From NCBI GenBank assembly GCA_001777915.1, contig MFFN01000006.1, positions 124,001 to 188,000 of the forward strand: a stretch of DNA of 64,000 nucleotides, written 5' to 3'. The notes below the pieces were generated by a model that made no database searches, was not told where the DNA came from, and saw only the letters and a program-made list of their open reading frames with translations. Source of the DNA: Candidatus Edwardsbacteria bacterium RifOxyA12_full_54_48. Lineage in GTDB: Bacteria; Edwardsbacteria; AC1; EtOH8. The position numbers and the translations under genes were made by a program. Shown in pieces: positions 1-64,000 of this stretch. Every line of letters starts with the position of its first letter. The first letter of the stretch is position 1.

Positions 1-1471
1 GCACACCAAGTGCCGTATAAGCAAATTCAGCAAGTAGTGGGTTAGTAGGCACATATGATCCCGACATGTTTTTGTAAGTGTAGGTTTTTAAATAACACTC
101 CCACACATTGTCACTATTTTTTGTTAAAGTACCATCAACTATTTGACAATCTTTTTTGCTCCCGCTATATGTTGGGTCGTTTGTCCAACCCTTCGATTGA
201 GCCCCTCTGGTCCATATTTGAGGTGCCGTTGTATAATATCTGGGAAGTTGTATTTTTTTTATCGCTTCATAACGTGGGGAAGCCATTAAATAATCTGACG
301 AACCCGGCACAAAACCAGAAAGCACACCAGCATGGCTATAATAATCGCATCCCACATACTTGCCTTTAACCAATTGCCATGGAGCGTTAAGCATGTCCAT
401 AGCCTTACGGGCGTTAATTAAGCCATAGCCATACTCATCATTAATTCTCGTACCGTTGCCCGAAGAAGTCAGTTCAATAATTTTTCTAAGATCATCATTA
501 TTCAATACTATCCCCTTGCTTTTGGCATACCCTTTAAGCAAAGAGGCAACTCCGGTAACATAAGGTGTTGCAAACGAAGTTCCGCCCCACCATTTGTATG
601 TCGGTGTGTAATGCCAGTCATAGAGCAAATATTTGCTTTCTTTAGGGTCCCCGCCAACGTCAGTCGTATCAATCCTAACATCGCAGGCGGTTGAATAGAT
701 ATTTATATCCTTATAATCCTTAAAATAATCTGTCGAATAACCACCAGGTGCAACAACACTTATATGACTACCATATTCGGAAAAATCACTTAATCTACCT
801 GTTTTTTGCACTGCACCAACAGCCATAACACCAGGCATAGCTGCCGGGTAATATGGATTGCCCGTCGGCGTGATATTGTTGAACATGCAAGCGACCAATA
901 AAATATCACTGTTATAAGCATTAGCGCAAGCGCCTGCCAAGGCTATGTTCCACCCATTAGGATCGCGCCAACTCATATTAATAATCTCTGCGCCTAGACC
1001 TCTGGCCTCATCAATTCCGGCGTAGCTACCGCCTCCCACCTGATTAATTCTGACATCAGCATCAACCCCGGCAATGCCTATGCCATTGTTGGTTTGGGCC
1101 CCCAATATGCCTGCTACAAATGTGCCGTGTCCCCCATAAACAGTGTTGCCAACAATAAAAAAATCACGCCAATTGGCTATGTGGGAAGTTTTATTATTTA
1201 TATCAGGATGACCGCTGGCTGTTTCCCATAAAGGGTCTGGCGTAGGATTAGCCAAAACGCCGTTTTCAGTGATATAAACATTAACGGTCGTGCTGCCCTT
1301 AAATAATTCTCAGGCTGATTTGGCGTTAATATCCATACCGGGGTAATCCGTATTGTTCAATCCCCATTGATAACCCTTTTCAAAATCAGAATCGTTGGGA
1401 TAAGTTTGTGCAAACGCAATGGAGCTCAAAATCAAGACCAAACCGATAAACGATAATTGTCCCTTTCTCAT
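1..1471 (-). pseudogene. Subtilisin-like (S8) secreted protease, broken by an in-frame TGA; runs off the window edge
   Basis: The gene starts with an ATG at 1471 behind a full AAGGAGGT ribosome site and a signal peptide ending near Ala21. Codon 54 (1310-1312) is TGA where subtilases usually have Trp (the A-W-E-L stretch before the first strand). The frame is then open to the window edge. The catalytic His lies in GGHGTFVAG (about residue 115) and the Ser in GGTSFATP (about 296). The position of the catalytic Asp (D-x-G) reads E-N-G (Glu69). Stop plus lost Asp suggest a decayed or non-catalytic protease; a sequencing error at the TGA is possible. It lies 12 bases after the lipoprotein gene, probably in one operon. 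AT-rich compared with the housekeeping genes. Confidence 0.75.
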
Positions 1472-1483
1472 GCTTACCTCCTT

Positions 1484-2404
1484 TTAAAATGTTAATTGAT
1501 ATTTGCCTGAACCATCGGCGTTCATTATCCAAAGCTTGCCGTTATTACTGCAGCAATTGCTGTAAACTATCTTAGTCCCATCCGGGGACCATCGTGGGTA
1601 TTCCCCGATATTCTCACAAATGCTGGCGTCGCCCATTAGATTCTTATGGTTCCCGCCGGTTGCATTAATGGTGTATATCTGTGATAAACGCAAATATTTT
1701 TGGCATTGAACAGCTATTGTGTTTCCATCGGGGGAATATTGCATATTATAAAGTTTTCCGTAAATAGTATCGACAAAAGCAGAATCATAAGTATCAATAT
1801 TTATTGTTTTTAAATAAGATATGAAATATTTATAACTACTATCATAATATTCTCTTCTTGCCAATATATTTTTATTATCTGGTGACCAAGTTGGATAATC
1901 ATAATTAGAACTAATCCTTCTCAGTGCATTTCCATCTTTATCCATAACCCAAATGCCAGCTGAATCTATAGTTTTGGCAAATGCAATATTATTACCATCC
2001 ATACTCCAAACTGGAAATGACGACCAACCCATATTTGTTAGCCTTGTTAAGCTATCTCCGTTGGCTTTTATTTTATATATATCCAGATTCAACGATGCCA
2101 CGATCCATTGGCCATCAGGGGACCAATCAGTGCCATAAAATAAAGAAAAGGCGGGATGGTTTGATTTAATAAAAAATGGCTGCATTTCACTGCCGTCAGG
2201 TTTTACTGACCAAATACCTAACATGGAGTCAGGCAATTGACTATCAAGATTCCAAAATAATATTTTTGTCCCATCCGGTGACCAATTGGGATAAAAATGG
2301 GTGACCCCATGTGGCGGGTTCACTACTGTTGTATCGGGCTTAGGTTGAATCGGTTCTTCCTTGCTGCAGCCCATGCTGGTTGCCAACAAGGCCATGCATA
2401 ACAA
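1484..2404 (-). CDS. PD40 (WD40-like) beta-propeller lipoprotein
   Basis: About 306 residues. A short hydrophobic stretch ends in a lipobox (SMGC), so the protein is probably anchored in a membrane by lipid on Cys13. At least six repeats with the core W/Y-S-P-D-G-x-x-I follow, as in TolB and other PD40 six-bladed propellers. The exact ligand or partner cannot be told from sequence. The start is uncertain: the in-frame option is a TTG at 2404 with no good ribosome site. A well-placed AGAGGGGA and ATG just upstream lead after four codons to TAA. One extra T in the TTT run would join that ATG to this frame. The gene precedes the broken subtilase by 12 bases. Confidence 0.7.
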   Translation of the reverse strand: MLCMALLATSMGCSKEEPIQPKPDTTVVNPPHGVTHFYPNWSPDGTKILFWNLDSQLPDSMLGIWSVKPDGSEMQPFFIKSNHPAFSLFYGTDWSPDGQWIVASLNLDIYKIKANGDSLTRLTNMGWSSFPVWSMDGNNIAFAKTIDSAGIWVMDKDGNALRRISSNYDYPTWSPDNKNILARREYYDSSYKYFISYLKTINIDTYDSAFVDTIYGKLYNMQYSPDGNTIAVQCQKYLRLSQIYTINATGGNHKNLMGDASICENIGEYPRWSPDGTKIVYSNCCSNNGKLWIMNADGSGKYQLTF

Positions 2405-2499
2405 TTTTAAATAACTTCCATTATAGTATCCCCTCTTTTTAAGGATTTGTTGGCTATTGTAACAGTGTTGGGCATATTTGTCAAGTAAATTTTCATCGT

Positions 2500-2510
2500 G
2501 GGGGGGGGGG
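2500..2510. repeat. Run of eleven G bases
   Basis: Homopolymer G run in the gap between the lipoprotein gene and ribF. No gene is seen in 2405-2729; apart from this run the gap holds only the hairpin cluster listed next. Length could vary between cells or be misread by the assembler. Confidence 0.8.
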
Positions 2511-2562
2511 ATTATTTAGGGTGTGTAATTATGTAACTGACATTTATTTCCTAAGTGAATTA

Positions 2563-2656
2563 CTACGGCCTTATGGCCGTAGCATCAAGTTCTAAGCCCA
2601 GACTTCGTCTGTCCAGCTACGCTGGATGCTCTTCATCTATGCCCTAACGGACATAG
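2563..2656. repeat. Cluster of four short perfect hairpins
   Basis: Four hairpins in under 100 bases: CTACGGCC/GGCCGTAG (2563-2582), CAGAC/GTCTG (2599-2611), CCAGC/GCTGG (2613-2625) and CTATG/CATAG (2637-2656). No coding potential is seen. The tandem arrangement of unrelated small stems recalls the modular hairpin array beside the RAYT gene near 12 kb, but the stems differ in sequence. Confidence 0.6.
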
Positions 2657-2729
2657 TATTTCGGCGGAAGAATAAAAATCCCCGTCGGCTTTTTACAAAG
2701 CGAACAGGGCAACATTACGTATTTAATGC

Positions 2730-3674
2730 CTATTTTTGTCTTCTTAGCTCAGTAAAATATCTTTCTATTTTTCTCTTGTCCCTCTCTATGGCCCTTATCA
2801 GCGCCTCAACGGTGCCGTATTTCTTCCCCGGCCTGATATATTTATGGAAAAATATCTCGGCCTTCTTCCCGGAGAGGTCATATTTCCCGCCGAAGGCGTT
2901 GAACTCGATGGTCCTGGCGCTCCGGCCGACGGTAAGCCGGCTGCCGATATAGAGCATTCCCTGGTATTCCCTGCGCCCGATCCTGGCCCCGGCGGCATAG
3001 ACCCCGTCCCGCGGCAGAAGCTTCTGGGGATCCGACAATCTGATGTTGGCGGTGGGAAAGCCCAGTTTACGGCCCAGCCCCAGTCCCTTTACCACCATGC
3101 CCCTGACGAAATAGACCCGGCCCAGCATCTTGTTGGCCTGCTCTATTTTTCCGGAAGATATCAGGCTCCGGATGCAAGAACTGCTGACCTTGCTTCCGTT
3201 GGTCTTAAGCGATGAAAGCACCGATACCTTGAAGCCCATCTTGGCGCCCAGTTCCCGCAGGGTGTTGATGTTGCCCTTCCGTCCGGCCCCGAAGCCGCAG
3301 TCATTCCCGCAGATGACCTCCGATACCGCCAGCTTTTTTACCATCACCGAGCGGATGAATTCCTCCGGAGACAGCGTCGCCACCCGTGGCGAAAATTTTA
3401 TGACCGCCATCACGCCGACGCCCAGCGATTCCAGGATCTCCTGTTTCTCGGACAGGGCCGTCAAAAGGCAGGGGGTCCTATCCTGGGACAAGACCTGCCG
3501 GGGATGGGGATCGAAGGTGATCACCACGCTGTCGTGGCCAATCTTTTTTGCCCTGGCCACCAGCTTTTTGATGATGGCCCGGTGCCCCAGGTGCAGGCCG
3601 TCGAAGGAACCCAGGGCGGCCACGGCCCCGGGATGACTGACGCCAAAATTATTGAGTCTTGTTATTACCAGCAT
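2730..3674 (-). CDS. ribF: Bifunctional riboflavin kinase / FAD synthetase
   Basis: A 314-residue RibF, the normal family length, making FMN and then FAD from riboflavin in the cytoplasm. The N-terminal FAD synthetase half has the nucleotidyl-transferase motifs GSFDGLHLGH (about residues 22-31) and TFDPHP. The C-terminal flavokinase half starts with GRKLGFPTANI (about residue 200) and continues with the conserved DGVYA segment. It follows truB on the same strand after a 363-base gap filled by a repeat, so it is probably read from its own promoter or by read-through; truB-ribF neighbours are common in bacteria. Confidence 0.95.
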   Translation of the reverse strand: MLVITRLNNFGVSHPGAVAALGSFDGLHLGHRAIIKKLVARAKKIGHDSVVITFDPHPRQVLSQDRTPCLLTALSEKQEILESLGVGVMAVIKFSPRVATLSPEEFIRSVMVKKLAVSEVICGNDCGFGAGRKGNINTLRELGAKMGFKVSVLSSLKTNGSKVSSSCIRSLISSGKIEQANKMLGRVYFVRGMVVKGLGLGRKLGFPTANIRLSDPQKLLPRDGVYAAGARIGRREYQGMLYIGSRLTVGRSARTIEFNAFGGKYDLSGKKAEIFFHKYIRPGKKYGTVEALIRAIERDKRKIERYFTELRRQK

Positions 3675-3839
3675 TATAATGAATACTGACTTTATAAATT
3701 TACTGCCAAATGCTGTTTTCCGTTGTCAACCTTGACTTTACGATCATGGAGGTTCTTCAAGGCTGACTACTTGCAGCCAAAGAACTAAGCCCGGTTCGGA
3801 ACCCCGCCTTCAGCGGTGCTGTTTGGCTCAGAGGGACGC

Positions 3840-3969
3840 CCGGAATTTACTGTGTGCTTTGCTTACCGGATCGGCATGTTCAGTAAATTCAGTCCCTCGG
3901 TTAGCATTGCATCCGGTCAGCGCTGGGCGGACGGTTCTCTTTGCCACTTTCTCTTCAAAGAGAAAGTGG
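3840..3969. repeat. Interspersed repeat family B, copy 1 (ends in a 12-base hairpin)
   Basis: This fills most of the ribF-truB gap (3675-4037), where no gene is seen. It ends in the hairpin CCACTTTCTCTT/AAGAGAAAGTGG with a two-base loop (3944-3969). The stretch before the hairpin (ATCCGG..GCTGGGCGG..TTCTCTTTGC) is recognisably similar, in reverse orientation, to the sequence at 7279-7398. A short frame on the minus strand through it is typical of such repeats and is not called. Confidence 0.6.
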
Positions 3970-4037
3970 ATGGCAGAATAGTTATACAGTTCCCCATGAA
4001 CGATCATTTTTGGCATTTATGCCGGCCGGATTCCATA

Positions 4038-4886
4038 TTACATCACGATCTCGGGGTGCAATTGATGGTCGTCTTTGAACTGCCCCAACGCCACCAACTG
4101 CCCGTCATATTTGATCCGATAGTGGATGTCCCTTTCCCCTTTTTCATCGACCATGATAGTATTCCCATGTTTGATCCTTTGATAGCTGTCGGGATCTATG
4201 ATCACCTCGGGCATGAAGTCCAGGGCCCGGTCCATGCTTACGCCGTCCTGCTCCGTGATGCCCTCCAACTCCAGGGACTGCTCCAGGCGGAATTCGCCCA
4301 CCGCGGTGCGGGTCAGGGCCGCCAGGGTCCCGTAGCTGCCTATGCGTTGACCGATATCTCTGGCCAGCGAACGGACATAGGTGCCTTTGGAACAGCGGAC
4401 CTTGATGGTTATCTCATCGCCAGCAAAGCCGATAAGATCGATCGCATCCACCCTCACCTGCCGTTCCGGGATCTCCACCGCCACCCCTTTCCGGGCTTTT
4501 TTATAGGCCGGCTGGCCGTCGATCTTGATGGCCGAGAAGGCTGGCGGGATCTGCTTTATATCGCCTACAAACTTCGAGAGGACCGATGCGACGGATTCAC
4601 GATCCAACCCAGGAACTTCGCATTGTCTGATAATCTGCCCCTCCAGGTCGCAGGTATCGGTCTCGATGCCCAGCTTGATAGCTGCCAGGTATTCCTTGGG
4701 CCGGCCCATCAGGAACTGGGAGAGCCGGGTGGCCCTGCCGGTAACCACCAGCAGCACCCCGACGGCCATGGGGTCCAGGGTCCCGGCATGCCCGGCCTTC
4801 TTGATATTCAAAAGCCGCCGGACCCTTGATACTACGGCAAAGGAGGTCATTCCCGGCGGTTTGTTTATATTGAGGATGGCATCCAT
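4038..4886 (-). CDS. truB: tRNA pseudouridine(55) synthase
   Basis: Makes pseudouridine 55 in the T loop of tRNAs. The protein begins with the family signature D-A-I-L-N-I-N-K-P-P-G-M-T-S and carries GHAGTLDP with the catalytic Asp near residue 40. Conserved GTYVRSLA and the C-terminal PUA-like part follow; about 282 residues. ATG 4886 is chosen because homology starts there; a longer form from GTG 4916 would overlap the dxs stop. The gene starts 10 bases after dxs and is probably translated with it. Confidence 0.95.
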   Translation of the reverse strand: MDAILNINKPPGMTSFAVVSRVRRLLNIKKAGHAGTLDPMAVGVLLVVTGRATRLSQFLMGRPKEYLAAIKLGIETDTCDLEGQIIRQCEVPGLDRESVASVLSKFVGDIKQIPPAFSAIKIDGQPAYKKARKGVAVEIPERQVRVDAIDLIGFAGDEITIKVRCSKGTYVRSLARDIGQRIGSYGTLAALTRTAVGEFRLEQSLELEGITEQDGVSMDRALDFMPEVIIDPDSYQRIKHGNTIMVDEKGERDIHYRIKYDGQLVALGQFKDDHQLHPEIVM

Positions 4887-4896
4887 ATATCGGAGG

Positions 4897-6762
4897 TCAG
4901 CGGACAAAGAATTCACGGGCGGCCTGGATCACTCCGTCCCGGTCCAGCCGGTAGATCTCCAGAAGCTTGTTTCTGGGGCCGGCCTCGATGAACTCATCCG
5001 GCAGGCTCAGGATTTTTATCTGGCAGGAAACGCCCCTGGCCTCGGCCAATTCCATCACCGCCGAACCGAAACCGCCGTCCCGCACGTTCTCTTCCAAGGT
5101 GAGGATCCTTTTATGGCGCTTTAGAAGCTCGATTATAGTTTCCTGATCCAGCGGTTTGACGAACCTGGCGTTGACCACCTCCAGCTCCAGCCCCTCCTTG
5201 GCAAGTTCATCGGCCGCCTGCCGGGCGACAGTGGACATGATGCCGATCCCCAGCAGAGCCCCGTCTTTGCCCGGCCGGGTGATCTTGGCCTTGCCCAAAG
5301 CGATCAAATCGGGATTTTTAAGGCTTACCCCGAAACCAGGGCCTCGGGGATAGCGTATGGCCGCCGGCCCTCCGATCTGCAGGGCGGTTCTCAGCATGGA
5401 GGCCAGCTCCCATTCGTCCTGGGGGGCCATCACCGTCAGGTTGGGAATGCAGCGCAGGAACGACAGATCGAACGGCCCGTGATGGGTGGGGCCGTCCTCG
5501 CCCACCAGGCCGGCCCGGTCTATGGCCATGATCACCGGAAGCTTCTGCAGAGCTATGTCGTGGATGATCTGGTCGTAGCCCCTCTGCAGGAAAGTGGAAT
5601 AGATGGCCACCACCGGTTTGAATCCCTGGGACGCCAGCCCGGCAGCAAAGGTCAGGGCGTGCTGTTCGGCGATGCCGACATCAAAGAAGCGGTCGGGGAA
5701 AACCCTCCGAAAATAGTCCAGCCCGGTCCCCTCCGGCATGGCCGCGGTAATACCCACTATCCGGGGGTCGGTCTTGGCCAGCTCCACCAGAGATTTGCCG
5801 AATACCTCGGTATAGGAGCAGATGTTCTTACAGGACAACGGGTCGCCGGTCTCCGGATCGAAAGCGCCCACTCCATGAAATTTTTCGGCATTTTCCTCGG
5901 CCGGCTCGTAACCCTTGCCCTTGACCGTCAGCACATGCAGAAAGGTCGGACCCGGCTGGTCCTTGATCCTCCGCAGAACATCCACCAAGGCCGCGATATC
6001 GTGCCCGTCTATCGGGCCCTCGTAATGGTATCCCAGTTCTTCAAAGGTCAGCCCCGGCACGATCAGGTTCTTGAAACCCTGGCGCAGACGCCGGAAGGCC
6101 ACCCTCGACGGGCCCCCGATGTTGGCAGGCAGCCGCCCCAAAAAATCCCACAGGTTCTTTTCAAAATTGGTATAGGCCGGAGTGGTGGTGATCTTGGTCA
6201 GATACTGCCCCAGGGCCCCCACCCGCTTGGAGATGGCCATCCGGTTGTCGTTGAGAATGACCAGCATGTTCTTCTTGAGCTGCCCGGCATGGTTCAGCCC
6301 CTCGAAGGCCAAGCCTCCGGTCAGAGAACCATCCCCGATGACGGCCACCGTCCGGAAATTTTCACCGTTCAGGTCCCGGGCGCAGGCCATCCCCAGTGCC
6401 GCGGAGATGGAGGTCGAGGCGTGGCCGGTGTCGAAATTATCGTAGGGGCTCTCGGCCCTTTTGGGGAAACCGCTCAAACCCTTATAGGTCCGAACGGTAT
6501 CGAATTGTTCCCGGCGTCCGGTCAGTATCTTGTGGGCGTAAGCCTGGTGGCCCACGTCCCACACCAATTTATCCTGGGGAGTATCCAGCACGTAATGCAA
6601 AGCGATGGTCAATTCCACCGTGCCCAGGCTGGGAGCCAGATGTCCCCCGTTGCGGGATACCACCCTGATGATCCTCTCCCTAACCTCCCGGGCCAGGATG
6701 TCCAGCTGGTCCAGTTTCAGCTCTTTAAGATCGGCCGGAGTATTTATTTTTTCTAAGTACAT
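4897..6762 (-). CDS. dxs: 1-deoxy-D-xylulose-5-phosphate synthase
   Basis: Thiamine-diphosphate enzyme joining pyruvate and glyceraldehyde 3-phosphate, the first step of the MEP isoprenoid pathway. About 621 residues, as usual. Visible features are GDGSLTGG with the downstream Asn (ThDP/Mg site), YEGPIDGHD, the transketolase-type central motif RAGLVGEDGPTHHG and the C-terminal transketolase domain. The ATG at 6762 is preferred; a TTG at 6771 directly follows the stop of the DUF212 gene. The upstream polyprenyl synthase gene uses products of this pathway, so the cluster serves isoprenoid supply. Ends in TGA. Confidence 0.96.
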   Translation of the reverse strand: MYLEKINTPADLKELKLDQLDILAREVRERIIRVVSRNGGHLAPSLGTVELTIALHYVLDTPQDKLVWDVGHQAYAHKILTGRREQFDTVRTYKGLSGFPKRAESPYDNFDTGHASTSISAALGMACARDLNGENFRTVAVIGDGSLTGGLAFEGLNHAGQLKKNMLVILNDNRMAISKRVGALGQYLTKITTTPAYTNFEKNLWDFLGRLPANIGGPSRVAFRRLRQGFKNLIVPGLTFEELGYHYEGPIDGHDIAALVDVLRRIKDQPGPTFLHVLTVKGKGYEPAEENAEKFHGVGAFDPETGDPLSCKNICSYTEVFGKSLVELAKTDPRIVGITAAMPEGTGLDYFRRVFPDRFFDVGIAEQHALTFAAGLASQGFKPVVAIYSTFLQRGYDQIIHDIALQKLPVIMAIDRAGLVGEDGPTHHGPFDLSFLRCIPNLTVMAPQDEWELASMLRTALQIGGPAAIRYPRGPGFGVSLKNPDLIALGKAKITRPGKDGALLGIGIMSTVARQAADELAKEGLELEVVNARFVKPLDQETIIELLKRHKRILTLEENVRDGGFGSAVMELAEARGVSCQIKILSLPDEFIEAGPRNKLLEIYRLDRDGVIQAAREFFVR

Positions 6763-6771
6763 AATGTCCAA

Positions 6772-7221
6772 TTAAAATACATAATGAAACAGCAGGCCCC
6801 AGATAAGGCCCAGGAAGCCGCCGGCAATAACCTCCACCGGAGTATGTCCCAGCAGCTCCCGAAGCTTCTCGCCCCCGGCCCTCTTTCTAAGGGTCCGGCT
6901 CTCCAGCAGGCGGTTGAGCAGGATGGCCTGCTTCCCCACCGCCCGGCGGACCCCGGCGGCATCGTACATCACCACGAAGCTGATGTAAGCGGTCAGGGCG
7001 AACAGCAGGCTGTCGAACCCGGCGGCCAGGCCGATCATGGTGGCCATGGTCATCGATGAGGCGGCATGGGAGCTAGGCATGCCCCCGGGCTCCAGGGTGC
7101 GCCGCCAGTTGAGGTGCCCCTCCCAGATGATGGAAGCGAAGGCTTTTAGCACCTGGGTGGAGATCCCGCTGGCCACCACCGCCCACAGGATCTGGTTCTT
7201 AAAAACGTCCCAAAACAGCAT
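6772..7221 (-). CDS. DUF212 / YuiD-like membrane protein (acid phosphatase/VanPerase-related)
   Basis: A 149-residue membrane protein matching the DUF212 family: the conserved G-G-M-P-S-S-H-A motif (about residues 46-53), a V-M-Y-D-A-x-G-V-R-R segment (about 85-94) and a late G-H-T-P-x-E-V motif before the last membrane helix. The family is distantly related to PAP2/vanadium haloperoxidases and has no firm function. Its stop abuts the dxs start. Position beside isoprenoid genes suggests, but does not show, a role on a prenyl phosphate. Confidence 0.85.
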   Translation of the reverse strand: MLFWDVFKNQILWAVVASGISTQVLKAFASIIWEGHLNWRRTLEPGGMPSSHAASSMTMATMIGLAAGFDSLLFALTAYISFVVMYDAAGVRRAVGKQAILLNRLLESRTLRKRAGGEKLRELLGHTPVEVIAGGFLGLIWGLLFHYVF

Positions 7222-7278
7222 ATTAACAAGTAATTGGTATAAAGGTTTATTCGAAAGAAAATCTGTAGTTTTTCTAAT

Positions 7279-7398
7279 CTTACTTTCTTGTGACCGAGAA
7301 AGTAAGCAAAGAAGTCTTTACCGCCCAGCTCCGCGGATAGTAAGGCCTGCGCCCCGGCACTCATTGAACCAGAACAAGCAGAATGTAAATAACGCAAT
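7279..7398. repeat. Interspersed repeat family B, copy 2 (inverted relative to copy 1)
   Basis: Begins with the hairpin CTTACTTTCT/AGAAAGTAAG (7279-7306). Read on the minus strand, the preceding bases (GCTGGGCGG..TTCTTTGC) match those at 3900-3945. It lies in the 623-base gap 7222-7844, in which no gene is seen. Confidence 0.55.
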
Positions 7399-7449
7399 GA
7401 CTGCTTCATCGGGGCTGAAGGTTATCCGCTACACTGAAGGCTGACCCCA

Positions 7450-7510
7450 CCCACACTCCCTCCCCGCAGCGGGGAGGGAAGCCGCCAGGCAGGGAGAGGT
7501 TGGGTCGCTT
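7450..7510. repeat. GC-rich palindrome
   Basis: An 8-base stem CCCTCCCC/GGGGAGGG, flanked by ACCCACAC on one side and GAGAGGTTGGGT on the other. It is a short intergenic palindrome with no coding potential. Whether it belongs to a family elsewhere in the genome cannot be told from this window. Confidence 0.45.
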
Positions 7511-7709
7511 CAGCACTGCTGCCTGGTAAAAGCTGACGTTAAGAATGTTTTGCCTGCTGGTACATTACTCCGTGGTCAAGACATTCAGGCAGCTGATTAT
7601 TATAACTTCAGAGCAGCGCTGAGCGAAAGTTCTTCCGCCACCGCAGGCAAATCCATATAGGCTGATCTGCCTGTGGCACGAGCGGATCCGCCTTTGGCGT
7701 GACTTTGGA

Positions 7710-7770
7710 GCTTTCTCTTCCCTGCCCGCCGCGATATGCTGTCCGTGTTGGCAGGCGGGAAAGAGAAAGC
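7710..7770. repeat. Long hairpin with CTTTCTC/GAGAAAG ends
   Basis: GCTTTCTCTTCCC pairs with GGGAAAGAGAAAGC across a 34-base loop, with one bulged base. The stem ends resemble those of family B. It lies 75 bases downstream of the polyprenyl synthase stop, so it could also act as a transcription end, although no clear T run follows. Confidence 0.5.
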
Positions 7771-7844
7771 GGAATAAGAAATATATTAAGACCAGAAAAC
7801 GGGCTTTTTATTTACTTACAAATACTTACTCATGGTTCAAGGTT

Positions 7845-9086
7845 TTAAAACTCCCGGTTGATCATGTAATCCGCCCACAGCATCAACAGTTTCTTATATT
7901 CGCTGTCGGGCAGGGCCTCCAGGGCGGCCACCGCCTTGCGGACGTATTTCTGGGCCATCTCTGCGGTGTAGGCGATGCTGCCCAGCTCCTGGAACAGCTT
8001 GGTCACCTGTTTGACCTGAGTGAGAGCGGCCTTGGGATTGTTTAAGGTCTTCAGGATCAGGCTTCTTTCCTTGCGATTGGCCTCGCCCAGAGCATGATAG
8101 ACGATCACCGTCCGCTTGCCTTCCCTGATGTCCGAACCCACCGGCTTGCCCAGTTTTTTCTCGTCGGCCAGGATGCCCAGAATGTCGTCCTGCAGCTGGA
8201 AGGCGATCCCGCAATTGGAGGTGAACAGCGACAGGGCCTCCACATAGGGATGGCGGCTGTTGGGCTGGTCTATCCCGATCATGGCCCCCGCCTTGCCGGC
8301 GAACTGGTAAAGGGCCCCGGTCTTCTTCCACAGCATGGACAGGATCTTTTCCTCGCTTAAAGCTTCTATCGGCATCTTGGAATACTGCAGGTCCAGGGCC
8401 TCGCCCTCGATCAGGTTGCACTGGACGTCCACCTCCAGGTCCAGGATCAGCTGCAGCACCAGGATGGGGCTGATGCCCTTTTCCCTGGCCAGCTCGGTCA
8501 GCAGGGAGATGGTCCAGCCCTGCTGCAGATCCCCGGCCAGGATGGCCATGGCCTGGCCGTAGTGCGCCGCCTCCTCGCCCTTCAGGCCCAGCTTCTTGAT
8601 GGCCCGGTCCTTCAGTTCCTCGTGGACGGTGGCCACCCCGCGCCGGGTGCCGTCGCGGTCGATGATATCGTCATGCACCAGGGTCCAGGTATGGTAGACC
8701 TCCACCGCCGCCGCCGCCGGGACGGCCTTGTCCTCGTCGCCGCCTACCGCCCCGCAGGCCAGCAGCAGCACCGCCGGCCGGAGCGACTTGCCGCCGGCCT
8801 TGAGGTATTTATGCACCCCGCAGTAGATGTCTTCGGGCTGGAATTTTTCCGGCCGGTCCTTCAACTGGAGGTACTGATAGACCTTTTCCTTGCGGCACTT
8901 GACCTCCTCCATCAACCGGGCCAGGCCGCTTAAGGGTTTGAGCTTGGCCGGCATTTCTTTTTTGACCGGGGCCTGTTTCCTGACCGCAGTGGTTTTCTTG
9001 GCGGTTTTTTTCTTGGCCGCTGTAATTTTCTTGACGGGCTTTTTCTTGATTGCAGCTGTTTTCTTGACGGTCTTTTTCTGAGCCAT
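7845..9086 (-). CDS. Polyprenyl (farnesyl/geranylgeranyl) diphosphate synthase with a lysine-rich N-terminal tail
   Basis: A 413-residue isoprenyl diphosphate synthase; the usual length is about 300-330. The catalytic part has the first Asp-rich motif VHDDIID (about residue 145) and the second LQDDILG (about 305), followed by GKPVGSDIREGK. Product chain length cannot be read safely; xseA-xseB-ispA order favours a farnesyl/geranylgeranyl enzyme. The first 50 residues are almost only Lys, Ala, Thr and Val in KKTA/KKPVK repeats, like histone H1 or AlgP tails, and precede the normal fold. The start is firm: a GGAGGAGA site sits just before the ATG, which directly follows the xseB stop. Confidence 0.9.
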   Translation of the reverse strand: MAQKKTVKKTAAIKKKPVKKITAAKKKTAKKTTAVRKQAPVKKEMPAKLKPLSGLARLMEEVKCRKEKVYQYLQLKDRPEKFQPEDIYCGVHKYLKAGGKSLRPAVLLLACGAVGGDEDKAVPAAAAVEVYHTWTLVHDDIIDRDGTRRGVATVHEELKDRAIKKLGLKGEEAAHYGQAMAILAGDLQQGWTISLLTELAREKGISPILVLQLILDLEVDVQCNLIEGEALDLQYSKMPIEALSEEKILSMLWKKTGALYQFAGKAGAMIGIDQPNSRHPYVEALSLFTSNCGIAFQLQDDILGILADEKKLGKPVGSDIREGKRTVIVYHALGEANRKERSLILKTLNNPKAALTQVKQVTKLFQELGSIAYTAEMAQKYVRKAVAALEALPDSEYKKLLMLWADYMINREF

Positions 9087-9335
9087 TTAATTCTCCTCCA
9101 TATGGTGCTCTTCAACCTTCAGCCTGCCCTGGATGTCCCTGGTTATTTTTTTTATTTTATTTTGGGTTTCTTCCAAAGTGGCCTGGCATCTGGCCATCAG
9201 TTCCATGCCCTCCTGGTAGAGCGTCAGGGCCTGGTCCAGCTCGATCTCCCCGGATTCCATCTGGTCAACTATCTGCTCGATACGGGCCAGGGCCTTTTCG
9301 AATTTGAAATCGGCATCTGTTTTTGCTTTTTTCAT
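9087..9335 (-). CDS. xseB: Exodeoxyribonuclease VII small subunit
   Basis: An 82-residue, charged, helical protein with the family core F-E-x-A-L-x-R-I-E-x-I-V and L-x-x-G-E-I-x-L-D-x-A-L, followed by a long helix. It binds XseA to form the ATP-independent single-strand exonuclease VII. It overlaps the end of xseA by four bases and abuts the prenyl synthase start, so all three are probably translated in series. Confidence 0.93.
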   Translation of the reverse strand: MKKAKTDADFKFEKALARIEQIVDQMESGEIELDQALTLYQEGMELMARCQATLEETQNKIKKITRDIQGRLKVEEHHMEEN

Positions 9336-10537
9336 GGTATGGTTTCCTCGACTGTCATTTGAGCTTTGCCGGCATGGAACTCGGCGGTTATCAATTTGCC
9401 CTTATCCAGGGTTTTTGAAGATACTACCACCCGCCCGTTCTGATCGCGGCAGATGCTGTATCCCCTCTTGAGGGTATTTTTGGGGTCCAGGGCTTTTAAC
9501 GCCAGGGCCTGGCCCTGCAGTCTGTTGTCATATGAACTGACCCGGTCGGTGATCTTGTTATTGAGGGCTGTCCCGGCCCAGTCCAGCTGCTGGGATTTCT
9601 GGGACAGCATGTCCTGCAGTCGGTTCAGGCCGTAGCTGCGCTGGATCGATGTCAGCCGGGATCCGGCCTCATCCAGCAGGTCGTTCATGGAGGAAGATAT
9701 CCGGCGGGCCGAATCGACCAGATCGGACCTTACCTCACGGATATCGGGCAACGCCAGCTCGGCCGCCGCCGACGGGGTGGGCGCCCGGAGGTCGGCCACC
9801 AGGTCGGAGATGGTGAAGTCCACCTCGTGACCCACCGCCGAGATCACCGGGATACGGGAATTGAAGATGGCCCGGGCCAATATCTCCTCGTTGAAGGCCC
9901 ACAGGTCCTCGGCTGAGCCGCCTCCCCGGCCCACTATCAAAAGATCGATCTTGCCGTATTGGTTGAGGTCTTCCACCGCCCGGGCGATCTTTTCGGCCGC
10001 CCCTACTCCCTGCACCGGCACCGGACACAGGATCAGCTCTATTCCCGGCCACCGGCGACGGGCCACCTTGACCATGTCCCGGAGGGCCGCCCCGGTGGGC
10101 GAGGTGACGATCCCGATGGTTCTGGGATAGGCCGGCAGTTCCTGCTTGAATTCCGCATCGAACAGCCCCTCCTCGGCCAGCTTTTTTTTCAGACGCTCGA
10201 AGGCCTGGGCCAGCTCGCCGTATCCCGCCACCTGCAGCTGCTGGACACTGAGCTGATACTGCCCGGCTCGGTCGAAGACCGTGACGTCCCCCTGGACCAC
10301 CACCTGCATGCCGTCCTGGGGCATCAGCATCAGGTCTTTGGCGTAGCTGCGGAACATCACGCAACGCACCTGGCTGCCGGCGTCCTTCAGCGAGAAGTAC
10401 AGATGCCCGGAACTGTGGACCGTCAGGTTGGATATCTCGCCCTGCACCCACAGCCGGGGGAAGCTGTTCTCCAGCACCCGCTTGATCTCGCCGGTCAGTT
10501 GTGTAACGGAAAGTATTATTCTTTTATCGTCAGGCAT
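9332..10537 (-). CDS. xseA: Exodeoxyribonuclease VII large subunit
   Basis: 401 residues. An N-terminal OB-fold (about 5-100, including GEISNL and G-H-L-Y-F-S-L-K-D) binds single-stranded DNA. The catalytic domain shows GIVTSPTGAALRD, the glycine-rich GRGGGSAEDLW and A-V-G-H-E-V-D-F-T-I-x-D, then APTPSAAAEL. A coiled region and a C-terminal beta segment with TLKRGYSI complete it. It sits after folD in the common rny-ymdB-folD-xseAB-ispA order. Confidence 0.95.
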   Translation of the reverse strand: MPDDKRIILSVTQLTGEIKRVLENSFPRLWVQGEISNLTVHSSGHLYFSLKDAGSQVRCVMFRSYAKDLMLMPQDGMQVVVQGDVTVFDRAGQYQLSVQQLQVAGYGELAQAFERLKKKLAEEGLFDAEFKQELPAYPRTIGIVTSPTGAALRDMVKVARRRWPGIELILCPVPVQGVGAAEKIARAVEDLNQYGKIDLLIVGRGGGSAEDLWAFNEEILARAIFNSRIPVISAVGHEVDFTISDLVADLRAPTPSAAAELALPDIREVRSDLVDSARRISSSMNDLLDEAGSRLTSIQRSYGLNRLQDMLSQKSQQLDWAGTALNNKITDRVSSYDNRLQGQALALKALDPKNTLKRGYSICRDQNGRVVVSSKTLDKGKLITAEFHAGKAQMTVEETIP

Positions 10538-10550
10538 GGAGTTTAATTGA

Positions 10551-10591
10551 ACACGGATTAGACGGATTTATACGGATTCACGCAGATCATT
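10551..10591. repeat. Interspersed repeat family E, copy 1 (ACACGGATT type)
   Basis: Repeated ACGGATT units directly upstream of xseA (acacggatta, gacggattta, tacggattca, cgcagatcat). A related but longer copy lies at 19962-20040 and a fragment near 36199-36226. Confidence 0.5.
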
Positions 10592-10622
10592 TCTTGGAGG
10601 GTAACAACACTATTTCCTGATC

Positions 10623-10717
10623 TGTCATCCTGAGGACACACCCAAACGTGGCTGGGCGTTGGATGACAGCTTCACCCATTCAACTTGCAAAGCATGCTGC
10701 CAATCTCAGGGTGACAG
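10623..10717. repeat. Interspersed repeat family A, copy 1
   Basis: Bounded by TGTCATCCTGAG at the left and CTCAGGGTGACAG at the right, which are near-perfect inverted ends. The internal sequence (cacccaaacg.ggctgggcg, gcttcacccattcaac) is shared closely with copy 2, about 160 bases on. The gap 10538-10987 holds no gene. Confidence 0.8.
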
Positions 10718-10876
10718 ACTGCCTCGTCATTCTGATTTATGCTAACAATTTAGTTTCACAAAGAATCTATCAAAACATTCGAAAACTGCCAAATCCTTCG
10801 ATACTCAGGCAAACCGTTATTCTCATGATGACGAAAGTGACGGCAAAGGCTTGCCCCCACGATGCGATGCAAACCT

Positions 10877-10971
10877 TGTCATCCTGAGGACACACCCAAA
10901 CGCGGCTGGGCGTGGGATGACGGCTTCACCCATTCAACCTGCGAGGCAAGGTGCATTTCTCAGGGTGACAG
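10877..10971. repeat. Interspersed repeat family A, copy 2
   Basis: Same element as copy 1 in the same orientation, 95 bases, with inverted ends TGTCATCCTGAG and CTCAGGGTGACAG. It ends 16 bases before the folD stop codon side. Confidence 0.8.
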
Positions 10972-10987
10972 TTCCTACCCGGTGAGG

Positions 10988-11863
10988 TCAGTTCTGCAAT
11001 CTCGCCGCTATCACGCAGTTCTTCAACAGCATGGCCACGGTCATCAGGCCCACCCCGCCGGGGACCGGCGAGATGTAGGCCGCCACCTGGGAGGCCGATT
11101 CAAAATCCACGTCGCCCACCAGGCCGTAGCCCGATCTCTTGGAGGCGTCCGGGATGCGGTTGGTGCCCACATCTATCACCGTACAGTTGCTGTTTAGCAT
11201 ATCGCCGGTGATCAGGCCCGGCACTCCGGCCGCGGCGATGACGATATCGGCCTGCTTGGTGTAATAGGACAGCCCCTTGGTGCCGGTATGGCAGACGGTG
11301 ACCGTGGCGTTGCCGCGTTCCGATTTTTGGGCCAGCATGTTGGCCAGCGGCCGGCCCACGATGTTGGAGCGTCCCACTATCACCACGTACTGCCCGGATA
11401 TCTTGATATTGTAGCGCACCAGCAGTTCTATCACCCCGGCCGGGGTGGCCGGCAAAAAGCGCGGCCGGCCCAGCATCAGCAATCCGACGTTCTCCGGATG
11501 GAAACAGTCCACGTCCTTTAGCGGATGGATGGACTCGAAGGCCCTCTCCTCGGACAGCCCCTTGGGCACCGGGGATTGCACCAAAATACCGTGGACGTTC
11601 TTGTCGTTGTTGAGTTTCTCCACCTGGGCCAGCAGTTGCTCCTGGGTGGTATTCTCCGGCATTTCTATGACGGTGGACTTGATACCGGCCTCTTCGCAGG
11701 CCTTGTGCTTGTTGCGGACATACACCTGCGACCCGGGATCGGAACCGACGATGATCACCGCCAAACGCGGCACTGTCCCCTGTCCCCTGAGAACTGTTAC
11801 CTCGTCAGCTACTTCCTGCCGTATCTCGGCAGATATTATTTTACCGTCTATGATTTGGACCAT
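10988..11863 (-). CDS. folD: Methylenetetrahydrofolate dehydrogenase / cyclohydrolase
   Basis: 291 residues. Interconverts methylene-, methenyl- and formyl-tetrahydrofolate with NADP. Seen are Y-V-R-N-K-H-K-A with the catalytic Lys (about residue 54), VQSPVPKGL, PLKDVDCFHP, the NADP-binding V-G-R-S-N-I-V-G-R-P and the late SPVPGGVG-MT motif. The protein looks complete. Its first 20 or so codons are duplicated, with changes, about 1.06 kb upstream at 12872-12931. A RAYT transposase and hairpin repeats lie between the two copies, so its present promoter is not the ancestral one. Confidence 0.95.
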   Translation of the reverse strand: MVQIIDGKIISAEIRQEVADEVTVLRGQGTVPRLAVIIVGSDPGSQVYVRNKHKACEEAGIKSTVIEMPENTTQEQLLAQVEKLNNDKNVHGILVQSPVPKGLSEERAFESIHPLKDVDCFHPENVGLLMLGRPRFLPATPAGVIELLVRYNIKISGQYVVIVGRSNIVGRPLANMLAQKSERGNATVTVCHTGTKGLSYYTKQADIVIAAAGVPGLITGDMLNSNCTVIDVGTNRIPDASKRSGYGLVGDVDFESASQVAAYISPVPGGVGLMTVAMLLKNCVIAARLQN

Positions 11864-11910
11864 ATTTATTACATCCCCGTTTCATGGTCATTTATGACCA
11901 TTGATGATAT

Positions 11911-12008
11911 CCAGCGATAGGTTTCAACCTATCGCAAACTATCGCAAACATACCACCAATGTATCATATTCACCCTAATCACAGCGATACCATAAATGAT
12001 ATCGCTGG
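11911..12008. repeat. RAYT-associated palindromic repeat, unit 1
   Basis: A 98-base unit with ends CCAGCGATA and TATCGCTGG as an outer inverted repeat. Inside is a perfect 10-base hairpin GCGATAGGTT/AACCTATCGC (11914-11935) and a second stem CAGCGATA/TATCGCTG (11982-12007). It lies directly at the 3' side of the RAYT gene and repeats at 12510 and 12671. Confidence 0.88.
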
Positions 12009-12014
12009 TTATCA

Positions 12015-12440
12015 TCAAGGTTCTTCCGAACCTTCACAATCTTCGAATTCCTTTAGTAACTCGCCCTTTTTATGGTGCTCTTTCTGCCCGCTGATATAAA
12101 TTTTGATCCTTGGCACAGCATGTTTGCTCACGGATAAAACGCCATAACCGTTTTGCCAATATAATTGTTTTTTGCCTTGGAAATGTTTATTTACATCGTA
12201 CGATGAACTGCCTTTTAACGCATGGGCTACATCGGATATCAATTGTGCCGGACGCAAGGATAACAATATATGGACATGATCCTCCGTGCCGTTTATCGCC
12301 AATAAATGATAACCTTCTTGTTTGCATTTTTGCCCGATGCATGCGAATAAATAACGCTCTATCTCTTCGTCAATATACGGTTTGTCATCCTTGGTGTGCC
12401 AAACAAAATGATAAAACAATTCGTAATGAACCTTCGGCAT
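12015..12440 (-). CDS. REP-associated tyrosine transposase (IS200-like Y1 family)
   Basis: 141 residues of the Y1 HUH single-strand transposase fold. The HUH motif is in T-E-D-H-V-H-I-L-L (about residue 59) and the catalytic Tyr in I-K-I-Y-I-S-G-Q-K-E-H-H (about 119). It opens with a H-F-V-W-H-T-K segment typical of the family. ATG 12440 is preferred over TTG 12458. The flanks are copies of a two-hairpin palindrome, as expected if the enzyme mobilises them. A perfect hairpin (AAGGTTC/GAACCTT, 12017-12034) overlaps the last codons and stop. Known RAYTs act on REP palindromes; activity here is inferred. Confidence 0.9.
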   Translation of the reverse strand: MPKVHYELFYHFVWHTKDDKPYIDEEIERYLFACIGQKCKQEGYHLLAINGTEDHVHILLSLRPAQLISDVAHALKGSSSYDVNKHFQGKKQLYWQNGYGVLSVSKHAVPRIKIYISGQKEHHKKGELLKEFEDCEGSEEP

Positions 12441-12482
12441 ATTATAATACCGCCACAATCTTTTAACACAAACCCGTTTTCA

Positions 12483-12660
12483 GGCCGCCCCAGCGGCCTT
12501 GTTGACTTGCCAGCGATAGGTTTCAACCTATCGCAAAATAAATGACAATATAAGAAATGAATTTTATCCCCCATTACAGCGATACCATGAATGATATCGC
12601 TGGTTTTCACCAAGGCTTGCCCAGGCAAGCCTGCCCGTTTTCAGGCCGCCCCAGCGGCCT
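12483..12660. repeat. RAYT-associated array, module 1 (contains palindrome unit 2)
   Basis: Order of parts: stem GGCCGC/GCGGCC (about 12483-12498), the 94-base unit 2 (12510-12603, same ends and two hairpins as unit 1), then a variable hairpin AGGCTTGCC/GGCAAGCCT (12613-12632), then GGCCGC/GCGGCC again (12643-12659). No gene is seen in 12459-12892 apart from the folD remnant. Confidence 0.85.
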
Positions 12661-12670
12661 TGTTGATTTT

Positions 12671-12764
12671 CCAGCGATAGGTTTCAACCTATCGCAAAAT
12701 AAATGACAATATAAGAAATGAATTTTATCCCCCATCACAGCGATACCATAAATGATATCGCTGG
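12671..12764. repeat. RAYT-associated palindromic repeat, unit 3
   Basis: 94 bases, nearly identical to unit 2, including the internal AAATAAATGACAATATAAGA stretch. It is followed by the hairpin AGGTTC/GAACCT (12774-12788, the same variable stem as at the RAYT stop) and another GGCCGC-type stem (12799-12814). Confidence 0.87.
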
Positions 12765-12824
12765 TTAGCATCAAGGTTCTTCCGAACCTCCATTTCAGGC
12801 CGCACCAGCGGCCTTGTTGACTTT

Positions 12825-12849
12825 CCAGCGGTAGGTTTCAACCTATCGC
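12825..12849. repeat. RAYT-associated palindromic repeat, partial unit 4
   Basis: Only the left half is present: CCAGCGGTAGGTTTC then AACCTATCGC, with one change in the stem. It breaks off just before the folD 5' remnant, marking the edge of the array. Confidence 0.75.
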
Positions 12850-12871
12850 TTTATCCATCGCTGCCTACACC

Positions 12872-12931
12872 CCTGCCGGATCTCGGCAGATATTATTTTA
12901 CCGTCGATGATTTGTGACATCGTTTTATTAC
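12872..12931 (-). pseudogene. folD 5'-end remnant
   Basis: Read on the minus strand, this encodes M-S-Q-I-I-D-G-K-I-I-S-A-E-I-R-Q, almost the same as the start of the intact folD (M-V-Q-I-I-D-G-K...). After about 17 codons it runs into the hairpin array and a stop. The copies differ at several bases, so the event is not recent. The 3' end of the MT-A70 gene overlaps it in another frame. Confidence 0.85.
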
Positions 12932-13594
12932 AGGTTTCTTGTATTTTTTTCGTTTTTCAAGTACTACAGTTTGTGATGTTGCTTGGCTATGGTTTTTGTA
13001 AGTAGACCAACTTGGATAGTATTTTTCTGTTTGATTGCCAAAAACATCCCAGCCCTCACGTTTACCCCGGGCAAACAATTCCAGATATGGACCAGAGCTG
13101 CATTTTTCAATTATTTTATACAATTCATCAGGTTTTCTAGAATGCTCTTGTTTTTGTGTTCTAATTATATTTACTTGAGATCTGCCGGGGCCTAGTGTTC
13201 TAACTTTACCTCTTATACCAAACAAAACTACCTCGGTTGTATTTCTGAAATAAAAGCCAACCCCTCTTCCGTCTGGGCCGCCATCTTTTCTTACTTTATG
13301 CCATATCATATTTGTTTTATATTCAAAACCCCAAGCCTTCATAACCTCTAAACCTTCAGGCAAAAGAGCATTGGGTACCCATAAATATAAATGGCTTTTT
13401 TCAGCCGCTACAATAGGAATGGGCATTTCTTTAATCTGATCTAACGATAAGGTATCATATCTGTTTAATCTTTTATGCTCTGGGGCAACCTTACCTGATC
13501 TATTATTAAAGCGCCATGGCGGATCGGCAAGAATAGTGCCGTATTTTTTACTTTTAAAATTATTAACAAATATTTCAGCAATAGTCGGTTCCAT
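12893..13594 (-). CDS. MT-A70 family DNA adenine-N6 methyltransferase of a type II restriction-modification pair
   Basis: About 233 residues. It has the amino-methyltransferase catalytic motif DPPW (about residue 24), a Y-L-W-V-P-N segment and the SAM-binding P-Y-L-E-L-F-A-R-G-K-R-x-G-W-D-V-F-G-N-Q region near residue 170, the hallmark of MT-A70 enzymes. The ATG at 13594 has an AGAGAG site inside the end of the endonuclease gene, with which it overlaps; a TTG at 13603 is less likely. The Lys-rich C-terminus reads into the folD remnant, so the last residues may not be ancestral. It should protect the host against the adjacent BglII-like nuclease. AT-rich, so probably acquired. Confidence 0.88.
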   Translation of the reverse strand: MEPTIAEIFVNNFKSKKYGTILADPPWRFNNRSGKVAPEHKRLNRYDTLSLDQIKEMPIPIVAAEKSHLYLWVPNALLPEGLEVMKAWGFEYKTNMIWHKVRKDGGPDGRGVGFYFRNTTEVVLFGIRGKVRTLGPGRSQVNIIRTQKQEHSRKPDELYKIIEKCSSGPYLELFARGKREGWDVFGNQTEKYYPSWSTYKNHSQATSQTVVLEKRKKYKKPVIKRCHKSSTVK

Positions 13595-13596
13595 TT

Positions 13597-14187
13597 TCAA
13601 CAACTCTCTTTATATAATTTTTCAGTTATACCTAAAACTAAAATGGGACACCCGGCCCCACCGCCGCCTTGTATTCTAGGTATCAACTTCGACATATGAG
13701 TCGTTGAAGCACCATAGGAACTGCCACGACCCAACTTGTCAAATATTTCTTGAAGTTGATCACATCTTGTAATTATTACCCCAACACTAATTGCTCTCAA
13801 ATCAAACAATAAACGAAAATTGTTTAAGTCTCTATCAAAAAATGGATCTTTGTTATTCCATTCAATTTCTAAAGCAACACGATTTTTATAACAATCTACT
13901 TTATGGGTTGGCGAGTCTGATGTGCGTTCATCTACTTTAACTGATGTTTTGAATTCTTTTTCTACCCAACCCTTTTCGGACAAATATCCATCAATTGCGC
14001 TGGCTACTTTCGATTTTCCGCCACCACCTACTGTAATCCAACTTTTACAAAGCTTAAATTGTTTTAGAAGTTCAACAATATCTGTCCATTCATTTGGAAA
14101 ATCATTTTTTAAAATTGCACAAGCATGCTTCCATTCGTGCACTTCATAGTTGTCTCTTATTTCTTTCGGAAGTAACGTTATTCCCAT
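13597..14187 (-). CDS. BglII/BstYI-like type II restriction endonuclease
   Basis: 196 residues. The central H-K-V-D-C-Y-K-N-R-V-A-L-E-I-E-W-N-N-K stretch (about 96-114) matches the metal-binding core of the BglII/BstYI family, where an Asp and the E-x-E pair take the place of PD-ExK. The following F-F-D-R-D-L-N-N-F-R and V-G-V-I-I-T-R segments also fit. Family members cut AGATCT or RGATCY, so a GATC-centred site is expected but unproven. AAGAGGC precedes the ATG. The gene starts 26 bases after ymdB and runs into the methyltransferase gene. Confidence 0.8.
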   Translation of the reverse strand: MGITLLPKEIRDNYEVHEWKHACAILKNDFPNEWTDIVELLKQFKLCKSWITVGGGGKSKVASAIDGYLSEKGWVEKEFKTSVKVDERTSDSPTHKVDCYKNRVALEIEWNNKDPFFDRDLNNFRLLFDLRAISVGVIITRCDQLQEIFDKLGRGSSYGASTTHMSKLIPRIQGGGGAGCPILVLGITEKLYKESC

Positions 14188-14213
14188 AATGCCTCTTAAG
14201 AATTTTATTGTTT

Positions 14214-14990
14214 TTAAGATTCTTGAATTCTGGAAATGCTTTGTGCACGTCCTATTTTCTCATCTACCTCTACCACCACCCCGTTGAACCTCACATCCCC
14301 CTCGGCCACCTCGAACTTGGTGGGCAGTTGGGTCAAAAACTTCTCGATGATCGGCTCCTTCTCCATGCCTATCACGCTGTCGAACCCGCCGGTCATCCCG
14401 GCGTCGGTGATATAGGCCGTGCCCTGGGGCAGCACCCGCTGGTCGGCGGTCATCACGTGGGTGTGGGTACCTATCACGGCGGAAACCCGGCCATCTAAGT
14501 ACCAGCCCAAAGCGATCTTCTCGGAGGTGGCCTCGGCGTGCATGTCCACGATGATGATGTCGGTCTCTTTCTTCAGCCCGGCGATCACCTGGTCGGCAAT
14601 TCTGAACGGGCAATCCACCGCCGGCATGAACACCCGGCCCAGCAGGTTGAAGACCCCGACCTTGCGGCCCTGCTTGTCCTCATAGACCCCGAAGCTGGTG
14701 CCCGGCACCTCCGGCGGATAATTGGCCGGCCTCAGTAGGCGCGGCTCTTTCTTCAGCCGGGGCAGAATGTCCTTCTTGTCCCATAGATGATTGCCGGAAG
14801 TGACCACGTCTATGCCCAGGGCAAAAAGGTTGTCCAGCACCGCCGGGGTCAGGCCGAAGCCGGCCGCGGCGTTCTCCCCGTTGGCTATCACAAAATCTAT
14901 TTGATGTTCTTCGACCAGCCCAGGCAGAAGCTTCTCCACCGCCATGCGGCCCGGCCGCCCGATGATATCCCCGATAAAAAGAATTTTCAT
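14214..14990 (-). CDS. ymdB: YmdB-type metallophosphoesterase
   Basis: 258 residues of the TIGR00282/YmdB family. Metal and catalytic motifs are visible in order: F-I-G-D-I-I-G at the N-terminus, A-N-G-E-N, S-G-N-H-x-W-D and G-T-H-T-H-V near residue 180. In Bacillus the protein is a cyclic-nucleotide phosphodiesterase linked to RNase Y; the exact substrate here is unknown. Its place right after rny (207 bases) is conserved. folD, which usually follows, is displaced by the restriction-modification insertion. Confidence 0.92.
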   Translation of the reverse strand: MKILFIGDIIGRPGRMAVEKLLPGLVEEHQIDFVIANGENAAAGFGLTPAVLDNLFALGIDVVTSGNHLWDKKDILPRLKKEPRLLRPANYPPEVPGTSFGVYEDKQGRKVGVFNLLGRVFMPAVDCPFRIADQVIAGLKKETDIIIVDMHAEATSEKIALGWYLDGRVSAVIGTHTHVMTADQRVLPQGTAYITDAGMTGGFDSVIGMEKEPIIEKFLTQLPTKFEVAEGDVRFNGVVVEVDEKIGRAQSISRIQES

Positions 14991-15014
14991 TTTCCCACTA
15001 ATATTCCATCAAAA

Positions 15015-15148
15015 TGTCACCCTGAGAAATCTTCCTTGCCTGTCAAGTTGAACGGGTGACCTATACTCATCCTTCAACCTGTGTTGCCCGGAAGTACCCA
15101 TTCAAAGGTTAAAAGAATGCCTGTTTCAGGACAAGCTCTCAGGATGAT
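15015..15148. repeat. Interspersed repeat family A, copy 3 (long form)
   Basis: 134 bases bounded by TGTCACCCTGAG and CTCAGGATGAT. Its right half (cattcaaaggttaaaa, atgcctgtttcagg, caagctctcag) is shared almost base for base with copy 4 at 16827. It lies in the rny-ymdB gap. Confidence 0.8.
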
Positions 15149-15197
15149 GCTAAAAAGCGGTCCCCGAATAACTAATAACTATTAACTGATAACTAAT

Positions 15198-16760
15198 TTA
15201 CTTGGCGTATCCTATCCCCCGCGTTTCGCGGATGACCGTCACCTTGATCTGCCCGGGATACTGCAGCGAGGACTCCACCTTGTGGGCGATCTCGTTGGCC
15301 ATCTCGGTGGTCCGGCTGTCGCTGACCTCCTCCGGGGTGACGATGATCCGGACCTCGCGCCCGGCCTGGATGGCGTAAGCCTTGCTGACCCCGCTGAACG
15401 AATAGGCCACCTCCTCCAGCTTCTCCAAACGCTTGACGTAGGCCTCCAGCGATTCCCGGCGGGCGCCCGGCCTGGCCCCGGAGATGGCGTCGGCCGCCGC
15501 GATCAGCACCGAGATGGGCGAGATGAACTCGATATCCTCATGGTGGGCGCCGACGGCGTTGATCACTATGGCCGACTCTCCGTAGCGCTTGGCGATGTCC
15601 ATGCCGATCTGGCTGTGGGTGCCCTCGATGTTGTGGTCCACCGCCTTGCCGATGTCATGCAGCAGCCCGGCTCGCTTGGCCAGGGCCGAATCCAGCTCCA
15701 GCTCACCGGCCATCATGCTGGCCAGAAAAGCCACTTCCTTGGAGTGCTGCAGGACGTTCTGGCCGTAGCTGGTGCGGTATTTGAGCCGTCCCAGCAGCAG
15801 CAGCAGTTCGGGATGCAGTCCCGGCACCCCCACCTCCAGGGCCAGTGATTCCCCGGCCTCCTTGATGCTGCGGTCCACATCCTTCTGGGCCTTTTCGATG
15901 ACCTCCTCGATGCGGGCCGGCTGGATCCGCCCGTCGGACACCAGCTTCTCCATGGCCATCCGGGCCACCTCCCGGCGCACCGGGTCGAAGGCCGAGATCA
16001 CGATGGCCTCCGGGGTGTCGTCGATCAGCACCTCCACCCCGGTGGCGGCCTCGAAAGCCCGGATATTGCGGCCCTCCCGGCCGATGATCCGGCCCTTCAT
16101 CTCGTCGCTGGCCAGCGGCACCACCGACACGGTGGTCTCGGCGGTGTGCTCCCCGGCGTAGCGCTGGACCGCCATGGAGATGATCTGGCGGGCCTCCTTC
16201 TCGGCGTTCTCCTTGGCCTCGTCGCGGATGACCTTCATCATCTGGGCGGACTCGTGGCGCACCTGGGTCTCCAGGTTCTGCATCAGTATCTTTTTGGCCT
16301 CCTCCTGGGTCAGGCCGGCGATCTGCTCCAGTTTGGTGTTCTGTTCGTCGATCAGGGTGGTCAGGCGCTCGTCCTTGGCCCGGATCACCCGCTCCTTGGC
16401 CACCAGCTCCCGCTCCCGGACCTCGACGTCCTTCTCCTTGCGGTTGATGATGTCCACCTTGTGGTCGATCTGCTTTTCCTTCTCGGTTATCCGGTGCTCG
16501 TAATCCTTGAGCTCCTGGCGCCGGCTCTGGGTCTCCTTTTCAAAATTGGTCTTCAGCCGGTACGATTCCTCCTTGGCCTGCACCGCCGCCGCCTTCTTGT
16601 AGGTGGCCGCCTCGCGCTGGGCCTCGGCGATCACCTTCTCGGCCAGCTTCTCGGCCCCGGCCAGTTTGGCCTCGGAGATCTTCTGATGTATCAAATATCC
16701 CAAAAAGGACCCCAGTCCGGTGCCGGCCACGGCAATAATTATCCAGATCACTGTCATCAT
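15198..16760 (-). CDS. rny: Ribonuclease Y
   Basis: 520 residues, the normal length. One N-terminal membrane helix (about 4-24) is followed by a long charged coiled coil (30-200). A KH domain contains [12 protein letters not shown] (about 230), and an HD domain contains the metal motif L-L-H-D-I-G-K (about 365). It starts mRNA decay from the inner membrane. Transcribed downstream of the 6S RNA and zapA, and followed by ymdB, as in many bacteria. Confidence 0.96.
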
Positions 16761-16826
16761 CTGTCTTTCCCTTCCTGTTTATATGTAAAAAGTGTCGCGT
16801 TAAAAATGTTTTTCGTTAACCGTACC

Positions 16827-16963
16827 TGTCACACTGAGAAATTTTCCCGCCCGGCAGGTTGAAGTGCGACAGATAAAATAGTCATCCTTCAATCAGGGTT
16901 GCCTCGAAGTGCCCCTTCAAAGGTTAAAAAAATGCCTGTTTCAGGGCAAGCTCTCAGAATGAC
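16827..16963. repeat. Interspersed repeat family A, copy 4 (long form)
   Basis: 137 bases with inverted ends TGTCACACTGAG and CTCAGAATGAC, closely matching copy 3. It lies between the 3' end of the 6S RNA and rny. Confidence 0.8.
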
Positions 16964-16989
16964 CTCAGCCGAGTTGACTTTATAAACCA

Positions 16990-17186
16990 ATAAAAATTCC
17001 CCGCCTGTGTCGGGCAAACGGCATCTTTGAACCCATTCAAAAGGTGGTACCTCCTCAACCGTTTCAGGCTTCCCCTTGCGGGGCATGCACACCGCGATCG
17101 AAGGTTAGGTCCATTAAGAATAGGCGTTGGCTCAAAAAATATCCGCTGGCTTCGAGCACTGCAGGGAAAATGAATGAACTCCGTAT
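16990..17186 (-). ncRNA. ssrS: 6S RNA
   Basis: About 197 bases. The minus strand carries segments that match E. coli 6S RNA in order: GCAUGC-C..G..GAAGCCU-AAAC, then CACCUU..GAA..GGUUCAA, then a G-rich 3' arm. UUCCCUGC near the 5' end pairs with GCGGGGAA near the 3' end as the closing stem. The long interrupted duplex in between is the RNA polymerase-binding open-promoter mimic. It lies just after zapA, the usual place for ssrS, and has its own promoter. The 3' end near the U-rich AAUUUUUAUU is approximate. 6S RNA traps sigma-70 polymerase in slow growth. Confidence 0.85.
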
Positions 17187-17192
17187 AGGCCA

Positions 17193-17221
17193 AATATACT
17201 ACCGTTGGACCGGATTTGCAA
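17193..17221 (-). promoter_or_regulatory. Promoter of the 6S RNA gene
   Basis: TTGCAA (17216-17221), 17 bases, TATATT (17193-17198) on the minus strand, giving a start near 17186. It lies just after the zapA stop. Confidence 0.75.
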
Positions 17222-17257
17222 GCCCTTTTTGAAAAATATTTTCCGGCCCCAAACTTT

Positions 17258-17527
17258 TTATTCGCCGATCTGCTCCAGCCGGTGGCTGAGCTTCTCCATG
17301 GCCTTCTCGCGCTCCTGTCTTTCCCGGAACAGCTCGTCGGCGATGTTGATGGCGGTAAGAATGGCGATCTTGGAAACGGCCCCGGTCACCGATAGCTGGG
17401 ACAGCTGGCGCATCTTCTCGTCCACGTAGGCGGCCACCCGCTTTACGTATTCGGCGTCCGCCTGCCCTTTGATCCGGTATTCGTTCCCGAAGATCTCAAC
17501 TTTTATGCCCGGTTTGGATTCGGCCAT
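17258..17527 (-). CDS. zapA: Cell division protein ZapA
   Basis: 89 residues. A small N-terminal beta part carries V-E-I-F-G-N-E-Y-R-I-K and is followed by the D-A-E-Y-V-K-R-V-A-A-Y-V-D-E-K-M segment and a C-terminal coiled-coil helix with I-L-T-A-I-N-I-A-D-E-L. It bundles FtsZ filaments at midcell. It is followed by 6S RNA and preceded by a coiled-coil gene that may be its partner. Confidence 0.9.
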   Translation of the reverse strand: MAESKPGIKVEIFGNEYRIKGQADAEYVKRVAAYVDEKMRQLSQLSVTGAVSKIAILTAINIADELFRERQEREKAMEKLSHRLEQIGE

Positions 17528-17572
17528 AGCACTCTATGATTATGGTTTAAAATTTCCCTGCAGTTCGATATA

Positions 17573-17839
17573 CTATTGCTGGAGCTTCTCCAGCTTGCCT
17601 ATTATGTTTTCCAGCTTGCTCTTAAGCTCTTCCTGCGATCCCTTAAGCTGCCGGTTCTCATCCTGCAGGGACGCCAGGTCCCCGCCCTTATCCTCCATAG
17701 ACTTGATCTTTTTATTCAGGGTCTCCAGCTGTCCCTTTAGCCGGGCGTTCTCGCCCTCCAGTTGATCCCTGTCCTTCTTTAACTGGGTGATGGTCCCCAC
17801 CGCCTTGTCGATCCTTTCCTCCAGTGCGTCTAAGCTCAT
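17573..17839 (-). CDS. Small coiled-coil protein, possibly ZapB-like
   Basis: 88 residues, almost wholly heptad-patterned coiled coil (L-E-x-x-I, L-K-x-x-x-D-x-L-E-x-E-N-x-x-L-K). The ATG at 17839 is chosen because GGAGGGTC lies four bases ahead; upstream reading only overlaps pheT. Position between pheT and zapA recalls the small coiled-coil ZapB-type proteins that work with ZapA. There is no sequence proof of that role. Confidence 0.65.
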   Translation of the reverse strand: MSLDALEERIDKAVGTITQLKKDRDQLEGENARLKGQLETLNKKIKSMEDKGGDLASLQDENRQLKGSQEELKSKLENIIGKLEKLQQ

Positions 17840-17892
17840 AGATGACCCTCCGAGTTTATATATATAAAATGGCAGGAGCCAGATCAGGACTG

Positions 17893-19956
17893 TTACCTGA
17901 TATGGGCCTGCAGTTCCCCCTTCAACCCCTCCACCACCTTTTGATGGATGCCGGAGACCTCGGCGTCGGTCAGGGTCCGGTCGGCCGCCCGGTAGACCAG
18001 GGAGAAGGCCATGCTCTTGCGGCCCGGCTCGATCTGCTTTCCCTGGTACAGGTCGAATAATGACACCGACTCCAGTTCGCCGCCGGCCAGCTGTCCGATC
18101 AGTTCGATCACCCGCCGGCATTCCGTTTCCACCGGCAGCTCCAGGGCCAGGTCACGCTTTATTGACGGGTATTTCGGCAACTCCCGGTATCTGTTCTGTT
18201 TCGCTCCGGACAGCTCCATCAGAAGTGCCAGATCGATCTCCAGATAATATATCCGTTCCTTAAGCCCCATCTTGGCCGAGGTCGCCGGATCCAGCTCGCC
18301 GCAGCAGCCCAGTATCTTCTTATCGACCCTGACCACGGCCGAACGGCCGGGATGCAGGGCCGGGATCTTTTCTGCGGCAAATTCGGCCTCGGCCAGGCCC
18401 AGGGAATCCAGCAGGAACTGCAAAGCGCCCTTGATGTCGAAGAAATCGGCCGCCTCGGGTTTGGCGTCCCATGCTTGGCCGGATGCCTGGCCGCACAACA
18501 GGGCTCCCAGATGAAGGCCTTCGTCCGGAGACGGCTTTTGGGGCCGGAATATTTTACCCATCTCGAAAAGCCTGACGCCGGCGCGGCCGTTGTTCAGGTT
18601 CTGTCCGGCGGCCTCCAAAAGCCCCGGCAGCAAAATCGTCCTGAGGGCTGATTGGTCCGAGGAGATGGGATTGACCAGCTCCACCGCCGGTTGGGACGGG
18701 AAGGCCGGCGACAGGTCCAAAGTCTCCAGTTTGCCCGGGTCTGTCAGGGTCAGGCCGTAATGCTCGGAGAACCCTTGGCCGGTCATGGCTTTTGAGACCC
18801 CGGCCAGGAAGATGTCCTTGGGGCGCTTGACGGCCGGCACCGCCCAGGGTTCGATCCGCTCCCCGGGCAGGTTGTCGTAGCCGTAGATCCGGCCCACCTC
18901 TTCTATCAGGTCCACCTCCCGCTCGATATCGCTGCGGAAACTGGGCACTTGAACTTCTATGATGTCTCCAGCCTTTTGAGCTTTTATTTCCAGGGCATTG
19001 AGTATTTCGATCATCCGGTCGGCCGGGATATCCACTCCCAAAAGACTGCTGGCCTTCTCGGGACGCAACGACAGCTGGCGGTATTCGGGAAATTCCGCTT
19101 TGGCCACATCCAGCACCCCGGTCGCTACCTGGCCTCCGGCCAGTTCGGCTATCAGTTTGGCGGCCCTATCGGCCGCTTTTTTAAGGATCAGCGGATCGGC
19201 CCCCCGCTCGAAGCGGTATGAGGCCTCGGTCTGGAGGCCCAACAGCCGGCTGCCCCGGCGTATCAGGTTGGGATCGAAATAGGCGCTCTCCAAAAGGACG
19301 TTTTTGGTGTGGTCCGATATCTCCGATTCCAGCCCGCCCATGATGCCGGCCAGGGCCACCGGCCGCTTGGCATCGGCGATCACCAGGTTTTCAGCCGATA
19401 ATTTGCGCTCCACTCCGTCCAGGGTGGTGAAATTCTCATTGGGCCTGGCCCGCCTTACTATGATGGTGTGGTCGGCCAGTTTATCATGATCAAACGCATG
19501 AAGCGGATGGCCCAATTCATACATCACCAGATTGGTCGCATCCGCCACGTTATTGATAGGGCGCAGCCCTATGCTCTCGATCTTGGCTTTAAGCCAGCCG
19601 GGGGATTCGGCTACTTTGACCCCGGTGATCACCCGGGCCAGATACCGGGGGCAGCCCGCCCCGTCCTCGATGGTCAATTTGGCCAGCTGGTCGACCGGCT
19701 GGCCTTTCTCGGCCACCGTGCAGTCGGGCGGGGTGATATTCCCGCCGGCCAGGGCCCTGATGTCCCGGGCAATGCCCAGCAGGGACAGGCAGTCCGGCCG
19801 GTTGGGGGTGATCTCCAGATCCAGCAGGTGGTCGCCGCCGGACAAAGGCTCGACCGCCTCCACCTCGATGCCGGAGAAGGTCAGCTTGTCGGACAGCTCC
19901 TTGACCGTCCAGTCGAAATCTATGAATTCCTTGAGCCAGTTATAGGTTATCTTCAT
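17893..19956 (-). CDS. pheT: Phenylalanine--tRNA ligase beta subunit, lacking the tRNA-binding OB domain
   Basis: 687 residues, against about 790-800 usually. The N-terminus M-K-I-T-Y-N-W-L-K-E is standard. After about residue 40 it goes straight to D-L-E-I-T-P-N-R-P-D-C-L-S, so the roughly 110-residue EMAP/tRNA-bind OB fold normally inserted there is missing. B3/B4 editing, B5 and the C-terminal ferredoxin-fold anticodon-binding domain (ending near R-T-L-T-D-A-E-V) are present. Together with PheS it charges tRNA-Phe. Short forms are known in some bacteria. It follows pheS on the same strand after about 100 bases. Confidence 0.95.
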   Translation of the reverse strand: MKITYNWLKEFIDFDWTVKELSDKLTFSGIEVEAVEPLSGGDHLLDLEITPNRPDCLSLLGIARDIRALAGGNITPPDCTVAEKGQPVDQLAKLTIEDGAGCPRYLARVITGVKVAESPGWLKAKIESIGLRPINNVADATNLVMYELGHPLHAFDHDKLADHTIIVRRARPNENFTTLDGVERKLSAENLVIADAKRPVALAGIMGGLESEISDHTKNVLLESAYFDPNLIRRGSRLLGLQTEASYRFERGADPLILKKAADRAAKLIAELAGGQVATGVLDVAKAEFPEYRQLSLRPEKASSLLGVDIPADRMIEILNALEIKAQKAGDIIEVQVPSFRSDIEREVDLIEEVGRIYGYDNLPGERIEPWAVPAVKRPKDIFLAGVSKAMTGQGFSEHYGLTLTDPGKLETLDLSPAFPSQPAVELVNPISSDQSALRTILLPGLLEAAGQNLNNGRAGVRLFEMGKIFRPQKPSPDEGLHLGALLCGQASGQAWDAKPEAADFFDIKGALQFLLDSLGLAEAEFAAEKIPALHPGRSAVVRVDKKILGCCGELDPATSAKMGLKERIYYLEIDLALLMELSGAKQNRYRELPKYPSIKRDLALELPVETECRRVIELIGQLAGGELESVSLFDLYQGKQIEPGRKSMAFSLVYRAADRTLTDAEVSGIHQKVVEGLKGELQAHIR

Positions 19957-19961
19957 TATTA

Positions 19962-20040
19962 GAACGCTGATTAACGCAGATTTTTCTGATCATTAAAATT
20001 CCATACCTATCCGTTTTGATCCGTGTGAATCCGTGTCCAC
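19962..20040. repeat. Interspersed repeat family E, copy 2
   Basis: Contains AACGCTGATTAACGCAGATTTTTCTGATC on one arm and GATCCGTGTGAATCCGTGTCC on the other. These form imperfect inverted arms, in the pheS-pheT gap. Related to 10551-10591. Confidence 0.5.
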
Positions 20041-20058
20041 TTTTTAATCATTGCCGCA

Positions 20059-21084
20059 TTAAAATTGCTCCAGAAACCTCAGGTCCCCCTGGTAGAACAG
20101 CCGGATGTCGTTGATGCCGTACCGCAGCATGGCCACCCGCTCCAGCCCCAGCCCCCAGGCGAATCCCTGGTAAACCTCCGGATCGTAACCCACATTCTTG
20201 AAGACGTTGGGGTCCACCATCCCGGCCCCGGAGATCTCCAGCCAGCCGGACTGTTTGCAGACCCGGCATCCCTGGCCTCCGCAGAACAGGCAGGAGAAAT
20301 CGTACTCCACGCTGGGCTCGGTGAAGGGGAAGAAATGGGGCCGGAACCTTATCTTGACCTTCTCCCCCAGCAACTGCCGGGCAAAATAATTGAGGATGCC
20401 CTTCAGGTCGGCCAGGCTGGCCTTCCTGTCCACGTACAGCCCCTCGCATTGGTGGAACACCGGCATATGCGAAGCATCGATGGCATCCCGCCGGTAGCAC
20501 CGGCCTGGGGCGATGATCCTGACCGGCGGCGGCTGGGACCTCATGGTCCTTATCTGCACCGGGGAGGTATGGGTCCTCATCAGCAGGCTCTGGTCATCAT
20601 TGAGGTAGAAGGTATCCTGCATGTCCCGCGAGGGGTGGTTCTGCGGCGTGTTCAGGGCGTCGAAATTATTCCGGGACGATTCCGCGTCCGGGCCCTCGGC
20701 CACCGAGAAGCCCATCCCGTGGAAGATGTCCGAGATCTCCTCCAGCAGCTGGGACAGGGGGTGCCGGTGCCCGGCAAAAGGCCGCCGCCCCGGCAGGGTG
20801 ACGTCCACCGCCTCCTGGCTGTGCCGGAACTCAAGTTCGGTGGTGGACAGCCCGGCCTTCCTGGCATCCAGCAATTCACCGATCCGCACCTTGAGCTGGT
20901 TGGTGACGGCCCCGAATGAAGGCCTCTCCTCCGGCGGCAGGGAGGAAACCGACTTTAAAAGCTCGGTCAGCTCCCCCTTGCGCCCCAGATACAGGACCCT
21001 CAGGGCCTCCAGCTCGGCCAGGGACCGGCAGCCGGAGATCCTCTCCTCGGCTTCGGCTCCTATTGTTGCCAGTTTATCTTTCAT
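20059..21084 (-). CDS. pheS: Phenylalanine--tRNA ligase alpha subunit
   Basis: 341 residues. An N-terminal coiled arm (about 1-85) binds tRNA. The class II catalytic core shows G-H-R-H-P-L (motif region), F-D-A-L-N-T-P-x-x-H-P-A/S-R, and the late G-L-G-L-E-R-V-A-M-L motif 3. The zinc-like cluster C-x-x-C near C-R-V-C-K is also seen. It lies in the infC-rpmI-rplT-pheS-pheT order common in bacteria. Confidence 0.96.
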   Translation of the reverse strand: MKDKLATIGAEAEERISGCRSLAELEALRVLYLGRKGELTELLKSVSSLPPEERPSFGAVTNQLKVRIGELLDARKAGLSTTELEFRHSQEAVDVTLPGRRPFAGHRHPLSQLLEEISDIFHGMGFSVAEGPDAESSRNNFDALNTPQNHPSRDMQDTFYLNDDQSLLMRTHTSPVQIRTMRSQPPPVRIIAPGRCYRRDAIDASHMPVFHQCEGLYVDRKASLADLKGILNYFARQLLGEKVKIRFRPHFFPFTEPSVEYDFSCLFCGGQGCRVCKQSGWLEISGAGMVDPNVFKNVGYDPEVYQGFAWGLGLERVAMLRYGINDIRLFYQGDLRFLEQF

Positions 21085-21111
21085 GGGAGTAAATGATTCG
21101 GCTCATTACCC

Positions 21112-21516
21112 TCAGGCGGGGCCGATCTCCGGCGTTCCTTTTGCAACCGGGACTGCCTTGGCGGCAGATTCCTTCCTGGCCGCTTCCACGATCCTGGTAA
21201 AGGCCAATGGGTCGTGCACCGCCAGCTCGGCCAGCATCTTGCGATCGATGGCAATGTTGTTCTTCTTGAGCCCGTTGATGAAGGCATTGTAGGAAATGCC
21301 GTTCATCCGGCAGGCGGCGTTCACCCGGACGATCCACAGGCTGCGGAACTCACGTTTCTTGTTGTGGCGGTCGCGATAGGCGAACTGCCCGGCCCGCATC
21401 ACCGCTTCCTTGGCGATGCGGTACAAATTCTTTCGGCCACCCCAAAAGCCTTTGGCTTTTTTGAAGATCTTTTTCTTTCTCTGCCGGGTGGCGACTGCGG
21501 TAGTAACTCTGGACAT
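21112..21516 (-). CDS. rplT: 50S ribosomal protein L20
   Basis: 134 residues; the family is usually about 118, and the extra residues form an Ala/Lys/Pro-rich C-terminal tail. The core has [15 protein letters not shown] and the [10 protein letters not shown] segment. It binds 23S rRNA early in 50S assembly. L20 represses its own operon in several bacteria, and the infC leader here may be its target. Confidence 0.96.
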
Positions 21517-21566
21517 ACTGCCTAAATATCCTTTCTATAAGATCAGGTCGTCAGACCATGATGGGT

Positions 21567-21764
21567 TTACAGGTTGGGTAACAGCCTCTTGATGCGTTTA
21601 AGATTGGCCGAGTCCACCAGGGTGTCCTGGCGCAGCACACGTTTTCTCTTGCGGCTCTTGACGGTCAGCTTGTGGCTCTTGCAGGCCCGGGAGCGCTTGA
21701 TCTTCCCGGTGCCGGTGCCTTTCAGGCGCTTGGCGGCCGCCTTGTTGGTCTTGATCTTGGGCAT
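21567..21764 (-). CDS. rpmI: 50S ribosomal protein L35
   Basis: 65 residues, basic, with the family start [13 protein letters not shown] and a K-S-H-K-L...R-K-R centre. Lies between infC and rplT as usual, preceded by CTCAGGAGGTG, a strong ribosome site. Confidence 0.95.
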
Positions 21765-21885
21765 AACACCTCCTGAGGTTTTATGATGTTTGTTTTATAT
21801 TGTTTCCGTAAAACACCCTGCGGCCGGGACATGAACAGCCCCGGCAGTATCCGTTGGATGCTCCCGCGATGTTTCAGCCGTAGTT

Positions 21886-22398
21886 CTAAACTTGTTTGGG
21901 GGACACCACCAGATTGATGGTCCGGCCCTCCATCTTGGGCGCATGTTCCACATTGGCCAGCGGGGCGATGTCCTCTATGAAGCGGTCGATCAGCTTCTGG
22001 CCCAGGTCCACGTGGGCCATCTCCCGCCCCCGGAAGCGCATTGAGACCTTGACCTTGTCCCTTTTGGTCAGGAATTCCTTGGCTTGGTTCAGCTTCACCT
22101 GGTAATCGTGAGCGCCCATCTGCGGTCCCAGGCGGATCTCCTTGACCTTGGTCTGGTGCTGTTTCTTGCGCGATTCCTTAAGTTTCTTCTCCTCGGCGTA
22201 GATGAACTTTCCGTAGTCCATTATCTTGCACACCGGGGGTTTGGCATCGGGGGCTATCTCCACCAGGTCCAGCCCCTGCTCTTCGGCCATTCTTAAGGCT
22301 TCGCGGGATTCCAGTATCCCCAACTGGTTGCCCTCCGCTCCGATCACCCTGATCTCGGGGATTCTGATCCTTTCGTTGATTCGGTGTTCTTTCAGAAT
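21886..22398 (-). CDS. infC: Translation initiation factor IF-3, starting at AUU
   Basis: About 170 residues. The N-domain has the I-N-E-R-I-R..E-V/I-R-V-I-G start and P-P-V-C-K-I-M-D-Y-G-K. The C-domain has the K-E-I-R-L-G and R-G-R-E-M segments that bind 30S. No ATG, GTG or TTG fits well: the only such codon (TTG 22413) lies within the ribosome site. GGAGGG (22406-22411) sits seven bases before ATT (22396-22398), and homology begins there. AUU is the conserved infC start by which IF-3 limits its own translation, so the same control is expected here. Confidence 0.93.
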   Translation of the reverse strand: MLKEHRINERIRIPEIRVIGAEGNQLGILESREALRMAEEQGLDLVEIAPDAKPPVCKIMDYGKFIYAEEKKLKESRKKQHQTKVKEIRLGPQMGAHDYQVKLNQAKEFLTKRDKVKVSMRFRGREMAHVDLGQKLIDRFIEDIAPLANVEHAPKMEGRTINLVVSPKQV

Positions 22399-22458
22399 AA
22401 GGTTACCCTCCAAAGTGTTTAGGTTGCTGATATTACTCTCACAAAGATACTATGATTT

Positions 22459-22553
22459 TGTCACCCTGAGAGGATGATAATGCTTGCCAAGTCGAATGGG
22501 TGACTCATGCCATCCTACAATCAGTGCAACCTCGAAGTGTACTCAGGATGACA
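22459..22553. repeat. Interspersed repeat family A, copy 5
   Basis: 95 bases between TGTCACCCTGAG and CTCAGGATGACA, lying between the infC leader hairpins and the infC ribosome site. It is therefore transcribed as part of the infC 5' untranslated region. Confidence 0.75.
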
Positions 22554-22564
22554 AATTTACGGCA

Positions 22565-22751
22565 ACAAAAAAGGCCGGCGGCAAATAATACATGCCACCC
22601 GCCATAACAGTCAGAGACTCCGACTGACTGACCTCGGCTGGCCGCTAATAATCTTGGCCGCCGGGTGAGAAGCTGCTGCCGGAGACCGGCGCGGATGGCT
22701 TCTGCTTTTCATTTATGATTTTGGTGCTGAAAAATATGATATTTTTACAAC
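22565..22751 (-). promoter_or_regulatory. Structured leader/attenuator of the infC-rpmI-rplT-pheST operon
   Basis: From the predicted start near 22751 the leader can form several stems. AGAAGC/GCTTCT encloses GCCGG/CCGGC. CACCCG (about 22665-22670) pairs with CGGGTG over two inner hairpins, one of which is CAGTCAG/CTGACTG. The CGGGTG arm also belongs to a competing hairpin (GGC..GGCA/TGCCGCC) that ends in GGCC followed by six T bases (22566-22571), a terminator shape. Such rival folds suggest attenuation. L20 leaders of this operon are known in other phyla; identity with one of them is not shown. Confidence 0.6.
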
Positions 22752-22757
22752 TGGGAT

Positions 22758-22786
22758 ATTATAACAAAAAATGCCTTGAAATGCAA
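22758..22786 (-). promoter_or_regulatory. Promoter of the infC operon
   Basis: TTGCAT (22781-22786), 17 bases, TATAAT (22758-22763) on the minus strand; start near 22751. Divergent to the uvrA promoter. Confidence 0.8.
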
Positions 22787-22837
22787 GAGGTTAAATAACT
22801 ATTATCTTTGGCCATATTTTGTCATTTTAAAGTCTAA

Positions 22838-22866
22838 TTGACACACAAATAAAAAGCTGTTATACT
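22838..22866 (+). promoter_or_regulatory. Promoter of uvrA
   Basis: TTGACA (22838-22843), 17 bases, TATACT (22861-22866); start near 22873, leaving a leader of about 180 bases. No clear LexA-type palindrome is seen over it, so SOS control cannot be claimed. Confidence 0.8.
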
Positions 22867-22892
22867 TGTCGATTGCCAATACTTTTAACAGG

Positions 22893-22959
22893 TTGTCATT
22901 CCGGGCTTGACCCGGAATCCAGCGTTTTATTGGATTCCCGATTCCTCGGAAATGACAAG
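22893..22959. repeat. Interspersed palindrome family D (TTGTCATTCCGGG type)
   Basis: Inverted ends TTGTCATTCCGGG / CCTCGGAAATGACAA, with an inner CCGGGCTTGACCCGG palindrome. It lies in the uvrA leader. This sequence type is widespread between genes of many bacteria. Confidence 0.6.
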
Positions 22960-23055
22960 ATAGCCAAAATGAGTTTGTGAGGTAATCTGACTGGCTGTAT
23001 TAGATTAAGTCTTTGTATTTATCAATGATTTTGATATTAGAAATTTGATAAGCTT

Positions 23056-25872
<2,817 letters not shown>

Positions 25873-25883
25873 TCTTTTTCCAA

Positions 25884-26990
25884 ATGACCCGAACCAGCAA
25901 AATATTCAAGCATCGGACGATGCTGCCGGTATTTGTTTTTATCCTTCTGGCCGTCCCTTCCCTTGGCCGGGCCCAGGATACCGCCTATTATTTCTACCGT
26001 GGCCTGCCCTACGGCAGCCAGGCCAACTATGACCCCCTGAATGTGATCATCAACGGCGGATACGGCGTCCTGCAGATACCCAATTACACTGATCGGCAGG
26101 TTTTCGAATATCCTTACCGGTCGTGGTGGAAAAACCTTTGGGAACATATCGGGCACCCGGTCAATACCATCGACCGGTTCGGCTGGAAGCGTTTCCTTTC
26201 CACCGAGATCTTCCCCACCAGCCTGAACATCGAAAAACAGCAATTCTTCCCCAATTATTTTTTGCACACTCTGGGTGCCGGCATGCATTACCGGGCCACC
26301 ATGGAGTGGTACCGGCATCGCCGCTTCCCGCACCCGGCCATAAGTTCGGCCTTGACCATGACCGCCTATCACCTGCTTTCGGAGATGGTGGAGAACCGCA
26401 GCAATACAGAGACCACGGTCGATGCCATCGCCGACCTGTATGTGTTCGATCCCCTGGGTATTGCCCTATTTTCAAATGAAAGCGTCTGCCGGTTTTTTTC
26501 CCAAAAACTGGAGCTGGCCGAATGGTCCAATCCGCCGGCCTATGATTTTCACAGCCGCAACCTGGAGAACATGGGACAGTTCTACGTGATGAAATACCCT
26601 CTGACCAGAGACAAACGCTGGAAGGCTTTTTCCCATTTCGGCCTCAATGCGGTGGCCGGCCTGTCCCGTAAGATCGACCGGGAAAGATCTCTCTCCCTGG
26701 GCCTGGGTTTCACGGTCAGGGAACTGACCCCGGCCCAGGAGGACCAGGCAGGAAGTGCGCTGACCGCCAGGCTGGCATTACGGGCCGGAGCATTTTATGA
26801 CCTCAACAACTCGCTGATGTGCTCGGTGATACTTACCGGGATCCCGGAGAGCCGCTTCCGGATGAATGTCTACCCCGGCCTCCTTAAATATAAGGGGATC
26901 ACTCCGGGCTTGTTCCTTTCGCAGGAAGCCAGCCGGGGCTGGGTGGCCGGGGTCAAATTGCAGTATCTGCCGCTGGGAGCCGCCTTCTGA
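25884..26990 (+). CDS. Secreted, probable outer-membrane protein of unknown function
   Basis: About 368 residues. A basic start is followed by a hydrophobic stretch and an A-x-A-like cleavage site (G-R-A) near residue 30, so it is exported. The middle is rich in aromatic residues. From about residue 245 the pattern of alternating hydrophobic strands (A-V-A-G-L-S-R-K, L-S-L-G-L-G-F-T) looks like beta-barrel hairpins. The family is not recognised. ATG 25884 is preferred to a GTG at 25869 that overlaps the uvrA stop (ATGTGA); either way it is probably read through from uvrA. A strong terminator follows. Confidence 0.6.
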   Translation: MTRTSKIFKHRTMLPVFVFILLAVPSLGRAQDTAYYFYRGLPYGSQANYDPLNVIINGGYGVLQIPNYTDRQVFEYPYRSWWKNLWEHIGHPVNTIDRFGWKRFLSTEIFPTSLNIEKQQFFPNYFLHTLGAGMHYRATMEWYRHRRFPHPAISSALTMTAYHLLSEMVENRSNTETTVDAIADLYVFDPLGIALFSNESVCRFFSQKLELAEWSNPPAYDFHSRNLENMGQFYVMKYPLTRDKRWKAFSHFGLNAVAGLSRKIDRERSLSLGLGFTVRELTPAQEDQAGSALTARLALRAGAFYDLNNSLMCSVILTGIPESRFRMNVYPGLLKYKGITPGLFLSQEASRGWVAGVKLQYLPLGAAF

Positions 26991-27003
26991 GGCATTGAAG
27001 ATA

Positions 27004-27035
27004 AAAGCCCCCCGGCAGAAATGCCGGGGGGCTTT
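27004..27035. terminator. Bidirectional hairpin terminator
   Basis: A 14-base stem AAAGCCCCCCGGCA/TGCCGGGGGGCTTT with a GAAA tetraloop between two convergent genes. T runs lie at the end on both strands, so it can end transcription in both directions. Confidence 0.93.
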
Positions 27036-27049
27036 GGTTTGCCACTCCA

Positions 27050-27991
27050 TTATTTTTTATTTATGGCTGCCCTGGGCTGCTTCCAGAAATCCCGGCCATC
27101 CATCCACCAGATGACGGCTGAATTGTATTCCAGCCTGATCCAGCGGGCGGCGGGAGCCATCTCCTTGAGACAGGCCACCCAGTCGTTCCAACTGTCCTTC
27201 TGCATGCCCTCCACAGCCTGGTCCTGCATCTGCTGGGCCTGCTCGCCGGCTCCGGTCTGGGCATATCCCTCCTGCATCTCCTGGGCCAGGGCCATCATGG
27301 CGGCCATATCGCCGGATTTCTTCAATTCCTTCATTTTTTTCTTCTTGGCCTCCAGGTCCGCCTTCCGGGCGGAGTCGCCGGCCTTCTCCTTGGGGGGGGC
27401 GCCGGGGCCGGCGCCGAACACCTGGTCGTGGTATTTTTTGATGATCAACGAACCATCGGTTCCCGGAGCCCAGTATTGAATGAAGCGCAGCCACTGATAT
27501 TGGTTGAAAAGCTGATCGTAGTCGGTCTGGGTATGCCCGTAGCGGCCGATCAGCCCTTTCAGCTGGGCCAAAGGCTGGGGTATCATATATTCATAGCCCA
27601 TGGTCCGCTTTTTAAAGCCGATGGAATCGGTCATGACCACCATCAAACGGGTCAGCTCCGTCAGTTCGTTCTGGGGCTTGCTCTTGTAATGGGCCCGGTA
27701 GACCACCGAAAAACCCTTCCGGAAATTCGGCTCATCGGTAAAAGGCTCGATGATATCATAGGGACCCATGGTCTTTTTATAAAAGGCCATTATTTTTTCG
27801 GGGTTTTCGTTGGTCACCCGGTTCAAAGGGTTCTCGGATATGGCATCGCTATTGGGATAAATCAGTGAACTCATGGTGGTCTTTTCGTCGGGCGTATCCA
27901 CCTCACCGCCGTCGGCCAGGCAGAGATTGTGCCCGGCGAGAAGCACTAGCATAATTACCGCAAGATTTTTGCCATTATTTTTCAGGTTCAT
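27050..27991 (-). CDS. Exported protein of unknown function with a Lys/Met-rich helical region
   Basis: About 313 residues from ATG 27991, which has AGGAG just upstream; an earlier in-frame ATG at 28039 lacks one. A signal peptide ends near the L-C-L-A-D stretch. The middle mentions no known motif, though a K-K-K-M-K-E-L-K-K-S-G-D-M-A-A-M-M segment (about residues 215-240) looks like a charged amphipathic helix. The C-terminus has W-M-D-G-R-D-F-W. The family is not recognised. Convergent with the uvrA-side gene; probably periplasmic or outer-membrane associated. Confidence 0.6.
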   Translation of the reverse strand: MNLKNNGKNLAVIMLVLLAGHNLCLADGGEVDTPDEKTTMSSLIYPNSDAISENPLNRVTNENPEKIMAFYKKTMGPYDIIEPFTDEPNFRKGFSVVYRAHYKSKPQNELTELTRLMVVMTDSIGFKKRTMGYEYMIPQPLAQLKGLIGRYGHTQTDYDQLFNQYQWLRFIQYWAPGTDGSLIIKKYHDQVFGAGPGAPPKEKAGDSARKADLEAKKKKMKELKKSGDMAAMMALAQEMQEGYAQTGAGEQAQQMQDQAVEGMQKDSWNDWVACLKEMAPAARWIRLEYNSAVIWWMDGRDFWKQPRAAINKK

Positions 27992-28065
27992 ACCACTCCT
28001 TGTATTGAAAATTTCATTTGATGGCATGAATATTAGCATTCAAATCCAAAGAAGTCAATAAGAAA

Positions 28066-28087
28066 CCCCCGGCATTCCGGCCGGGGG
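28066..28087 (-). terminator. Hairpin terminator, probably the ancestral end of the acyl-CoA dehydrogenase transcript
   Basis: Stem CCCCCGGC/GCCGGGGG with a six-base loop, followed on the minus strand by TTTCTTATT. Directly upstream (28116-28141) is a copy of the acyl-CoA dehydrogenase 3' end with its own stop, so this looks like that gene's original terminator, now cut off by the inserted PIN module. Confidence 0.75.
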
Positions 28088-28115
28088 CTTTATGATAATA
28101 TCCTTTTTTATCCCT

Positions 28116-28141
28116 TGCTTCCCGCCGCTTCCTTGATCAGG
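28116..28141. repeat. Direct repeat of the acyl-CoA dehydrogenase 3' end (far copy)
   Basis: 26 bases identical to 30146-30171. On the minus strand it still reads L-I-K-E-A-A-G-S-K-G-stop, against L-I-K-E-A-A-G-S-R-E-stop in the intact gene. The two copies bracket the three-gene AT-rich module. Confidence 0.9.
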
Positions 28142-28207
28142 AAATCAAGGCGATATCTTATTTTTACTAAGGGTCAATTCTCACGTAATGATTATAGATA
28201 CTAAATA

Positions 28208-28861
28208 TTATATTTTCTTTAAACTCATTAAATCAAATACTTCTCCACATAAATTTTTATCCTTAAGTTCTTTTTGGTAACTATACACCGAGGAATCATG
28301 GGTAATCCCAACTATTTTAGAGCAATACGTAAAAGCAAGAAATATTTGATCAGTTATGTCTGGGATAGGATGCTTTTTTTTGCTAAAAGATAAACGATCT
28401 AACAAAGATTTGCTACTTTTCATTTCATACCGAAAATAATTATCAATACTCCTTAATATGTCGGGTGGTGGTTTAAAATCATCATTTATCTCAAACCAGG
28501 GGTATCTTTTTAGTTTATCAAATTTTTTAAAAAAGCTATTTTGAATTTGATTTTGTATTAAATATGGCATACCCTCACGTTGCATATCAAGTTTTTTCAA
28601 TATTGTTGGATTATTTGCAAAATCTTTAACTATACTCTGCGCAACTGTCTCTTCCTCAATTTCTTTTGCACAATACCTTAAAAAAACAATGCCCCCCCTT
28701 GAACAGAACCACGTAGTTAATTCTTGTGCCTTTTTTGTTTTATCACCATAGTTTATTTCAACGAAGTTGCCGTTTTTTGATTTTAGTGATGTATTAAGGC
28801 AATAAAAAATGACACAATTAGTGTCATATGTTATTTTCTTGCACCCAAGTAATCTATGCAT
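28208..28861 (-). CDS. PIN-domain-like protein (probable RNase) of an inserted three-gene module
   Basis: 217 residues. Near the start, I-T-Y-D-T-N-C-V-I-F fits the first PIN acidic motif (Asp-x-Asn). Near the end, P-D-I-T-D-Q-I-F-L-A followed by G-I-T-H-D-S-S-V-Y fits the later Asp motifs, with a Glu-rich helix between, as in VapC-type and other PIN nucleases. The middle carries a longer insertion than small VapC toxins have. Its start codon touches the stop of the gene before it, so the three genes form one operon from the promoter at 30047-30075. Very AT-rich compared with its neighbours. Confidence 0.6.
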   Translation of the reverse strand: MHRLLGCKKITYDTNCVIFYCLNTSLKSKNGNFVEINYGDKTKKAQELTTWFCSRGGIVFLRYCAKEIEEETVAQSIVKDFANNPTILKKLDMQREGMPYLIQNQIQNSFFKKFDKLKRYPWFEINDDFKPPPDILRSIDNYFRYEMKSSKSLLDRLSFSKKKHPIPDITDQIFLAFTYCSKIVGITHDSSVYSYQKELKDKNLCGEVFDLMSLKKI

Positions 28862-29376
28862 TATAATAAATTATTCTTATTTAAAAAATCAGCAGTAATA
28901 TCTTCAGAAGTTGGTAAAATATTATTACTTGCACAATAATCTTCAATTAAACTAAAATTATCTTTTAGCGTTTGCAGGTTTAGCTTTTTTAATAATTGGG
29001 CGGGGATGCGCCTATATATATTATTAGCACTACTTATATAATCTTTAATTGAATTATTCAAATATTCATTGTTATTTTTGTTTAATTTTAAGGCATATCT
29101 ACAATAATCAAGTGTACCCAGTAAAAATATCTTATTGCTCGACACAGGGAAACATTCTATACAATCAATATTATCATCAACCATATCTAACAAAAATATA
29201 TTTGTTACTTTAATAGGATATAAGAATACAGGGTTTGTCTGATACAACGGACTTACATCTTTATCAAAAAAAGGCGCAGTTAAGCTAAAAATTGTTGCTT
29301 GTGCTCTTATATCAAACTTATTTGTTCGGGTTAAATCAATTGTGCCCGAAATTGTATTAACATAAGCAGTTAACAT
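28861..29376 (-). CDS. Unknown protein, middle gene of the PIN module
   Basis: 171 residues; no family recognised. It has no signal peptide or clear membrane segment. The first half is strand-like with hydrophobic stretches (F-L-Y-P-I-K-V-T-N-I-F-L-L-D), the second half helical and Asn/Lys-rich. It overlaps the preceding gene by seven bases and shares bases of its stop with the PIN gene start, so it is translationally coupled. By analogy with toxin or defence operons it may be a partner or control protein, but nothing in the sequence proves it. Confidence 0.55.
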   Translation of the reverse strand: MLTAYVNTISGTIDLTRTNKFDIRAQATIFSLTAPFFDKDVSPLYQTNPVFLYPIKVTNIFLLDMVDDNIDCIECFPVSSNKIFLLGTLDYCRYALKLNKNNNEYLNNSIKDYISSANNIYRRIPAQLLKKLNLQTLKDNFSLIEDYCASNNILPTSEDITADFLNKNNLL

Positions 29377-30008
29377 GTTATCAACTTTTTAAAAACATTT
29401 TCTAAATGTAAAATCTCATTCGCCTGAATTTGTTTAAGACGAACATTGATTTCTTCTATTTTTAATTTAATATCTTCGTGAAAATGTTGTTGTACCAGCA
29501 ATCCACTCCCATTAAGTTGAAGAGGACTAAATCTCAAATCGTGATGTTGTTCTGGGGTTCCATAAAATATACGCGTAGAATTACCAATGACCTTTTCTGT
29601 CAACAACTCCTCCAATTTAGGCTTATCTTTTAGAAAATTATCTGCGATCCACTCTGCAGCATTTTGATTTTGCATATTGCATTGTGCAAATAAATTTAAC
29701 CCTACTGCTTTTATTGAAAACGTGGAACAACTATCACTTAACGCTTGTATTACATCGGTGGCAAAAGAAACTATATTCCTATCACTAAAAGGCAAGTTTT
29801 GAGAATTTGTAATTTCAATTCTATTTGTTTGTATATTTATTTCTGTATTGTTTTTTGAATCCACCAATATAACGCCGGGGGGTATCTTAGCTGCAATATC
29901 AAATTGCCTGGCTTTTTGTAAATTATCGATGGAAATATCTTGTATATTTAATGGGTCACAAATAAAAACCACCACGAGCTCTTTTGATGTATATTCCTTT
30001 GAACTCAT
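29370..30008 (-). CDS. Unknown protein, first gene of the PIN module
   Basis: 212 residues; no family recognised. A predicted alpha/beta first half (V-V-V-F-I-C-D-P-L-N, I-P-P-G-V-I-L-V-D-S) is followed by a helical end with a coiled pattern (I-K-L-K-I-E-E-I-N-V-R-L-K-Q-I). No export signal. ATG 30008 has AAGAGG upstream and lies about 30 bases after the predicted start of transcription. As the first gene of the module it would be made in largest amount. Confidence 0.55.
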   Translation of the reverse strand: MSSKEYTSKELVVVFICDPLNIQDISIDNLQKARQFDIAAKIPPGVILVDSKNNTEINIQTNRIEITNSQNLPFSDRNIVSFATDVIQALSDSCSTFSIKAVGLNLFAQCNMQNQNAAEWIADNFLKDKPKLEELLTEKVIGNSTRIFYGTPEQHHDLRFSPLQLNGSGLLVQQHFHEDIKLKIEEINVRLKQIQANEILHLENVFKKLITC

Positions 30009-30046
30009 GGTAGCCTCTTAATTTTATAACAAACTGCCATGACGGA

Positions 30047-30075
30047 ATTATAGTGTAATTCAGTTTTCATGTCAA
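30047..30075 (-). promoter_or_regulatory. Consensus promoter of the PIN module
   Basis: TTGACA (30070-30075), 17 bases, TATAAT (30047-30052): a full match to the sigma-70 consensus, start near 30040. It gives the inserted module transcription independent of its surroundings. Confidence 0.88.
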
Positions 30076-30137
30076 GGATTATTTTACTAATTATTATAGG
30101 GGCAACCATTGTAAATTATACCTGCAACAATTGATGA

Positions 30138-31298
30138 CTATTCCCTGCTTCCCGCCGCTTCCTTGATCAGGTTGCTGGCGATGACCCCCCGCTGGATCTG
30201 GTTGGTGCCCTCGTAGATCTGGGTGATCTTGGCGTCGCGCATCATCTTCTCCACCGGGTATTCCTTCATGTAGCCGTAGCCACCCAGCACCTGGACCGCA
30301 TTGGTGGTCACCTCCATGGCCACGTCGGAGGCGAAACACTTGCACATGGCGCTCTCCTTGGCGAACTTCTTCTCCCCGGAATCGATGGTCCGGGCGGTGG
30401 CGTAGACCAGGGCCCGGGCGGCCTCCAGCTTCATGGCCATGTCGGCCAGCATGAACTGCACCCCCTGGAAGGCCGAGATCGGCTTGCCGAACTGCACCCG
30501 CTCCCGGGAATACTTCACCGCCTCGTCCAGGGCCCCCTGGGCAATCCCCAGGGCCTGGGCGGCCACCCCGGGCCGGGTCCGGTCCAAAGTCCCCATGGCC
30601 ACCAGAAATCCCATGCCCTCCTTGCCCAGGATCTGGTCCTTGTGCACCCGGCAGTTGTCGAACACCAGCTCGCTGGTGATCGAGGCCCGGATGCCCATCT
30701 TGTTCTCCTTCTTGCCGAAGGAGAAGCCGGGGGTGCCCTTCTCCAGGATGAAGGCGGTGGCCCCGCGGCTGCCCTTGGTGCGGTCGGTCATGGCCACCAC
30801 CGAATATATCTCGGCCTCGCCGCCGTTGGTGATCCACTGCTTGGTGCCGTTCAGCACGAAGTGGTCGCCGTCCTTGGTCGCGGTGGTCTGGATGCCTCCG
30901 GCATCCGATCCGGCGTTGGCCTCGGTCAGCCCGAAGGCCGCCAGCTTCTTGCCCTTGGCAATGTCCGGCAGGTATTTCTTCTTCTGCTCCTCGGTACCGA
31001 ACAGGATGATGGGGAAGGTGCCCAGTCCGGTGGCGGCAAAGGCCAGGGAGATGCCGCCACAGTAGCGCGACAGCTCCTCGGTGGCCACCACCATCTCCAT
31101 CACTCCACCGCCCAGGCCACCGTAGGCCTCGGGAATGTAGACCCCGCAGATATCGGCGTCGGCCAGCACTTTGACTATATCCCAGGGGAACTCTCCGCTG
31201 ACGTCATGGTGTTCCCGCACCGGCTTTATCTTCTCCACCCCGATCTTGTGGCAGAGGTCTTTTATCATCTGTTGTTCATCAGTGAAGAAATAATTCAT
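30138..31298 (-). CDS. Acyl-CoA dehydrogenase (short-chain/butyryl type)
   Basis: 386 residues. A flavoprotein that oxidises acyl-CoA to enoyl-CoA. Signatures seen are L-T-E-A-N-A-G-S-D (about 128-136), the W-I-T-N-G FAD/substrate segment, and I-Y-E-G-T-N-Q-I-Q-R with the catalytic Glu near residue 366. The Glu position is that of short-chain and butyryl-CoA dehydrogenases; chain specificity is not proven. Its last eleven codons are repeated at 28116-28141 beyond the inserted module, with a slightly different end. It lies after rnc on the same strand but need not be in the FAS II operon. Confidence 0.93.
   Translation of the reverse strand: MNYFFTDEQQMIKDLCHKIGVEKIKPVREHHDVSGEFPWDIVKVLADADICGVYIPEAYGGLGGGVMEMVVATEELSRYCGGISLAFAATGLGTFPIILFGTEEQKKKYLPDIAKGKKLAAFGLTEANAGSDAGGIQTTATKDGDHFVLNGTKQWITNGGEAEIYSVVAMTDRTKGSRGATAFILEKGTPGFSFGKKENKMGIRASITSELVFDNCRVHKDQILGKEGMGFLVAMGTLDRTRPGVAAQALGIAQGALDEAVKYSRERVQFGKPISAFQGVQFMLADMAMKLEAARALVYATARTIDSGEKKFAKESAMCKCFASDVAMEVTTNAVQVLGGYGYMKEYPVEKMMRDAKITQIYEGTNQIQRGVIASNLIKEAAGSRE
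30146..30171. repeat. Direct repeat of the acyl-CoA dehydrogenase 3' end (gene copy)
   Basis: The copy inside the intact gene, identical over 26 bases to 28116-28141. If the module arrived by integration here, it brought or made a copy that restores the reading frame. Confidence 0.9.
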
Positions 31299-31362
31299 GG
31301 CAACTCCTAATATTTTGTCGTTATTTACAGATCTGGTTGCACGTTCATAACGGCCAGACTGG

Positions 31363-32112
31363 TTATCGCCCGCCGTTCTCGGTCTTAAGTTTCTCGATGG
31401 TCTGCTGGGCCGCCGACTGCTCGGCCTCTTTCTTGCTGGCTCCCCAGGCTATTCCATAGCGCTTGCGGCCGATCTTGAGCTCCACCTCGAACATCCGGTT
31501 GTGCTTGGGGCCGGATTCGGCCTTAAGGTTGTAGCGCACCGCCTGGGTTATGTTATGCGACTGCAGATATTCCTGGAGCAGCCCCTTGTAATTGCGGTAG
31601 GAATCGCTGGATATCAGGTGTTCTATCCGCCAGAAATACCCTTTCTCCAGGAATTTACGCACCGCCCCCAATCCGGAGTCCAGGTAATAGGCGGCGATCA
31701 GCGATTCAAATGCATCGCAAAGGATGGAGTCCTTGGACCGCCCGCCGGAGGCCAGCTCCTCGCGGGAGAGCTCCAGCATCTCGCCCACCCCCAGTTCCCG
31801 GGCCACCTGGGAGAGGATCCGCTTGCTGACCACCAGCGATTTTATCTCGGTCAGCTTGCCCTCGTCGTCCCGGGGCCGGGTGTGGTAGAGATATTCGCAG
31901 ACCAGCAGCCCCAGCACCGCATCCCCCAGCAGCTCCATCCGCTCGTTGGATTCCAGATGGGTGGAGGACGCCGACCGGTGCCGCAGCGACTGGAGGAAGA
32001 GCTCCTGGTCCCTGATCTTCCAACCCAGCCGGGCCTCTATCCTATTAAGCGCCTCCTTGCGGTGGCCGGGAAGCAGCTTTCTCTTGAGATGGGGGAATAT
32101 CTTTTTAAACAA
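31363..32112 (-). CDS. rnc: Ribonuclease III
   Basis: 249 residues. The catalytic domain has the signature N-E-R-M-E-L-L-G-D-A-V-L (about 57-68) and D-A-F-E-S-L-I-A-A (about 128-136) with the metal ligands. A C-terminal double-stranded RNA-binding domain (about 170-245) ends in S-K-K-E-A-E-Q-S-A-A. It processes rRNA precursors and duplex RNA. It starts three bases after fabF, the usual rnc position behind the FAS II operon. Confidence 0.95.
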   Translation of the reverse strand: MFKKIFPHLKRKLLPGHRKEALNRIEARLGWKIRDQELFLQSLRHRSASSTHLESNERMELLGDAVLGLLVCEYLYHTRPRDDEGKLTEIKSLVVSKRILSQVARELGVGEMLELSREELASGGRSKDSILCDAFESLIAAYYLDSGLGAVRKFLEKGYFWRIEHLISSDSYRNYKGLLQEYLQSHNITQAVRYNLKAESGPKHNRMFEVELKIGRKRYGIAWGASKKEAEQSAAQQTIEKLKTENGGR

Positions 32113-32115
32113 ATC

Positions 32116-33357
32116 TTACTGCTCGAATTTTGTTACCGCCAGGCATACATTGTGCCCGCCGAAACCGAAAGAGTTGGACAGGGCCGCCTTGATCTCGGCC
32201 GGCCGGGACTTATTGGGCACATAATCCAGGTCGCATTCCGGATCCGGGGTGGTATAATTGATGGTGGGATGAATGGTTTGGTGCATTAGGCACAATGCCG
32301 TGGCGATCAGCTCCGCGCCGCCGGCCGCTCCCAGCAGGTGGCCGGTCATCGATTTGGTGGATGAGACCGCCAGCTTTTTGGCATGCTCTCCGAACACCGT
32401 CTTGATGGCCGCGGTTTCATATTTATCATTCATGTCAGTAGAAGTGCCATGCGCGTTGATATAGCCGACCTCTTCCGGTTTCAAATCCGCTGTCTTCAGA
32501 GCCATTTTCATGGCTCTAACTGCACCTTCGCCGCCTGGAGCCGGAGCGGTGATATGATGGGCGTCGCCGGTGGCACCATAGCCGCAAACCTCGGCATAGA
32601 TCTTGGCGCCGCGGGCCTGGGCATGTTCTAACTCTTCCAGGATGACTATTCCGGCGCCCTCGCCCATGATGAATCCGTCGCGGTCCTTGTCAAAGGGACG
32701 GGAGGCATGTTCCGGGTCATCATTGCGGAGGGACAGGGCCCTTAAGGCGCAGAATCCGGCCAATGCCAGCGGGGTTATCGGGGCCTCGGCCCCCCCGCAG
32801 ATCATGGCGTCGCTGTCGCCGGTCTGAATGCTTTTCAGTGCCTCGCCGATGGCATGGCCGCCCGAAGCGCAGGCCGAGACCGTGGCATAGTTGGGCCCCT
32901 TGGCTCCATGGGCGATGGACACATAACCGGCCGCGATGTCGGAGATCATCATCGGCACGAAGAACGGGGAGACCTTGTCCGGGCCTGATTCCAGCAGTTT
33001 CTGGTGCTGGGCCTCCCAGGTCTCGGTGCCGCCGATGCCGGAGGCGATGATCACCCCCACCCGCTCGGCGAACTCGCCCTCGATCTTCAGGCCGGAGTCC
33101 TCCACCGCCATCTTGGCGGCCGCCATGGCGTAATGGGTGTAGCGGTCCATCCGGCGGAGCTCCTTGCGGTCCATGTATGCCGCCGGATCGAAATTCTTGA
33201 CCTCCCCGGCTATCTGGGCGGTATGCCGGGAGGCGTCGAAACGGGTTATTTTGCTTACCCCGCTTTTGCCCTCCTTCAGCCCGGCCCAGAATTCATCGAC
33301 TGTGTTTCCTATGGGAGAAACCACCCCCATTCCGGTTATTACTACCCTTCTTTTCAT
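32116..33357 (-). CDS. fabF: 3-oxoacyl-[ACP] synthase II
   Basis: 413 residues. Elongating condensing enzyme of fatty acid synthesis. The Cys-His-His triad lies in V-S-A-C-A-S-G (about 164), [11 protein letters not shown] (about 303) and [11 protein letters not shown] (about 340). It follows acpP and precedes rnc. Confidence 0.96.
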
Positions 33358-33450
33358 ATACCTTAAATCTTTCTCAAGATGATTGTTTCTCGGGAACGGA
33401 GGCGCCTTTTTTCAGACGCCCCCGTTTTTATTCAGTATGACGGCTTTGCT

Positions 33451-33690
33451 CTATTTCTCGGCCATCTTCTTTTCGATATACCCGACCGCGCCGCCTACTG
33501 TGGTCAGCTTCTCGGCCTCGTCATCCGGGATCTCCATCCCGAACTTCTCCTCCAGGGCCATCACCAGCTCCACTGTGTCCAGTGAATCGGCACCCAGATC
33601 CTCGATGAAAGAAGCCTCCATGGTCACCTGCGAAGCCTCAACTCCCAAACGATCGATAACGATCTTTTTGACATCGTCGATTACTGCCAT
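33451..33690 (-). CDS. acpP: Acyl carrier protein
   Basis: 79 residues, acidic and helical. [10 protein letters not shown] carries the Ser that receives the 4'-phosphopantetheine arm (about residue 38). An AAAAGGAGGTG site precedes the ATG. The usual fabG-acpP-fabF order is kept, with a family A repeat between fabG and acpP. Confidence 0.96.
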
Positions 33691-33759
33691 TGTTGTTTCA
33701 CCTCCTTTTGATTATTAATGTAATAATTGGTTATTGGGTTTTTCTTGAATAATTCTGAT

Positions 33760-33898
33760 TGTCATACTGAGAACGACATCCCGCCAGACAGGTTGAAGTA
33801 TGACCGCACATCGTCACCCTACGGCCAGCCACGTTCGAAAGTATTCTCAGAGCCTGCACTGAGACAACCACATACTTAATCTTTCGAAGTGGTGACAG
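33760..33898. repeat. Interspersed repeat family A, copy 6 (long, divergent)
   Basis: Starts TGTCATACTGAG and ends AGTGGTGACAG, with internal TCGAAAG..CTTTCGAA arms. It lies between fabG and acpP, where no gene is seen. Confidence 0.6.
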
Positions 33899-33911
33899 AT
33901 TCCCCTGGGTC

Positions 33912-34652
33912 TCACATCACCAAACCACCGTCCACGTGCAGCACCTGGCCTGTTATATAAGAGGCCTGCTCCGAGACCAAAAACATCACCGCGTTAGCCA
34001 CGTCGTCCACGCTGCCCATCCGGCCCAGAGGAATGCCCTTCTTGTAGTTCTCCTTGACCTCCTCTGTCAGTTTGGCGGTCATGGCGGTTTCGATAAAGCC
34101 CGGGGCGATGGCGTTGCAGGTGATGTTGCGCGAGGCGAACTCCTTGGCGGTGGATTTGGTGAAGGCGATCAGTCCGCCCTTGCTGGCCGCGTAGTTGGAC
34201 TGCCCGGCATTGCCCATCACGCCGATGACCGACGACATGTTGACTATCCGGCCCTGGCGCTGTTTCATCATGATCCGGGAGACGGCCTTGGTCAGCAGAA
34301 AGGCACCTTTGAGGTTGACATCCAGCACCAGGTCCCAGTCCTTTTCCTCCATCCGCATCATCAGGTTATCCCTGGTAACGCCCGCATTATTGACCAAAAT
34401 GTCAATAGTGTCAAATGTCTCTTGCGTTTTCTTAACAAGTTCACTGACCTCATTGGCATCGGCCACATTGCACTTGACAGCTAGTGCCTTTCTGCCTAAA
34501 GCCTCAATTTCTTTGGCGGTCTTCTCGGCCTCTTCGATGTTGACATCGCTGACCACAATGTTGGCCCCGGCCTTGGCCAGCGCCAGGGCGATGGATTTCC
34601 CTATCCCCTGGGCCGATCCGGTTACGATGGCGTTTTTATCTTTTAACTGCAT
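33912..34652 (-). CDS. fabG: 3-oxoacyl-[ACP] reductase
   Basis: About 246 residues. NADPH-dependent short-chain dehydrogenase of fatty acid elongation. It shows the nucleotide site T-G-S-A-Q-G-I-G-K, N-N-A-G and the Ser-Tyr-Lys triad (S-S-V-I, then Y-A-A-S-K). ATG 34652 fits the family start; one at 34661 adds three residues. No good ribosome site is seen, perhaps because the HEPN-like gene inserted just upstream separated fabG from its former coupling to fabD. Confidence 0.95.
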   Translation of the reverse strand: MQLKDKNAIVTGSAQGIGKSIALALAKAGANIVVSDVNIEEAEKTAKEIEALGRKALAVKCNVADANEVSELVKKTQETFDTIDILVNNAGVTRDNLMMRMEEKDWDLVLDVNLKGAFLLTKAVSRIMMKQRQGRIVNMSSVIGVMGNAGQSNYAASKGGLIAFTKSTAKEFASRNITCNAIAPGFIETAMTAKLTEEVKENYKKGIPLGRMGSVDDVANAVMFLVSEQASYITGQVLHVDGGLVM

Positions 34653-34678
34653 GTTATACATTTGGTATGTTATTAAGT

Positions 34679-35239
34679 TTATTTGTAATTTTTATCTCTA
34701 ATATATTTTGATAAAGAAAATGCCAGATCTATATATTCACGAACTTCATTAATTGGAAATTTAATATCGGGGGAATGAACCGCCATGTTTCTTAAATTAC
34801 GGAGTTTACCAAATATCGCAGCTTTCTTATCATCTAAAATTTCTGACCTTACGAGAAATCCCGACAATTGTAAAGGCGATATATATGTATGTTCATAAAA
34901 TACTTTATTCACACCTACCAATGACTCTGCTGCTGCACTCTCTACCTCCAGCCATGCTTCTAGTATTGCACTTCGCGGGGATAAATCAATAAGAGCAAGT
35001 ACCTGATTCTTTTTTTCGTCTTCCCCTTGAGAAGGTATAGGTAATTTTGCATTTGCTGTTTCATTAACCAATTCTTTCATTGATTGTTGAAACTCCAACT
35101 CAAAATCCTTATATTTTAATTTTTGAAGATACTGTAATAGATTAGCAATTTTCTCTTTAAAAGTGAAAAATAACAATACAATGGTCACCGGCCAAATGAT
35201 AGCCTTGATTATTTCAACTATAAAAGTTAAAACGTCCAT
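34679..35239 (-). CDS. Membrane-anchored HEPN/DUF4145-like protein inserted in the FAS II operon
   Basis: 186 residues. One N-terminal membrane helix (about 6-27), then a charged coiled stretch (30-70), then a helical domain with L-R-N-L-R-N-M-A-V-H near residue 152. R-N-x-x-x-H is the R-x4-H motif of HEPN RNase-type domains, and the setting resembles DUF4145. HEPN proteins often serve in toxin-antitoxin and phage-defence systems; that role here is inferred. AT-rich, unlike fabD and fabG. It starts six bases after the fabD stop and ends 17 bases before the first fabG start, so it must ride on the operon's transcript. Confidence 0.65.
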   Translation of the reverse strand: MDVLTFIVEIIKAIIWPVTIVLLFFTFKEKIANLLQYLQKLKYKDFELEFQQSMKELVNETANAKLPIPSQGEDEKKNQVLALIDLSPRSAILEAWLEVESAAAESLVGVNKVFYEHTYISPLQLSGFLVRSEILDDKKAAIFGKLRNLRNMAVHSPDIKFPINEVREYIDLAFSLSKYIRDKNYK

Positions 35240-35245
35240 ACCTAT

Positions 35246-36181
35246 CTACTTCTTCAACGCTTCCATCGTCTCCGCCAAAGTCTTGCTATCCTCCACGTTT
35301 AGCACGTTGACCTCAGGAGCAATACGTTTGATAAGCCCCTTCAACACCCGGCCGGGGCCGCACTCGATCATGGTGGTCACGCCCAGCTCGGCCATCTTTT
35401 TAACTGATTCCTCCCAGCGCACCGGCTTCTTCACCTGCTCGATCAAAAGCTCTTTGATGGTGGCCGGGCTGTGCACCGGCTCGGCCGAGACGTTGGCGAT
35501 CACCGGGCAGGCCGGCTCTTTTATCGTGATCTGATTGAGCGCCCGTCTCATGCCGTACTGGGCGATGTCCATCAACTCCGAATGAAAGGCCCCGGAGACC
35601 TCCAATTGTACCGCCCGCTTGGCCCCCTTGGCCTTGGCCAGCTCCATGGCCTTCTCTATGGCCCTGACCTCGCCGGAGATCACCGTCTGCTCGGCCGAGT
35701 TGAAATTGGCGGCCTCCACGATGCCGGCCTCCCGGGCCTGGTGGCAGATATTTTCCACCTCCCTGGGCTCCAGCCCGATGATGGCCGCCATGGTGCCGGG
35801 CTGGATGTCGCCAGAGATGGCCATCAGCGAACCGCGGATGCGTACTAATCTGACTGCGTCCTCAAAGGCTACGGCCCCGGCGGCCACCAGGGCGGAATAC
35901 TCGCCCAGGCTGTGCCCGGCGGTATAATCGAATTTGATGCCCTCCTTCTCCATCAGCCGGAAGGCGGCAATGGAGTGGATCAGGATGGCCGGCTGTGCGT
36001 TGTGGGTCATCCGCAATTCGGCCGGGGTGCTCTCGAAGCAGATCTTGGTGATGTCGAACTTTAAGGCCTCGTTGGCCTTCTCGTAGGTCTCCTTGGCCAT
36101 GGGATGGTTGTCGTAAAGGTCCTTGCCCATGCCCACGTACTGGGCGCCCTGTCCGGGGAATATAAAAGCTAATTTGGACAT
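35246..36181 (-). CDS. fabD: Malonyl-CoA:ACP transacylase
   Basis: About 311 residues. Loads malonate onto ACP. Seen are the N-terminal F-P-G-Q-G-A-Q, the nucleophile motif G-H-S-L-G-E (about residue 90), an R in the substrate-binding R-G-S-L-M segment, and the G-A-F-H-S His (about 200). ATG 36181 is used because homology begins there; upstream in-frame sequence is spacer shared with the inserted lipoprotein gene. Confidence 0.96.
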   Translation of the reverse strand: MSKLAFIFPGQGAQYVGMGKDLYDNHPMAKETYEKANEALKFDITKICFESTPAELRMTHNAQPAILIHSIAAFRLMEKEGIKFDYTAGHSLGEYSALVAAGAVAFEDAVRLVRIRGSLMAISGDIQPGTMAAIIGLEPREVENICHQAREAGIVEAANFNSAEQTVISGEVRAIEKAMELAKAKGAKRAVQLEVSGAFHSELMDIAQYGMRRALNQITIKEPACPVIANVSAEPVHSPATIKELLIEQVKKPVRWEESVKKMAELGVTTMIECGPGRVLKGLIKRIAPEVNVLNVEDSKTLAETMEALKK

Positions 36182-36225
36182 ATTTCCTCTCAAGTTAATG
36201 GGACGCAGATTTTCGCAGATTTTTC

Positions 36226-36963
36226 TTAAGGATAACGCACCGGGACCATTACCCACACTTCAACCGGCCTTTTATCAACAGCTATAGCCGGAGTAAATAG
36301 ATAGCCATAAAAACAATTCAATGCCGCACTATCCAAGCTGATAGAACCTGACGATTTTGCAATTACCACCTCATCAACCAAACCATTAAAAGTTACTTTA
36401 CCTTGTAAATACACACAGCCTGTATCTGGGCCGGAATAATCCAATGGCGCTATACGTATAAGTTCCGGAGATATCTCGATTGCTCTAGCTGTATCCGTTG
36501 TGCCTATGGCCAAACTGCATGACATAAAAGTGTTCATTAGTTTTGCAGCAGTATCAAGAGAAGCTATAAAATTGCCGTTTGAAACAGGGATTGCTGTACA
36601 AAACTTATCTTTCCAATCAAAACCCGTTCTTTCTCTTAACCAAATAACCAAGGTCGAAGTATCGGATACCACACAAGTCGTCAAAACAGCTACATAATCA
36701 ACCTTATGATTTATAGACCACTCTAAAAATTGTTTATTAGTAGCACAAGGTATGTCATCTATTTTATTTACTAAGCAAGGCAATAATAGTTTCCGGAAAT
36801 TATAAAATATCTCATCACTTGCCGTGCTGTCTTTTGCCGCAACGTATACGCCTACTTTATATAAATTTGTACTACCATAAATTACAGGATTATCCTTGCT
36901 GCAACCGATTGTAAAAATAAACACAGAAGAAAGAAGAAGGCAAAAATTAATAAAATTGCGCAT
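36226..36963 (-). CDS. Lipoprotein with a TonB C-terminal-like domain, inserted in the FAS II operon
   Basis: 245 residues. The signal ends in a lipobox (F-T-I-G-C, Cys21), so it is a lipoprotein. The last 70 residues (G-K-V-T-F-N-G-L-V-D-E-V, S-L-D-S-A-A-L, then P-V-E-V-W-V-M-V-P-V) follow the pattern of TonB/energy-transducer C-terminal domains. The membrane anchor and Pro-rich linker of true TonB are absent, so it is not an ordinary TonB. AT-rich, between fabH and fabD, where no such gene belongs. Function unknown. Confidence 0.65.
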   Translation of the reverse strand: MRNFINFCLLLSSVFIFTIGCSKDNPVIYGSTNLYKVGVYVAAKDSTASDEIFYNFRKLLLPCLVNKIDDIPCATNKQFLEWSINHKVDYVAVLTTCVVSDTSTLVIWLRERTGFDWKDKFCTAIPVSNGNFIASLDTAAKLMNTFMSCSLAIGTTDTARAIEISPELIRIAPLDYSGPDTGCVYLQGKVTFNGLVDEVVIAKSSGSISLDSAALNCFYGYLFTPAIAVDKRPVEVWVMVPVRYP

Positions 36964-36989
36964 CGTTTATCTCCTACATCAGCATATTT

Positions 36990-37097
36990 GGATTGCTTCG
37001 TCAGTCCCGCACCGATGTCTCCTCGCAATGACCGGCCTTCTGGATTCCAAACTCACTCATTCGACTTGTCGAGCAGGTCGGTCTTCTCAGAGTGACA
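36990..37097. repeat. Interspersed repeats: GATTGCTTCGTC..CTCGCAATGAC palindrome joined to a family A fragment
   Basis: 36990-37032 starts GGATTGCTTCG and ends CGCAATGAC, a palindromic type common between bacterial genes. 37033-37097 ends in CTTCTCAGAGTGACA, the right end of family A. No gene lies in 36964-37161. Confidence 0.55.
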
Positions 37098-37161
37098 CTT
37101 AACTGTCTACCGGATACCGAATACTGTCTACTGTATACCCTATTGAAGCTCCATGCGTAGA

Positions 37162-38142
37162 TTACCACCGTATCAGCACCGCTCCCCAGGTGAATCCGGC
37201 CCCGAAGGCCACCAGCATCACCAGGTCGCCCTTTTTGATCCGGCCCTCCCGCACCGCCTCGTCCAATGCGATGGGAATGGAGGCCGCCGAAGTGTTGCCG
37301 TATTTCTGAATGTTGACATAGACCGTATCCGCTCCGGCCCCCAGCCGCTCGGCGATGGCCTCGATGATGCGGATATTGGCCTGGTGCGGTATCAGCAGAT
37401 TCAGCTGATCCTTGGTGATCCCGGCGCTCTCCATGGCTTTCATCGAAGCTTCCAGCATGTTGCGGACGGCATGGGGAAACACCTTGTTGCCGGCCATCTT
37501 TACCACGTGCATTTTCTCATCCACCGTTTGGTGGCTGGCCGGATTCAGCGAGCCGCCGCCGGGCATGTAGAGCAAATCTCCCAGGTTGCCGTCGGCCCCC
37601 AGGTAGGTTCCCAGGATCCCCCGGTCCTCATCCACCGCACCCAGCACCGCCGCTCCGGCCCCGTCCCCGAACAGTACGCAGGTGCCGCGGTCGGTCCAAT
37701 CGGTGATCTTGGTCAGTTCCTCGGCCCCGATCACCAGTATCTTTCTTCTGGGGTCGGCCGTTATCAGGGAGCGGGCCAGCTCCAGCCCGTAGATGAACCC
37801 GGTGCAGCCGGCCGACAGATCGAAGGCCGCGGCATTCTTGGCGCCCAGGGCGGCCTGGACGATGCAGGCGGTGGAGGGAAACATCATGTCGGGGGTGATG
37901 GTCCCGATGATGATAAAATCCAGCTCCTCGGGTTTTATTCCGGCCGCTTCCAGCGCCCGCCGGGCCGCCTCGATGCATAATTTTGAGGTGGGCGTTTTCT
38001 CATCCGAGATATGCCGTTCCTTGATGCCGCTGCGCTGGGTTATCCATTCATCGGTGGTTTCGACGATCTTCTCCAGATCGGCGTTGGTCAATATCTTCTC
38101 GGGGACGAAATGCCCGGTCCCCAGAATGGCCGCATATTTCAT
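37162..38142 (-). CDS. fabH: 3-oxoacyl-[ACP] synthase III
   Basis: 326 residues. Starts fatty acid chains by joining acetyl-CoA (or a branched primer) to malonyl-ACP. The triad lies in S-A-G-C-T-G-F (about residue 113), P-H-Q-A-N (about 250) and Y-G-N-T-S-A-A-S (about 280). It overlaps plsX by four bases and so is probably coupled to it. Confidence 0.96.
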   Translation of the reverse strand: MKYAAILGTGHFVPEKILTNADLEKIVETTDEWITQRSGIKERHISDEKTPTSKLCIEAARRALEAAGIKPEELDFIIIGTITPDMMFPSTACIVQAALGAKNAAAFDLSAGCTGFIYGLELARSLITADPRRKILVIGAEELTKITDWTDRGTCVLFGDGAGAAVLGAVDEDRGILGTYLGADGNLGDLLYMPGGGSLNPASHQTVDEKMHVVKMAGNKVFPHAVRNMLEASMKAMESAGITKDQLNLLIPHQANIRIIEAIAERLGAGADTVYVNIQKYGNTSAASIPIALDEAVREGRIKKGDLVMLVAFGAGFTWGAVLIRW

Positions 38143-39329
38143 TTTTTAACTTCCTTTGCATAATTGGAAAGTTGGTGCTTGATATGGTCGTTCACCCGGT
38201 GGGAGACGCAGCGGTGGGCCACCAGAACGGCGTTCTTGATGGCCTTGGCGGTGGAACGGCCGTGGCAGATGATGCACACCCCGTTGACCCCCAGCAGCGG
38301 GGCCCCTCCGTATTCCTCATAATCCAGGTCCTTGGCAAATTTCCTCAGGGCGGGCTTCAACAGCAGGGCCCCGATCTTGCCGAAGATATTGGTATAGACG
38401 TACCGTTTGATGGAACCGTAGAACATCCGGACCACGCTCTCGGCAAATTTAAGGATGACGTTGCCCACGAACCCGTCGCAGACCACCACGTCGGCGGTGC
38501 CCTTTAGGATGTCCTTGCCCTCGATGTTGCCGATGAAATTCAAACCGCTCTCTGCCAACAGCTGGTGGGATTTGACCGTCAGCTCGTCACCCTTGGTGGA
38601 CTCCTCGCCCACCGAAAGCAGCCCCACCTTGGGGTCGGGCTTCTCGAAGACGTAATGAGCGAACGAAGAACCCATCATGCCGAACTGCAGCAGATAGTGG
38701 GGTTTGCAGTCGGGGTTGGCTCCGGCATCCACCACGATGCAGCCGCCCAGCTCGGTGGGCATGAAGGTGGCGATGGCCGGGCGGGAGACCCCCTCGATCC
38801 GCCCCAGTTCAAAAAGCGAGGCACCCATCACCGCTCCGGTGTTCCCGGCCGAGATGAAACCCTCGGCCTCCCCCTTCTTCTGCAGGCGCAGGCCGACCGA
38901 GATGGAGGAATCGCGCTTGCTGCGGAGGGCCTCGGTGGGGGTTTCGTGCATACCTATGCTCTGGGAGGCATGCACCAGCTTCACCCCGTATTTCTCCAGA
39001 TCCTCCTCCTGGTACTCCTGTTCTCCGATGCCAGCGGCCAGCTCGGTCTTGATGGCCACCGTATCGCCTACCAGTATCACCTGAAATTTGCCCCGGCCTA
39101 TCTTGGCGGCCTCGATGGCCCCCAGGATGTTGGGCACCACCCCGTTGTCGCCGCCCATGGCATCCACCACGATCCTTACCGGACCGGCAGAACCTCCCTC
39201 CGGCAGGTTCTCCAGCCCCAGCTTGCCGCCGGTGGTTATCTCCTTGGCCTTTTTGCCGCGGTTCCGTTTGTCAGGGGAATACCCGGGATCCGCCGGCCTG
39301 GCCCCGGTATTTTTAGCCTTGGGTACCAT
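38139..39329 (-). CDS. plsX: Phosphate acyltransferase PlsX with an N-terminal extension
   Basis: 396 residues; the family is usually about 330-350. Makes acyl-phosphate from acyl-ACP for phospholipid synthesis. The conserved start V-R-I-V-V-D-A-M-G-G-D-N appears only near residue 50, after a Lys/Gly/Pro-rich lead. Later family motifs (N-T-G-A-V-M-G-A, V-D-A-G-A-N, G-F-V-G-N) are present. No start codon nearer the conserved part is evident, and the long form begins 17 bases after rpmF, so the extension may be real. Confidence 0.93.
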   Translation of the reverse strand: MVPKAKNTGARPADPGYSPDKRNRGKKAKEITTGGKLGLENLPEGGSAGPVRIVVDAMGGDNGVVPNILGAIEAAKIGRGKFQVILVGDTVAIKTELAAGIGEQEYQEEDLEKYGVKLVHASQSIGMHETPTEALRSKRDSSISVGLRLQKKGEAEGFISAGNTGAVMGASLFELGRIEGVSRPAIATFMPTELGGCIVVDAGANPDCKPHYLLQFGMMGSSFAHYVFEKPDPKVGLLSVGEESTKGDELTVKSHQLLAESGLNFIGNIEGKDILKGTADVVVCDGFVGNVILKFAESVVRMFYGSIKRYVYTNIFGKIGALLLKPALRKFAKDLDYEEYGGAPLLGVNGVCIICHGRSTAKAIKNAVLVAHRCVSHRVNDHIKHQLSNYAKEVKK

Positions 39330-39346
39330 TTTATTTTAATAAAAAA

Positions 39347-39529
39347 TTAAACTTCTTTGATGCTGACGATCTCCCGGCCGCCGTAGTATCCGCAGTAGGG
39401 GCAGGCCCGGTGCGGCATCCGCGACTGGTGGCAGTGGGAGCACTTCACCAGGTTGGGGGCGGTCAGCTTCCAGTTGGCCCGGCGTTTCCCGGTGCGCGAA
39501 TTGGAATGTTTTCTCTTGGGGACTGGCAT
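39347..39529 (-). CDS. rpmF: 50S ribosomal protein L32
   Basis: 60 residues. The start P-V-P-K-R-K-H-S-N-S-R-T-G-K-R-R and two C-x-x-C pairs (C-S-H-C, C-P-Y-C) forming a zinc ribbon identify it. rpmF-plsX-fabH is a standard order; an AGGAGGAAACC site precedes it. Confidence 0.96.
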   Translation of the reverse strand: MPVPKRKHSNSRTGKRRANWKLTAPNLVKCSHCHQSRMPHRACPYCGYYGGREIVSIKEV

Positions 39530-39600
39530 GTTGGTTTCCTCCTAATGTCTTTATGTGATGGTTATTTTTACGGTATGGGATTTCTGCAAAAGTATTTTTA

Positions 39601-39693
39601 ACCGCGGAAACACTGAATTTTCGGAATGATACTAATGGATAAGATGGGGTTTAAGGTTTTTGAATATTTTCGATAGTTCCGTGTTTCAGTGGT
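39601..39693. repeat. Interspersed palindrome family F
   Basis: Ends ACCGCGGAAACACTGAA and TTCCGTGTTTCAGTGGT form an imperfect inverted repeat around a T-rich centre. It sits between ddl and rpmF in a gap (39530-39723) without a gene. Confidence 0.55.
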
Positions 39694-39723
39694 ATGTTTC
39701 GCAAAGGATTTGGTGCCTGTAAT

Positions 39724-40680
39724 TTAGATTTTTGCGCTGTTTAAGATGGTCAGCACCACCTCATCATAGCTGATCCCGGCCACTTTGGCCTCGGCCGGAA
39801 GGTCGGACAGGTCGGTCATCCCCGGCAGGGTGTTAACCTCCAAAATGTACGGGGTCCCAGCCCGGTCCACTATGGCATCCACCCGGGACCAGCCGTGACA
39901 GCCCAACGTATGATGGGCGGCCAAAGCCGTCTCCTGGGCCCGGCGGTACAGGCTGCCCGGCAGGCGGGCCGGTATGATGAACTCGGTCATCCCCTTGGTG
40001 TATTTGGCCTGGAAATCGTAGAATTCGTTTTTGGGAACCAGCTCCAGGATCGGCAGGGCTTTGGCTTTTTGGCCGTTGCCCAGAATGCCGGTGGTGATAT
40101 TCATGCCGGATATGAACCGCTCGGCTATCAGCCCGCCGTACTTGCGGTGCAGCTTCTTGAAACCCGACACGGCCTCCCGGTGGTTCTTGACGATGGAAAC
40201 CCCGATAGAAGAGCCCTCCTCCAGCGGCTTTATTATCAGCGGCAGTCCCAGTTCCTCCTGGGCCTGTTGGGCGGACCGGGCCGGGTCATCGCCCCGGTCG
40301 ATCCATAAAAATTCCGGGGTGGGGATCCCCTGCTCCTTGAATATTTTTTTGCTGTAGCCCTTGTGCATGGCCAGGGCCGAAGCCAGCACCCCCGACCCGG
40401 TGTAGGGAATGTCCATCATCTCCAGAAGCCCCTGAATGGTGCCATCCTCGCCGTACCGGCCGTGCAGGATGATGAAGGCCAGCTCTATCTTTTGGGCCGC
40501 CAGCTTTTTGGCCACATCGGTTCCCACATCGATGCCCACCGCTTTGAATCCCTGCCGTTTCAGGGCGGCCAGAACATTCCTGCCGGAGCGCAGGGACACC
40601 TCCCTCTCCCCGGAACGGCCGCCCATCAGGACCCCGATCTTTTTATCGGCGATTCTTTTCTTGATGCTGCCAGCAGGCAT
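39724..40680 (-). CDS. ddl: D-alanine--D-alanine ligase
   Basis: 318 residues, ATP-grasp. Makes the D-Ala-D-Ala end of peptidoglycan stems. The N-terminal G-G-R-S-G-E-R-E-V-S, the H-G-R-Y-G-E-D-G-T segment, K-P-L-E-E-G-S-S-I-G-V and the late E-V-N-T-L-P-G-M-T metal site are clear. It follows pdxJ after two bases. Confidence 0.96.
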   Translation of the reverse strand: MPAGSIKKRIADKKIGVLMGGRSGEREVSLRSGRNVLAALKRQGFKAVGIDVGTDVAKKLAAQKIELAFIILHGRYGEDGTIQGLLEMMDIPYTGSGVLASALAMHKGYSKKIFKEQGIPTPEFLWIDRGDDPARSAQQAQEELGLPLIIKPLEEGSSIGVSIVKNHREAVSGFKKLHRKYGGLIAERFISGMNITTGILGNGQKAKALPILELVPKNEFYDFQAKYTKGMTEFIIPARLPGSLYRRAQETALAAHHTLGCHGWSRVDAIVDRAGTPYILEVNTLPGMTDLSDLPAEAKVAGISYDEVVLTILNSAKI

Positions 40681-40682
40681 GG

Positions 40683-41402
40683 CTACCTTTCCAAAAGCGC
40701 TTTCATGTCGCGAACCGCCCTATCCAGCCCCACCAGCACCGCTTGGGCGATGATGGCATGCCCGATGTTCAGTTCGGTTATCTGAGGGATTCCAACCACG
40801 GGAAGCAGATTAAAATAATTAAGCCCGTGCCCGGCGTGCACTTTCAGACCCAGTTTTTGGGCCAGCTTGGCGGCCTGGGCCACCCGGGCGGTCTCCTTTT
40901 GTATCCGATCCCCCCGGGCCTGGGAAAAAGCGTTGGTGTTGATCTCTATTGAATCGGCCCCCAGTTTTCGGGCCAGTTTGACCTGTTTGTCATCCGGCTC
41001 GATGAAGCAGGTCACCGATACCCCGGCCGCCTTCAGCTGTCTGGCGGCCCTAGCCACCCGGTCACCGGCCTTTTGCAGGTCCAGCCCGCCCTCGGTGGTT
41101 ATCTCGTCGGGATTCTCCGGCACCAGGCACACCGCATCGGGCTTGATATTGACCATCATGCCGACCATTTCGTCATCGGCCGCCAATTCCACGTTGAGAT
41201 GGGTGTTGACCGTCTGGCGAAGCAGCTGGACGTCCCGGTCCTGGATATGGCGGCGGTCGGAGCGCAGATGCACCGTTATGCCGTCGGCCCCGGCCAGGGT
41301 GGCCACGGCCGCGGCCCAGACCGGGTCCGGCTGAAGGGACCTTCTGGCCTGCCTCAGGGTGGCCACATGATCGATATTTACGCCCAGTCTTATTCTTTCC
41401 AT
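40683..41402 (-). CDS. pdxJ: Pyridoxine 5'-phosphate synthase
   Basis: About 239 residues of the PdxJ TIM barrel. It begins R-L-G-V-N-I-D-H-V-A-T-L-R-Q-A-R and contains G-A-D-G-I-T-V-H-L-R-S-D-R-R-H-I and the G-H-G-L-N late loop. It forms pyridoxine phosphate in the DXP-dependent vitamin B6 route, so it depends on Dxs, also in this window. ATG 41402 is preferred over 41411. Confidence 0.95.
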   Translation of the reverse strand: MERIRLGVNIDHVATLRQARRSLQPDPVWAAAVATLAGADGITVHLRSDRRHIQDRDVQLLRQTVNTHLNVELAADDEMVGMMVNIKPDAVCLVPENPDEITTEGGLDLQKAGDRVARAARQLKAAGVSVTCFIEPDDKQVKLARKLGADSIEINTNAFSQARGDRIQKETARVAQAAKLAQKLGLKVHAGHGLNYFNLLPVVGIPQITELNIGHAIIAQAVLVGLDRAVRDMKALLER

Positions 41403-41485
41403 ACCCAACAATAAACCACGGTAGGAGCCTTTGCAGATTTTTACTGCATCCGCTAGACCGTGGTCCTAAATTTTATTATATAGAA

Positions 41486-41779
41486 TTATTTCTTTATGAT
41501 CGCGATCGGGATCACCACGCAGTATCCCAGCACCAGCAGCACCGGGGCCGCGTTCATGGTAAGCCATCCGTTGACCCCGCCCTTAAAGGGATGAACGAAC
41601 GGGAAACCGCCGCCAAATGTGGGACTGGAAAGGAACAGGAAGCCCAACAGGATCAGCCCGGCAGCGGCGGCGAACAAAACATAATTTACCCTGGTAAAGC
41701 CGATGGGGGTCTCCGGGGCGGATCCCTTGCTGATCGCCTCCTGTTTGGCGGCCGGCCTTCTATAAATTTTCTTTGCCAT
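41486..41779 (-). CDS. Small two-helix membrane protein (DUF3098-like)
   Basis: 97 residues. A basic, Ala-rich start is followed by two membrane helices (about 30-50 and 73-94) with a short G-G-G-F-P-F-V-H loop. The N-Y-V-L-F...G-L-I-L-L-G-F plus A-P-V-L-L-V-L-G-Y layout resembles DUF3098 proteins of Bacteroidota; function unknown. A strong promoter lies just upstream and pdxJ and ddl follow, so they may share its transcript. Confidence 0.65.
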   Translation of the reverse strand: MAKKIYRRPAAKQEAISKGSAPETPIGFTRVNYVLFAAAAGLILLGFLFLSSPTFGGGFPFVHPFKGGVNGWLTMNAAPVLLVLGYCVVIPIAIIKK

Positions 41780-41802
41780 AATGTCCTTTAATTAGATTGG
41801 TA

Positions 41803-41831
41803 AGTATACAAATTTTAAGGCCTTTTGTCAA
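41803..41831 (-). promoter_or_regulatory. Promoter for the small membrane protein and probably pdxJ-ddl
   Basis: TTGACA (41826-41831), 17 bases, TATACT (41803-41808) on the minus strand; start about 15 bases before the ATG region. Confidence 0.8.
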
Positions 41832-41888
41832 GAGATAAGGCTTCGGTTTATAGAAGCCGAACCAGGAAGCAAGAAGGCTGTTTACTTG

Positions 41889-41917
41889 TTGAGGTATCTT
41901 TCCGGTGAGTTTAAAAT
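41889..41917 (+). promoter_or_regulatory. Promoter of the Sensor-domain gene
   Basis: TTGAGG (41889-41894), 17 bases, TAAAAT (41912-41917); divergent from the promoter at 41803. Confidence 0.55.
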
Positions 41918-41981
41918 AATATGTAACTTTTAGCCCGGCAATCCGTAATTTAAGGTGAATATCAATAAAAAGGAGACCATC

Positions 41982-42623
41982 ATGAAGGACCTGTCAACGG
42001 GCTTGAAAAACATCCTGGGCGTCGGTTTAAAGCCCGGTTCGTATCTTAATATTCTGTACCTTTTGCTGGCCTTTCCCCTGGGGATCTTCTATTTTGCATA
42101 TCTGATCACCGGATTCTCCATCGGCCTGGGCCTGCTTTACATATTTATCGGCCTGCCTTTCCTGCTGCTGACCATGTTCTCCTGGAGGATCTTCGCCCGG
42201 TTTGAGGGGTTTCAGGCCAGATGGCTTTTAAAAGAGGCCGTCCAGGCCGACCGGCCGCTTAGGTGGACCGAAGCCAACGGCTTCTGGAATTGGATCACCT
42301 CCCGGCTCTCCAGCAAATATACCTGGAAGGGGTTGGTTTATCTGTTATTGAAGGCGCCGTTAGGCATTGTCTCCTTTATCGTTACCGCCACCCTGGCCAG
42401 CGTTTCCGGAGTTCTGATAATCGCTCCATTCATATACAGATTCGTGGATTATGAACTGCCCTGGGGAGCCATCAGCACCATGTCTCAGGCCCTCAGTTTG
42501 ACAGCCATCGGACTGGGGTTGGGCTTGTTTTCGCTGCATATCTTTAACGGCCTGGCCGCCGTATTCAGATGGCTTTCCAAAAGTCTGTTAAATTCCGGAC
42601 AAAGACTGGCTGTTGCGGAGTAA
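41982..42623 (+). CDS. Integral membrane protein with a Sensor (PF13796-like) domain
   Basis: About 213 residues with four hydrophobic segments in two pairs. The pattern Y-F-A-Y-L-I-T-G-F-S-I-G-L-G-L, then W-R-I-F-A-R-F-E, and the second-half K-A-P-L-G-I-V-S-F resembles the Sensor domain found next to histidine kinases in actinobacteria and others. Here it stands alone with no kinase part or neighbour. ATG 41982 has AAGGAG six bases upstream, better than a GTG at 41955. Single-gene unit ended by a strong terminator. Confidence 0.7.
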   Translation: MKDLSTGLKNILGVGLKPGSYLNILYLLLAFPLGIFYFAYLITGFSIGLGLLYIFIGLPFLLLTMFSWRIFARFEGFQARWLLKEAVQADRPLRWTEANGFWNWITSRLSSKYTWKGLVYLLLKAPLGIVSFIVTATLASVSGVLIIAPFIYRFVDYELPWGAISTMSQALSLTAIGLGLGLFSLHIFNGLAAVFRWLSKSLLNSGQRLAVAE

Positions 42624-42640
42624 TGTTCCGCCATATTATC

Positions 42641-42671
42641 AAAGCCCCGATGATGAACTCGTCGGGGCTTT
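42641..42671. terminator. Hairpin terminator
   Basis: AAAGCCCCGA/TCGGGGCTTT with an 11-base loop. It follows the Sensor-domain gene and faces the convergent CsgG/PEGA gene, so it can serve both. Confidence 0.88.
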
Positions 42672-42694
42672 TCTGTTGTCCGGTTTACAATGTA

Positions 42695-44302
42695 TTAAAA
42701 ATGAACCGTAAAGCCGCAGCCGAACTGCAGGCCCGAAACTTTCAGATCGATCTCCTGTTGGGATTCGGGAAGGGAGAAATCCTCAAAACTATCTTTGGAG
42801 TACATCCAATAGACCCTCAGGGCCTCCCGGTCCGGCTTCAGCCAGAACAAAAAGCCGCCGCCGACCTGAAGGGTCCGGTATACTACCTTATCGTCGATTG
42901 TTCTGGTAATAGTGCTGTCGATGGTATAGGCGCTGTCCACCGACGGCCGGGACATATACTGGATCTCATATTCTCCGTCGGCCTTGGCCGAGAAGCTGAT
43001 GGTCCCATACCTGATCTCGCCGTAGGGTTCCAACCGTCCCCAGGGTACCGCCACCGCCAGATTGATCAGCGGGGTGTGGGAGGTGAAATTTATTTCCAGG
43101 TCCTCGGACTGCATCGTGGTCGAATACCAGTCGGACGAGAAGTTCTTTCTTATCGCATTCGGATAGATCCGGAACTGGTACATCAGTCCCAGGGTGACAT
43201 TGCGGTTGAGGGCAAAGCCCACTCCCGCCCCGCCTCCCAATCCGCTGCCCACGAAATCATCTTCAGTGACAGACATGGTCTGGGTAGTGGCGCTATAAGA
43301 GTCGAATGTGGCAACATCCTCGGTACTGGAGACGAGGTTCTTCACAAAATCGAACGAACAAAAGTTAATCTTCCATCGCCGGAGTGGCATTCTGGCTTCT
43401 ATCTTGGTCTCCCGGCCGGGAGTGGGGGTCAATTTTGCATTATATGTTTTATACCCCCACTTGGTGGCTTTTATTTTATACAGCGAATCCGTCAGGTCAT
43501 CTATGGTTATGCCTTGTTCAGTAACGATCCCCTGGTATTTCTTGTTCAGGAATAGCTTGGCCCCGGCCGGATCGGTCTTGATCTTAAGTTTGCCGGCCAG
43601 GCTCATCAGCGGGGCGTTGATGGTATCCACTTTCCCGATGCTTACCAGCCGGCTGGTGGAGAACAGGCTGTAGCCCTCCTTTATCAGTGAGATCTGGTGC
43701 AATCCCTCGGACAGCGGGTATATCAGGTTTGGGGTCAGCCTGGTTTGTTCCTGTCCGTCCACCAGTATCTTGGCCCCATCGGGCTCGGTGACCACAAAAA
43801 GCCCGCCCGGTTTGGATGATTGGCCGGCCCCCGGTTTCCAGGAGGAGAATATCTCGGCCGCTTCCTTCATGGCGGTCAGCAGGTCGGCGATCTTTCCGTA
43901 ATTGCGGGAAAACGACAGGTCTATGCCCCCGGTCTGGATGTCTATCATTCGCAATTCGACCACATAGATAGTGCCCAGTTTGCCGATGGTGCCGCCGATC
44001 ATCTTCTGGGCCCCCAGCAGTTGTCCGACCTCCACCAGGCAGGAGGCTTCGCTGCAGGCCCCGGTCATCTGGAAGCCCTGTTCTTTTAGTATTTCATCTC
44101 TTTTAGATCTTTCCACCACGTCGTAAACCCGGTATTCCACCAGGCTGTTCAGCAGCTTGTCGGTCAGCAGGGACAGCTCCTTCTGCGAAAGTCCCGAAGA
44201 GGTATTGAGGTCCATCACCGAAATGGTGGTCTTTTGTGTCCCGCCCATGGCCAAGCCGGTCAATAAAAGACATAGTCCAACGACCAGCAACGCCTTTTTC
44301 AT
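42695..44302 (-). CDS. Exported CsgG-like / PEGA / beta-barrel fusion protein
   Basis: 535 residues with a signal peptide. Residues about 25-155 resemble the CsgG/TolB-N-like domain that assesses S-x-M-D-L-N and V-V-E-R-S-K-R-D-E-I-L-K-E-Q. Two PEGA repeats follow (about 165-235 and 238-310), each with P-D/A-G-A-K-I/L-x-V/L and a G-Y-K/S turn. The last 220 residues have strand-rich, aromatic-ended stretches and end in G-C-G-F-T-V-H-F, as in an outer-membrane barrel. PEGA domains are thought to bind surface layers. Probably a single-protein envelope anchor or assembly factor; the function is inferred. It follows valS by 15 bases. Confidence 0.75.
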   Translation of the reverse strand: MKKALLVVGLCLLLTGLAMGGTQKTTISVMDLNTSSGLSQKELSLLTDKLLNSLVEYRVYDVVERSKRDEILKEQGFQMTGACSEASCLVEVGQLLGAQKMIGGTIGKLGTIYVVELRMIDIQTGGIDLSFSRNYGKIADLLTAMKEAAEIFSSWKPGAGQSSKPGGLFVVTEPDGAKILVDGQEQTRLTPNLIYPLSEGLHQISLIKEGYSLFSTSRLVSIGKVDTINAPLMSLAGKLKIKTDPAGAKLFLNKKYQGIVTEQGITIDDLTDSLYKIKATKWGYKTYNAKLTPTPGRETKIEARMPLRRWKINFCSFDFVKNLVSSTEDVATFDSYSATTQTMSVTEDDFVGSGLGGGAGVGFALNRNVTLGLMYQFRIYPNAIRKNFSSDWYSTTMQSEDLEINFTSHTPLINLAVAVPWGRLEPYGEIRYGTISFSAKADGEYEIQYMSRPSVDSAYTIDSTITRTIDDKVVYRTLQVGGGFLFWLKPDREALRVYWMYSKDSFEDFSLPESQQEIDLKVSGLQFGCGFTVHF

Positions 44303-44317
44303 TTTACTCCTTTATAG

Positions 44318-46948
44318 TTAGAGTTCCGCTTTGATCTCGAATCTGCTGGCTTCCGGTTTGGCAACGGAGGTTTCGGCATCCCGGGCCCCGGCCGTCTGCA
44401 TCAGATCGTTCCAGATCAGTTTTATGACCTTTATATCCCCCTCGTCCCCTGATATTGTTAGACTCTTCAGCGGCGTTTTGACGCTGACCTTGGCCTCGCT
44501 CTTGGCCTTGCGGACCACGCTTAAGACCTCCATGGCCGCGCCGAAGGGATCTCCCTCCGCTGACGGAGCAATGTCCTTGAACTCGGTTTCGGACGGCCAG
44601 GCCGAAGCGTGGATCGAACTCTGTTTTCCGGATTCCGTCGCGAACATCCAGCTCCAGGCCTCCTCGGTGAAGAAGGGAATGAACGGAGCGAACAGCCTCA
44701 GCAATACAGACAGGGTGACTTTCAGGGTGGCCAGGGCCGAGATCTTTCCCGGGGTCATCTCCTCCTGATAGGCCCGGACCTTGACCAGCTCCAGATAATT
44801 ATCACAGAACTTCTCCCAGAAGAACGATTCGGTGTACTGCAGGGCATCGGCATATTCGAAATTATCGAAATGTCTTCCTGCTTTGCTGACAACCTGCAGC
44901 AAGTGATCAAGAAAACTGCGGTCCAGTTCCTCGGTGATCTTATCGGAAGTAAGCAAGGCAAGGTTCTGGTTCAATAAATGTCCGGTTACGAATTTGGAAG
45001 CGTTGTACAGCTTGGTGACCAGCCGTTTGCCGTTGGCAAACAAAGCCTCGTCATAAGCGGTATCGACCCCCAGACGGGCCTTGGCCGACCAGTACCGGAC
45101 GCCATCTGAAGAATATTGTTGAAGCAGGTGCTCCGGCGTGATCACATTGCCTACGCTCTTGGACATTTTCTTTCGATCGGGGTCCAATATCCAGCCGTTT
45201 ACCAGCACGTTATGCCAGGGTATCTGGTTCTCATGAAGATAGGCCTTGACAATGGTATAGAAGGCCCAGGTCCGGATGATCTCCGGCCCCTGCGGCCGGA
45301 TGTCCATGGGAAAGACCTTTTGGTGCCTTCCGTCACCAAGCGCCCAGTGGCTGGCGATCTGGGGGGTCATGGAACTGGTGGCCCAAGTGTCCATCACATC
45401 GGGGTCGCCGGTGAAGCCGTTGGGCTTGCCCCTCCGGCTTTCATCGAATCCCGGGGCGGGATGCGACTGAGGATCGGTGGGCAGCATTTTTTCATCGGCC
45501 AGAATGGGATTCTCGTAATCGGGATTGCCTTCTGGATCCAGCTGGTACCAGACCGGAAACGGCACCCCGAAATACCTCTGGCGGCTGACGCACCAATCCT
45601 GATTCAAGCCCTGCACCCAGTTCTGGTAGCGGACCTTCATGAAATCGGGATGCCATTGGATCTTGTTGCCCTGATCTATCAGGGCCTCCTTCTTGTCCAT
45701 GATCCGGATGTACCACTGGCGGGTGGGAATTATCTCCAGAGGGCGTTCGCCCCTCTCGTACATCTTTACCGGATGCTCGATTGGTTTTGGCTCCTCGGTC
45801 AATGGTGCCCCCAGTCCCGGCAAGGCTTCAGCTTCGGAGGTTCTCAACATCTGAACTACTGCTGCCTGCGCCTGTTTGATGTTCTTGCCGGAGATCTGTC
45901 CGTAGAATTCATTGGCTTGGTCCGCAGTCAGGCTCTCCCAACCCTGGGTGCCGAACTGAACCGGCATCATCCGGCCGTTGCGGCCTATGGTCTGTCTCAG
46001 TGGGAGTTTGTACTGGCGCCACCACTCGACATCCATGACATCGCCGAAGGTACAGACCATCAGGATCCCGGTGCCCTTCTCGGGATCGGCCTTGTCGTTG
46101 GCAATGATCGGCACCGGGACACGGAACAGCGGGGTGACCGCTTTTTTGCCGAACAACGCCTTGTACCGTTCATCATCGGGATGGGCGATCACCGCCACGC
46201 AGGAGGCCAGCAGTTCCGGCCTGGTGGTGGCGATGACAAATGATGCCGCTTGTGATGAGCCTGCCGGATCACCCTCCACCCCGAACCTAATATTGTGAAA
46301 GAAGCCCGGCATGTTCCGATCCTCCACCTCGGCCTGGGATACCGCGGTCTGGAAATCCACATCCCACAGATGCGGTGCGAACATGGAGTAGACATGCCCA
46401 TCCTTGAAAAGTTTGGCGAAGGATAATTGCGATGTTTTCCGGCAGAGATCGTCGATGGTGGCGTATTCCAGCTGCCAGTCGATGGACAGGCCCAAATGTT
46501 GCCACAGCTGTTTGAAGACCTTTTCGTCCTCTTCGGTGACATTGTGGCACAGCTCGATGAAATTATCCCGGTTGATCTCCTCGGGACGCGATTTCTTATC
46601 ATTTTTTGGTTTGAAGCCGGACTGGTAAGGCAGATGGGTGTTGCATCGGACATTGTAGAAGTTCTGCACCCGGCGCTCGGTGGGAAGGCCGTTGTCATCC
46701 CAGCCCATGGGATAGAAAATGTTAAGTCCCTTCATCCTTCTCTGGCGGACGATCACATCCTGCTGAATATATCCGAAGGCCGACCCCACATGCAGAGAAC
46801 CGCTTACCGTGGGCGGCGGAGTATCCACCACAAAGGTCTCCTGCCTTCCGCGGTTTTCGTCCCAGTGGTATATCTTCTCATCCAGCCAGCGCTGCATCAG
46901 CTTTTTTTCTATTTGGTCGAATTGGTATTTTTCAGGTATCTTTCCCAT
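44318..46948 (-). CDS. valS: Valine--tRNA ligase, with HVGS in place of the HIGH motif
   Basis: 876 residues. The class I ATP site reads P-P-T-V-S-G-S-L-H-V-G-S, so the last His of the HIGH signature is Ser. The K-M-S-K-S motif is normal (about residue 585). The F-Y-P-M-G-W-D-D-N-G-L-P-T-E-R-R-V-Q segment marks the actinobacterial-like ValS branch. CP1 editing, the anticodon-binding helical part and a short C-terminal end are present. It charges tRNA-Val. Transcribed from the promoter at 47036-47065, with the CsgG/PEGA gene behind it. Confidence 0.95.
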   Translation of the reverse strand: MGKIPEKYQFDQIEKKLMQRWLDEKIYHWDENRGRQETFVVDTPPPTVSGSLHVGSAFGYIQQDVIVRQRRMKGLNIFYPMGWDDNGLPTERRVQNFYNVRCNTHLPYQSGFKPKNDKKSRPEEINRDNFIELCHNVTEEDEKVFKQLWQHLGLSIDWQLEYATIDDLCRKTSQLSFAKLFKDGHVYSMFAPHLWDVDFQTAVSQAEVEDRNMPGFFHNIRFGVEGDPAGSSQAASFVIATTRPELLASCVAVIAHPDDERYKALFGKKAVTPLFRVPVPIIANDKADPEKGTGILMVCTFGDVMDVEWWRQYKLPLRQTIGRNGRMMPVQFGTQGWESLTADQANEFYGQISGKNIKQAQAAVVQMLRTSEAEALPGLGAPLTEEPKPIEHPVKMYERGERPLEIIPTRQWYIRIMDKKEALIDQGNKIQWHPDFMKVRYQNWVQGLNQDWCVSRQRYFGVPFPVWYQLDPEGNPDYENPILADEKMLPTDPQSHPAPGFDESRRGKPNGFTGDPDVMDTWATSSMTPQIASHWALGDGRHQKVFPMDIRPQGPEIIRTWAFYTIVKAYLHENQIPWHNVLVNGWILDPDRKKMSKSVGNVITPEHLLQQYSSDGVRYWSAKARLGVDTAYDEALFANGKRLVTKLYNASKFVTGHLLNQNLALLTSDKITEELDRSFLDHLLQVVSKAGRHFDNFEYADALQYTESFFWEKFCDNYLELVKVRAYQEEMTPGKISALATLKVTLSVLLRLFAPFIPFFTEEAWSWMFATESGKQSSIHASAWPSETEFKDIAPSAEGDPFGAAMEVLSVVRKAKSEAKVSVKTPLKSLTISGDEGDIKVIKLIWNDLMQTAGARDAETSVAKPEASRFEIKAEL

Positions 46949-47035
46949 ACGATCCCATCTCTGTTTTGATATGTGAACCCCGGTAATGTTACAATACCAG
47001 GTTTTTCGGCAAGGCTGAATTTCAGGCCACCCGTC

Positions 47036-47065
47036 ATTTTACCTTAAATAAAATCTTCAAGTCAA
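47036..47065 (-). promoter_or_regulatory. Promoter of valS
   Basis: TTGACT (47060-47065), 18 bases, TAAAAT (47036-47041) on the minus strand; leader of about 80 bases. Confidence 0.6.
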
Positions 47066-47156
47066 GTTAAAAAGGCCGCCTCCGGTCAGGCAATATCTGC
47101 TTGATATTATTGTGGGATTATGATACCCTTTGGGGAATACAGTGGATTGGGAGATC

Positions 47157-48101
47157 ATGAGAAAGGCAATTCTGGGGCTGGACCTGGGCGGGACCAACAT
47201 CAAATCTGTCCTGTTCGACCCTGCCCTCAATAAGATCATCACCCGCAAGCAGATACCGACCCAGGCCGGATCGGGCGTCTCCCGGGTGGTCGACAACATC
47301 GTTTCTTCGATCAAAGACGATCTGGATGCCGCCAAAGGATCCCGGCACAAAATAACCGCCCTGGGAATCGGATCGGCCGGGCTGGTGGAGAATGGCGTGG
47401 TTCGCAATTCCCCCAATCTTCCCGGCTGGCAGGGATCGGTTCCCCTGCTCAAATTGATCAGAGACCAGATGCCGGGATGCGGCCTGCCGATCCTGATAGA
47501 GAATGACGTCAACTGCCTGGTGGCCGCCGAATACGCTATTGGGGCGGCCAAAGGTCATTCGGAGGTGGTGGGGCTGGCCATCGGCACCGGAGTGGGCGGG
47601 GGAATAATGATCAACGGCCGGCTGGTGACCGGAGCCCATGGCGGGGCGGGGGAATTGGGGCACATGACTATCAAGATGGACGGTCCTTTATGCAAATGCG
47701 GCAATCACGGCTGCCTGGAGGCGATGATCGGCACCGATGCAATATTAGCAAGATATCATAGAATCGACAAAACCACCAAAACCAAAAGCCTCACCGTTGC
47801 GCAGATAGCCCTGATGGCTAGAAAAAACCAACCGGCCGCAGTCAAGACCTTGGCCGAAACCGGGAAGATACTGGGTGTCGCCCTGGCCAGTATTGCCAAC
47901 ATCTTCAATCCCCAGGTGATAGTGCTGGGCGGCGGAGTGATCCAGGCTGGAAATCTTTTGATCGACCCGGCCAGGCAGGAGATGAATAAAAGGGCGATGC
48001 CTTATAATGCCAAGGGCTTGAAAATAAGAACGGCCAAGCTCGGTCCCGTAGCCGGTGCTGTCGGGGCGGCGATCTTGGCCTATAGATATTTTGCCAAATG
48101 A
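47157..48101 (+). CDS. ROK-family sugar kinase (glucokinase-type)
   Basis: About 314 residues. The N-terminal phosphate site I-L-G-L-D-L-G-G-T-N-I-K is followed by E-N-D-V-N-C with the catalytic Asp (about residue 113) and the ROK signature with the zinc motif C-K-C-G-N-H-G-C-L-E (about residue 180). It probably phosphorylates glucose or a related hexose; the exact sugar cannot be told. ATG 47157 is chosen because GGGAG lies six bases upstream. Single plus-strand gene between two minus-strand blocks. Confidence 0.9.
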   Translation: MRKAILGLDLGGTNIKSVLFDPALNKIITRKQIPTQAGSGVSRVVDNIVSSIKDDLDAAKGSRHKITALGIGSAGLVENGVVRNSPNLPGWQGSVPLLKLIRDQMPGCGLPILIENDVNCLVAAEYAIGAAKGHSEVVGLAIGTGVGGGIMINGRLVTGAHGGAGELGHMTIKMDGPLCKCGNHGCLEAMIGTDAILARYHRIDKTTKTKSLTVAQIALMARKNQPAAVKTLAETGKILGVALASIANIFNPQVIVLGGGVIQAGNLLIDPARQEMNKRAMPYNAKGLKIRTAKLGPVAGAVGAAILAYRYFAK

Positions 48102-48109
48102 CCGTTAAC

Positions 48110-49276
48110 CTACATCTCCCCCGCCCGTTTGACGGCTTTCCTGCCGTATCTCCCCCTTATCTTATCCACCGCCTTGTCCAGTTCCTCATTCTTGATCTTA
48201 TTTTTGGGATCGTCGAACAAGCCCAGTTGGTCCTCCCCCTGATTCAGATTGGAGGCCGATACGCCTATCAGCCTGATCTTTCGGAAAGTCTGCCAGTTCT
48301 TGTCGAAAAGCATTCGGGCTATGGCATTGATCTCGATGGCGTTGTCAACTGAAGCTTCTAGAGTCCGTCCGTAGGTATGGGTCTCGAAGTCTTGATATCT
48401 GAGTTTGAGGGTGATGGTCCTTCCTTTTACCCCTTCGGCCCTCAGGGAAGCGGCCACCTGCTCGGAAAGGGACAACAGCGTTCTATGGATATCTTCTTTG
48501 CTACCGGTATCCTCGTCGTAAGTGTGCTCCCGCCCCATGGACTTGACCTGATCTCCCTGGCTGACGGGATCGCCGTCAATGCCGTTGGCCCGTTCATGGA
48601 GGTAGTCACCCATTCTGCCGAACACAGCCTCCAGCCGCTTGGGATCAAATCCGGCCAGCTGGCCGATGGTTATGACGCCCATCTGTTTCAATCGTTCCGT
48701 CGTCTTTGGTCCGACGCCCCATAGTTTCCCCGCCGGCATCGGGGACAAAAAATCCCTCTCTCCGCCTTCGGGCACAATCACCAGCCCGTCCGGTTTCTCA
48801 AGGTCGGAGGCGATCTTGGCCACCAATTTATTGGACCCCATGCCGACCGAGGCGGTAAGGGATAATTGACCCTTGATGGCCCCCTTTATCTTCCGGGCGA
48901 TCTCCAAGGGCCCCCCGAAAAGCCTCTGGCAACCGGTCAGATCCAAAAAGGCTTCATCCACCGAGATCTGCTCGATCTGCGGAGTGAAGCCTTTCAGTAT
49001 TCCCATGATTTTATCGGATATTTCGGAGTATCGTCCCATCCGTCCCGGCAGAAAGATCCCTTTGGGGCACAGCGCAAAGGCCCGGGAGACCGGCATGGCC
49101 GAATGCACCCCGAATTTCCTGGCCTCATATGACGCCGCCGACACCACGCCGCGCCCCTTGCCCCCCTGAGGATCGGCCCCCACTATCACCGGCTGGCCCC
49201 TTAAAGCCGGATCATCCAGCACTTCGACCGCCGCATAAAAGCAGTCCATATCCACATGGGCAATCAGCCTTGACAT
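48110..49276 (-). CDS. dinB: DNA polymerase IV (Y-family)
   Basis: 388 residues. The Y-family active site is present: V-D-M-D-C-F-Y-A-A-V-E with the steric-gate Phe, Y-E-A-R, and S-V-D-E-A-F-L-D (about residue 103). Helix-hairpin-helix thumb and little-finger domains follow; near the end L-G-L-F-D resembles a beta-clamp-binding site. It bypasses damaged template bases at the cost of accuracy. Convergent with the ROK kinase gene, with which it nearly touches. Confidence 0.95.
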   Translation of the reverse strand: MSRLIAHVDMDCFYAAVEVLDDPALRGQPVIVGADPQGGKGRGVVSAASYEARKFGVHSAMPVSRAFALCPKGIFLPGRMGRYSEISDKIMGILKGFTPQIEQISVDEAFLDLTGCQRLFGGPLEIARKIKGAIKGQLSLTASVGMGSNKLVAKIASDLEKPDGLVIVPEGGERDFLSPMPAGKLWGVGPKTTERLKQMGVITIGQLAGFDPKRLEAVFGRMGDYLHERANGIDGDPVSQGDQVKSMGREHTYDEDTGSKEDIHRTLLSLSEQVAASLRAEGVKGRTITLKLRYQDFETHTYGRTLEASVDNAIEINAIARMLFDKNWQTFRKIRLIGVSASNLNQGEDQLGLFDDPKNKIKNEELDKAVDKIRGRYGRKAVKRAGEM

Positions 49277-49285
49277 ATTCCTCGC

Positions 49286-50005
49286 TTAGTCTGCCACCGC
49301 CGCGCTGTCAAGTTTCTGGGGTTCCAGTTCCCGGTCGTCCCTGCCGTCGCCGTTGACATCCCAGGATATCACAAAATCGTCCATCAAGGCCGATACCGCC
49401 AGCTGCCCGCTCCGGCCGACGCCCTGGGGGACATCATAGACGGCGCTCTTCATCGTCTTGTCGTTCCATATTTTCAGGGATATTTTGATGGGGCCGCCGT
49501 CGCCGGGCCTTATGCGCAAGGTGATCTCGCCCGCCCCCTTGAATTCCGCCGTCAAGTTGCCGTCGCGGTTCATCTGGTAATAGAGATTCGGTATCATCCG
49601 GGTGGTGGCGAACTCGGCGGCGCTTCCGGTGCGGGTTATCTTGGCTTTGATATTCTCCAGCCCGGCCCTCTCCTGTTGGTGCAGGCTGGGTTGCTTCAGA
49701 AGAGTCTCCACGGTGGGCAGGTATTCCTCGGGGGTGGCCGGCCCGGTATGCCGGTCATCCTCATCATAGAAATGGAACTCGCCCTGGCCGGTAAATTTTA
49801 TCTGAAAGCCGTATTTAAGCGAATCGGGTTTCTCCGCCGGTTTGACGGAATCCTTGGCCATTGATGGCATGGAGCTGTCCGCCAGGATGTTTATCACTAC
49901 CGGTTTCTGGGCCTGAAAATCGGCCCTCTTGGGCTGGGCATTGCAACCCAGGATCAGAATCGAGGCCAACAGGCCCATCAGGCCGACGTTAATGAACACT
50001 TTCAT
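49286..50005 (-). CDS. Lipoprotein of unknown function with a Ca-loop-like end
   Basis: 239 residues. The signal ends in a lipobox (L-I-L-G-C, Cys21). The mature part starts with a low-complexity linker (K-P-x-E-K-P). Near the C-terminus W-D-V-N-G-D-G-R-D-D-R-E has the D-x-N-x-D-G-x-x-D pattern of calcium-binding loops. No family is recognised. It overlaps the 3' end of nth by 17 bases and lies ahead of dinB. Confidence 0.65.
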   Translation of the reverse strand: MKVFINVGLMGLLASILILGCNAQPKRADFQAQKPVVINILADSSMPSMAKDSVKPAEKPDSLKYGFQIKFTGQGEFHFYDEDDRHTGPATPEEYLPTVETLLKQPSLHQQERAGLENIKAKITRTGSAAEFATTRMIPNLYYQMNRDGNLTAEFKGAGEITLRIRPGDGGPIKISLKIWNDKTMKSAVYDVPQGVGRSGQLAVSALMDDFVISWDVNGDGRDDRELEPQKLDSAAVAD

Positions 50006-50669
50006 GGGGTTTCTCCTTCCAGTTACAGGCCTTGTTCAAACAGCAATCGAGACATTCCGGTTTCCGGGGATGGCAGATCCTTCTGCCATGCTCGATCAGA
50101 TTGAGATGCAGGGGGTAGACCATCTTGTCCGGGACCAGTTTGCGGAACCGCTCCTGGAAACTTTCCCGGTCCTCTTTCCTTTTCACCCAGCCCAGCCGGC
50201 TGGAAACCCGGTAGATATGGGTATCCACCGGATAGACCGGGATCCCGGCCCCGAACAGCAGGGTGCAGGCGGCGGTTTTGGGACCCACCCCCTTGATCGC
50301 CAGCAGGTACCGATAGGCCGCCTCCCGCGGCATCTTCTTCAGGAATTCCAGCCCAGCCTTACCCCGTTTCCCAAGGATGAAAGATACCAGATCCTTGATC
50401 CTTCGCGATTTGATATTTTCCAGCCCTCCGGACCTGATGGTCCGGGCTATGCTGCCGGTCTGGGCGCCGGCCAGGGCCTCCCATCCGGGGTATTTTTTCT
50501 TCAAGGCCAGGAAGGCCCGGTGGCTGTTGCTGTCGCTGGTATTTTGGGACAATATGGTCTCCACCAAGACATCCATCAGCGGGCGGGAAGCGGTCCAAGG
50601 TGGGTGTCCGTAACGCCGGCCAAGCATCCCCTCGATTTTGCCGATGGACGGCCTAATTTTTTCCGGCAT
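49989..50669 (-). CDS. nth: Endonuclease III
   Basis: 226 residues. DNA glycosylase/AP lyase for oxidised pyrimidines. Helix-hairpin-helix I-K-G-V-G-P-K-T-A with the catalytic Lys (about 118) and P-V-D-T-H with the catalytic Asp (about 136) are seen. The C-terminal C-x6-C-x2-C-x5-C holds a 4Fe-4S cluster. It starts inside the end of the GT9 gene (17-base overlap). Confidence 0.93.
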   Translation of the reverse strand: MPEKIRPSIGKIEGMLGRRYGHPPWTASRPLMDVLVETILSQNTSDSNSHRAFLALKKKYPGWEALAGAQTGSIARTIRSGGLENIKSRRIKDLVSFILGKRGKAGLEFLKKMPREAAYRYLLAIKGVGPKTAACTLLFGAGIPVYPVDTHIYRVSSRLGWVKRKEDRESFQERFRKLVPDKMVYPLHLNLIEHGRRICHPRKPECLDCCLNKACNWKEKPHESVH

Positions 50670-51675
50670 GGTCCAACAATCTTTCCGCTTCTTTTATGAC
50701 CCTGTCGGGAGGGATCCCGGCCATACATTTGGGGTCCCGGCAGTCCATCCGGTTGCACCCCAGGCATCCCAGCCGCTTGTCCTGAAGCACCACATGCCCC
50801 TGTCCCCATGGCCCCTGGCTCCTGGGAACGGTCGGCCCGTAAAAAGAGATCACCGGGATCTTGAAGGCGGTGGCTATATGCAGAGGGCCGGAATCATTGC
50901 CGATTATCAGGTCACAGCCGGCCAGCAATGCCGCCATCTGCCGCAGGCTGGTCTTGGGGATCAGCTTTGATAAGGGGCTGGCCGATAAAATCATTTTGGC
51001 ATCGGTCTTTTCCGAGGGGGTCCCCCAAAATACCAGAATTTTATTTCTTGGATTGGATGACAGCGTTTTGGCCACAGCGATATAATTATCGATCGGCCAA
51101 CGTTTGCAGGCCCAACCACCGGTTGGGATCAAGCCGATAACCCGGCCTCCGTCCAAAGCCAAAGACCGGTAAATATCCTGCCGGTAATTCTCCTCCTCCT
51201 CCTCCGTCAGGTTGAAAACCAGATCGTTCCGTGATGCCGGGATTCCCAGATATTCCAATACTGCAAGGTTGAACTCCACTTCATGGCCGTAGTTTGCGGC
51301 CCTGGCATTTAACAGGTGGTTGTAAAAGTGCCTCCGGTATCCGAAATCGAAGCCGATCCTGTTCCCGGCCCCGGAGATTACTGATTGAATGGCCGTCCTG
51401 GGTGTCCCCACCAGGTCGATGGTCAGATCGAACCCGGCCGATCGCAGGTTTCTCAAAAATGAGAACTGCTTAAATAATTTGTCTTTTTTAAATACGATGA
51501 TCTCGTCAACATCACGATTATTATACAGCACCGGGGCACAGAACTCCCTGACAACATATGAGATATGGGCTGATGGATAGCCAATTCTAAGGTTGGCCAA
51601 AAATGGGGTGGTCCACAAAACATCCCCCACGCCGCTCATCCTGAGAACCAAGATATTATCAGCCTTAAGATTCAT
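50653..51675 (-). CDS. Glycosyltransferase family 9 (heptosyltransferase-like)
   Basis: 340 residues. The N-terminal R-M-S-G-V-G-D-V-L-W-T-T-P-F-L loop (about 12-26), the I-P-T-G-G-W-A-C-K-R-W-P segment (about 178) and the D-S-G-P-L-H-I-A nucleotide-sugar motif (about 258) identify GT9. These add heptose or similar sugars to the LPS inner core at the cytoplasmic face. With gmhB 3.9 kb upstream, ADP-heptose is a likely donor. Last gene of a six-gene sugar cluster; it overlaps the GT4 gene by four bases. Confidence 0.92.
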   Translation of the reverse strand: MNLKADNILVLRMSGVGDVLWTTPFLANLRIGYPSAHISYVVREFCAPVLYNNRDVDEIIVFKKDKLFKQFSFLRNLRSAGFDLTIDLVGTPRTAIQSVISGAGNRIGFDFGYRRHFYNHLLNARAANYGHEVEFNLAVLEYLGIPASRNDLVFNLTEEEEENYRQDIYRSLALDGGRVIGLIPTGGWACKRWPIDNYIAVAKTLSSNPRNKILVFWGTPSEKTDAKMILSASPLSKLIPKTSLRQMAALLAGCDLIIGNDSGPLHIATAFKIPVISFYGPTVPRSQGPWGQGHVVLQDKRLGCLGCNRMDCRDPKCMAGIPPDRVIKEAERLLDHAGKN

Positions 51676-52781
51676 TGTTCGCCCAGTGCTATTTTATAGG
51701 CCCGTTCAAAACCCTGCAACATTTGAGAGTCCGAAAAGTCATTGATCACTTTCTCCCGACCGGCCCGGCCCAGCCGGATCCTCATGGCCTGGTCATCGAA
51801 CAAAAGGCTTACCTGGCCAGTCAGATCATTGATATTCCTTACTTCTGCCAGCAGGCCGTCTTTCCTGTCGTCTATTATGTCCAGGACGCCGTCCTTGCCG
51901 TAGGCCACGCAGGGCAGCCCGCAGGCCATGGCCTCGGTCAGGGTCAGGCCGAAGGATTCGGCATATGATGGAAAGACGAACACATCCAGGGCCTGCAGGT
52001 ATCTTTCCCGGTCATCTTTGAATCCGGTCATATGGGCCCTGGGGCCCAGTTTATCCCTGATCTCCGTTTCTATTTTATCCCCGTATCGGTCCTCGTTCCG
52101 GCTATGACCGCCGATAAACAGGAACTCAACATTCCTACCGGACAGGGCCTGGGCCATTTGGATGAAATCCTCATATCCCTTGCCATAGGATATCCGGCCC
52201 ATCATGCCGATAAGAATTGCATCGCTGGATATCTCCAGTTCGTCTCGAACCGCCTTTCTCCGAATCAGATCCGGGATGAATCTGGACGTATCAGTGCCCA
52301 AATAGACGATATCAACTTTTCCCTCGGGAAGCGGAGTGGTTGCGACAAGGTTGTCCTTGATCAGCCGGGAGATGGCCGTAGCCCGGTCAACCCCCCGGTA
52401 TATGAACCTATGCCAGGGATCCTTTTTGTTGATATAGGATCCCAAATGCTTGGTAAAAACCATCTTCCCCCCGGTCAACTGTTTGACCGGCACCGCCAGG
52501 TTGAGGTCCTTTGAGTAGTGTACATGAATTACATCGGGCTCGGTCTTTTTTACAAACTTTAAAAAACGATACCAGCCGCTCAAGCCAAAAGAGCTATCGG
52601 CCAGGATCGGTTGGTTATCAATGCCCAGATCCCTGCACCTTGTGGACAGTGGAGTATCTTTACCAGTAACCACCATTACTGTGTGTCCGTCGTTTTTTTG
52701 CAGATATGCTAATCGGCCGACAACCATCTCCATTCCGCCCCAGGAAGCCGAGCTACAGACATGTACGATGTTAATTTTCAC
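51672..52781 (-). CDS. Glycosyltransferase family 4
   Basis: 369 residues, GT-B fold. The N-terminal half has G-G-M-E and the A-Y-L-Q-K segment. The C-terminal half has G-M-M-G-R-I-S-Y-G-K-G-Y and the E-x7-E motif in A-E-S-F-G-L-T-L-T-E-A-M-A-C-G (about 275). It transfers a sugar from a nucleotide donor during envelope polysaccharide or LPS core assembly; donor and acceptor are unknown. Overlaps its neighbours by 4 and 11 bases. Confidence 0.92.
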   Translation of the reverse strand: MKINIVHVCSSASWGGMEMVVGRLAYLQKNDGHTVMVVTGKDTPLSTRCRDLGIDNQPILADSSFGLSGWYRFLKFVKKTEPDVIHVHYSKDLNLAVPVKQLTGGKMVFTKHLGSYINKKDPWHRFIYRGVDRATAISRLIKDNLVATTPLPEGKVDIVYLGTDTSRFIPDLIRRKAVRDELEISSDAILIGMMGRISYGKGYEDFIQMAQALSGRNVEFLFIGGHSRNEDRYGDKIETEIRDKLGPRAHMTGFKDDRERYLQALDVFVFPSYAESFGLTLTEAMACGLPCVAYGKDGVLDIIDDRKDGLLAEVRNINDLTGQVSLLFDDQAMRIRLGRAGREKVINDFSDSQMLQGFERAYKIALGEQ

Positions 52782-53535
52782 TCTTGACCTCCCCCAGGTC
52801 CAGTTCCCAAAGTTTGAGGTATTTGACCAGCACGTAATAGGATGAAAGGACGCATAGCATGAATCCCTCCCATCCGTCCCGGAACCCAGCCTTGAATATA
52901 TACATTTTTAAAAAAGTGGCCAGGGGCGACAGCATTATATGGCGCAGCTTGAATATTTTTCCCCGGCTCTTCAGTTCTTTGGCGGCAATGGTGGTGTAGC
53001 TGTTCAGTCTGGATATGTATATCTCTAATGATGGATAGGTGTAATGCAGCATGGGGTGCCTGAAATATTCCGTAGCTCCCTTCAAAACAACTATATCGTG
53101 CGGGTTCATCCCGCCAAACCGCCCTTTGCTCTTCAGGAACAATCGTAGATGGTGATCGGGGGACCATCCACAGTGGGTTATCCACCGGCCGATAAAATTG
53201 GATCGGCGGGGGAGATAATAACCGTCTATGGCCTGATCACGATCTTTCTTGACAGCCAGGATCTCCTGTCTCAGCTCCGGGGTGATCACCTCATCGGCAT
53301 CTATGGAAAGGATCCATTCGCCCTGCGCCAGCTCTATGGCATGATTTTTCTGCTGGATATGGCCCGGCCAGGGGTTGCTATAGACCCGCTCCGTATATTT
53401 CCTGGCCAGCTCCACTGTTCGATCGGTACTTTCGGCATCCACCACCACTATCTCATCGGCGAAATCCAGCGCCGAGAGGCACCGTTCAATATTGCCTTCC
53501 TCATTTTTAGTGATCACCGTCGCCGATATTCTCAT
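52771..53535 (-). CDS. Glycosyltransferase family 2 (WaaE/KdtX-like), paralogue 1
   Basis: 254 residues, GT-A fold. It starts I-S-A-T-V-I-T-K-N-E-E and has V-V-D-A-E-S-T-D, then N-P-W-P-G-H-I-x-Q-K-N, then the D-x-D metal site as S-I-D-A-D-E (about residue 86). This pattern belongs to the LPS-core WaaE/KdtX (LpsE) branch, usually glucosyl transfer. Two paralogues follow upstream. It abuts the next gene start to the base. Confidence 0.9.
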   Translation of the reverse strand: MRISATVITKNEEGNIERCLSALDFADEIVVVDAESTDRTVELARKYTERVYSNPWPGHIQQKNHAIELAQGEWILSIDADEVITPELRQEILAVKKDRDQAIDGYYLPRRSNFIGRWITHCGWSPDHHLRLFLKSKGRFGGMNPHDIVVLKGATEYFRHPMLHYTYPSLEIYISRLNSYTTIAAKELKSRGKIFKLRHIMLSPLATFLKMYIFKAGFRDGWEGFMLCVLSSYYVLVKYLKLWELDLGEVKSEN

Positions 53536-54356
53536 TATCTACCCCCCCGGCCCGTCTTCCGTTGATACTCTTCCCAGGTATCGGGCCGGTTCTTCTCCAG
53601 CCACCGGCGGTGCCAGGCCTTGGAAAGCCGGAAGAACCAGTAGACCATCATGGAGGTGGCATTCATATATCCGTGAGCCCCGTCCCTGTATCCCTGGTGG
53701 ACAATGTAGCATTTCCACCACATTCCCAAGGGGGAAAATATTACCCGGGCCAGGCTGGGGTGGTATCCTTTGGGCAGGCGCTCCTCCACGTCCAGTTCGG
53801 AATAGCGGTTTATCTTGTTGAAATAATCAAAAGGCGTGTTATAGGCATCGTGCCATAGGGGCTCTTTGATCCTAATTATTCGTTTCTCCCCGCCCTCCAC
53901 CTCCATCCAAGTGTGGGCAAACCCGGTCCAGCGGCACTGACCATGGCGGGCCAGGCGGGGCTGAGAGCTGGGATTGTAGTTGCCGTATCTTATCTGCCGG
54001 CCCCAGAAATGCTCGATACGTCTTATCCACCCGGCATTATATCCCCGATAGATCTCGGGGTTGCGGCAGATGTGCAATAATTTATCCCTCAACTGCTCTG
54101 TTATATACTCGTCCTGGTCCAGTATCAATATCCATTCCCCGGAGCAGCGTTGCATGCCGAATTCCCGCTGGGCCAAATAGCCGGGCCAATTATTATAAAA
54201 ATACTTGTCAGTATGCTTTTTGATAAGCTCGACCGAACCATCGGTGCTGCCGGAATCTATCACCACTATCTCATCGGCCCATTGGGCCGATTCCAAACAT
54301 TTGGCCAGCTTCTGCCCGCCATTGTAGGTGTTGAGCATAACCGAAATTTTATCCAC
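53535..54356 (-). CDS. Glycosyltransferase family 2 (WaaE/KdtX-like), paralogue 2
   Basis: 273 residues, same layout as its neighbours: V-I-D-S-G-S-T-D-G, N-N-W-P-G-Y-x-x-Q-R-E, and the metal motif as L-I-L-D-Q-D-E (D-Q-D instead of D-A-D). The substrate is unknown; the family acts on LPS core. It overlaps paralogue 3 by eight bases. Confidence 0.9.
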   Translation of the reverse strand: MDKISVMLNTYNGGQKLAKCLESAQWADEIVVIDSGSTDGSVELIKKHTDKYFYNNWPGYLAQREFGMQRCSGEWILILDQDEYITEQLRDKLLHICRNPEIYRGYNAGWIRRIEHFWGRQIRYGNYNPSSQPRLARHGQCRWTGFAHTWMEVEGGEKRIIRIKEPLWHDAYNTPFDYFNKINRYSELDVEERLPKGYHPSLARVIFSPLGMWWKCYIVHQGYRDGAHGYMNATSMMVYWFFRLSKAWHRRWLEKNRPDTWEEYQRKTGRGGR

Positions 54357-55095
54357 TTCCGGCCTCCCTGATCTTGGCCATCACCACAAAACGGCCCAAG
54401 GCCGACAGGCCGGCTATGGCCAATCCCCGGACCCCCTCGCGCCAACCCTGCAGAACAACATACAGTTTCCAAAACTCCGCCAGGGGCTCCCACAACAATC
54501 TAAGGGCTGAAAACCGGCGGCCCTCCCGGTTCTTCTGTTTGGCCTCCAGGGAGGTGTATTCATTGATTTTCTCCAAATACCGGAATAGATTCTGAACCGT
54601 ATGGTGTTTTATGCAGCCTGCGACCAGCCTCCCCGTCGGACCGTTTATTAACACTCCTTCATGGATATCGACCTCCGGGATGCTGGCCGAGTCTTTTTGG
54701 AACAGCCTGAGTTGCCAATCATTGCCCCACCGGGAATGTCTGATCATTTTGCCGAGAAAATAGTTGTTTCTTTTGAGGAAATATCCCCTGACCGGGCCGG
54801 CCAGGTCCAGGTTTAACATCTCCCGATTCAGTGGGTCATCCAGCGCCTCATCGGCGTCCAGGAAAAGCACCCAGGAGTTTTTCGCCTTTTGCAAAGACCG
54901 CTGCCGTTGCCTGGCATAGCCCGGCCAGTCGGTCTGATATACTGCGGCCCCCATAGAACGCGCCATCTCCACTGTCCGGTCGGTGCTGCCGGAGTCCATG
55001 ACTATGACCTCCGAGAAGCCGTTAAGGCTGCCGATGGACCGGGCAATGTTCTGTTCTTCGTTCCTGGCGATTATTATGGCGGTGATTTTATTCAT
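54349..55095 (-). CDS. Glycosyltransferase family 2 (WaaE/KdtX-like), paralogue 3
   Basis: 248 residues. V-M-D-S-G-S-T-D-R, T-D-W-P-G-Y-A-R-Q-R-Q and F-L-D-A-D-E mark the same GT2 branch as the two following genes. It lies four bases after gmhB. Three adjacent relatives suggest successive sugars added by diverged copies. Confidence 0.9.
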   Translation of the reverse strand: MNKITAIIIARNEEQNIARSIGSLNGFSEVIVMDSGSTDRTVEMARSMGAAVYQTDWPGYARQRQRSLQKAKNSWVLFLDADEALDDPLNREMLNLDLAGPVRGYFLKRNNYFLGKMIRHSRWGNDWQLRLFQKDSASIPEVDIHEGVLINGPTGRLVAGCIKHHTVQNLFRYLEKINEYTSLEAKQKNREGRRFSALRLLWEPLAEFWKLYVVLQGWREGVRGLAIAGLSALGRFVVMAKIREAGSG

Positions 55096-55098
55096 CTG

Positions 55099-55641
55099 TC
55101 ATCCGTCGTTCGTTATCCATAGGGCCGCCCCCAACAGATCGTCCGCTACGCAGTCGATCCTGTATTTTTGCAGCCAGGGTTCGTTTCCCCTGGACTGGCC
55201 GGTAAGCACCAGTATGGTCTTGGCCCCGATATTGTTCCCGAATTCGATATCGGCCCGGCTGTCGCCGATCATGTATGATCCCTGGAGGCTGATCTTCAGC
55301 TCTTTTTCCGCCTGCCGGGCCATCCCGATATCAGGCTTGCGGCAGGGGGCCTTTTCGTCAGGATGGTAAGGACAATAATAGATGGCATCCAAGACCGCCC
55401 CCTCCCTCTTGAGCAGCTGCCGTAATTTCCGGTGAATGGCGCCCAGTGTTTTAAGGGTCAGGTATCCCCGGGCCACCCCCGACTGGTTGCTGACCACCAC
55501 AACTTTATATTTTTTCTGATTGAGCAGCTTAACGGCCCGGCCGGAGTTTGGAAGCAAACTTAACTGTTGGGGGGAATTGACATAATTGGTGTCAACATTG
55601 ATGGTCCCGTCCCGGTCCATGAACACAGTTTTTACGGACAT
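55099..55641 (-). CDS. gmhB: D-glycero-D-manno-heptose 1,7-bisphosphate 7-phosphatase
   Basis: About 180 residues, HAD phosphatase. Motif I is F-M-D-R-D-G-T-I-N (catalytic Asps), motif II V-V-S-N-Q-S-G-V-A-R-G, and the K-P-D-I-G-M and G-D-S-R-A-D-I segments follow. The zinc loop is short: Y-C-P-Y-H-P-D-E-K-A-P-C-R-K-P, with one Cys before R-K-P where many members have two. Makes ADP-heptose precursors for LPS core. ATG 55641 is chosen for the GAGGGGG site just ahead; the in-frame start at 55662 lacks one. First gene of the sugar cluster. Confidence 0.9.
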   Translation of the reverse strand: MSVKTVFMDRDGTINVDTNYVNSPQQLSLLPNSGRAVKLLNQKKYKVVVVSNQSGVARGYLTLKTLGAIHRKLRQLLKREGAVLDAIYYCPYHPDEKAPCRKPDIGMARQAEKELKISLQGSYMIGDSRADIEFGNNIGAKTILVLTGQSRGNEPWLQKYRIDCVADDLLGAALWITNDG

Positions 55642-55716
55642 GCGCCCCCTCTGCAATTGCATTTAACAGTATGATAACCTATATTTTAACATCAGGCAAG
55701 AAATATTTTCAAAGCA

Positions 55717-55747
55717 AAGCGAGGTGGAATAATTATCCGCCTCGCTT
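55717..55747. terminator. Hairpin terminator of the secretion cluster
   Basis: AAGCGAGG/CCTCGCTT with a 15-base loop. On the minus strand TTTGCTTT follows. It lies just after the porV-like gene and just before gmhB. Confidence 0.75.
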
Positions 55748-55777
55748 GCGCAAAATGATAGCAGATCATAGCCGCAG

Positions 55778-56803
55778 TTACCTCACCTTATAACTTCCTC
55801 CCATCCGGTGGGTGTTGCCCAGATCATGGCTGTTATAGGCGTAATCAACATCGAACCGCCAGATCGATACTCCGGCCCCGAAGGTAGTCTGGGATTGCTC
55901 CCGTCCGGCCCGAAAAGCCAGTATATTCCTGTATCTAAGTTCTGTTCCCAGTCTTCCCTTTTGATAATCTTCGGTTGATCCCTCCCAGGAGATCGTTACC
56001 GCACTTCTTAAGATGTTCACCGGCTGTCGATAGGCCAGGCCCATTTTATATATTGCCGGACGAACGTCGTTGTGCTGCTTGACCGTATTCCAGGCTATGC
56101 TGGTGCCTCCGACATCCTGGGCCACGGCGCTCAGGGATAACAATCCCAGATTTGAATTCTCAACCGCTACCGGCAGCATGCCCATCAAAGGCCGGGATTC
56201 GGCCCGGCGGATGAACCATTCCGCCAGATTGATGTCTATTAAGACGCCGGCATCCACCCCCAGCCCGGTTGCCTGCCTGTCATCCAATTTGTTATAGATG
56301 AACTTGATGCTGCCGCCGGGATAAATTTTCCAAGGCTTGCCAAAGGTGATCTTGTCGAATGAAGCGCCGGCCGAGGAATAGAAGGCGTTTTCGTTATCGC
56401 CGAAAGATCCGGTCGAAGGGGTCCCCACGGTGTATGAAAACCTGGGGATATCGTCCACGCCCAGCCTGATCCAGCCGGCTCCGACTGTTATTTTACTGTT
56501 CATTGGCCAGACCAGGGCCAGATAGTCATGGCTGGCCAAGTTGGCAAACAACACCGTGTGCGCCAGCATTATCTCGGGAGACTTCAGCCTGCCCAGTCCG
56601 GCCGGATTCCAGTATAAGGCGCTGGCGTCATCGGCCACCGGCCCGAAGGCCCCCCCCATGCCCATGGCTTTTGCCCCCACCGGCAGATTGAGGAATTCCC
56701 CCCCATAGTTTTCGGCCCGGGAATCCATGCTGCCGGCACCCCATATAAACAGGGCAATTAAAACGATCCTTTTCATTTCAACACCAATTAAAGATTTTTT
56801 CAT
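55778..56803 (-). CDS. PorV/UPF0164-like outer-membrane barrel protein
   Basis: About 341 residues. After a signal peptide the mature start G-G-E-F-L-N-L-P-V-G-A-K-A-M-G-M-G-G-A-F and D-D-A-S-A-L-Y-W-N-P-A-G-L are the PorV/PorQ/UPF0164 hallmark. The rest is a run of amphipathic strands. In type IX secretion PorV carries cargo to the PorU sortase; the two are neighbours here too. ATG 56803, seven bases after the PorU-like stop with AGG six bases ahead, is preferred; ATG 56776 is also possible. Whether the full type IX system exists in this organism cannot be seen from the window. Confidence 0.85.
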   Translation of the reverse strand: MKKSLIGVEMKRIVLIALFIWGAGSMDSRAENYGGEFLNLPVGAKAMGMGGAFGPVADDASALYWNPAGLGRLKSPEIMLAHTVLFANLASHDYLALVWPMNSKITVGAGWIRLGVDDIPRFSYTVGTPSTGSFGDNENAFYSSAGASFDKITFGKPWKIYPGGSIKFIYNKLDDRQATGLGVDAGVLIDINLAEWFIRRAESRPLMGMLPVAVENSNLGLLSLSAVAQDVGGTSIAWNTVKQHNDVRPAIYKMGLAYRQPVNILRSAVTISWEGSTEDYQKGRLGTELRYRNILAFRAGREQSQTTFGAGVSIWRFDVDYAYNSHDLGNTHRMGGSYKVR

Positions 56804-56810
56804 TGGATGC

Positions 56811-59800
56811 CTACCGGAGAACCGCCATCTTTCCGGTCCTCTCCTTAACCTTTCCCCCCTGGGAAACGGTGACTTTATAAAAATAGACCCCATTGGCGAC
56901 ACCCCTTCCGCTCTCATCACGCAAATCCCATCCAAAAGTACGCACCCCGGAGGTCAATCCCCCCTTGAAGGTTTTTATCAGCCTTCCCGCGACAGTGTAT
57001 ATCTTAAGTTCATATTTGTCGGCCACATCACCCACATAAAAATAAAAGGTCGTGATATCCCCGTTGACCGGATTGGGATAATTTGCGATTTCCTTAAGGG
57101 AAAACTCTATCTTCACATCATTGAATATTTTAAGGGAGGATTTGTTGCCCAAATTGTCAGCCGCGCCGGCCTCCAGGCTGTGCCTTCCATTTTTCAGTTT
57201 GGCGGAATATACCAGCTGAACACTGTGGCTTTTATCAGGATCGATCGCCAGGCTGTAATCCGACCGGTTCACTATCTGGTTATCCAATTTAAGCCATATT
57301 GAATCGGCATTTATTCCATCCCGGTCCTCGATCATGACTGAATATTGGGGATCGGGAACACTGATAATCTGCCCCCAGCCTACCGCCTGCTGGTCCACCT
57401 TGGCGGTTATCTGCGGACCGGTGGTGTCCGTGGAGTACATGGCGGCAAATGTCCCGGGCTGGGGAGAAAATCCCGAGATATAGCTGCCGTCAATCTGCGA
57501 GGGAATCAGCTGCCATAGTCCGGTAATATCGTCATTTCTGAGAAGTTTAAGGTTGTTCAAGTCCGTGGTGCTGTCTATATTGTCCAGCTTGAGGGACACC
57601 CAAAGCGCCCGGTTGTTTTCAAAAGCCCGGGAGGAATCCGTCAGCCCGACAAAATAGGCCTGCCCCAAGCTGTCAAAGGGGATCAAGCCGGACTGGGCGA
57701 TGCCGTTTATATCGAACAGCTTCCGGCCGATAATGGCTACCGCGCTGTCGTGCAGGCAGGAATCAGGGAAAAAAGCTTTGATCTTGGAATAATAATCAAG
57801 GGTATCCTGATTGTTGCCTCTGGCATCCAGTTGATAATAATAGAAATCCTGTGACGGCACCCAATAGGCCGCCGAATTGTCGTTGGTGGTATCCTCCTGG
57901 GGATACGGCAACACCAGGGTCAGGAGTGGATCTATCCGGTAATAAAGCTGGGTGAACTCCCCCTCGATCGTCCATGGCAGGCTTAACGTCTTTTCCTTTC
58001 CGGCGGTTATGGCGTCAATAAGGCCCAGACCCAACAGGGAATCATCGCCGGAACGATGGAAAGATACTGGGATCGAATCGGCATCGATATCCCCCTGGTT
58101 CTTGATTGGGGCGTTGATGGTCAACACCCTCTTGCCGCCCAGGTAAACCGACCCCTGAGCCTGGCTGGAGGGGGTCAGATCGGCCCGGCGCAGTATCTTG
58201 TGGTTTTCCCAGCGCCCGGTCGTGATATTGCCCAAAGTATCCTGGGCCGAAACACGGAACACCAGGTAGATCTCGGACTGCGAAGGATAGTTGCCCTCCA
58301 ACCCGGCCAGGTACAGTTTGCTGTTCAGCCTGGCGGAATCTCCGGACAGGGTCATCAATGACTGATTAAAGACGTTTCCGGTGTCGGTGGTATCGTTGTA
58401 GCTTCCCCAGTGCCAGCGGCACCAGACCGAATCGATGCCGTAAAGGCTCTGGACGATCCCGGTGATCTGTATGCTGTCGATATCGGTGGGGGCGGAAGGG
58501 ATTATCTTGATCCCCGATACGGCCGGCCGGCTTATGCCCAAATACTCCACTGCCACCCAATCGGAATTGTCATCCTTCAGATAAATCTTCAAGTAAGCCT
58601 GCCCGGAAAGCGCCGAGTCGGGTATGGTTAGGTACGTTTGGGCCTGCCCCGCCGAGCTGGAGAAGGCATTCTGCAAAATAATTCTCCGGCCTGAGTCATA
58701 TAATGAAATTACCGCCAGGCCGGGGCCAAAAGGCCCGGTTATTTTTACCTGGGTGGAGTCGCCGGGGAAAACCGCCGTCTGTGATATTTCAACCCTCAAT
58801 CCGGTATCCGGAAGGGCCAGCCGGACGGCCGGATCGCCCAACAGGTTATAACTGGCCAGCATGTCCAGGGTCTGGCCGGATGGCGGCAGCCCCCCGGCCA
58901 AATTATATTTGGAAGACAAGGCAATGTCTCCAAAATACCTGAATCCCCTCCTATCCCAGGCATCCATAAAGGTGTTTTCCATGACGCAACCGGTGATGCT
59001 GTCCCCGTAGGAAGCTCCGCTGCTGGTGTAAATCCCGATAGCCCCTCCGCTGTTGAAAATGAAAGATTCGCTGATGGAGGTATATAACGGGCTCTCAAAA
59101 GCGCCCGAGGAGCAAGTGAAAGATCCGATCAGGGGCCATCTCCCCCAGTTATCCAGCCGGGGGACATCATAATACCAGAAGAAGCTCCCGTGGGACCACA
59201 ACTGGGCCCCGCCGTGCCCGAAAAACACCGCTACCGCCACCCCCTGATTAAGCCGGTTTATCAGGTCCTCCTTGTTCTGATAGGCAGAACCGTGATATAC
59301 CTTGGCTATATCATATGCCGGAGAAACCATGGCCGCCAGTTTATCGCTGGGGCTGTAAAAATTATCCTCGATATTGAGGGGCCATCCGGCGACAAAAAGA
59401 ATGTCCTTGTGCCACCGGTCCAGGAACAACCTCTGATCATACAACTGCCTTTTGTTTTCCCAAATGGTGAATTCCTGGTTGGAATTCACCGGCAGCCGAC
59501 CTATCGATATATCCGGCAGAAAATCATCTCCCTTGACCCTTACAAAGTAATCATCATCGGCGATCCCGCCGTAATAATCCGTCCTGGTGAGATGAACCGG
59601 TATCTGGTCGCGCTTGCTGTTCCCCATGACATTCCGGGGATCGTAGCTGCCGTCGCCCATCAATAGGACATATTCCGGCTGGATCGACCAGTTGTCAAAA
59701 GCGTACTTAAGATAATCCCGGATGGCCCGGTCGGATGGTATTCCATCGTTGAACTCGTCGTAGATGTCCGTTGTCAGCGCATAGATCGCATTGGGGTAGT

Positions 59801-61604
59801 TTGCCCCCCGGATCTGGACCATCTTCCCTGCCGAGGCGGTCAGTTCATCCGACGTTATGACGACGTATTCGGTGCCGATGAATGCCGGATCCCTTAAATT
59901 TGACGCTTTGTTCGGCGCCAGATCACCCGGGGAAAGCTTCCTTTTATTGTCGCTCCGGATAACCAGATATCTTTCATCGCCGTATATCCTGTCCTGAAAG
60001 GACAGATCGTAATCCAGGCCGCTGGCCCCCAGGGTCATCGCCGAACCGACGATCTTGCTTATACCCAGCTTGTAAACCTCGGTTGTGTAGGCCGGCAATC
60101 CGGTCAAGGTATACTGCACCAGGGAATCGGAAATGTTGGTATCGGTTGCGAATGTCAGGTCCCCGCCGGGGGCAGCGAAACCCCTTTTATAATCGATTTC
60201 AAACCAGTTGATCAGTATCTTGTTGCTGGTATTGGAAGTAGTATCATGTTTGACCGTCAGACTGTTGGCCCCGTTAATGACTGCTGCTGCCGGGAATTTG
60301 ACGCTGAATTCTTTCTCGGTCTGCTCATACCAAGCAAGATCGGCTATCAAATACCCGTTCAGCAGCAACTGGACATGATGCCAGTCTGTGGTGATCCCGT
60401 GCAGGCTGCCCTTGAGGATAAAGCTGTCGCCCGAAGAAATATGCGGGGAGGGAATATCTAGTCCGATGACCGCGCTGGCCGGATAATCCAGCCTTTTCCA
60501 GAACCACCGGTCATGCTGATCGCTGTTCAAGCTGCTCAGCCGGTAGAACAGGCTGTCCTTTTCAAAATGGAGGGTCTCCGAAAAGTGGCTGGCCGGTGTC
60601 ATTCCCGATAGAACCGGGGTTCCCTCCTCCTCCGCCATCCGGGCGCCTAAGGATCCGGTCAATGACAGGTAATACACATTGGCGTTGGAAAACTGATGAT
60701 AATAAGTGGAGTCGCCCCGGCTGGCCTGCCCATAAAACTCAAAATAATCATCGGCATCGAAAACCCCATCCGCCTGTCCTTTAAAATACAGCGCGACCTC
60801 CCGGCCCTTATGGGTTATTTTCAAACACCGGGGGTCGGTCAGGTCGGGATTTATTCCCGCGGCCAGAAGTTCGTTATAGCCTACTTTATAGATGCCGTCG
60901 CTTTTGATAAACATCTTATATGGCATGGTGTCGCAGGATAATTGGCCGGCCTTGGATAAAGCGCGGTAACCCCATTTTTCAGCCTGTTTGGGATTGGCTA
61001 CGGCTCCAAGTAAAACCTTGTTCAGCCGGCTTTGGGTCGGCTGAACACCCTGGGGATAGGCCCCGGTTATTTTATATTCTATGGTGACCCTGATCCTCCG
61101 GCTGAAGATCACCCGGGAGTTGGCCGGGTCGAAAACAACCGGGAAAACCGTTGCCGTCGATACCTTGGTGTTTCCGGCCCAGCCCGGGTTGCTTAAGATA
61201 GCCCCCTGAGCGGGGTACTGGGCCCTTCCGGAATATATTGTCTGGTCGATCACAAAACCGTTGTCCATTTCGGCCGGGGCCGGACTGGGAAGAGGGACTA
61301 CGGGGATATATTCCTTGTCCAGCATCTCAATCCGGGTGATGATCGCCAAAGCATTGTAAGGGACCGCCAGCATTATACTGTACTGCGGCAAAGACGGTTT
61401 CCCGCAGTCAATGGTATTAGCGCAACCGTCCACCGATATCTGGTGGTATATTCTATTGCCGACAAGCCTCGGGGAGGTTTTTATAGTGTCCGCCCCGAAT
61501 TCAAGGATCATTCCTGACTCATCGGATTTGATAATATCTATACCGGCCAGGGCCGCTGCAGAAAAATAAAGAAGGCCGGCAATGACCGCTGCGTATTTTT
61601 TCAT
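56811..61604 (-). CDS. C25-family (PorU/gingipain-like) peptidase with a C-terminal sorting domain
   Basis: 1597 residues with a signal peptide (ends near A-L-A). A propeptide-like region (25-200) and jelly-roll-like parts lead to the caspase-like C25 domain (about 560-900). Its catalytic His is in F-F-G-H-G-G (about 796) and the Cys in S-F-T-C-S-S-G (about 829); it ends with the usual L-L-G-D-P-A. Long Ig-like segments follow (CARDB type about 1000-1300). The last 90 residues are a FlgD-like/type A sorting tail with Y-P-N-P-V, N-G-V-Y-F-Y-K and the end K-M-A-V-L-R. PorU is the type IX sortase; with its own tail this could be the sortase or a gingipain-like cargo. A PorV-like gene follows after seven bases. 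Confidence 0.88.
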   Translation of the reverse strand: MKKYAAVIAGLLYFSAAALAGIDIIKSDESGMILEFGADTIKTSPRLVGNRIYHQISVDGCANTIDCGKPSLPQYSIMLAVPYNALAIITRIEMLDKEYIPVVPLPSPAPAEMDNGFVIDQTIYSGRAQYPAQGAILSNPGWAGNTKVSTATVFPVVFDPANSRVIFSRRIRVTIEYKITGAYPQGVQPTQSRLNKVLLGAVANPKQAEKWGYRALSKAGQLSCDTMPYKMFIKSDGIYKVGYNELLAAGINPDLTDPRCLKITHKGREVALYFKGQADGVFDADDYFEFYGQASRGDSTYYHQFSNANVYYLSLTGSLGARMAEEEGTPVLSGMTPASHFSETLHFEKDSLFYRLSSLNSDQHDRWFWKRLDYPASAVIGLDIPSPHISSGDSFILKGSLHGITTDWHHVQLLLNGYLIADLAWYEQTEKEFSVKFPAAAVINGANSLTVKHDTTSNTSNKILINWFEIDYKRGFAAPGGDLTFATDTNISDSLVQYTLTGLPAYTTEVYKLGISKIVGSAMTLGASGLDYDLSFQDRIYGDERYLVIRSDNKRKLSPGDLAPNKASNLRDPAFIGTEYVVITSDELTASAGKMVQIRGANYPNAIYALTTDIYDEFNDGIPSDRAIRDYLKYAFDNWSIQPEYVLLMGDGSYDPRNVMGNSKRDQIPVHLTRTDYYGGIADDDYFVRVKGDDFLPDISIGRLPVNSNQEFTIWENKRQLYDQRLFLDRWHKDILFVAGWPLNIEDNFYSPSDKLAAMVSPAYDIAKVYHGSAYQNKEDLINRLNQGVAVAVFFGHGGAQLWSHGSFFWYYDVPRLDNWGRWPLIGSFTCSSGAFESPLYTSISESFIFNSGGAIGIYTSSGASYGDSITGCVMENTFMDAWDRRGFRYFGDIALSSKYNLAGGLPPSGQTLDMLASYNLLGDPAVRLALPDTGLRVEISQTAVFPGDSTQVKITGPFGPGLAVISLYDSGRRIILQNAFSSSAGQAQTYLTIPDSALSGQAYLKIYLKDDNSDWVAVEYLGISRPAVSGIKIIPSAPTDIDSIQITGIVQSLYGIDSVWCRWHWGSYNDTTDTGNVFNQSLMTLSGDSARLNSKLYLAGLEGNYPSQSEIYLVFRVSAQDTLGNITTGRWENHKILRRADLTPSSQAQGSVYLGGKRVLTINAPIKNQGDIDADSIPVSFHRSGDDSLLGLGLIDAITAGKEKTLSLPWTIEGEFTQLYYRIDPLLTLVLPYPQEDTTNDNSAAYWVPSQDFYYYQLDARGNNQDTLDYYSKIKAFFPDSCLHDSAVAIIGRKLFDINGIAQSGLIPFDSLGQAYFVGLTDSSRAFENNRALWVSLKLDNIDSTTDLNNLKLLRNDDITGLWQLIPSQIDGSYISGFSPQPGTFAAMYSTDTTGPQITAKVDQQAVGWGQIISVPDPQYSVMIEDRDGINADSIWLKLDNQIVNRSDYSLAIDPDKSHSVQLVYSAKLKNGRHSLEAGAADNLGNKSSLKIFNDVKIEFSLKEIANYPNPVNGDITTFYFYVGDVADKYELKIYTVAGRLIKTFKGGLTSGVRTFGWDLRDESGRGVANGVYFYKVTVSQGGKVKERTGKMAVLR

Positions 61605-61608
61605 TCCT

Positions 61609-63138
61609 TTACCTCACTACCATTATTTTTGCCACCGAAGTAGCCGTCCCTGCCGTCAATTTGGCAAAATAAATGCCACTGGGCACTTTCTGGCCGGCCC
61701 GGTCCCGGCCATTCCATTCTAGGGAGTGTTCCCCTTCGGCTAAATCACCGGTGAACAGCGTAGTGACCAGCTGGCCGGCAACATTATAAACTTCCATCCT
61801 GCTATTGTAAGATATCGGGGCTTGGCGCGTCAGGCTGCCGGCAGGGGATGCTATGATATATTTTAGCACCGAACGGTCCGATGTAGGGTTGGGAAAAGTT
61901 GTGATGCTGCACCAGGATTTGGCACCACTGTCTGACAGGCCGTCATCCTTCGGGGGCCAGGGATCTATAAATAAACTTTTTATGAATATATCCGGGCTTT
62001 TATTGACTGCCGGCTGATCACCGGTCCAGACCAGGTGCATATTTCCCCGGAGATCAGCAGCCACCGAAGGCAATACCGCCGAGGCCCTTTGATCGGTCAC
62101 CGGCTCCTCCTGCCCCCAGCTGTCGTTGGCGCTCTGCCGGTGATATATCTCGTAGTAGCCGCTGCGGTCATCCGCCCAGAAGATGTCCACCAGGCTATCC
62201 CGGCAGACTATGACCGGGCCCTCGGTCCGGGAAGCAGTGGCGCTGAGAACCGTTTCCGGACCCCAATTCCGTGACAGGAGGGAATACTTGCGGTAGCATA
62301 TCTTGGAGCTGTTAAGCGACCAGTCCTCCCAGACCACATGGATGTTGCCGAAATTATCGGCGGCTATGGCCGGGCTGAATGCCCCCAGCGAGCTATGGCT
62401 GATAAGGCTGTCGCCCTCCCAACCGCTGGTGGACATTTTACGGAACCTTACCTGAAAGGTTCCGGAGCTGAAATCCTCCCAGACCACAGCCGGCAGTCCC
62501 TGGCACATGGCGACGCTAGGCATCCCGCAATAATCAGCATTCTCTCCCAGGATGCCCTCCGACCCCCAGCTGGATCCGGCATATATCTTATGGTAAACCC
62601 GATAAAGGCCGCCCCTTTTATCCTGCCAGAAGGCGAACAGGCGGCCGTCCCCGGCAACTGCGATCGCGGGATTGGTGGACGGACCGGAACTGGCGGTAAG
62701 CCTGGTAATTCCCGTCCAGTGATTGTTGCTGTACCTTCGGTAGGCGATCTCGAAGTTCTCGATATCGGTGGTGAACTCGTTGGTTTCCCAGACCAAGTGG
62801 AAATTTCCCCCAGCATCCGTAGCGCATGAAGGATACCAGTTGTTGAGCCTGCTGTTGCCGATCAAACCGACCGTGGTGTCGCCGGACCAGACACTCCCAT
62901 CGTATCGCTTGAACCTGATCTGGCAGCCCATGTTGTTTGGGCTTGAATAGAAATCGTACCAGGCCAGATAGATCCAATTTTCGAAAACCGCCAGGCTGTG
63001 GCTGTTATTGCTCGTGGTGTATGATCCGCCGTCGGAGCTGGTCAGGTTGCTGTCGGCCGTCCAACCCTGGGCATAGGACAGAAAGGGGGAAAATCCAGCG
63101 ACCGCTACGATCATAAAAATAATTTTAAGATGTCTCAT
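61609..63138 (-). CDS. Secreted seven-bladed beta-propeller protein with a sorting tail
   Basis: 509 residues with a signal peptide ending at S-Y-A-Q. Seven copies of a blade with V/F-W-x-D-x-(S/R)-G-x-(Y/F)-x-(I/V) at spacings of about 50 residues make a sialidase/BNR-like propeller. The last 95 residues are a FlgD-like sorting tail (F-P-N-P-T-S, Y-N-V-A-G-Q-L-V, S-G-I-Y-F-A-K, end K-I-M-V-V-R). No catalytic set of a sialidase is seen, so binding rather than cleavage is likelier. It ends four bases before the C25 gene and is the first gene of this operon. Confidence 0.82.
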   Translation of the reverse strand: MRHLKIIFMIVAVAGFSPFLSYAQGWTADSNLTSSDGGSYTTSNNSHSLAVFENWIYLAWYDFYSSPNNMGCQIRFKRYDGSVWSGDTTVGLIGNSRLNNWYPSCATDAGGNFHLVWETNEFTTDIENFEIAYRRYSNNHWTGITRLTASSGPSTNPAIAVAGDGRLFAFWQDKRGGLYRVYHKIYAGSSWGSEGILGENADYCGMPSVAMCQGLPAVVWEDFSSGTFQVRFRKMSTSGWEGDSLISHSSLGAFSPAIAADNFGNIHVVWEDWSLNSSKICYRKYSLLSRNWGPETVLSATASRTEGPVIVCRDSLVDIFWADDRSGYYEIYHRQSANDSWGQEEPVTDQRASAVLPSVAADLRGNMHLVWTGDQPAVNKSPDIFIKSLFIDPWPPKDDGLSDSGAKSWCSITTFPNPTSDRSVLKYIIASPAGSLTRQAPISYNSRMEVYNVAGQLVTTLFTGDLAEGEHSLEWNGRDRAGQKVPSGIYFAKLTAGTATSVAKIMVVR

Positions 63139-63174
63139 GAACCACCGTTATCATTTGCGGTTGATATAATTAAT

Positions 63175-63314
63175 GAAGCCGGTATCATCCGGATACCGGC
63201 TTCAAAACGACGATAAATTAAAGCATAGCCAGTATCCATAGCTCACCATTTGAAACAAAGATGACTGTGATACTGACATTTTTCCGGCTATAGGGCACCT
63301 CTTATCGTTCAATT
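63175..63314 (-). promoter_or_regulatory. Structured 5' leader of the secretion cluster, with an attenuator-like hairpin
   Basis: From the predicted start near 63314, TAGCC (63286-63291 arm) pairs with GGCTA (63225-63230 arm), enclosing CAGTATC/GATACTG (63230-63236 with 63269-63275) around a 32-base loop. A perfect 12-base hairpin GAAGCCGGTATC/GATACCGGCTTC (63175-63203) then follows, about 40 bases before the ATG. The T run after it is weak (ATTAATTA). Layout like a riboswitch or attenuator; no known class is recognised. Confidence 0.5.
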
Positions 63315-63320
63315 TTTATT

Positions 63321-63349
63321 ATGTTATCTTAAAGTACGAAATTTGTCAA
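63321..63349 (-). promoter_or_regulatory. Promoter of the propeller-C25-PorV operon
   Basis: TTGACA (63344-63349), 17 bases, TAACAT (63321-63326) on the minus strand. It lies directly after the terminator of the preceding gene. Confidence 0.8.
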
Positions 63350-63357
63350 GCAAAAAA

Positions 63358-63387
63358 GCGCCGTATAAAAATATTTTTATACGGCGC
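63358..63387 (-). terminator. Perfect-palindrome terminator
   Basis: A 15-base perfect stem (GCGCCGTATAAAAAT and its complement) with no loop to spare, followed on the minus strand by six T bases. It ends the partial sorting-tail gene at 63396. Confidence 0.92.
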
Positions 63388-63395
63388 ATAAATCC

Positions 63396-64000
63396 TTACC
63401 TAAGCAACACCAGCTTCTTGGTGGCCGTTTTGCTTTCCGTTCCGGAATTCATCTGCAGTCTATAGAGATATACGCCATTGGCCACCTTTTGTCCCCGGCT
63501 GTCGTCCCCCGCCCATTTCACCGAATGGCTGCCCGCAGAAATTCTGCCCGAAACCAATGTCTTTACCTTTTGTCCCAGGACATTATATACAGCCAGTTCC
63601 ACTCTTGAATTGGACGGTATTTGATAATTTATATTGCAGGAACCCCTGGCCGGATTGGGATAAGCAGGCTGCAGCGCAAAGGAGGAGACCACTGCGCCAG
63701 GTTTGCCGCCGGACACCCCGGTAACGGGACCGATGTCTGTAATCCTGCCCCAGCGCACCACCACATCAGAAATAACGGTATCCATCACCCCGGCCTTATA
63801 GATGTGGACATTGTACCGGCCCGGCTCCAGCCCGGCCAAAGTGTAGTAGCCGCTATTATCGGTAGCTTCGGTGTTTTTAACCTTCGAATCGGAGATGGCG
63901 CTGACCAAGGCACCGATCACCGGGCCGTCGGTGGTGGTATTGCAAAGACCGGTTATGCCTCCGGCTTTATACCCAAAATAGATATCATCCGAAATGTAGG
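63396..64000 (-). CDS. Secreted protein with a carboxypeptidase-regulatory-like domain and sorting tail (5' part beyond the window)
   Basis: The frame is open to the window edge, so only the last 200 or so residues are seen; a GTG within is not the true start. G-G-I-T-G-L-C-N, then S-G-Y-Y-T-L-A-G-L-E-P-G-R-Y-N-V and V-V-R-W-G-R form a CarboxypepD_reg/Cna-B-like beta-sandwich. A FlgD-like sorting tail follows with Y-P-N-P-A-R-G, Y-N-V-L-G-Q-K-V, N-G-V-Y-L-Y-R-L and the end K-L-V-L-L-R. The same tail type as in the next two genes marks it as cargo of the same export route. Confidence 0.8.
   Translation of the reverse strand, partial: YISDDIYFGYKAGGITGLCNTTTDGPVIGALVSAISDSKVKNTEATDNSGYYTLAGLEPGRYNVHIYKAGVMDTVISDVVVRWGRITDIGPVTGVSGGKPGAVVSSFALQPAYPNPARGSCNINYQIPSNSRVELAVYNVLGQKVKTLVSGRISAGSHSVKWAGDDSRGQKVANGVYLYRLQMNSGTESKTATKKLVLLR

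Follow-up and report, generated by a model that had tools for sequence, protein, structure and literature searches.

The gene at the fabD-fabG junction of this genome raises the question of whether a putative membrane-anchored RNase encoded inside the FAS II operon is tied to lipid synthesis, or is cargo that has come to lie there. In the window, the whole 64,000-nucleotide stretch of DNA analysed, the earlier note had placed a single AT-rich gene for a HEPN-like protein between fabD and fabG, and this placement proved exact:

34679..35239, minus strand: WP-TM HEPN gene, 186 aa (from the reading frame and homologue family)
35246..36181, minus strand: fabD, the operon gene upstream, its stop 6 nt before the HEPN start
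33912..34661, minus strand: fabG, the operon gene downstream

The HEPN reading frame is intact, with 186 codons from an ATG start to a TAA stop, and ends ~20-30 nt before the fabG start. GC content in the fabD-fabG gap is 32%, against ~58% in the surroundings and 55-65% in most of the fab sequence alongside, and on this basis the gap was read as foreign. On the coding strand, no terminator-like site was seen from fabD to fabG, gene interior included, so that the HEPN gene is likely co-transcribed with the fab operon. A promoter-like match inside the gene carries no weight either way.

Two further AT-rich inserts occur in the same fab cluster, at 28.2-30.0 kb and 36.2-37.0 kb. The former (window 28208-30008) holds three genes downstream of an acyl-CoA dehydrogenase gene, and one of the products is PIN-like by eye and lacks a Pfam match. 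The matching slot in a relative, G002, contains different AT-rich genes, one of them HicB-like by eye, and no HEPN was recognised by eye in this second cargo slot, 3′ of the acyl-CoA dehydrogenase gene, among the relatives. The latter (window 36226-36963) is an AT-rich lipoprotein gene between fabH and fabD, with a TonB-like C-terminal domain; it is present in G002 and G003 and missing from the other relatives with an assembled fabH-fabD junction. At window 12015-14187, also AT-rich, transposase-like, MT-A70-like methyltransferase and restriction-enzyme-like genes (all named by eye) adjoin one another, and these are missing in G002.

The protein itself was divided into the following parts, with conservation expressed over 51 homologue clusters defined at <70% identity:

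35162..35233, minus strand: membrane helix, residues 3-26 (hydropathy and model helix)
35189-35194, minus strand: W16-P17 within the membrane helix (W16 in 48/51 and P17 in 49/51 clusters)
35048..35158, minus strand: helical stalk, residues 28-64 (structure model and alignment)
34685..35017, minus strand: HEPN domain, residues 75-185 (domain-only model, fold search, and Pfam DUF4145 in relatives)
34973..34981, minus strand: S87-P88-R89 (SPR), start of the first HEPN helix (51/51, 51/51 and 50/51 clusters)
34775..34792, minus strand: R150-N151-M-A-V-H155, the Rx4H motif of HEPN RNases (alignment)

The protein has a single strongly hydrophobic helix, at residues ~3-26, where hydropathy peaks at 2.3 (Kyte-Doolittle, 19-residue) against values below 1.0 past residue 45, in agreement with the membrane helix noted earlier. 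What had been described as a coiled stretch corresponds in the model to the helical stalk, which has a conserved K-x4-E-x2-F segment (K42, E47, F50). There are no K/R in residues 1-5 and five in residues 27-46; this charge bias alone suggests that the N-terminus would lie outside and the HEPN domain in the cytoplasm.

The R-N-x-x-x-H motif reported for this protein was located at residues 150-155 and found to be kept in homologues, with R150 and N151 each in 50/51 clusters and H155 in 48/51. Both R150 and H155 were present in 70 of 73 aligned sequences. E100 was likewise invariant or nearly so, as were W16-P17, SPR, R150-N151 and H155. Judged by this conservation, the Rx4H motif is not a chance occurrence. 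The site is degraded in a few relatives: R or H is lost in L058, L068 and L008, and L004, a relative in G002, lacks the catalytic Arg while retaining the His. This indicates that catalysis is not universal among the relatives. The L004 gene (L004:1003-1635) is a divergent one of the WP-TM, DUF4145-like type and lies at another site in G002.

AlphaFold modelled the whole protein with a pLDDT of 93.6, residues 75-185 being all-helical, and the HEPN domain alone with a pLDDT of 93.8 and a pTM of 0.86. In a Foldseek search with the domain-only model, the best 27 PDB matches were all HEPN-fold proteins, among them AF_0298 (TM 0.75, probability 1.00), SO_3166/HepT (HepT being an RNase toxin), HI0074, YutE and MtlR; YutE, MtlR and the Thermus proteins in the list are ones that we take to belong to the HEPN fold. 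The E-values were all >0.05, and the evidence therefore lies in the uniformity of the match list. A sequence-profile search of PDB chains returned HepT first, with Csm6 included, over the Rx4H helix and at non-significant E-values.

Against Pfam DUF4145 the window protein scored 13.8 bits (cut-off 23.1), and it fell below cut-off for HEPN models, whereas a Citrobacter relative scored 33.4 bits, above the DUF4145 cut-off. DUF4145 was matched by 29 of 43 family members at E<0.01, and some relatives matched other Pfam HEPN models. Weak matches to Pfam HemN_C and TORTIFOLIA1, and to NCBIfam models, were taken as chance or cross-matches. PADLOC gave no match for the window protein, and Foldseek of the whole protein against viral models gave no usable match. 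With a confident model, a uniform set of fold matches and conserved Arg and His, the HEPN-like assignment made earlier was confirmed; neither outcome named as refuting it, a non-HEPN fold or loss of R-x4-H among homologues, was obtained. The data support reading the window protein as a membrane-anchored HEPN of the DUF4145-like WP-TM group.

This group, named for its N-terminal 'WP' membrane helix and overlapping Pfam DUF4145, was described in 2013, with an example from Vibrio cholerae (Anantharaman et al. 2013, PMC3710099). Since the anatomy is as described there, the window protein belongs to a known group, to which it adds one member with anatomy unchanged; the unusual feature is its location in a FAS II operon. 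Its members were predicted to be membrane-coupled RNases that target RNA on the inner side of the membrane, a bacterial counterpart of Ire1-like RNA decay. Membrane sensing, raised in the earlier note as a possibility along with sensing of phage disturbance, was already predicted for them (PMC3710099). No activity data or experiments on the WP-TM HEPN group were found in the literature searched.

Comparison with other known systems separated the protein from each. HepT of the type VII HEPN/MNT system shares the HEPN fold and Rx4H, and has an HXY tyrosine that is adenylylated by MntA (PMC7641770). The window protein, in contrast, is membrane-anchored and has neither an MNT partner in its gap nor the HXY tyrosine; residue H+2 is P, and Y occurs there in 2 of 73 aligned sequences. 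The HEPN/MNT control mode is thus not applicable without that tyrosine, and control of the MNT type was rejected on this and on the missing partner. BxaP, a BREX-associated protein for which protection of E. coli from T4 has been reported (PMC10799925), also has a DUF4145 (HEPN-type) domain, but is larger, carries a C-terminal HEAT-like region, and is not of the WP-TM form. The second bacterial TM-HEPN group, of the Abi2/SWT1 family (PMC3710099), is likewise membrane-tethered with a predicted catalytic HEPN, but belongs to another HEPN family and has an extra all-helical domain before its conserved TM helix.

Homologues were sought to establish how the gene is distributed. Single-sequence searches of genome contigs and viral contigs found nothing, while a six-sequence alignment used as query recovered 59 loci in genome contigs and 11 in viral contigs. 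The family is sparse and patchy, occurring in 5 of 386 genomes of a broad sample. Members are borne on plasmids of Shewanella, Citrobacter and Salinivibrio, by the P1-like phage D6 and one Peduoviridae phage, and on IMG/VR contigs, and transposases and integrases lie near some of them. As a 32% GC insert from a family found in 5/386 genomes, with plasmid and phage copies, the window gene is by these signs one acquired horizontally. In phage D6 (L010:3764-4321) the WP-TM HEPN gene has a ddrB-like gene on its 5′ side and comes one gene ahead of the portal gene; this copy is possibly a superinfection-exclusion gene.

A CD-NTase was found beside the WP-TM HEPN gene, or one gene away, in 3 of ~48 sampled loci:

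L014:4032-6558: in order, SLATT, SMODS cyclase, WP-TM HEPN
L033:5953-7505: WP-TM HEPN, then CD-NTase
L020:5995-8582: WP-TM HEPN, then CapV-like patatin and CD-NTase

These neighbours support, though they do not prove, a conflict-gene setting. No recurrent partner gene was found in 76 homologous loci. The defence or toxin role raised earlier is therefore sustained in part: carriage on phages and plasmids, nearby transposases and integrases, and the three CD-NTase loci speak for it, and the missing constant partner speaks against it.

The functional tie to lipid synthesis, also proposed earlier, was not borne out. None of the 76 loci had fabD, fabH, fabF, acpP or plsX near the homologue, and the only fabG matches, four in all, were generic short-chain dehydrogenases. 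The loci thus show no conserved association with lipid synthesis. Nor was a WP-TM HEPN found at the fabD-fabG site of the eight relatives with an assembled gap, which hold different cargo there. A FAS II-specific function was rejected, none of these homologues lying beside fab genes; on the favoured reading the HEPN protein does not regulate fatty-acid synthesis and is cargo.

The junction was surveyed in nine family members in which it is assembled, the window genome included. The contents of the gaps that bear on the HEPN question were:

Window gap, 34650-35245: WP-TM HEPN
G001 gap (L094): 145-aa zinc-ribbon-like protein
G003 gap (L095): lipoprotein and MtlR-like HEPN (RKIRNEFAH)
G005 gap (L099): HEPN+MNT pair and lipoprotein
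G009 gap (L097): lipoprotein and MNT+HepT pair, with motifs GSx10DVD and RDNLIHGY
Other junction loci: L093 (G002), L096 (G006), L098 (G007) and L100 (G008)

Extra DNA, of 556-1,904 bp, was present in all nine gaps. A secreted lipoprotein was found in seven, and HEPN genes of differing types in four (window, G003, G005 and G009). In the assembled members of this bacterial family, the junction serves as a cargo slot. The slot lipoprotein had no orthologue elsewhere in G000, where there were distant domain matches only, mostly in large proteins. In G003, the last ~60 nt of fabD are duplicated between the lipoprotein and HEPN genes (L095:3955-4035). The copy ends in KK-stop, as does fabD of G000 and G001, while the genome's own fabD ends in KKV-stop; it is probably a scar left when the junction recombined with a slot carrying other cargo. 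The G003 HEPN is 35% identical to the protein adjoining a WP-TM HEPN on a Shewanella plasmid.

These data might be taken to mean that the slot selects HEPN RNases, the FAS II transcript tying their dose or activation to lipid synthesis and stalled synthesis or membrane damage releasing the enzyme; this extends the idea of the earlier note from a single gene to the slot. The slot would then recruit varied HEPN RNases that couple growth arrest to the membrane-lipid state, with cassettes swapped via fabD recombination, an exchange to which the duplicated fabD tail of G003 points. We consider both selection and recruitment of this kind unlikely. Four of nine gaps do hold HEPN genes, of different types, and in a chance model with ~31 HEPN genes in nine genomes, assuming 2,200 gaps per genome, the probability that four genomes share one given gap is about 3 × 10−10, or 6 × 10−7 over all gaps. 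This statistic shows the junction to be a hot slot. The case for a preference for HEPN in particular is weaker: HEPN genes make up 4/5 non-lipoprotein acquisitions, P = 3 × 10−5 to 3 × 10−2 at background HEPN shares of 5-30%, in a pattern noticed post hoc among nine genomes. All nine gaps are loaded and seven hold a lipoprotein, so that the slot may simply be hot. Of the four slot HEPN proteins, three are soluble and two are paired with an MNT antitoxin, and the remaining WP-TM family is without fab neighbours. A comparison of G000 and G002 over 264 kb gave 76 accessory ORFs, many of them possibly spurious and a minority Pfam-scanned, and among these no HEPN other than the window gene was recognised.

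Other readings concern the activity of the protein. It could be a HEPN that is dead or lacks catalysis and instead engages RNA or a partner at the membrane, perhaps in a structural or regulatory role, as the lost sites of L058, L068 and L008 and the missing Arg of L004 would allow. The window copy, however, is full-length with its near-invariant residues intact, and R and H occur together in 70/73 sequences, making this quite improbable. Still less probable, in our estimation, is an accessory effector of a CBASS-like defence, activated by a cyclic nucleotide and here stranded or acting in trans. In L014, L033 and L020, with a CD-NTase adjacent or one gene away, the WP-TM HEPN is possibly such an effector; but there is no cyclase in the window gap or at most sampled homologue loci, a ligand-binding domain is not visible, and neighbours in a defence island need not be partners.

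Given the HEPN fold, conserved Rx4H, membrane helix, mobility and partner absence computed here, the gene probably encodes an acquired stand-alone WP-TM HEPN, a membrane-tethered RNase toxin occupying an operon cargo slot. For its catalysis, dimerisation, trigger, target and expression we infer the following course. The HEPN domain would sit on the cytoplasmic membrane face and dimerise, as HEPN toxins usually do, with R150 and H155 forming the RNase site. The membrane helix and stalk may restrain the dimer until it is rearranged in response to a signal from the membrane or from infection, and the released enzyme would then cut cellular or phage RNA and stop growth, in abortive infection or stress arrest. 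The gene would have spread by transfer and been parked in a permissive slot, where the operon transcript probably supplies expression. Against this stands that a toxin acting alone, with no antitoxin and in an operon that is presumably well expressed, would have to be strongly controlled from within.

For the WP-TM group, the alignment and model supply a residue-level handle, R150 and H155, on a predicted RNase. New here is the FAS II junction as a cargo slot, with HEPN of different types in four of nine species. A HEPN-rich slot in an essential FAS II operon would, if true, represent an unusual settling of conflict genes in core lipid metabolism.
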